From IMG/VR virus record IMGVR_UViG_3300035698_003519, positions 1 through 20,376 of that record: 20,376 bases of DNA; one strand, written 5' to 3'. A program made the position numbers and the translations under genes. Origin of the DNA: a virus. Under the pieces are notes generated by a model. The model saw only the letters and a list, made by a program, of their open reading frames with translations. It was not told the origin of the DNA and made no database searches. Positions 1 through 20,376 of the stretch are shown here, piece after piece; positions within the stretch are counted from its first letter, which is position 1; the number at the start of each line of letters is the position of its first letter.

Positions 1-6
1 TATGTA

Positions 7-741
7 TTACTCTTTCCATATTCTTTTAAATTCCTTGCCTCGTTCTCTTGATGTTCTCATATATTCTCCATTGCCCATAACACGAATACTGCTATTAATA
101 GCGTGATAATACTTTCCATTGGGTTTATTAACATCGGCAACATATTGAATCACCCCTCTAGATTTCATTCTCTCATAGAAATCATGATCTTCCCAACCAT
201 ATCCAGGTTTACCAAACTCGCCTTCTTCGTTAAACCTTAAACCATCTTCAAACAATGAAGCCCTATAAATACCATAATATATACAAGCTCTATTAATTGG
301 TTCTACATTATGTAATGTATGCAATTCTGTTTCATGAAACATTTGACCAAACTTATTATTCTTTTGGTTACTCCACTCGTCTGGCCTAAATCCTAATGCC
401 ATACATTCTGGATTCTTGTTTAAATATTCAACAAACATTCTAATGCTATTCTTAACAGGAACAATGTCAGCGTCGAGTAATACGATATAACTGCCATTAC
501 TTAAATTAATCCCTATATTCTTTCCTTTAGATATTCCTAAATTAACTTCGTTCCTGTTGTATATTAAATTCTTATATATTGATTGTTGCCCTTCCATATA
601 TTCTTTTGTACCATCATCTGAACCATTATCAACTATTATACACTCAGCTTTAAATAGTTTTATTTCATCCATTATTAAAGGTAAACTTTCCTTTAATGTT
701 TCTAAACAATTCCAAGTTAATATATTAATTGATAGTTTCAT
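7..741 (-). CDS. Family 2 glycosyltransferase (GT-A fold)
   Basis: Predicted 244-aa inverting-type glycosyltransferase that would move a sugar from a nucleotide-sugar donor to an unknown acceptor. Visible family features are the N-terminal Rossmann-like segment with VDNGSDDGT (about residues 38-45), the metal-binding DxD as LDAD (89-92), and a C-terminal GWEDHDFYER segment (182-191) like the ED-containing motif that often holds the catalytic base in GT2 enzymes. No membrane segment is seen. I place the start at the ATG at 741, because AGGAAGG sits 9 nt upstream; the TTG two codons earlier is too close to it. It is the last gene of the virion arm in this window and overlaps the upstream microgene by 17 nt. 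Phage GT2 enzymes can decorate virion proteins, modified DNA or host surface glycans; the sequence does not say which. Family assignment is firm, role is open. Confidence 0.9.
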   Translation of the reverse strand: MKLSINILTWNCLETLKESLPLIMDEIKLFKAECIIVDNGSDDGTKEYMEGQQSIYKNLIYNRNEVNLGISKGKNIGINLSNGSYIVLLDADIVPVKNSIRMFVEYLNKNPECMALGFRPDEWSNQKNNKFGQMFHETELHTLHNVEPINRACIYYGIYRASLFEDGLRFNEEGEFGKPGYGWEDHDFYERMKSRGVIQYVADVNKPNGKYYHAINSSIRVMGNGEYMRTSRERGKEFKRIWKE

Positions 742-886
742 GTTCAAATACCTTCCTATAAATAATTTTTGACAAACAACAAACTACAAGGCAGAATACT
801 TGAAATCTATTCATTGAAAATGTCATAACCCATTGGCCATCTTTAAATTCTGTCTTTACATTTCTCATGTAGAACGGTAGTTTCAT
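725..886 (-). CDS. 53-aa microprotein of unknown function
   Basis: Short ORF starting MKLPFYMRNVKTEF and ending EHETIN. Its ATG overlaps the TGA of the upstream 299-aa gene as ATGA (883-886), the usual sign of translational coupling. It fills what would otherwise be a gap of about 140 nt, and its 3' end overlaps the glycosyltransferase start. Residues about 29-43 are hydrophobic and Cys-containing (FQVFCLVVCCLSKII), so a membrane-associated segment is possible. No good Shine-Dalgarno is seen, so translation would depend on coupling. I do not recognise a family. Support comes from position and the overlap, not homology. Confidence 0.5.
   Translation of the reverse strand: MKLPFYMRNVKTEFKDGQWVMTFSMNRFQVFCLVVCCLSKIIYRKVFEHETIN
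733..745. repeat. 13-bp start-site repeat, copy 1
   Basis: TAGTTTCATGTTC is repeated exactly at 878-890. On the minus strand each copy reads GAACATGAAACTA and contains the start codon of a gene: the glycosyltransferase here, the 53-aa ORF at the other copy. It may be a duplicated translation-initiation segment or chance. Confidence 0.5.
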
Positions 887-890
887 GTTC
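878..890. repeat. 13-bp start-site repeat, copy 2
   Basis: Exact second copy of the 13-mer at 733-745, covering the start codon of the 53-aa ORF and the stop of the 299-aa gene. Confidence 0.5.
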
Positions 891-1782
891 TATATATCTT
901 TACTTGGTTTACTCCAAACTGACTTTCCTCGTCTTCGATAGTACCACTTTCGTCTGTATCATATGATAACTTTAAATTACTATAAGAATCTTGAAACTTC
1001 GTCCAGAAATCTTTAGCTATCATATCCCATTTGTCGTCGACATCTTTTCTTAAATCTAATGCAATGAAATGTATAACTAAATATATTAACGGGATTCTTA
1101 TTTGAGAACTTTCCATAATCAATTCATGCCTGCTACCTTTATCATAAAGCATTTGTTCAAACTTTTCAAAACAAGTTATAATCTTGTTGGCATAAGACTT
1201 AACAACACGATAAACACTTGTAGTGTCTGGCGTAATTGTAAAGTTAGGGCTAACTGATATAACTCCCGTTGATTGGACGTAATCCGTAATATCTCTTTTC
1301 TGTACTTCGCCCGTACCTTCTAATATTTCTATAACTCCACCAGTCCAGAAATCGTCTGCTTCTTTACGAGCGGTATCGGTCAAAGTACCAGCTGCACCGG
1401 CAGTAGCCGTACCTATTGCTTGTGGATTAGTTTGCCTTAGACTATCAAGCTCACCAAAGATATCATCATCTGTTATTGGAATTGATAAACGGCTTAACAC
1501 AACATCAAATAATTGTTCCTCTGTATAAGTAATACTATCTACAACATAACTCCAAGTGGCTCTATAATCTAAATCTTTATCGTCTGTATGCGTTGTTGTT
1601 AATGAATAAGTCATTTCGCCAGTAGTAGCATCAATAGCTGTAACAGCGATAGAGGCTTGTAATGCTGATCCGTCTGGTTTCTTTAATACAATAGTAGCAG
1701 ACGTAGGAACTACTGGCCTATTGTCTTGATAAACTGTTAACCTAATTGTACCTGTCTTATCCTCTAGGAATTGTTGTTTCAT
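883..1782 (-). CDS. Phage structural protein with EF-hand-like loop, 299 aa
   Basis: Not firmly assigned. The N-terminal ~110 residues are beta-rich, with an Ig/baseplate-like look (TGTIRLTVYQDNRPVVPTSA, then LKKPDG). A small-residue linker follows (GTATAGAAGTLTDTA, about 123-137), then a second beta segment and a helical C-terminal domain. DTDESGTIEDEE (275-286) fits the 12-residue EF-hand/dockerin Ca2+ loop at positions 1, 3, 5, 6, 8 and 12. There is no signal peptide. Position among virion genes and domain style suggest a tail, baseplate or head-tail adaptor component; this is inference. It is coupled at both ends by ATGA overlaps (with the 36-aa ORF upstream and the 53-aa ORF downstream). 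SD GAGGAG lies about 7 nt before the ATG. Confidence 0.65.
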   Translation of the reverse strand: MKQQFLEDKTGTIRLTVYQDNRPVVPTSATIVLKKPDGSALQASIAVTAIDATTGEMTYSLTTTHTDDKDLDYRATWSYVVDSITYTEEQLFDVVLSRLSIPITDDDIFGELDSLRQTNPQAIGTATAGAAGTLTDTARKEADDFWTGGVIEILEGTGEVQKRDITDYVQSTGVISVSPNFTITPDTTSVYRVVKSYANKIITCFEKFEQMLYDKGSRHELIMESSQIRIPLIYLVIHFIALDLRKDVDDKWDMIAKDFWTKFQDSYSNLKLSYDTDESGTIEDEESQFGVNQVKIYRT

Positions 1783-1889
1783 TTTTTCATCTCCTCTATT
1801 ACTTCATCTAACATATTTAATATTTGCTTAAAACATCTTTCTAAGAATGCTCTAAAATGCTTTATTCTTTCACATGGTGTCTTAGACAT
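1779..1889 (-). CDS. 36-aa helical microprotein
   Basis: Tiny ORF (MSKTPCERIKHFRAFLE..., ending IEEMKK) with a strong SD (AAGGAG, 8 nt before the ATG) and an ATGA stop/start overlap with the following 299-aa gene (1779-1782). It fills the whole gap between the holin-like and structural genes. It looks like one charged amphipathic helix. Function is unknown. It could act as a leader for coupled translation of the 299-aa protein or as a small virion or lysis accessory. The SD plus precise overlap argue it is translated. Confidence 0.6.
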   Translation of the reverse strand: MSKTPCERIKHFRAFLERCFKQILNMLDEVIEEMKK

Positions 1890-1900
1890 TAGCTAACTCC

Positions 1901-2140
1901 TTATAAAGAACTAATAGTTTTAATCCATAGACCTAAAACAATACCGAAAACTAAAACTCCACAAACTACCCAATTCAGCATCTTAATTCTTTCTCCATGT
2001 GCTTGACATGGCAATGCGTCTAACTTCTTCATTCTAGCGATATTCTCTAAATGTCGTTCTTCTTGCCTAGTAGATATAGTTGCTTGCTCTATCTTTACGT
2101 CACTAATCAATTTATAAACCTTTCCTAAGTCGCCATTCAT
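1901..2140 (-). CDS. Small one-TM protein, holin/XhlA-like
   Basis: 79 aa. The N-terminal two thirds is charged, helical and coiled-coil-like (VYKLISDVKIEQATISTRQE, then ERHLENIARMKKLDAL). One C-terminal membrane segment (about residues 54-74, around WVVCGVLVFGIVLGLWIK) ends with a short tail. This architecture is that of XhlA-type hemolysin/holin accessory proteins and some small spanin-like proteins, but I see no diagnostic motif. SD AGGAGAG is 5-6 nt before the ATG. It lies just after the tail-fibre-like genes, a common site for lysis genes. No endolysin is visible in the window to pair with it. A membrane-anchored virion protein is an alternative. Confidence 0.55.
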   Translation of the reverse strand: MNGDLGKVYKLISDVKIEQATISTRQEERHLENIARMKKLDALPCQAHGERIKMLNWVVCGVLVFGIVLGLWIKTISSL

Positions 2141-2196
2141 AGATTCTCTCCTAGTTGAATGTTACCCCACTTAATGTTGCTCCGTAGATAGTTTCA

Positions 2197-3348
2197 TTAA
2201 TGTGTAAATCCATATCCTACTGTAACGCTTCCACCACCACCAGCTTGTGTATCAGTTTGGTCTGCACCTATATTCCAGTTGTAATCTCCTGTTAATCCTA
2301 AATTAGTATCTAACTGTAAACCAGCATCTTCAGCACCAGAGCTATCCGGTAATGTAAAATCCCCACTTGCTGGAGCAGTTAACGTTATATCCGAAATAAC
2401 TGCATTTGGTCCTTTAACAACATTGGAAACATCACTTCCAGATATATTACTATATAAGTTACCATCTAGGATTACGCCTGAAGACGTAGCCGACCAAGAT
2501 ATTCCAGTTGTTGCTGTATCAATAAGGTTATTTAAAATTAATAACTCTCCTACAGAACCAGCGATTCCAGTAGTTGTTCCATATATTGTGTTTCCAGAAA
2601 TAATACCTTGCACATCGCCAGTTACATTAATTCCAGTAGCACAGGTATCTGCTATACTATTTAAAACTGTATAATTTGATGCTACAGATTCAAAACAATT
2701 TGTTCCACAATCATGTGCGTATATATTTGAAGAATTTCCCCTATATCCAGATTCCAACCCTACTCCGTTAGTTGAAGTTACTTCACAATGAGTAACACGA
2801 GTATAGTGTTCCATTCTTATTGCTTCTACTCCAGCTGCACCAGTATTAGTTGATTTAATATTGTAAGCTGTTCCATGTACCCTTAACAAGAATCCATCAC
2901 CCTGTGTTGTAGTAATAATAAAATTAAAAAATCCATAGTGGTCTCCACCACCCAAATGATTTGCAGCAGCAGCAATAGTTGGTCTACTGGTACCATACGC
3001 CCAATCTGATGTTGTCGGAGGTTCTGCCGTAGTACCAGCTTTAACTCCAACAATTCTTATGTTATTTGTAGGATCTGCGTCTTGTGTACTACAGTTAAAA
3101 GCATCGGTTAATGTATATGTACCATATGCTACAAAATATCTATCCCCAGCTTCAGCAGAACCTTCACAATCAGTTTCCCATTGAGCTAAGCTCATAGCAT
3201 TATCCCACTCTAAAGTAACTCCATCAACACCAGTTCCAGAACCATCTCCATCTCCAGCAACTGTTACAGCCATATCTGCTGCGGCTCCCCAACAAATTGA
3301 TGCAAAGAATAAACTACCTATTAATAGCGTCAAGACTTTCTTTTTCAC
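2197..3348 (-). CDS. Secreted right-handed beta-helix protein, tail-spike-like
   Basis: 383 aa. N-terminal Sec signal peptide: KKK, hydrophobic core VLTLLIGSLFFASICW, predicted cleavage near the following GAAA. The body shows parallel beta-helix features: short repeated strands with N/G/T turns (GINVTGDVQGIISGNTIYGT, NNLIDTATTGISW), as in pectate-lyase-like folds and phage tail spikes. The C-terminus has a Gly-rich stretch (AGGGGSVTVGYGFTH). The start is GTG with SD GAGGAG about 7 nt upstream, inside the 35-nt overlap with the preceding gene. It would bind or modify host surface polysaccharide or act as a fibre. No catalytic residues can be assigned. A signal peptide on a phage spike is unexpected. 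Fold assignment is good, role inferred. Confidence 0.7.
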   Translation of the reverse strand: MKKKVLTLLIGSLFFASICWGAAADMAVTVAGDGDGSGTGVDGVTLEWDNAMSLAQWETDCEGSAEAGDRYFVAYGTYTLTDAFNCSTQDADPTNNIRIVGVKAGTTAEPPTTSDWAYGTSRPTIAAAANHLGGGDHYGFFNFIITTTQGDGFLLRVHGTAYNIKSTNTGAAGVEAIRMEHYTRVTHCEVTSTNGVGLESGYRGNSSNIYAHDCGTNCFESVASNYTVLNSIADTCATGINVTGDVQGIISGNTIYGTTTGIAGSVGELLILNNLIDTATTGISWSATSSGVILDGNLYSNISGSDVSNVVKGPNAVISDITLTAPASGDFTLPDSSGAEDAGLQLDTNLGLTGDYNWNIGADQTDTQAGGGGSVTVGYGFTH

Positions 3349-3802
3349 GTTCTTTCTCCTCAGTAATAGATATATCTTTTATTATTAATGGTATATCTTT
3401 AGGTTCAATACTTATACCTAAGTCTATGAATTTTTGTTTATCTATTGGTTCTACTGGATTTAAACTTTCATCTAAAACCCAAACTTCCATGTCTTGTTGT
3501 ATTTTTAACAATCTTTTACTATTGGTGTCGTCTACTGTCATTCCAGATTTAATAAGAACATTATCCATATTACATTTTTCAAATATAACATTTACTAATC
3601 CGTCTGGAAATATATCTTCTTTAACTTTTTCAAATTGATAAAAGTTAGTTCCAATAATAGTTGAGTTATTAAACTCTTTAGCATCTAACTTAACAAAATT
3701 AATATTCATAAAATCCTTATAAGAATACTTCTCATTAACCGCACCTAAACATATTGTCGGTACTAATAAAAACAATAAAACTAATTTATAAACTCGTTCC
3801 AT
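3314..3802 (-). CDS. Secreted pentapeptide-like phage protein, 162 aa
   Basis: N-terminal signal peptide (MERVYKLVLLFLLVPTICLG, cleavage near LGA). After it comes a pentapeptide-like stretch (YKDFMNINFVKLDAKEFNN, STIIGTNF, VIFEKCNMDNVLI; about 27-83), then a segment containing VWVLDESLNPVEPIDKQKF and a charged C-terminus rich in E and K. From memory, a recurrent family of uncultured-phage proteins has the same order (F..NF, TIxG, CNxDNV, WxxDExxxPxEP). Its function is unknown and it usually lacks the leader seen here. It lies between two other signal-peptide proteins, 9 nt after the fibre gene and overlapping the beta-helix gene by 35 nt, so the three are probably co-translated. The hydrophobic N-terminus could also be a membrane anchor. 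Confidence 0.6.
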   Translation of the reverse strand: MERVYKLVLLFLLVPTICLGAVNEKYSYKDFMNINFVKLDAKEFNNSTIIGTNFYQFEKVKEDIFPDGLVNVIFEKCNMDNVLIKSGMTVDDTNSKRLLKIQQDMEVWVLDESLNPVEPIDKQKFIDLGISIEPKDIPLIIKDISITEEKEREKESLDAINR

Positions 3803-3811
3803 ACTATCTCC

Positions 3812-6382
3812 TTATCTGTTTTTACCATAAAAATCTACATAAACATTTGTCATTGTAGTTGCATACTCTACTTCGGTACAAACAACATCGCCAGCATCCC
3901 ATTCAACAGTCATTGAAGTTAAAGATGTATCACTAGCTGAATCCCCTCCTGTTATAGTTGGTTTCTCTGTGCCAGCTATTGAATCAGCATTCGTAGGTGG
4001 GTTATTAGCAAAAGTATCTTTCCATATATCTAAAGTTATACTTCCTGTTTGGTCTGCAATAATATACCAAGCGGATATAAGCATATCGTGGCTTATTCTG
4101 ACACATGAAACAGGATCAGTTACAGTATCATCTATAGCTGTATCTCCATTTGTTATTGTAAACCCAACTAATGATTTATCTGGATTAACTGGTACTATAG
4201 CAGAACTTGTGCCCACATAAAGTGTATCTCCGTCTGTGTCCCAACATATCTGACCTTCCGCTGTTCCAGTACAACTTGCAGCGTTTGGTATCTCAAGACT
4301 TGTTGCTCCACCGAAATCTACAGCACCAGTAGTAACTACATTTCCATTTTGAAAATCTATATTTCCTACCGCGTCTATAGCCATAGCAAGAGCAGGTGCA
4401 TCTGAACCGTCTGCGGAAGTAAGAAATTCTAACCTTGTAGGCATATCATCTTCACCGGGTGTATTATCAACAATAGCCCTAATAGTTGCTCCACTAGAAT
4501 ATTCATCTGTGTAATACCCTTTAAAATGAATTTCTCCGAGATAATCTTCATCTGATACGTTGCTTGTTGGAGATCCGTCTCTTATTCTTTGGAAAACAAA
4601 TTCGGCAGTTGTTGTAGCAGAATCACTTGTTTTTCTATTAGTTATTAACCCATAGTCAGACAACATCCAACTCCCAGAAGTGATAGTTCCCTCAGTATTG
4701 AGATTCCCATTTGATGAAATCTCTAGTTGTAAGTCATTAGTGTTATCATATAATCTCATAAATTTATATACAGAATTTGCATCCCCCGCATGAATAATAT
4801 CTAGTCCGTATGTATCACCAGCCATATCATTGTCTGTCATGGTTATAGTTAAAACCGTTCCAGTATCTTCCGCACTTGTAAGAGTAATAGCTTCGTTATC
4901 ATCCATTGAGATTGAGGTTGCAGAGTCTGGATCTCCTATGTCGTCAAGAGCTGTACTGCCACCTCCTATTTCTGATACAGCACTACCAGTACCTACATAT
5001 AACGTATCACCGTCTGTGTCCCAACATATCTGACCTTCCGCTGTTCCAGTACAACTTGCTCCGTTTGGAACCTCAAGTGTTGCTCCACCAAAGTCATATG
5101 TGCCAGTAGCAGTATCACCATCATCTAATAAATAAATATCTTCTATTTCTGTTGCATTAACACAATCCGTACAACTTAAATCAACTACAGAAACAACACC
5201 AGCATTAGTCATTGTTGCGTCATCACTCATTTGAACTGCCGTTGATACATTAGTTGCATTACCTACTCTAAAATAAGCACTCTCAAGATTAGGTACATCA
5301 TTTGATCTATTTGCTCCAGAAACTTCTATCTCTCCAGATACACCATGAACCCGCATAACAGAACCGATCTTCTGAACTGCGTCATCTACATTTGCTGGTC
5401 TAACATTCGTTAAAGTATTTCCACAATCATCACTAGCTGATGTTCCACTATCATTAATATAGAGTGAATCACCAACTGTCCATCCTTCGCCTGTAGACGT
5501 GTCCCAATTCTCGTCATCTCCTATAACTATAACCATTCCACTCGCACCATTCGCAATATCGCTTTTCACTAATCCAATAGCTGGCATCCCAGCACTATCG
5601 GAATCTGCAATGCTAATTTCGGGAAGATTAGACGGAATATCAAAGCCACTAATATATACTGCCGTACAAGCATATATTGTAGAGCCAGAATCATTATTAA
5701 CCGATAGAACAACCTCTGATGCTTCAATTTCTCCACCAGGATCAACCCTCAAAGTTTCTCCTGTTTCAACAACAATGGTATTACAATCTCCGCTTGCACA
5801 ATCAAAGACAGCAGTAACATCGCCTATATTAGAGGTATACCCTGCTGCTGTATTTTCTGTATCTGTCCAGTTATCTGTTACTGTTATATCATCCGCTACC
5901 TCATTATCAGCCCATGGATTAGTAGTATTTACAAGATTCTCCGCAATCGTTCCATCTGCTATATCTGTGAGTGTTGCTTCTAAAGGTTGGTAATTATCAT
6001 CTAATAATGTAGTCAGATCGGCTTCTGCGTCATAATATTGGTCATCTAATGCGTCGTTGTCTAAAGTAGGACTTGCCCATGTACCACCTAATTCTCCTCC
6101 TGGGGTAGCTCCGCCATCAAAGTCAATATCTGTACCAGTTAAAGTAAGCGCATCACCAGCCGTATATGTTGTATCGGTATCGGTATCAATCGCCGTCTGC
6201 ATTTGTGCAGTAGTACATTTCTTACCCGTTCCTTCTGCTCTATCTGTCGTATCACTTACATCAACGCAGTAATATAGATCGCCGGAAGCGACAGCTGGAA
6301 TAGCGTTTAAATCAGGTATTTGTTGCCCAGAAGCAAAGCTTGTGGTAAGTAAAAACATTACAATAAAGATATATTTTTTCAT
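3812..6382 (-). CDS. Large tail-fibre-like protein with signal peptide, 856 aa
   Basis: A fibre or receptor-binding protein by composition and modules. In order: signal peptide (MKKYIFIVMFLLTTSFASG, A-x-G site before QQ); a segment typical of fibre heads (LNAIPAVASGDLYYCVDV, KKCTTAQM); repetitive D/T/G-rich beta segments; a module of the type seen in many phage fibres (SVNNDSGSTIYACTAVYISG, MPAIGLVKSDIANGASG, GDSLYIN, IGSVMRVHGVSGEIEVSG); two copies of a short cassette containing CWDTDGDTLYVGT (near 442-475 and 702-735); and a C-terminal beta-sandwich (DMLISAWYIIADQTGSITL, DIWKDTFANNPPT, MTNVYVDFYGKNR) that recurs at fibre C-termini. The start ATG overlaps the previous stop as TAATG. The body is very acidic with few Lys. 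Assignment as fibre is solid; whether the leader is used is unknown. Confidence 0.8.
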   Translation of the reverse strand: MKKYIFIVMFLLTTSFASGQQIPDLNAIPAVASGDLYYCVDVSDTTDRAEGTGKKCTTAQMQTAIDTDTDTTYTAGDALTLTGTDIDFDGGATPGGELGGTWASPTLDNDALDDQYYDAEADLTTLLDDNYQPLEATLTDIADGTIAENLVNTTNPWADNEVADDITVTDNWTDTENTAAGYTSNIGDVTAVFDCASGDCNTIVVETGETLRVDPGGEIEASEVVLSVNNDSGSTIYACTAVYISGFDIPSNLPEISIADSDSAGMPAIGLVKSDIANGASGMVIVIGDDENWDTSTGEGWTVGDSLYINDSGTSASDDCGNTLTNVRPANVDDAVQKIGSVMRVHGVSGEIEVSGANRSNDVPNLESAYFRVGNATNVSTAVQMSDDATMTNAGVVSVVDLSCTDCVNATEIEDIYLLDDGDTATGTYDFGGATLEVPNGASCTGTAEGQICWDTDGDTLYVGTGSAVSEIGGGSTALDDIGDPDSATSISMDDNEAITLTSAEDTGTVLTITMTDNDMAGDTYGLDIIHAGDANSVYKFMRLYDNTNDLQLEISSNGNLNTEGTITSGSWMLSDYGLITNRKTSDSATTTAEFVFQRIRDGSPTSNVSDEDYLGEIHFKGYYTDEYSSGATIRAIVDNTPGEDDMPTRLEFLTSADGSDAPALAMAIDAVGNIDFQNGNVVTTGAVDFGGATSLEIPNAASCTGTAEGQICWDTDGDTLYVGTSSAIVPVNPDKSLVGFTITNGDTAIDDTVTDPVSCVRISHDMLISAWYIIADQTGSITLDIWKDTFANNPPTNADSIAGTEKPTITGGDSASDTSLTSMTVEWDAGDVVCTEVEYATTMTNVYVDFYGKNR
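4230..4279. repeat. 50-bp exact direct repeat in fibre gene, copy 2
   Basis: These 50 bases are identical to 5010-5059, offset 780 bp (260 codons, in frame). They encode the ASCTGTAEGQICWDTDG cassette at residues about 702-718. Similarity extends with mismatches to about 4,200-4,325. Confidence 0.9.
5010..5059. repeat. 50-bp exact direct repeat in fibre gene, copy 1
   Basis: Identical to 4230-4279. It encodes the same cassette at residues about 442-458. Flanking bases are only partly similar, so the exact core may reflect recent duplication or gene conversion. Confidence 0.9.
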
Positions 6383-6636
6383 TATGACCCCGTGTTGAAT
6401 AGTGATTCACCATCTGTATTCAATAGTGTCTCGCCATCTGTGTTTAATAGAGCTTCGGCAACAGGCGATGTCTGATCTGGTAATCGCCAGTTTGTAATTT
6501 TAGGTTTGAATGTATACCTAGAGAAAGGACGTGCAACAATCTCTGCACCAGCAAATAGAAATGCTGATGCAGTTTTTGTTGATGATAAATAAACAATAGG
6601 GTATAACTTATTAGACACTTTGTACTCCAACACCAC
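6382..6636 (-). CDS. 84-aa protein with C-terminal NTDGE repeats
   Basis: Unassigned. The N-terminal ~55 residues look like a compact beta domain (YPIVYLSSTKTASAFLFAG, IVARPFSRYTFKPKITNW). The C-terminus is a tandem octapeptide: LLNTDGET, LLNTDGES, LFNTGS. I chose the GTG start at 6636; neighbouring GTG and TTG codons are equally possible, no clear SD is seen, and the 26-nt overlap with the upstream gene suggests coupled translation. A +1-frame ORF from ATG 6638 lacks the repeat and seems a shadow. The stop overlaps the giant fibre start (TAATG), so a small structural partner or adaptor of the fibre is plausible but unproven. Confidence 0.55.
   Translation of the reverse strand: MVLEYKVSNKLYPIVYLSSTKTASAFLFAGAEIVARPFSRYTFKPKITNWRLPDQTSPVAEALLNTDGETLLNTDGESLFNTGS
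6388..6453 (-). repeat. 24-bp coding tandem repeat, about 2.75 units
   Basis: It encodes A-LLNTDGET-LLNTDGES-LFNTG at the end of the 84-aa protein. Unit length is 24 bp (8 codons). Units differ mostly at third codon positions (AAC/AAT, GGC/GGT, GAG/GAA), so the peptide is kept while the DNA has drifted. Confidence 0.8.
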
Positions 6637-6991
6637 ATATACGCTTATTATCTTTATGTGTTTTGATTGCTAACCCTTCAAGACAACGACCTCTACATTG
6701 TAGAGTACATATTGTGTTCTTTGGATCATATACTTGATGTACGAAATAGGCAGCTGACATCTCTGGCTGGAAAAAGCTTTTATCATCTCTAATCTTACGT
6801 CCATATCTATCTTTAGCTGGAACAAACTTACATAGAGAAGGCCACTTCTGAAATGCCCATTCTGGTAAGTTCTTCAACGTAGGATTTATTTGCATTTTCC
6901 ATGGGTGATACGATAAACCAGTTCTAGGGTCTTTGCCAAACCTTAACATAAAGTGTCTTGGACATCTTATCTTTTGTTTATAATATGGCAT
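6611..6991 (-). CDS. 126-aa Cys-containing protein, unknown
   Basis: Not recognised. Basic and aromatic-rich (MPYYKQKIRCPRHFMLRFG, YHPWKMQINPTL, LPEWAFQKWPSL), with six cysteines, three close together in TICTLQCRGRCLEG near residues 93-106 and another in KRICGVG. The Cys spacing could bind metal, but no standard zinc finger is evident. It starts 3 nt after the preceding stop, with a weak SD (AAAGGT). Its location between capsid and fibre genes suggests a virion or assembly role, by position only. Confidence 0.6.
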   Translation of the reverse strand: MPYYKQKIRCPRHFMLRFGKDPRTGLSYHPWKMQINPTLKNLPEWAFQKWPSLCKFVPAKDRYGRKIRDDKSFFQPEMSAAYFVHQVYDPKNTICTLQCRGRCLEGLAIKTHKDNKRICGVGVQSV

Positions 6992-6994
6992 TGA

Positions 6995-7555
6995 CTATAC
7001 CTTTAATGTTTTTGGTTTATCCATAATAGATATAATATCAGCACGGTTTTGTCCTGTTATATTAACCATTGCGTCAATTACTTTATCTAAGCCAGCACCC
7101 TTCTTAGAATTTCGCTTTTTCTCTCTATCTAAATCATGCGCTTTCTTCCACGTGATATATTCAGGTGTTTTATAATATGCTTGTATTTCAGACTCTGATG
7201 GTTTAGTAGTATAGAGCATTCTTCCTAACCTACGGAACTTGCTATAAGTATATCTTGCATTGTTTGGATGCATCGGCCCTATACGTTTTCCCCAAGGTGT
7301 CCATAAAGATATATTCTTGTGATCGGTAATGTCTTTCATCTCAATCTTATTAGTACCTTGTTTCTGCTTAGCAAAGAAATCCATGTCTTGCATATACTTT
7401 GAATCTGATGCGCTAATCTTAGGCTGAGTACTAATAATTGTTTCTAGGTATTTCTTCTCTTGATTCAACCTAGATATTGTTTGTTGCGGTGTTTCTTTAA
7501 TCGGTTCAGGTACTACTGACGTATTTGCGTTTGTTATTCCATGATCTTCTGACAT
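6995..7555 (-). CDS. 186-aa protein downstream of capsid gene, unknown
   Basis: Hydrophilic protein with strong SD (AGGAGG about 9 nt before the ATG). The first ~55 residues are Q/E/K-rich and probably helical (ETPQQTISRLNQEKKYLETI). The middle contains ISLWTPWGKRIGPMHPNN and a basic run (YSKFRRLGRMLYTTK). The C-terminal region is again helical and basic (ITWKKAHDLDREKKRNSKKG). No family recognised. It is the first gene after the capsid gene, separated from it by a stable hairpin. A head accessory, decoration or completion function is possible from synteny only. Confidence 0.6.
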   Translation of the reverse strand: MSEDHGITNANTSVVPEPIKETPQQTISRLNQEKKYLETIISTQPKISASDSKYMQDMDFFAKQKQGTNKIEMKDITDHKNISLWTPWGKRIGPMHPNNARYTYSKFRRLGRMLYTTKPSESEIQAYYKTPEYITWKKAHDLDREKKRNSKKGAGLDKVIDAMVNITGQNRADIISIMDKPKTLKV

Positions 7556-7580
7556 TGGTTATTCCTCCTATTAGACTGGA

Positions 7581-7601
7581 TGGGGAGATAACCTCTCCCC
7601 A
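7581..7601 (-). other. Stem-loop after the major capsid gene
   Basis: Perfect 8-bp inverted repeat TGGGGAGA / TCTCCCCA with a 5-nt loop, 25 nt past the capsid stop and before the next SD. No T-tract follows on the minus strand (TCCAGTCTAATAGG), so a classic intrinsic terminator is unlikely. RNA processing or protection of the abundant capsid mRNA is more plausible. Confidence 0.7.
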
Positions 7602-7625
7602 CCCACTAATTAATAAAACAACAAC

Positions 7626-8537
7626 CTATGGCTGTTGGTTAAACTGCATTTCAACTCCGTGAGAATCTCTTAATTCTGATTCGCCCCAGATTTCTGTTCC
7701 AACAATTTTGTCAGCAACTTCAGAAGCATCGCCTTCAACAACAAACTTTAATCCACGTTTTGGCGTGTATTTAATAGCTTGTTTACTGAATGCTGCACCA
7801 GAAGCGTTGTTAGATGTAACAGTAATATTAGCATCAGCCCAAAGACGGAATCCCAATACCATACCACTAAATCCTGCTCTTGCCCATTCTTCCCCAACTG
7901 TTCCAGGACCTCTAGTCTGAATAGCATCATTTGAATTATCAAATAAACTGATAAGCCCAATAGATGACCAAATGTTAAGAGGATGCATAACAAGCTCATA
8001 AGGTAATGGAGCAAATCCATTTCTTAAAGCACCATAAGCGTCATAAAGATCGCCAGGTGTAATATCGACATTAGCACTACCAACATTCTCTGCAAAAGAT
8101 GCAAACAATGTAACTAAGTCAGTATCACGTCTTGTTACGATACTATTTCCAATAAGAACTCCAGCAACGGCAGCCATATTGTCATCAGAACCTAAATCAG
8201 CAATTTCTTTTAATTGAACATAAGAACCATGAACACCAACAGTAGCTGAACTAGGTGATGTATCATTTCCAACAGTTGTGGAATCTAACGCTTGAGCTGC
8301 TAACGAATCGTCAGTATCAGATGTTAGTTTCGCAATTATTGGTGTTTCAGATACAACCCCAGGTCCGCCTAATAGCTTAGTGTCAAGCGTTACTAAAGGT
8401 CTTACAACATCTCTTTCTTCTAATGCAAGAATCGCATTAGTTACCATTGTCGGGATACATTCCGTCAAGGTTGTGGTAGTCGTATCAGCCATACCACGAT
8501 TATCTAGATTTAATATTTTATTTAAAAATTTAAACAT
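7626..8537 (-). CDS. Major capsid protein (HK97 fold)
   Basis: 303 aa, coat protein of the icosahedral head. Evidence: position directly after portal and scaffold, size, and typical coat segments: TTTTTLTECIPTMVTNAIL near the N-terminus, GVHGSYVQLKEIADLG around the E-loop region, DAYGALRNGFAPLPYELVMH with following NIWSSIG in the A-domain, and the C-terminal strand segment YTPKRGLKFVVEGDASE. I use the ATG at 8537, with SD AGGAG 6 nt away. A second Met (residue 16, MADTTT) looks like the start of related coat proteins but has no SD. The extra leader MFKFLNKILNLDNRG resembles the scaffold N-terminus. Synteny and sequence make this call strong. Confidence 0.92.
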   Translation of the reverse strand: MFKFLNKILNLDNRGMADTTTTTLTECIPTMVTNAILALEERDVVRPLVTLDTKLLGGPGVVSETPIIAKLTSDTDDSLAAQALDSTTVGNDTSPSSATVGVHGSYVQLKEIADLGSDDNMAAVAGVLIGNSIVTRRDTDLVTLFASFAENVGSANVDITPGDLYDAYGALRNGFAPLPYELVMHPLNIWSSIGLISLFDNSNDAIQTRGPGTVGEEWARAGFSGMVLGFRLWADANITVTSNNASGAAFSKQAIKYTPKRGLKFVVEGDASEVADKIVGTEIWGESELRDSHGVEMQFNQQP

Positions 8538-8575
8538 TTGCTACTCCTATGATTTAAGAATTAATTTTCCTAAAA

Positions 8576-9343
8576 CTAAGCAATAATACCAGCGGAGATT
8601 GTTCTACCCTCTTTATTCATTAAAGCTGTAAGCTTTGCTTTAGTATCTGCCATCCCTTTGAAATCATTTGAGTATGTCTGCTTTGTAAGCAGATTGTTGA
8701 GAGATACAAGGTCCTCTCCCCCAACTCCTCCTCCGGCTCCATCTAAATTCTCATTTCCAGCTGAGCCAGATCCCCCACCACCTTGATTAGCGTTAGCTTT
8801 CACAAGATGTGGTCTGCCAGTCAAGAAAGCTTTTACACCTTCTTCGACAGTTAAGTCTTTATCAAGATTATTAGCATCTTTACCTTTTATGGTAACGATA
8901 CCATCTTTAAGCTGTGCAGAAGCTTTTAGCAATGCTAAAGTTTCTTCTAGGTAGCCACCCTGTTTAACAATCTCACCGGTAAGACTATTCCCGATTGTCA
9001 TATCAGAGATGATGTTATCTTTAGTTGTAATGACACCGGTTAAATCGCCAATTCTGGTGTTTACTGTTTTAAGTGCTTCTTCATACTTCCCAGCTTCTTC
9101 AAGATTCTTCTTTTCGTCATCTTGTAGCTTTGCGTCTTGTTCGGTCTTGTATTTCTTTAATTCATCATAATCGGTATACTTGTTTCTTTCTTGAGCTAAC
9201 CTATTTGTTACAATACTATCAATCTTGGGTTGTACTAAACCATCTACTTGTTTAGTAATTAACTCTTGAACCTCTGTAGCAGTAAATGTTTCTTTACCAC
9301 CTAAATCAAGTTCACCACGATTATTTCTTAATAAATGGAACAT
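8576..9343 (-). CDS. Capsid assembly scaffolding protein
   Basis: 255 aa, charged and mostly helical. A coiled-coil centre (about 45-100, LKKYKTEQDAKLQDDEKKN, LEEAGKYEEALKTVNTRIG) is followed by LTGEIVKQGGYLEETLALLK, a flexible Gly-rich linker (GGGGSGSAGNENLDGAGGG, about 188-208) and a short C-terminal helical region that would be the capsid-binding end. This is the layout of phage scaffolds (DUF4355/gp20-like) that direct procapsid assembly and then leave. SD GGGAG lies 6 nt before the ATG, within the last codons of the portal gene (23-nt overlap). The N-terminus MFHLLRNNRGELDLG shares MF..L..NRG with the coat protein. Confidence 0.88.
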   Translation of the reverse strand: MFHLLRNNRGELDLGGKETFTATEVQELITKQVDGLVQPKIDSIVTNRLAQERNKYTDYDELKKYKTEQDAKLQDDEKKNLEEAGKYEEALKTVNTRIGDLTGVITTKDNIISDMTIGNSLTGEIVKQGGYLEETLALLKASAQLKDGIVTIKGKDANNLDKDLTVEEGVKAFLTGRPHLVKANANQGGGGSGSAGNENLDGAGGGVGGEDLVSLNNLLTKQTYSNDFKGMADTKAKLTALMNKEGRTISAGIIA

Positions 9344-10904
9344 TGTCTACTCCCTTTTTTTCCGGCAGGTTGCCGTCTTTTTGTTTTAAACCTAATTTCT
9401 TTAATAAAGATCCGCCTTCTTCACGGCCTTCATTAGCATCTATATCAGCAAGAATTCCATCCATCTTATCATCTGGCATCCTTGGGAATTTCTTTTTCGC
9501 TATTGCTTTCTTAATCTCTTTATTGAACTCTTTACCTATCTCAAGTTTTAACGACTTCTCCGCTTCATCTAGGTCAGCAGTTAAGCTTTGGATATCGAAA
9601 CTTGTGCCATAAGTAACACTACCATCAAAGCCTTTCTGACCTTCCCATTTAGCGAAGATATCCCATCGCTTCATTTCAGCGTCTTCCATATTAGCAGCCT
9701 TTTGAGTAAGTGCTGCATTCGTTTCATTGAAATCCCATGCTTTAGATGTACCTGATTCTTGTACCGCTGTTTGTTCTTGATTAGCTGAGCCACCTTCTAA
9801 CTTAGCGATCTGGAACATCTTAGTTACTTGATTAGCAATATGGGTAAAGTACGTTTCAGCATTGCTTGATTCTGGTGATATATACCCAGGTGCATTCATA
9901 CCTTCAGGATATAATAAACCTTTGTTCGTACCTACTTCTAATTGGTTATAATCGTTTGACTTGCCCTGTAGTGTAAGAAACGAAAATGTCTGATCTCTAA
10001 GTATCTGCCTTAACTCAGAACATGAGTTATATACATCTCTGGCTATAAATGCTATGTCAGCAATAGAGCTAATACCAAGCATATTCTTAACACTCTTGCT
10101 TTTCTTATCAAATGTTATTGTTACTGGTACAATCCCTAGATTATGTGATGCTCTGCCAAGCTCTTTATACTCGTTATCGTATAAGATCCATTCAGTACGT
10201 GTCCACATTCTATAATTCTTGTTAACAGCCTTTTCTTTGCTATAAGCCATCGGGTCAGCATTGTTGCTGCCTACTTCTAGCAATACAATCCAGTTAAGTT
10301 GACCGAACCTATCATAATCCCAATTAATAACATTCTGAGGTTGGAAATCAACGAAGTAAGGGAACTGGCCCTGGTCCATCTTATCTTTAAGGTTGAGTAT
10401 AGTGCCGGTTGGCGTTGGTGAATCAATTACGGTATACATATGGCCATATACTTGTGCTAAGTTAAATAGATCGCTACGATGCTCACCTATTGAATCGCCC
10501 ATACGGTTAACGTCAGATTCCCTTTGCTCGACAGCCTTTTCTATATTTCCCCATTCCTCAAGTATCGGTTGCTTAAATAAATGATTTGTGTAGATGTCGA
10601 TTATAGGAGCACAGAAGTTATAGTAATAACTCATCTTAACTCTGGTAGCGAAATCTGCATTTGTTTCTCTAGCATGACGAAACAAGTTACCTTCTACGGT
10701 GCTATTCTCTATCTTCTTACCACCAGCCCATACACTTGTGAATAGCTCAGAGATAATGTTACCATTCCTACTTGCTCCTGTTGATATGGTCGCATTTGTA
10801 TAATTCTTCCCACCTTCGTATGATTGAAGTAAGAAATTCCAATAAGATACGTTATTGGTATATATAGGATGCGGATTCTCTATAATTGCTTTTATTCCAG
10901 ACAT
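9321..10904 (-). CDS. Portal protein
   Basis: 527 aa, the dodecameric DNA-entry vertex of the head. Family features: ATRVKMSYYYNFCAPIIDIY near the N-terminus, FVDFQPQNVINWDYDRFGQL in the wing/stem core, the helical stem stretch (IADIAFIARDVYNSCSELRQ), and the late region ESGTSKAWDFNETNAALTQK. This matches SPP1/DUF4055-type portals. The charged C-terminus (PDDKMDGILADIDANEGREE, LLKKLGLKQKDG) is typical. Order TerL, portal, scaffold, capsid confirms it. SD AAGGA is about 9 nt from the ATG, and the start is 2 nt after the HTH gene stop. Confidence 0.93.
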   Translation of the reverse strand: MSGIKAIIENPHPIYTNNVSYWNFLLQSYEGGKNYTNATISTGASRNGNIISELFTSVWAGGKKIENSTVEGNLFRHARETNADFATRVKMSYYYNFCAPIIDIYTNHLFKQPILEEWGNIEKAVEQRESDVNRMGDSIGEHRSDLFNLAQVYGHMYTVIDSPTPTGTILNLKDKMDQGQFPYFVDFQPQNVINWDYDRFGQLNWIVLLEVGSNNADPMAYSKEKAVNKNYRMWTRTEWILYDNEYKELGRASHNLGIVPVTITFDKKSKSVKNMLGISSIADIAFIARDVYNSCSELRQILRDQTFSFLTLQGKSNDYNQLEVGTNKGLLYPEGMNAPGYISPESSNAETYFTHIANQVTKMFQIAKLEGGSANQEQTAVQESGTSKAWDFNETNAALTQKAANMEDAEMKRWDIFAKWEGQKGFDGSVTYGTSFDIQSLTADLDEAEKSLKLEIGKEFNKEIKKAIAKKKFPRMPDDKMDGILADIDANEGREEGGSLLKKLGLKQKDGNLPEKKGVDNVPFIKK

Positions 10905-10906
10905 AT

Positions 10907-11173
10907 CTATTTTCCTTTTGAGGGTAGTTTCTTTACGGCGACCTTCTTTACAGAAGTAGATGCTGGAGTTGCTTTAGCTTTTCTTTCTTTTCTCTTAGTC
11001 TTTCTTAAATCGTTATCCCGCTCTGTAGCTTGTTGCTCATATACCTTTTCAGCTTCTACAACCGTTGATAAAACATTATCCACTTCTTTGCGTTTGATCT
11101 TTAATATCTCTGCTATTTCTCTGATGCTAGATCCTTTTGCCCTTAATTGCCTAATTCTTCTTTCATCTACCAT
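10907..11173 (-). CDS. Small HTH protein with basic tail
   Basis: 88 aa. Residues about 5-35 (RRIRQLRAKGSSIREIAEIL, KIKRKEVDNVL) form a plausible resolvase/Hin-type helix-turn-helix. The rest is a highly basic tail (DLRKTKRKERKAKA, KKVAVKKLPSKGK). It sits between large terminase and portal, SD AAAGGAG 7 nt before the ATG, overlapping nothing. It likely binds DNA. Possible roles are a packaging accessory, a late regulator, or compensation for the HNH-interrupted small terminase; none is shown. HTH confidence is moderate. Confidence 0.65.
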   Translation of the reverse strand: MVDERRIRQLRAKGSSIREIAEILKIKRKEVDNVLSTVVEAEKVYEQQATERDNDLRKTKRKERKAKATPASTSVKKVAVKKLPSKGK

Positions 11174-11175
11174 GG

Positions 11176-12492
11176 TTAAGCTCCTTTAACTGGTATTCCC
11201 GTGATAATACCTTTTTGTATTGGGAAGTTATACGAAATTAAATATCCTAAAGCGTCTGACATGTGGCCTATTTGCATTGTTTTCTCTTGATTCTTGTCTA
11301 AGCGTCCATCTGGTAAGCTCTCTTTCTTGTTAAGATCGTTTATTGTCTTTGGACACGTTTTAGGGTTTACTTTGTACTTAGTGTTTACATCTCTATCTTT
11401 AAGGAATGAATTGACATTGTTAATACGATCCTTCTGTCTCGGATTGCCGGGATGTGCCATTATGGTAAATCCAGCGTCTTCGAGTATAGCTAGATCAGAC
11501 TTTGTTGCATTTGAGTTCTCAGCTTTACCTGTTGAATCAGGGTATATAACAACCCTATATGGATATGTGAATCGCTCAAGTAAAGCATCCCGCATTTCAA
11601 ACGTATTTGAGTTGTTTAACCATATCTCGCCAAACTGGTCATATGTATCACCTTTGATATGGCCTAATGTAGCTGTCATAGGGTCTACGTTGAAATCCAT
11701 TCCTACTGATACTATTGATCCTTCTTTTGTATCTTCTATCAAAGAACTATCAAGATTGTGAACACCAAACTCTTTATACGCTAACCCCTCGTAACTCTCA
11801 AACGATCCTTCATATTCTTGCCTAAATGTACGTTCATCTAATTCTTCTTTTACTGTAGCAATTTCTTCCGCATTCAATACGTCTGAACTGAACCAATGAT
11901 AATAAGCCCAATCACCGCTCTCTCCATAACTACCAACACCATGCAATGATTCGGGTATAATCCCACCACATGATCTTAATGCTACATCGTAATAGAAATT
12001 ACGACCTTCCGGTACACCGTCTAACAATGCCCAACCATTTGTATCTGAAAGAACTGGTCTAATGTTACTATTCCACGCTTCAATGCCCTTAAGGTTGCCG
12101 AACTCAGTTATATGGCAACCGTGCCATTCTTGCCCTTCAATACGTTCCGGCTTATCAAGCCCTATAATATGTATTTCAGATCCGTTAAGTAAACGAACAA
12201 CCAAATCTGATTCTGACTTGGATTTCAGCAATAAACGGCTATCTTTCTTTAACCCTTCCCAAAAGATATCTTTAGCTTGCTTATAAGTAGGAGCACCATG
12301 GAAATATCTGCCTGGTTCTGTCAACGCTTTGTTAAAGAGCTTACGTCTGCCAATCAATGTCTTACGGCTTCTACGACCCGCTGGGTTAACTATAAATCTA
12401 TGCTGATCCCGGTAATACTGGACCTGGATCGGTGTCAGCGAGTGAAGCCTCATTGGCTTCATTTTCTCCATTGAATCTAACGTGATAGTCAT
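11176..12492 (-). CDS. terL: Terminase large subunit (ATPase-nuclease)
   Basis: 438-aa DNA-packaging motor and headful nuclease. N-terminal ATPase: Walker A-like PAGRRSRKT (37-45) with the Arg-rich loop typical of TerL; Walker B region WHGCHITEFGN (123-132), where ITE replaces the usual acidic pair DE; coupling region WALLDGVPEGRNFYYD. C-terminal RNase H-like nuclease acidic residues: D266 in VGMDFNVDP, D319 in VIYPDSTG, D413 in HMSDALGYL. Full length for the family. Start uncertain: ATG 12492 has only a very close GGAAG; Met8, 11 or 14 are alternatives. It follows the TerS gene after 21 nt. Confidence 0.93.
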   Translation of the reverse strand: MTITLDSMEKMKPMRLHSLTPIQVQYYRDQHRFIVNPAGRRSRKTLIGRRKLFNKALTEPGRYFHGAPTYKQAKDIFWEGLKKDSRLLLKSKSESDLVVRLLNGSEIHIIGLDKPERIEGQEWHGCHITEFGNLKGIEAWNSNIRPVLSDTNGWALLDGVPEGRNFYYDVALRSCGGIIPESLHGVGSYGESGDWAYYHWFSSDVLNAEEIATVKEELDERTFRQEYEGSFESYEGLAYKEFGVHNLDSSLIEDTKEGSIVSVGMDFNVDPMTATLGHIKGDTYDQFGEIWLNNSNTFEMRDALLERFTYPYRVVIYPDSTGKAENSNATKSDLAILEDAGFTIMAHPGNPRQKDRINNVNSFLKDRDVNTKYKVNPKTCPKTINDLNKKESLPDGRLDKNQEKTMQIGHMSDALGYLISYNFPIQKGIITGIPVKGA

Positions 12493-12513
12493 CTTCCGTA
12501 TCTATCATTTATC

Positions 12514-13299
12514 TTATTCATTAGTATCGCTTCTTGTTATCGCATCGGCAATAGCTTTGAAATATTCGTCTGCATTTTCTCCTATATCCACAAGGGTTTC
12601 TTTACGATCTTTCCAATTCTTACCTTGTCTATTCTTTAACCATATAAACGCTGCGGCTGTGTCTGGTGCAATTTCTTTTTTAACGGTCTTTGTTACAAAC
12701 AATTCTCCTACTTGTATAGGAGATGATTCCATCATTTCTAAATACACTTCAATTTTATTTATTCTCTCGTCGCTATAAAAAGTTTGCTTCTGGTACCATT
12801 CGTGAACATCATTATCTATCTTACTTGAGTTACAAGATTTGCAACACGGAACAACATTCTGTTTTATATATTCCCCACCTTTAGCAAGTGGCTTAAAATG
12901 ATCTTTGGTTATATTGTTTTTTGAACCGCAATAAACACATGAATTATCAAACAACAATAATGCTCTCTGCCAGTCTTGCTCTGTGAGTGTAAATTCTTCG
13001 CCTTCTTTATGTCTTTTCTTTTGTGAAGATGCACCACCTATTCGTTCTTTTGTTATCTCATCAAATGAATATCCGTTAGCTCTTTTATATAAAGCTTTGG
13101 CTACATTAGCATCTGCATCTGACTTGCCCCTTTTTATGGACTGTAGAAATTCTGGATATTCGTGCTTCCAATTATTAAATGTTTTTTCAGATACATCAAA
13201 AAAGTCCGCCATTTCCACATCGGTTAAGCCGAGTAGTGCGAACTTAAAAACTTTCTTATTATATTCTTCCTTATAGAGTGTAGGTCTTCCAACGTCCAT
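12514..13299 (-). CDS. terS: Terminase small subunit with in-frame HNH endonuclease insert
   Basis: 261 aa. Residues 1-87 are a TerS-like DNA-recognition part: GRPTLYKEEYNKKV, HTH around 22-46 (LTDVEMADFFDVSEKTFNNW), then DADANVAKALYKRANGYSFD. Residues ~199-232 resume TerS (ELFVTKTVKKEIAPDTAAAF, IWLKNRQGKNWKDRKE). Between them (~88-198) lies an HNH domain: C121-x2-C124, D133-H134, N148, C153-x2-C156, N157, followed by VHEWYQKQTF. No intein residues are seen (no catalytic Cys/Ser start, no C-terminal His-Asn), so this reads as a nested nuclease domain in one ORF. SD GGGAG is 5-6 nt before the ATG; it is the first gene of the late arm. TerS selects viral DNA; the HNH may nick DNA for packaging or homing. 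Confidence 0.85.
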   Translation of the reverse strand: MDVGRPTLYKEEYNKKVFKFALLGLTDVEMADFFDVSEKTFNNWKHEYPEFLQSIKRGKSDADANVAKALYKRANGYSFDEITKERIGGASSQKKRHKEGEEFTLTEQDWQRALLLFDNSCVYCGSKNNITKDHFKPLAKGGEYIKQNVVPCCKSCNSSKIDNDVHEWYQKQTFYSDERINKIEVYLEMMESSPIQVGELFVTKTVKKEIAPDTAAAFIWLKNRQGKNWKDRKETLVDIGENADEYFKAIADAITRSDTNE

Positions 13300-13316
13300 A
13301 AATCTCCCTGGTTACT

Positions 13317-13335
13317 TTAATTATAATATAATTAA
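13317..13335. promoter_or_regulatory. AT-rich inverted repeat, operator-like
   Basis: Perfect 8-bp arms TTAATTAT / ATAATTAA with a 3-nt centre, just upstream of the small terminase and overlapping its putative -10 box. TTACTTTAA also occurs twice (13312-13320, 13351-13359), and GTAAATTAC (13346-13354) is a small palindrome. This looks like a repressor or activator site for the late arm. AT-richness makes chance symmetry possible. Confidence 0.45.
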
Positions 13336-13350
13336 CCGAAATATAGTAAA
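13323..13350 (-). promoter_or_regulatory. Candidate promoter for the virion arm
   Basis: On the minus strand, TTTACT (13350-13345), 16-nt spacer, TATTAT (13328-13323), about 24 nt before the TerS ATG. An A/T tract (nine T at 13361-13369) lies upstream like an UP element. Sigma70-like with mismatches. Confidence 0.45.
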
Positions 13351-13429
13351 TTACTTTAACTTTTTTTTTAGCTTAAAAAACCTCGTCGACAAACCACACA
13401 TAAAATTAATATAATAATAAAATAAACAC

Positions 13430-13457
13430 TTTACAAGATTGGGAACAGTATTATAAT
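13430..13457 (+). promoter_or_regulatory. Sigma70-like promoter of the early arm
   Basis: TTTACA (13430-13435), 16-nt spacer, perfect TATAAT (13452-13457). Expected transcription start is near 13464. The upstream region is AT-rich. The only plus-strand promoter of this quality noticed before the replication genes. Confidence 0.65.
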
Positions 13458-13463
13458 ATTAAT

Positions 13464-13584
13464 TATGGTAAGCATAACAAGACAAGATACAAAGATCACA
13501 AATACAAATAAAAACAAAATACCCCCCCGGCAGAGATGTGTGCTTACCACTCACCCAAGCTTGTCTTGGCTCTGTCGGGTTTTT
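13464..13584 (+). ncRNA. Candidate structured leader RNA or sRNA with pseudoknot potential
   Basis: A transcript from the promoter above would start with TATGGTAAGCATAACAAG. Its 5' block TGGTAAGCA (13466-13474) is the exact complement of TGCTTACCA (13541-13549), extendable to 11 pairs with one wobble. The next block CAAGACAAG (13478-13486) is the exact complement of CTTGTCTTG (13560-13568). Both partners lie in the loop of a 10-bp hairpin (13526-13535 with 13570-13579), so pairing would be pseudoknotted. A 5-bp hairpin CCAAG/CTTGG (13555-13569) competes with the second pairing. An A-rich unstructured linker (13487-13521) joins the parts. The hairpin ends in TTTTT. It fits either a ~120-nt sRNA or a switching 5' leader of the gene at 13600. 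No known riboswitch consensus recognised. Confidence 0.5.
13526..13584 (+). terminator. Terminator-like hairpin or attenuator before first early gene
   Basis: Stem CCCGGCAGAG / CTCTGTCGGG (10 pairs, one G-U), 34-nt loop with nested CCAAG/CTTGG hairpin, then TTTTT and AAT. It lies between the early promoter and the SD of the 55-aa gene, so it could terminate or attenuate early transcription. The large loop is atypical for a constitutive terminator. Confidence 0.55.
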
Positions 13585-13599
13585 AATGGGGAGGATATA

Positions 13600-13767
13600 A
13601 TGGATAAAGGCGTAGAGTTCGTAAAGAACCAAATAAGCAAATGTCTAAGCATGAAGACGAATGAAGATAAGCGGGAAGAATTGGCTGATCGTTACAACGT
13701 AGTATTATTTGAAATGGATAGCGATAAATTGGATCAAGAATACCATGATAAGATAGGTATATTATGA
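13600..13767 (+). CDS. 55-aa first early gene product, unknown
   Basis: MDKGVEFVKNQISKCLSMKT..., acidic and helical, no recognised domain. I reject a longer reading from 13465, because that would run through the structured leader and has no SD. At 13600 a near-ideal SD GGGGAGG (13588-13594) sits 5 nt upstream. The stop overlaps the next start as ATGA. As the first gene after the early promoter it is a candidate host-takeover or regulatory peptide, by position only. Confidence 0.75.
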   Translation: MDKGVEFVKNQISKCLSMKTNEDKREELADRYNVVLFEMDSDKLDQEYHDKIGIL

Positions 13768-13892
13768 GCATGAATACTTGTTTCAAGTGTGGTGATATAT
13801 ATGATACGGATTATCAAATGGAAGAAATAGATGGTGAAATGGTATGTGATAATTGCTATGATGATCATTGCGAAGAACATGGCATAGAATGA
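13764..13892 (+). CDS. 42-aa zinc-ribbon microprotein
   Basis: Reads MSMNTCFKCGDIYDTDYQ, then EMVCDNCYDDHCEEHGIE. Two CxxC knuckles (C6/C9 and C28/C31) plus a further Cys and His make a compact zinc ribbon, strongly acidic. It is coupled to the preceding gene by an ATGA overlap (13764-13767). Small acidic zinc ribbons can bind protein or mimic nucleic acid; no function can be assigned. Confidence 0.7.
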   Translation: MSMNTCFKCGDIYDTDYQMEEIDGEMVCDNCYDDHCEEHGIE

Positions 13893-14119
13893 TAAACGCT
13901 GTAGTTAACAATACGTATGACAGTTATTTTTTTGAGTTTCAAATTTTTTGCATTACAGATCGTTGAAAATCAACAACTTACAACAGAATGACGCTTATGA
14001 CAGTTATTATAAAAGAGTATTGAAATATTATATATTGTAGTATAGTTTGGGGCAAATAAGCGTCATAAGCGTCATCAACCCCCGAAAATGGCACAAAAAG
14101 TACAAAAACAAGGTAAAAT
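13893..14119 (+). other. Non-coding repeat-rich region: candidate replication origin or operator
   Basis: No gene here. Tandem 9-mers ATGACGCTT + ATGACAGTT (13988-14005) face, across an AT-rich core of about 50 nt, two head-to-tail AAGCGTCAT copies (14058-14075), the reverse complement of ATGACGCTT. A 13-mer TATGACAGTTATT is repeated at 13916-13928 and 13996-14008. GTTGA-AAA-TCAAC (13962-13974) is a small inverted repeat. GGGG (14049-14052) can pair with CCCC after the last repeat. Directly upstream of the SF3 helicase, this is the expected design of an iteron origin, or an operator of the replication operon. Confidence 0.55.
14020..14046 (+). promoter_or_regulatory. Possible promoter for the helicase gene
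   Basis: TTGAAA (14020-14025), 15-nt spacer, TATAGT (14041-14046), lying between the two oppositely oriented 9-mer doublets. The spacer is short. If real, the doublets would be flanking operator sites. Confidence 0.3.
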
Positions 14120-15397
14120 ATGACCGATTTCAAGTTCAACGCAGCCAAGATAACTCAGAAAGTGCTAAAAAACAGGGAAATTTTATGTGTGAGTTTTCAC
14201 TTTTTTATATATAAAAAAAGTGGCGTTTTTGAGCTTTTGAACGATACAAAGATATGCAAAATCATCAAAGAATTGCTAGGTGATAAGTACAAAGAAAGCT
14301 GGGCAAGAGAGGTAAAACACCATATGTCTGTTGATTGTTATGTAGAACCGGAAGAAATCAACGCAAACCCGGATCTTATTAACTTAGAAAACGGAATGTT
14401 TTGTCTAAAAACGATGAAATTAGCCCCACACGACCCGAAATACCTTTCAACCATTCAACTACCCGTATCATACAGAGAAGATGCCACCTGCGTTAAGTGG
14501 GAACGCACAACAGCCGAGATATTCATGGACAAGCAATGGAAAATCAACATATTGCAAGAATTCCTAGGATATTGCCTAACAACGGACAATTCACACCAAA
14601 AAGCGTTAATTAACTATGGCCAGGGAGCAAACGGCAAGTCGCTTATATTTAGGATATTCAGCCAGATACTTGGAAGGGCTAATATAGCATCAGTTCCAGT
14701 ATCTCAATTAGGCAAAAGGCACTATTTAGCTGAGATGTTTGGCAAGTTAGCCAATTTAAGCCTTGAGAGTGAAGCTAACCTTGAGATAAATGACGCTAAT
14801 TTCAAATCGATTGTTAGTGGTGATTTACTAACAGTTGACGAAAAGTACGGCAAGCCCTTCTCGTTTAACCCGTTTTGTAAGCTAATATTTGCTATGAATG
14901 CGCTGCCTTATGTAAGCGATAAGACATCGGCGTTTTACCGCAGAGTGTTAATTGTATCATATGACCGGGAATTTACACGGTCAGAACAGAACTTAAAGCT
15001 GTATAATGAGCTGCTAGAAGAACTTGACGGTATATTCTTGTGGATGTTAAAAGGCCTACAGCGGTTAAATGAGCAAGGATATTTCACAGAAGATGGCGAA
15101 ATGGCTGCATTGCTAGATGAATACAAGCGGGACAACAACCCTGTATTAGCGTTTGTTGAAGACAATTTAGTTTTCGCAAAAGATTCTAGCCTGATAAAGA
15201 AAGACGTATATAAAGCGTACTGTGAATGGTCAAAAGAGAACGGGTATAAAACTGCGTCTGACAAGACGCTCAGTAAAACAATCCATAAGAAGTTTACAAA
15301 CGGCGTACAAGAATACCGGACTGGTAGTGTAAGATTCTGGCGATGTTTGAAATGGTTTGAAGGGGATGAACAAGAGGTGGTGGCATGGGAAGAATAA
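14120..15397 (+). CDS. SF3 replicative helicase (phage P4/D5-type, helicase part only)
   Basis: 425 aa. An N-terminal D5_N-like region (about 60-165: NPDLINLENGMFCLKTMKLA, LQEFLGYCLT) precedes an SF3 AAA+ core: Walker A GQGANGKS (167-174), acidic Walker B region ANLSLESE (211-218), sensor stretch KLIFAMNALP (254-263, N260), Arg finger FYRR (272-275). The C-terminal winged-helix-like part contains DVYKAYCEWSKENG. It would unwind DNA at the origin as a hexamer. Relatives usually carry an N-terminal primase (AEP or TOPRIM) domain; here only ~60 residues precede D5_N, so none is present. SD AAGGT is near the ATG. It overlaps the methyltransferase gene by 13 nt. Confidence 0.9.
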   Translation: MTDFKFNAAKITQKVLKNREILCVSFHFFIYKKSGVFELLNDTKICKIIKELLGDKYKESWAREVKHHMSVDCYVEPEEINANPDLINLENGMFCLKTMKLAPHDPKYLSTIQLPVSYREDATCVKWERTTAEIFMDKQWKINILQEFLGYCLTTDNSHQKALINYGQGANGKSLIFRIFSQILGRANIASVPVSQLGKRHYLAEMFGKLANLSLESEANLEINDANFKSIVSGDLLTVDEKYGKPFSFNPFCKLIFAMNALPYVSDKTSAFYRRVLIVSYDREFTRSEQNLKLYNELLEELDGIFLWMLKGLQRLNEQGYFTEDGEMAALLDEYKRDNNPVLAFVEDNLVFAKDSSLIKKDVYKAYCEWSKENGYKTASDKTLSKTIHKKFTNGVQEYRTGSVRFWRCLKWFEGDEQEVVAWEE

Positions 15398-16035
15398 AGG
15401 TATTAAATTTATATGCAGGAATAGGTGGGAATCGTAAACTCTGGGAAGATGTCGAGGTTACCGCGGTTGAAATGAATCCAAAGATTGCAGCGATATACCA
15501 AGATTTTTTTCCTAAAGATAAAATGGTGGTTGATGATGCCCATGCTTATTTATTGGATCATTTTGAAGTGTTTGATTTTATATGGTCTAGTCCTCCTTGT
15601 CCAAGTCATTCTTGTTTCAGGAAGAATTTTTCTTGTAATAATGGGAGTAAGCCAATTTATCCTGATATGAAATTGTATGAAGAGATCATTCTGCTCAAAC
15701 ATTATTTCAATGGGAAATATATTATAGAAAATGTTGTTTCATTTTATGATCCGCTTATTCCACCACAGGAAATACAAAGACATTATTTCTGGTGCAATTT
15801 TCATATAAGCAGATTAAAAAAATTTGGGAGTGATTACATTAAACCAACTGGCAGAATGAATCCTGAAACGACAGAAGATCAAATAAGGAAATTATCAAAG
15901 AGACATGGTTTTAATTTAGATAAATATTCAGGAATAAATAAAATATTAGCTTTAAGAAATTGCGTAACACCAGAATTAGGACTACACATCCTAAACGAAT
16001 CAAAACGAGATATACAACCGGAACTATTCAGATGA
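15385..16035 (+). CDS. DNA cytosine-5 methyltransferase, compact phage type
   Basis: 216 aa, uses S-adenosylmethionine to methylate C5 of cytosine. Motif I LYAGIGGN (9-16), motif IV with catalytic Cys72 in SSPPCPSHS, motif VI IIENV (113-117), motif VIII-like QRHYFWCNF (131-139), and a motif X-like RNCVTPELGLHI (191-202). At 216 aa it is much shorter than typical Dcm enzymes (more than 300 aa); the target-recognition region must be small, and specificity cannot be inferred. No cognate endonuclease is adjacent, so it is an orphan, likely protecting phage DNA from host restriction or marking it. SD AGAGGTGG precedes the ATG, inside the helicase gene. Confidence 0.9.
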   Translation: MGRIKVLNLYAGIGGNRKLWEDVEVTAVEMNPKIAAIYQDFFPKDKMVVDDAHAYLLDHFEVFDFIWSSPPCPSHSCFRKNFSCNNGSKPIYPDMKLYEEIILLKHYFNGKYIIENVVSFYDPLIPPQEIQRHYFWCNFHISRLKKFGSDYIKPTGRMNPETTEDQIRKLSKRHGFNLDKYSGINKILALRNCVTPELGLHILNESKRDIQPELFR

Positions 16036-16586
16036 GAAACCACATTAAAAAACTAACAGCATACGATATAGTAGAAGCGTTCCCTTTAGAGTGTAGCGAT
16101 ATATTGCCAAGGGAAATAAGAAGAATAAAAAAAGCATTAAAGCCTTGGCTAGATCATTTAGAAGATATACAAGAAGACTATCCAAATGACCTTGAAAGGG
16201 ATTTCTTTACAGCGGTTGTAAAGATGTATATGCCAAAAGAAGAAACTAAGATATATAGTTTACTATCAAAGATCAACAAACTATATAAAGATAGAACTAG
16301 CAGGGCTAGAAAGGGATTAAGCGAAAGAGAAAGGCTAGATGTTGAACGTGCAAGGAATGTACCGATAGAAGAACTATATAGTTTTGAAAAGAAACGCAAC
16401 CTACGCAAATATACAATGGCACTATGCCCTTTCCACGGCGAGAAAACTCCTTCATTCTTTATTTATAAAGAACGGAACAGATTCCATTGTTTCGGATGCG
16501 GGTTAGATGGTGATTCGATTGATTTTATTATGAAACTAAACAACGTAGACTTCATCGAGGCAGTTAAATCATTAGGTGGTGGATAA
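16032..16586 (+). CDS. CHC2 zinc-finger protein (primase zinc domain without TOPRIM)
   Basis: 184 aa. The C-terminal ~55 residues match the DnaG-type zinc-binding domain: C132-P-F-H135, GEKTPSFFIY, RFHCFGCG with C153/C156, GDSIDFIMKL, FIEAVKSLGG. The N-terminal ~125 residues are helical and charged. No TOPRIM catalytic domain follows; the protein ends where it would begin. I start at ATG 16032 because it overlaps the methyltransferase TGA as ATGA; an upstream TTG-initiated reading would lie inside that gene. With the helicase lacking a primase, it may be a template-recognition subunit of a split primase or recruit host DnaG. That partnership is inference. Confidence 0.85.
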   Translation: MRNHIKKLTAYDIVEAFPLECSDILPREIRRIKKALKPWLDHLEDIQEDYPNDLERDFFTAVVKMYMPKEETKIYSLLSKINKLYKDRTSRARKGLSERERLDVERARNVPIEELYSFEKKRNLRKYTMALCPFHGEKTPSFFIYKERNRFHCFGCGLDGDSIDFIMKLNNVDFIEAVKSLGGG

Positions 16587-16840
16587 TGACATATAGTGAA
16601 GAAGGAATAATAAGATTAGTCGGCGCGATAATACGTCAAGCTGTCAAAGACTATCATAGCAATTATCTTAAAAGAAACAATTCAATGTATTGGCATGATG
16701 CAAGAGAATTTATATTTATGCATGGCAGATTAGAAAACTTTCTTGAGAGATACGAACTTGGCAATAAATTTAACTGTAAAATGTTTAGAAAGAAAATAAG
16801 CAAAAGAGATTATAACATAATGGAGTTAGATGATGAATAG
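16586..16840 (+). CDS. 84-aa phage protein, unknown
   Basis: Start overlaps the previous stop (TAATG), with GGTGG upstream. Sequence features IIRLVGAIIRQAVKDYHSNY, MYWHDAREFIFM and RLENFLERYELG. From memory the pattern A-I-x-x-A-x-x-D-Y, then a (D/E)ARxFI-like helix, recurs in small early phage proteins with no known function. Predicted helical and basic at the C-terminus (CKMFRKKISKRDYN). Confidence 0.7.
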   Translation: MTYSEEGIIRLVGAIIRQAVKDYHSNYLKRNNSMYWHDAREFIFMHGRLENFLERYELGNKFNCKMFRKKISKRDYNIMELDDE

Positions 16841-16982
16841 AGATAGAATCAATAAATTCCTAGAGAAACATAATAAGCCACAAATTGTAGACAGGGCAAC
16901 TACCCACGATGAAGCGTTAGACAACTTTATGAATGCAATCTTAGATGTGCTTGAAGTAATAGAGAAGAAAAATAATGAATAG
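16833..16982 (+). CDS. 49-aa helical microprotein
   Basis: MNRDRINKFLEKHNKPQIVD..., two amphipathic helices, no domain recognised. SD GGAG lies 7 nt before the ATG. It overlaps both neighbours by 8 nt (ATGAATAG at each end), so translation is probably coupled. Confidence 0.65.
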   Translation: MNRDRINKFLEKHNKPQIVDRATTHDEALDNFMNAILDVLEVIEKKNNE

Positions 16983-17166
16983 AATATACTCACAATACTA
17001 TGTACCATCTTCAAAGAAGGATTTAATACAATCTATTCTACCGGCATGGAAGGGACGTAAAACAGATTTAAGGGAAATGTCCGTCAAGAGATTAAGGGCA
17101 ATATTCCATAGGGTTAGGCAAGACACGATAATGAAGTTATGTAAGAAGGAGAGCAAAGATGGATAA
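16975..17166 (+). CDS. 63-aa basic phage protein, unknown
   Basis: Contains SSKKDLIQSILPAWKGRKTD and LREMSVKRLRAIFHRVRQ. A pattern with DL..(I/L)L..W.GR..DL, then RLRAI, recurs (from memory) in small early-region phage proteins of unknown role. The basic helix could contact nucleic acid or a host protein. 8-nt overlaps on both sides (ATGAATAG, ATGGATAA); weak SD. Confidence 0.7.
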   Translation: MNRIYSQYYVPSSKKDLIQSILPAWKGRKTDLREMSVKRLRAIFHRVRQDTIMKLCKKESKDG

Positions 17167-17446
17167 ACCAATAAGAAAATCAGAGGGTAAAGAGTTAGAT
17201 AATGACACTTGGCAACAGAATACAATGTATAACCAAGCCTGTGATGAATGGGAAGCCTTTATTTGCAAGTTGATAGTACCTGATGGAAGCATAACAAATA
17301 TTGATGAAGCTATAGACTTTATGAAAGACTATTACCATGCTTACAAAGTGCTTTGCAGATTGCCCGATGATTATGTTTCTAAGGCAGAGATACAAAAGAT
17401 AATCAATGGCTTATGTGATAAATGTAAGGACAAAGTAAATGAATAA
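17159..17446 (+). CDS. 95-aa acidic protein, unknown
   Basis: Helical, acidic, with Cys at both ends (NQACDEWEAFICKLIV and NGLCDKCKDKVNE). The final CxxC alone does not make a zinc finger. SD AAGGAG is 7-9 nt upstream. Joined to both neighbours by 8-nt overlaps. No family recognised. Confidence 0.65.
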   Translation: MDKPIRKSEGKELDNDTWQQNTMYNQACDEWEAFICKLIVPDGSITNIDEAIDFMKDYYHAYKVLCRLPDDYVSKAEIQKIINGLCDKCKDKVNE

Positions 17447-17864
17447 AGATAGAAATGAAAAAGGGCAATTTGTTAAGAATCATAGTATTCACAAGATAAG
17501 AAGCGGTGATTATAGCTCTATACATCATTGGTTGGGATATTATTATGGCAGAGCAAACAAGTGTGAAGGTGAAGATTGCAGAGGTATATCTACTAAATAT
17601 AATTGGGCATTAAGAACTGGCTTCGAGCATAAAGAAGATAGAACTCATTACATTATGCTTTGCTGTAGTTGTCATAGGAGAATGGATAAAATAAATAATA
17701 ATGTTAAAGCTGGAGAAGTAACAAAGGCTAAGTTCAAGGCACTAAGAGCTAAGGGATGGTGGTCTAGGAAACATGATTGTTGTCTAAATTGTGGAACAAA
17801 AACAATAAGGCATCATTCTAAAGGCTTGTGCAAAGTTTGTTATAATCGGGAGGAGTGTAAATGA
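17439..17864 (+). CDS. HNH-like endonuclease / double zinc-ribbon protein
   Basis: 141 aa. The first half matches small phage HNH homing-type proteins: SIHHWLGYYYGRANKCEG (H29/H30, C42), C47, YNWALRTGFE, YIMLCCSCHRRMD (C75-x2-C78, H79). The two Cys pairs would hold the zinc and H29/H30 may supply the catalytic His. The second half adds another ribbon (DCCLNCGT and GLCKVCYNRE). The N-terminus is short and basic (MNKDRNEKGQFVKNHS). Expected to nick or bind DNA; it could be a homing nuclease or a DNA-binding zinc protein that has lost activity. SD AAGGA upstream; ATGA overlap with the next ORF. Confidence 0.7.
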   Translation: MNKDRNEKGQFVKNHSIHKIRSGDYSSIHHWLGYYYGRANKCEGEDCRGISTKYNWALRTGFEHKEDRTHYIMLCCSCHRRMDKINNNVKAGEVTKAKFKALRAKGWWSRKHDCCLNCGTKTIRHHSKGLCKVCYNREECK

Positions 17865-18010
17865 AACTAGTCTTTAGAAATATTAGACACTTGTTTAACA
17901 AAGAGTGGTATTCACTCCATAGATATAGAAATCCTTGCATAAATTGTAGGATAATAGACTGCGGTTGTTTTAGTATTCTAATCTCACCAGAACAATTAAC
18001 TAAGGAGTAG
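17861..18010 (+). CDS. 49-aa Cys-rich microprotein
   Basis: MKLVFRNIRHLFNKEWYSLH, then a Cys cluster RNPCINCRIIDCGCFS (C26, C29, C34, C36), suitable for one metal. Strong SD (GGGAGGAG about 7 nt upstream) and an ATGA overlap with the previous gene. It ends SPEQLTKE, echoed by the next gene's end (SEQLTGGK). Function unknown. Confidence 0.7.
   Translation: MKLVFRNIRHLFNKEWYSLHRYRNPCINCRIIDCGCFSILISPEQLTKE
17988..18000. repeat. 13-bp repeat before RBS, copy 1
   Basis: CAGAACAATTAAC ends one gene and leads into an AAGGAG SD. The same 13-mer is at 18188-18200, exactly 200 bp on, before AGGAGG. Confidence 0.7.
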
Positions 18011-18012
18011 GT

Positions 18013-18213
18013 ATGGGTTTGCCTGATGGAGCAGAATATTGGTGGAAAACATATGATATTCCAAAGAACTTTTTAAAAGATAAAAGAAAATACCCGCCAC
18101 ATGATTGTAAGCCTAGAGGTGGTGTAAAAGGAACTCCATTCAGAAGATTCTGCAAGATTTGTAACAAAGCATTTAAAAGAGGTCGTTCAGAACAATTAAC
18201 AGGAGGTAAGTAA
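18013..18213 (+). CDS. 66-aa zinc-binding basic protein
   Basis: MGLPDGAEYWWKTYDIPKNF, then PPHDCKPRGGVKG and RRFCKICNKAFKRGR. H/C near residue 31 with the later CxxC give a plausible zinc knuckle followed by a basic helix, suggesting nucleic-acid binding. SD AAGGAG is 6-7 nt upstream. Its stop overlaps the Lar-like start (TAATG). Family not recognised. Confidence 0.7.
   Translation: MGLPDGAEYWWKTYDIPKNFLKDKRKYPPHDCKPRGGVKGTPFRRFCKICNKAFKRGRSEQLTGGK
18188..18200. repeat. 13-bp repeat before RBS, copy 2
   Basis: Exact copy of 17988-18000, again at the very end of a gene (coding SEQLT) and directly before the SD AGGAGGT. Confidence 0.7.
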
Positions 18214-18533
18214 TGGAAGAACTTAAGAAATGTCCTTTTTGCGGAGGGATAGCAACATTAAAAGACTTTTCAGAAGATGAATATTGTTCTGGTTGGGCAA
18301 TATGTTGCGAGAACACTAAATGTGGATATTGCGGAACACCAGTTATGACTAAGAATGAAGTCATCAACGCATGGAACACAAGATCATCTATTTCTGTAGA
18401 GAGGTTGGAGAAGGTACTAGCTAAATTCACTAGAGCCTACGCCGATGATAACGACTTTAAATACCCAGAGCTAAGACCGTCTATTAGATATAAACTTGCC
18501 CAAGCTATCCACAAGGAGATTAATAATGACTAA
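18213..18533 (+). CDS. Lar-like restriction alleviation protein
   Basis: 106 aa. The N-terminal 58 residues follow the Lar pattern: KKCPFCGG (C7, C10), WAICCENTKCG (C31/C32, C37), then a helix ending VINAWNTR. The Rac-prophage Lar protein lowers type I restriction of unmodified DNA, and homologues are common in phage early regions. The C-terminal ~45 residues (ERLEKVLAKFTRAYADDNDF...) are a helical addition not needed for the family match. SD AGGAGG lies 6 nt before the ATG. With the orphan methyltransferase it forms an anti-restriction set; activity is inferred from family. Confidence 0.8.
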   Translation: MEELKKCPFCGGIATLKDFSEDEYCSGWAICCENTKCGYCGTPVMTKNEVINAWNTRSSISVERLEKVLAKFTRAYADDNDFKYPELRPSIRYKLAQAIHKEINND

Positions 18534-18918
18534 AGAACAGTTGAAGAAGATTATAAACTGGACTATACATGAACATCAAAACCATGATAGAAGTGTAGAA
18601 TATTCTGGATTACTAACTAAAGACATTGCCAAAGCAATACTCGATAGCGGTCTTTGTGATGTTAAGGAGATAGTAATATGTGCTGCAATAAAGTTTAAAT
18701 GCGGAAAGATTATTAGAGGTCATAGGCATGGAGATTGTTTTACTGGATGTTCATTCACAGACGAGAAACCAGATACAAAAGAGGCAATTCAAGGCTTTAT
18801 AACTTCAAGGAATAGATTTGTTACACGGGAAGAAGGAAGAAAACTTCAAGATGAATCAGGAATAGAATCTGTTGATGGGTACGGTGGGAATACATTATTT
18901 AGCGAGGATTTATACTAA
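18526..18918 (+). CDS. 130-aa conserved-type phage protein, unknown
   Basis: Helical N-terminus (MTKEQLKKIINWTIHEHQNH), then AAIKFKCGKIIRGHRHGDCF and GFITSRNRFVTREEGRKL. The order AAI..G...G.RH followed by GF....RFVTREE is a pattern I associate with a widespread small phage protein of unknown function. Here it has extra Cys (KCG, DCFTGC). The start is ATG 18526 (SD AAGGAG 7 nt upstream, 8-nt ATGACTAA overlap) rather than an upstream in-frame ATG at 18496 buried in the previous gene. Confidence 0.7.
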   Translation: MTKEQLKKIINWTIHEHQNHDRSVEYSGLLTKDIAKAILDSGLCDVKEIVICAAIKFKCGKIIRGHRHGDCFTGCSFTDEKPDTKEAIQGFITSRNRFVTREEGRKLQDESGIESVDGYGGNTLFSEDLY

Positions 18919-18940
18919 ACCCTAATGTGAGGTTTGAGGA
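18917..18940 (+). repeat. Intergenic AAACCCTAA...GAGG element, copy 1
   Basis: AAACCCTAATGTGAGGTTTG then AGGA. It can fold AAACC/GGTTT over a 9-nt loop and supplies the SD (GAGG at 18929-18932) for the next gene. Related elements are at 19159-19189 and 19449-19475, with a degenerate one near 19869. Confidence 0.6.
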
Positions 18941-19201
18941 ATGAAAATAGAAGAATACGCAATAAATAAGTTTCCAAAGAAAGGAAGATGTGCTAAATCT
19001 TGTTTCGCTATAGGATGGCATAGAGTTGGCATTGTACCCATAATGTCATTATTAGATGGTGGCTGTTCAGGGGATATTTGCACAGAGATATGTTTGGAAT
19101 GTGGAAAGACTTTTCCAGAACAAAGATGGTTCAAACAAATAAAACAGCCTTATAGAGTAACCCCTAACATTAACTTTAAAGAAGGAGGTCGCTGTGGATA
19201 A
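18941..19201 (+). CDS. 86-aa Cys-rich protein, unknown
   Basis: Contains KKGRCAKSCFAIGWHRVG and GGCSGDICTEICLECGKTFP: seven cysteines, including CLECGKTF, a classic zinc-knuckle half, likely paired with the earlier CAKSC. Start ATG follows intergenic element copy 1. Its last codons read through element copy 2 (NINFKEGGRCG) before the 8-nt overlap with the next gene. Function unknown. Confidence 0.65.
   Translation: MKIEEYAINKFPKKGRCAKSCFAIGWHRVGIVPIMSLLDGGCSGDICTEICLECGKTFPEQRWFKQIKQPYRVTPNINFKEGGRCG
19159..19189 (+). repeat. Intergenic AAACCCTAA...GAGG element, copy 2
   Basis: AACCCCTAACATTAACTTTA then AAGAAGGAGGT, providing a perfect SD for the GTG start at 19194. In this copy the element is also coding (end of the 86-aa gene). 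Confidence 0.6.
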
Positions 19202-19457
19202 AGAAATAAATGTAGCTACAAAGATTTTTACAAGAGAGGACTTGCTTTTATGGGAAGAGAGATATCATTCTGGATATTTATTAGATATATTAAATGAAGA
19301 GGTTTCCATAGAAACAGCTAGAGAGGATTTGTTTAGTTTAATTGGGACTAAATATGATTATAGAGTACCAAATATCTGTGGCACAGCACCATATCCACAA
19401 TGTAACGGAGCAGAAGGTTGTGATACTTGCGAACATCAACCAGAGGATAAACCCTAA
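19194..19457 (+). CDS. 87-aa protein with C-terminal Cys cluster
   Basis: GTG start with SD AAGGAGG 5 nt upstream; 8-nt overlap GTGGATAA with the previous gene. The N-terminal ~60 residues are helical and acidic (TREDLLLWEERYHSGYLLDI, VSIETAREDLFSLIG). The C-terminus is Cys-rich: ICGTAPYPQCNGAEGCDTCE. The Cys cluster resembles that of the 53-aa protein at 20130 (CFNGSKCDT, ACKGC). Its stop lies within element copy 3. Unknown function. Confidence 0.65.
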   Translation: MDKEINVATKIFTREDLLLWEERYHSGYLLDILNEEVSIETAREDLFSLIGTKYDYRVPNICGTAPYPQCNGAEGCDTCEHQPEDKP

Positions 19458-19475
19458 CATAGAGTTTAAGGAGGT
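19449..19475 (+). repeat. Intergenic AAACCCTAA...GAGG element, copy 3
   Basis: AAACCCTAACATAGAGTTTA then AGGAGGT; AAAC/GTTT can pair. It contains the stop of the previous gene (CCCTAA) and the SD (AGGAGGT, 4-5 nt from ATG 19480). Closest in sequence to copy 2 over CCCTAACAT. Confidence 0.65.
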
Positions 19476-19479
19476 ATAA

Positions 19480-19803
19480 ATGATTCACAAAACCCGTACC
19501 TGTAGAGTATGCGGAATAAGCAACAAAGATATTGCTTTCCACAAAAGAACCAGAACCAGAAAAGACGGATCTAAATATATACAAACAGAAAATATATGTA
19601 TATGTTGCCAAAGAGATATTTGGGCGGAAGAAAACCAAAGATATTATGCTAAGTATAAAGACAAATGCAACAAACAAAGCCAAGAATATTACGCTAATAA
19701 TAAAAATAGAATACAAGCACTCATGAGAAAATATTATTTAAGAGTACTTAAACCAAAACTATATCCAGTAACGGAATATTCATATGTCAACCCTACAAGA
19801 TAA
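19480..19803 (+). CDS. Zinc-ribbon protein resembling endonuclease VII/HNH N-terminus
   Basis: 107 aa. TCRVCGISNKDIAFHKRTRT (C8, C11) and ENICICCQRDIW (CxxC) give a zinc ribbon, then basic helical repeats YYAKYKDKCNKQ and YYANNKNRIQALMRKYY. This zinc ribbon plus YYxxxK(D/N) helix layout is that of the front part of phage recombination-endonuclease-VII-like and some HNH proteins, but no catalytic domain follows, so it may be a stand-alone or truncated form. Excellent SD from element copy 3. The end overlaps a further ORF by 20 nt. Confidence 0.65.
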   Translation: MIHKTRTCRVCGISNKDIAFHKRTRTRKDGSKYIQTENICICCQRDIWAEENQRYYAKYKDKCNKQSQEYYANNKNRIQALMRKYYLRVLKPKLYPVTEYSYVNPTR

Positions 19804-19954
19804 ATATAACAAAAGAATGGAAACAAGGCTTAAAAAAGCGCAAAAGAATATTCATTGGAGAAGCTACAAAAACCCTGAGGAAATAAATGGACATAATACA
19901 AAGACTAAAAGAAATAATAAAGTTAGCCTTGTGCAACAAAAAGAATCTTTATGA
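19784..19954 (+). CDS. Possible 56-aa basic ORF
   Basis: MSTLQDKYNKRMETRLKKAQ, basic, with SLVQQKESL at the C-terminus. It is the only ORF covering 19804-19886. It overlaps the preceding gene's end in another frame and the next ORF for 68 nt. SD is weak. May be real with a shortened functional part, or spurious. Confidence 0.4.
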   Translation: MSTLQDKYNKRMETRLKKAQKNIHWRSYKNPEEINGHNTKTKRNNKVSLVQQKESL

Positions 19955-20021
19955 TAGCTTAGAGGTATTAATAAAGGAGCTTGAAGATGCCAAAGAAATG
20001 GAAATGCGATCAGAAAACTGA
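19887..20021 (+). CDS. 44-aa helical microprotein
   Basis: MDIIQRLKEIIKLALCNKKN, then LYDSLEVLIKELEDAKEM; one or two amphipathic helices, coiled-coil-like. SD GAGG lies about 7 nt upstream within a degenerate AAACCCTGAGG element. It overlaps the next gene by 35 nt and the doubtful 56-aa ORF at its front. Confidence 0.5.
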   Translation: MDIIQRLKEIIKLALCNKKNLYDSLEVLIKELEDAKEMEMRSEN

Positions 20022-20133
20022 TGGTAAGAAATGCGACAAAGCGTCTAAGTATAGAGCCGGCTGTAAAAACTATTGCGATCACCATTGGGATGTTTATTTA
20101 GGTTATATAATAGAGAAGAAATACAAAAAATGA
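19987..20133 (+). CDS. 48-aa Cys/His-rich microprotein
   Basis: MPKKWKCDQKTDGKKCDKAS, then RAGCKNYCDHHWDVYLGY. Cys7, Cys16, Cys26 and Cys30 with HH32-33 form a likely zinc site, set in a basic chain. SD GGAG lies 8 nt upstream; its stop overlaps the next start as ATGA. Not recognised. Confidence 0.65.
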   Translation: MPKKWKCDQKTDGKKCDKASKYRAGCKNYCDHHWDVYLGYIIEKKYKK

Positions 20134-20291
20134 GTCATAAAACAAGAACGTCATATAATACTGGTAAGAGCCAAGACGATACCGTATGTTTTAATGGTTC
20201 TAAATGCGATACATATCCTGCCTGTAAAGGTTGCGTAAGAATACAAGGGGAATATACCAAATGGACACCGTTAAGAAACCGACAACAGTAA
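20130..20291 (+). CDS. 53-aa Cys-rich microprotein
   Basis: Begins MSHKTRTSYNTGKS, close to the start of the 107-aa protein at 19480 (MIHKTRTCRVCG). Cys cluster TVCFNGSKCDT and PACKGCVRIQ. A longer in-frame reading from 20073 exists, but the ATGA overlap at 20130 decides the start. Unknown function. Confidence 0.65.
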   Translation: MSHKTRTSYNTGKSQDDTVCFNGSKCDTYPACKGCVRIQGEYTKWTPLRNRQQ

Positions 20292-20376
20292 TATACAAAG
20301 ACGGAAGCGAAGCATCTTTTAAAGATACTTGTATTTGTATCAAAGCACAATTCATTTGGATAAAAGAAGTTAAATA
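20261..20376 (+). CDS. Partial ORF running off the right end
   Basis: MDTVKKPTTVIYKDGSEASF, then KDTCICIKAQFIWIKEVK, open to the last base (ends in TA, possibly the first two bases of a stop). SD AAGGGGA is about 9 nt before the ATG; overlaps the previous gene by 31 nt. CxC seen; function unknown. Confidence 0.5.
   Translation, partial: MDTVKKPTTVIYKDGSEASFKDTCICIKAQFIWIKEVK

Follow-up and report, generated by a model that had tools for sequence, protein, structure and literature searches.

Start codon regions complementary to terminator loops in leaderless phage leaders: a candidate translation-gated attenuator

In attenuators of the trp type, amino-acid operons are controlled by combining a leader peptide, competing RNA pairings, and a terminator. 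In the pyrBI leader (pyrL) of E. coli, translation starts from a Shine-Dalgarno site, and we know of no pairing between its 5′ end and the terminator loop. The pyrBI attenuator lies within a 135-bp leader gene, the frame of which spans the intrinsic terminator, and a coupled, closely following ribosome prevents the terminator hairpin from forming (PMC10135430, PMC4824070). Among prophages, transcription of the leaders of Gifsy-1 IsrK and of the P4 CI/seqA/seqC immunity system either terminates, giving a short RNA, or reads through to an mRNA, and RNA–RNA pairing occurs within the leader (PMC4825925). Type I toxin mRNAs such as timP use long-range pairing or a pseudoknot to govern the access of ribosomes to a small frame (PMC11228461). 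Additionally, in E. coli an AUG at the very 5′ end of an mRNA binds 70S ribosomes and can influence the cistron that follows (PMC4965119).

The element described here was found in a 20.4-kb viral contig (the window, i.e., the whole stretch of DNA analysed) and in related contigs, and it is filed as a new variant of ribosome-gated attenuation. Like pyrL, it has a leader frame spanning an intrinsic terminator; in contrast to pyrL, which senses UTP via pausing on a U-rich template, its linkers are A-rich and not U-rich in the RNA, its start is leaderless, and its long terminator loop holds the complement of the start region. Unlike trp-type attenuators, it shows no regulatory codon run, no stop before the terminator, and no conservation of the peptide. 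It also differs from IsrK, which acts in trans on an inactive read-through transcript, and from P4 CI, which is processed from its leader; to our knowledge, PMC4825925 describes neither a leaderless start nor base-pairing between the 5′ end and a terminator loop for these two RNAs. Type I toxin mRNAs encode a conserved toxin and are regulated by an antisense RNA, whereas here the terminator is situated inside the frame and the peptide varies, the element peptides sharing no sequence and no conserved small hydrophobic character. As the preliminary description had expected, the window element matched none of the 4227 families of Rfam, even at E = 1, and neither did the elements of its relatives at the gathering score. 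In the open-licence literature, no account was found of a leaderless frame with its start region paired to the loop of its own terminator, which is weak evidence of novelty.

The window bears structural genes on its minus strand (portal, terminase large subunit, and terminase small subunit) and replication-type genes on its plus strand (D5-like primase/helicase, DNA methylase, and CHC2 primase). The element is located on the plus strand in the gap between the two groups, with its promoter facing the plus-strand genes. This sigma70-like promoter (13430–13457) is composed of the −35 box TTTACA (13430–13435), a 16-nt spacer, and the −10 box TATAAT (13452–13457), and the predicted transcription start is at 13464–13465. 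A 16-nt AT-rich inverted repeat (13404–13419/13449–13464) overlaps the −10 box and is possibly an operator or a chance occurrence in AT-rich DNA. Block A (13466–13476), at the 5′ end of the transcript and overlapping the start codon, is complementary to A′ (13539–13549), which lies within the loop of hairpin C. It is followed by block B (13478–13486), the complement of B′ (13560–13568), and by an A-rich, unstructured linker free of in-frame stop codons (13487–13525). The 5′ arm of the terminator-like hairpin C (C5′, 13526–13535) and its 3′ arm (C3′, 13570–13579) were recognised from sequence and folding, the latter forming with the U-run (13580–13584) an intrinsic-terminator-like 3′ end (13570–13584). 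A Shine-Dalgarno sequence, GGGGAGG (13588–13594), precedes the first downstream gene (13600–13767), which encodes 55 aa without a family match (together 13588–13767).

When the window element was rechecked, the promoter, both 9-mer complementarities, the hairpin, and every coordinate of the preliminary description proved correct, including the local CCAAG/CTTGG hairpin (13555–13569, arms 13555–13559/13565–13569), the loop and 3′ arm of which overlap B′. What it had overlooked is the AUG at 13465, which opens the predicted transcript and begins a leaderless frame (13465–13767) that runs through A′, hairpin C, and the U-run and is in frame with the downstream gene; this frame changes the mechanism to be considered. 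The pairing A:A′ (13466–13476 × 13539–13549) amounts to 11 bp including one G–U, B:B′ (13478–13486 × 13560–13568) to 9 Watson–Crick bp, and hairpin C (13526–13535 × 13570–13579) to 10 bp including one G–U, with a 34-nt loop and a following TTTTT. In 20,000 dinucleotide shuffles of the loop, the score of A was matched anywhere in the first 25 nt by 53, and that of B against the B block by 57, i.e., a chance of ~0.003 for each pairing. The nested minimum-energy fold is unremarkable (z = −1.75), the best nested folds holding A, B, or C reaching −20.9, −17.5, and −24.3 kcal/mol, respectively. The strong evidence for the window observation is its recurrence in related sequence, not the nested fold.

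Relatives were gathered via the large terminase subunit, which gave related viral contigs and one phage-like contig from a bacterial assembly; in one of these, L003, two units of identical design but different letters were found (L003a and L003b). A scan descriptor composed of the promoter, block A, the C5′ arm, A′ in the loop, the C3′ arm, and the U-run, in which the reading frame was not used, gave 14 matches at the score cut-off of at least 60 in 4.0 Mb, versus none in three shuffled copies. Twelve of these were accepted after sequence inspection, the two left out being an inverted repeat in L072 and the antisense strand of the L116 element, and later scans added L260 and L221. The accepted set thus consists of 14 elements on 12 viral or phage-like contigs, namely the window and 13 more: L003a, L003b, L004, L109, L084, L116, L085 and L165 (on one contig), L120, L094, L159, L260, and L221. 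Among the rejected candidates, L072 (minus strand, 8098) contains a 24-bp inverted repeat that mimics the descriptor and is IS-like, and L193 (minus strand, 11145) an inverted repeat of ~33 bp with a stop at codon 9, both of which look like mobile-element ends; L327 has a different 5′ hairpin and a weak A, and L211 is repeat-derived and lacks a U-run.

The GTDB genomes provided one useful phage-like contig, L159; DNA similarity revealed no relative among named phages, the primase query no relative, and exact-stretch motif scans of viral contigs only members already known. Four named phage regions with distant terminases (L398–L401) held no match of family quality. In two samples of 120 contigs, all with consensus leaderless promoters, the element appeared in L260 and also in L221, in the latter case at a different promoter of the contig sampled; it is therefore not a general property of such promoters.

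The common layout is a 5′ block A complementary to A′ within the long loop of the U-tailed hairpin C, with crossing order A–C5′–A′–C3′ in all elements and with an A-to-C5′ spacing of 15–53 nt in the relatives. Most of the 14 elements sit downstream of a sigma70-like promoter with its boxes in the equivalent place; L159 has no recognisable promoter, and that of L221 is weak. A G+C-rich hairpin followed by a U-run, the hallmark of intrinsic terminators, is present, with a poor U-run in L260 and loops far longer than usual.

The A:A′ pairing has a counterpart in all 14 elements, while its letters differ between them and its length ranges from 9 to 21 bp. When each of 13 elements was compared to 500 shuffles, no shuffle reached the observed helix in 11, and three did for L084 and L260. 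Covariation was read from the sequences and not from a covariance model, as the structure is a pseudoknot and the sequences are too diverged to be aligned except within L003a, L004, and L109. In this trio, the A blocks are TGGCTAAGGTAGATC, TGGCTAAGGTAGAA, and TGACTAGGGTAGAC, and the A′ blocks GATCTGCCTTAGTCA, TTCTGCCTTAGCCA, and GTCTGCTCTAGTCA, respectively; L004 and L109 differ by three compensatory double changes in A:A′ (G–C/A–U, A–U/G–C, and A–U/C–G). Likewise, a small hairpin between C5′ and A′ covaries in the trio (TTTC/GAAA, TCCC/GGGA, and TCTC/GAGA). Compensatory change in homologues had been set beforehand as the test of the proposed pairings, and it was borne out for A:A′ in the 13 other elements; B:B′ was seen in the window only, and no counterpart of it was found in the relatives. 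Of the two functions that the preliminary description had offered, the recurrence and compensation of A:A′ support the two-state attenuator, while the Shine-Dalgarno sequence right after the U-run and the frame open through the terminator make the small RNA, which a terminated transcript of ~120 nt could still be, the less likely of the two.

In the window and most relatives, the A of the ATG is situated 6–7 nt past the −10 box, at or next to the expected transcription start. A frame starting in the first ~16 nt was open through A′, C, and the U-run in all 13 elements tested, and the frame of L221, beyond these 13, likewise spans the terminator. Between the ATG and the U-run, stops are absent from this frame in all 13 elements, whereas the other two frames contain 30 and 32. 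Multiplying the shuffle probabilities of the single elements gives ~10^-10, a figure slightly biased by the choice of frame in the late starts L085 and L165 and in L260, for which frame lengths were inspected, and ~10^-8 without these three. The frames of L085 and L165 start from a second ATG just 3′ of A, behind a leader of 13–15 nt, and in L116, L094, and L260, A lies 7–13 nt inside the frame and the AUG itself is unpaired. In nine of 14 copies, the frame either stops no more than ~15 nt from the next start codon or continues into the next gene (the window, where it does so in frame, L003a, L004, L116, L085, L120, L159, L260, and L221). Its end is not near the next start in L003b, L094, and L109, stopping well short of the next gene in the latter two, and the frames of L084 and L165 run on. 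The leader peptides are 34 to 183 aa long, and no shared amino-acid sequence was seen among them outside the closely related L003a, L004, and L109; a function of the peptide was accordingly judged unlikely. Since the frame stays open while the peptides are not conserved, translatability, and not the peptide, seems to be the kept feature, judging from the sequences.

The genomic context varies among copies. In the window, L003a, L004, and L109, the element and the small terminase gene are divergently oriented, and the elements of L003b, L085, and L159 precede replication-type genes as judged by reading the sequence. By the same reading, L116 and L120 each carry their element (upstream of 3786 and of 11640, respectively) immediately after a portal-like gene of the same orientation, so the design also occurs away from early promoters. 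In most copies, a Shine-Dalgarno sequence and a gene start directly follow the U-run. Given this variation, the element looks like a portable control part and not the switch of one operon.

We put at about even chances the reading that the element attenuates transcription in cis at the head of phage operons, with translation as the gate, a mechanism inferred from sequence. The pairing of the start codon region and a frame that remains open across the terminator despite the lack of peptide conservation point to a role of translation, and the Shine-Dalgarno sequence right after the U-run together with the open frame points to a leader acting in cis. A 70S ribosome would initiate at the 5′-terminal AUG before A′ emerges (~75 nt), thereby blocking A:A′; trailing RNA polymerase, it would prevent C from forming, and transcription would continue into the operon. 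Without a ribosome, A would capture A′, the start region would be hidden, and C would form, either as an alternative to A:A′ or jointly with it as a pseudoknot, so that transcription would stop. The terminated RNA would lack an in-frame stop codon, and the buried AUG would bar ribosomes from starting on such a non-stop message. The main weakness of this gate is timing. In E. coli, translation usually fails to suppress a terminator situated in the first ~100 bp of a coding region (PMC4824070), and those of the elements lie at ~90–125 nt, so the ribosome may often come too late.

Folding bears on the order of events and on the opposite polarity of the switch. In RNA ending at A′, the mean pair probability of A:A′ was 0.92–1.00 in 13 of 13 elements, and in the full RNA, C dominated in seven of the 13 (at least 0.9) and A:A′ in five (at least 0.66; L003b, L004, L109, L120, and L159). 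The gap between A′ and C3′ is 0–20 nt, and A:A′ can thus form just before C3′ appears. The model predicts that A:A′ dominates once A′ is made and competes with C once C3′ is made, but nearest-neighbour folding scores either A:A′ or C and not both jointly, and loop lengths alone, by which the point was judged, seem to allow the two together as a pseudoknot. An antiterminator, in which A:A′ is the default and gives read-through while anything that covers A (a ribosome at initiation, a protein, or a small RNA) releases A′ and lets C terminate, agrees with this order of synthesis, with the exclusiveness and similar stability of the two helices in nested folding, and with the five elements where A:A′ wins. 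We nevertheless hold it to be unlikely, as an initiating ribosome would proceed through the open frame and disrupt C itself, the loop lengths leave room for a pseudoknot of A:A′ with C, and the open frame beyond C would be left without a reason.

The released RNA of ~120 nt may itself be the functional molecule: a small, pseudoknotted, stable RNA whose two ends are protected and which would act in trans, for example on other leader copies still being transcribed or on host RNA. The compact unit between promoter and terminator suits this idea, as does the complementarity of A to the A′ of every copy of the same leader, which makes pairing in trans possible; precedents are the P4 CI RNA, which pairs with its own leader (PMC4825925), and IsrK, where a single promoter gives rise to both a short RNA and a read-through one. 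The gene start and Shine-Dalgarno sequence right behind the U-run in most copies, the open frame, the widely different sequences even of two copies in one phage (L003; L085/L165), and the lack of any shared exposed motif seen make it distinctly improbable. That the small protein is the point, with 5′-end folding limiting translation of a leaderless mRNA, would follow the start-region sequestration of type I toxin mRNAs and would account for frames open in 14 of 14 elements; we think this very unlikely given the spread of peptide lengths, the lack of a common amino-acid pattern beyond L003a/L004/L109, and an unsystematic look in which no antisense RNA gene was seen. Long IS-like inverted repeats do occur in other contigs (L072 and L193), but an origin of the whole pattern in DNA-level repeats (operator sites or mobile-element ends) or in chance is hardly credible in view of the crossing order, the fixed place behind the promoter, the U-run, the open frame, and the absence of matches in shuffled sequence.

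Beyond the individual element, we propose tentatively, with somewhat less than even confidence, that these leaders represent an undescribed class of phage RNA in which the 5′-terminal start codon region pairs with the loop of its own operon's terminator, ribosome binding in the first seconds deciding between read-through and a self-silencing, terminated non-stop RNA, with occurrences at early promoters and also after structural genes in a range of uncultured phages. If this holds, several phage lineages would gate operons on immediate ribosome start on the nascent RNA, using the leaderless start codon, an initiation class whose regulatory role is poorly known. The switch would be small and sequence-flexible, a direct readout of transcription–translation coupling, and its rules (A:A′ pairing, a long-loop hairpin, and an open frame) are simple enough for searches and laboratory tests.

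Several other features were noted in these contigs. In the small terminase subunit of the window (12514–13299, minus strand), an HNH endonuclease domain (residues ~90–190) separates the N-terminal terminase part from the C-terminal one and looks like an inserted homing-endonuclease-like domain; the small subunits of L004 and L109 are ~150 aa long. Just upstream of the D5-like primase gene, the segment 13916–14075 contains the direct repeat TATGACAGTTATT at 13916 and 13996 and a 21-nt inverted repeat (13988–14008/14055–14075), and these repeats are possibly a replication origin. Finally, leaderless ATGG starts behind consensus promoters are present in L206 (plus strand, 2764), L263 (plus strand, 1828), and L250 (minus strand, 5865). 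Their start codon regions could base-pair with sequence a short distance downstream, after which come a U-rich run and a Shine-Dalgarno sequence; these are possibly simpler versions of the element design.
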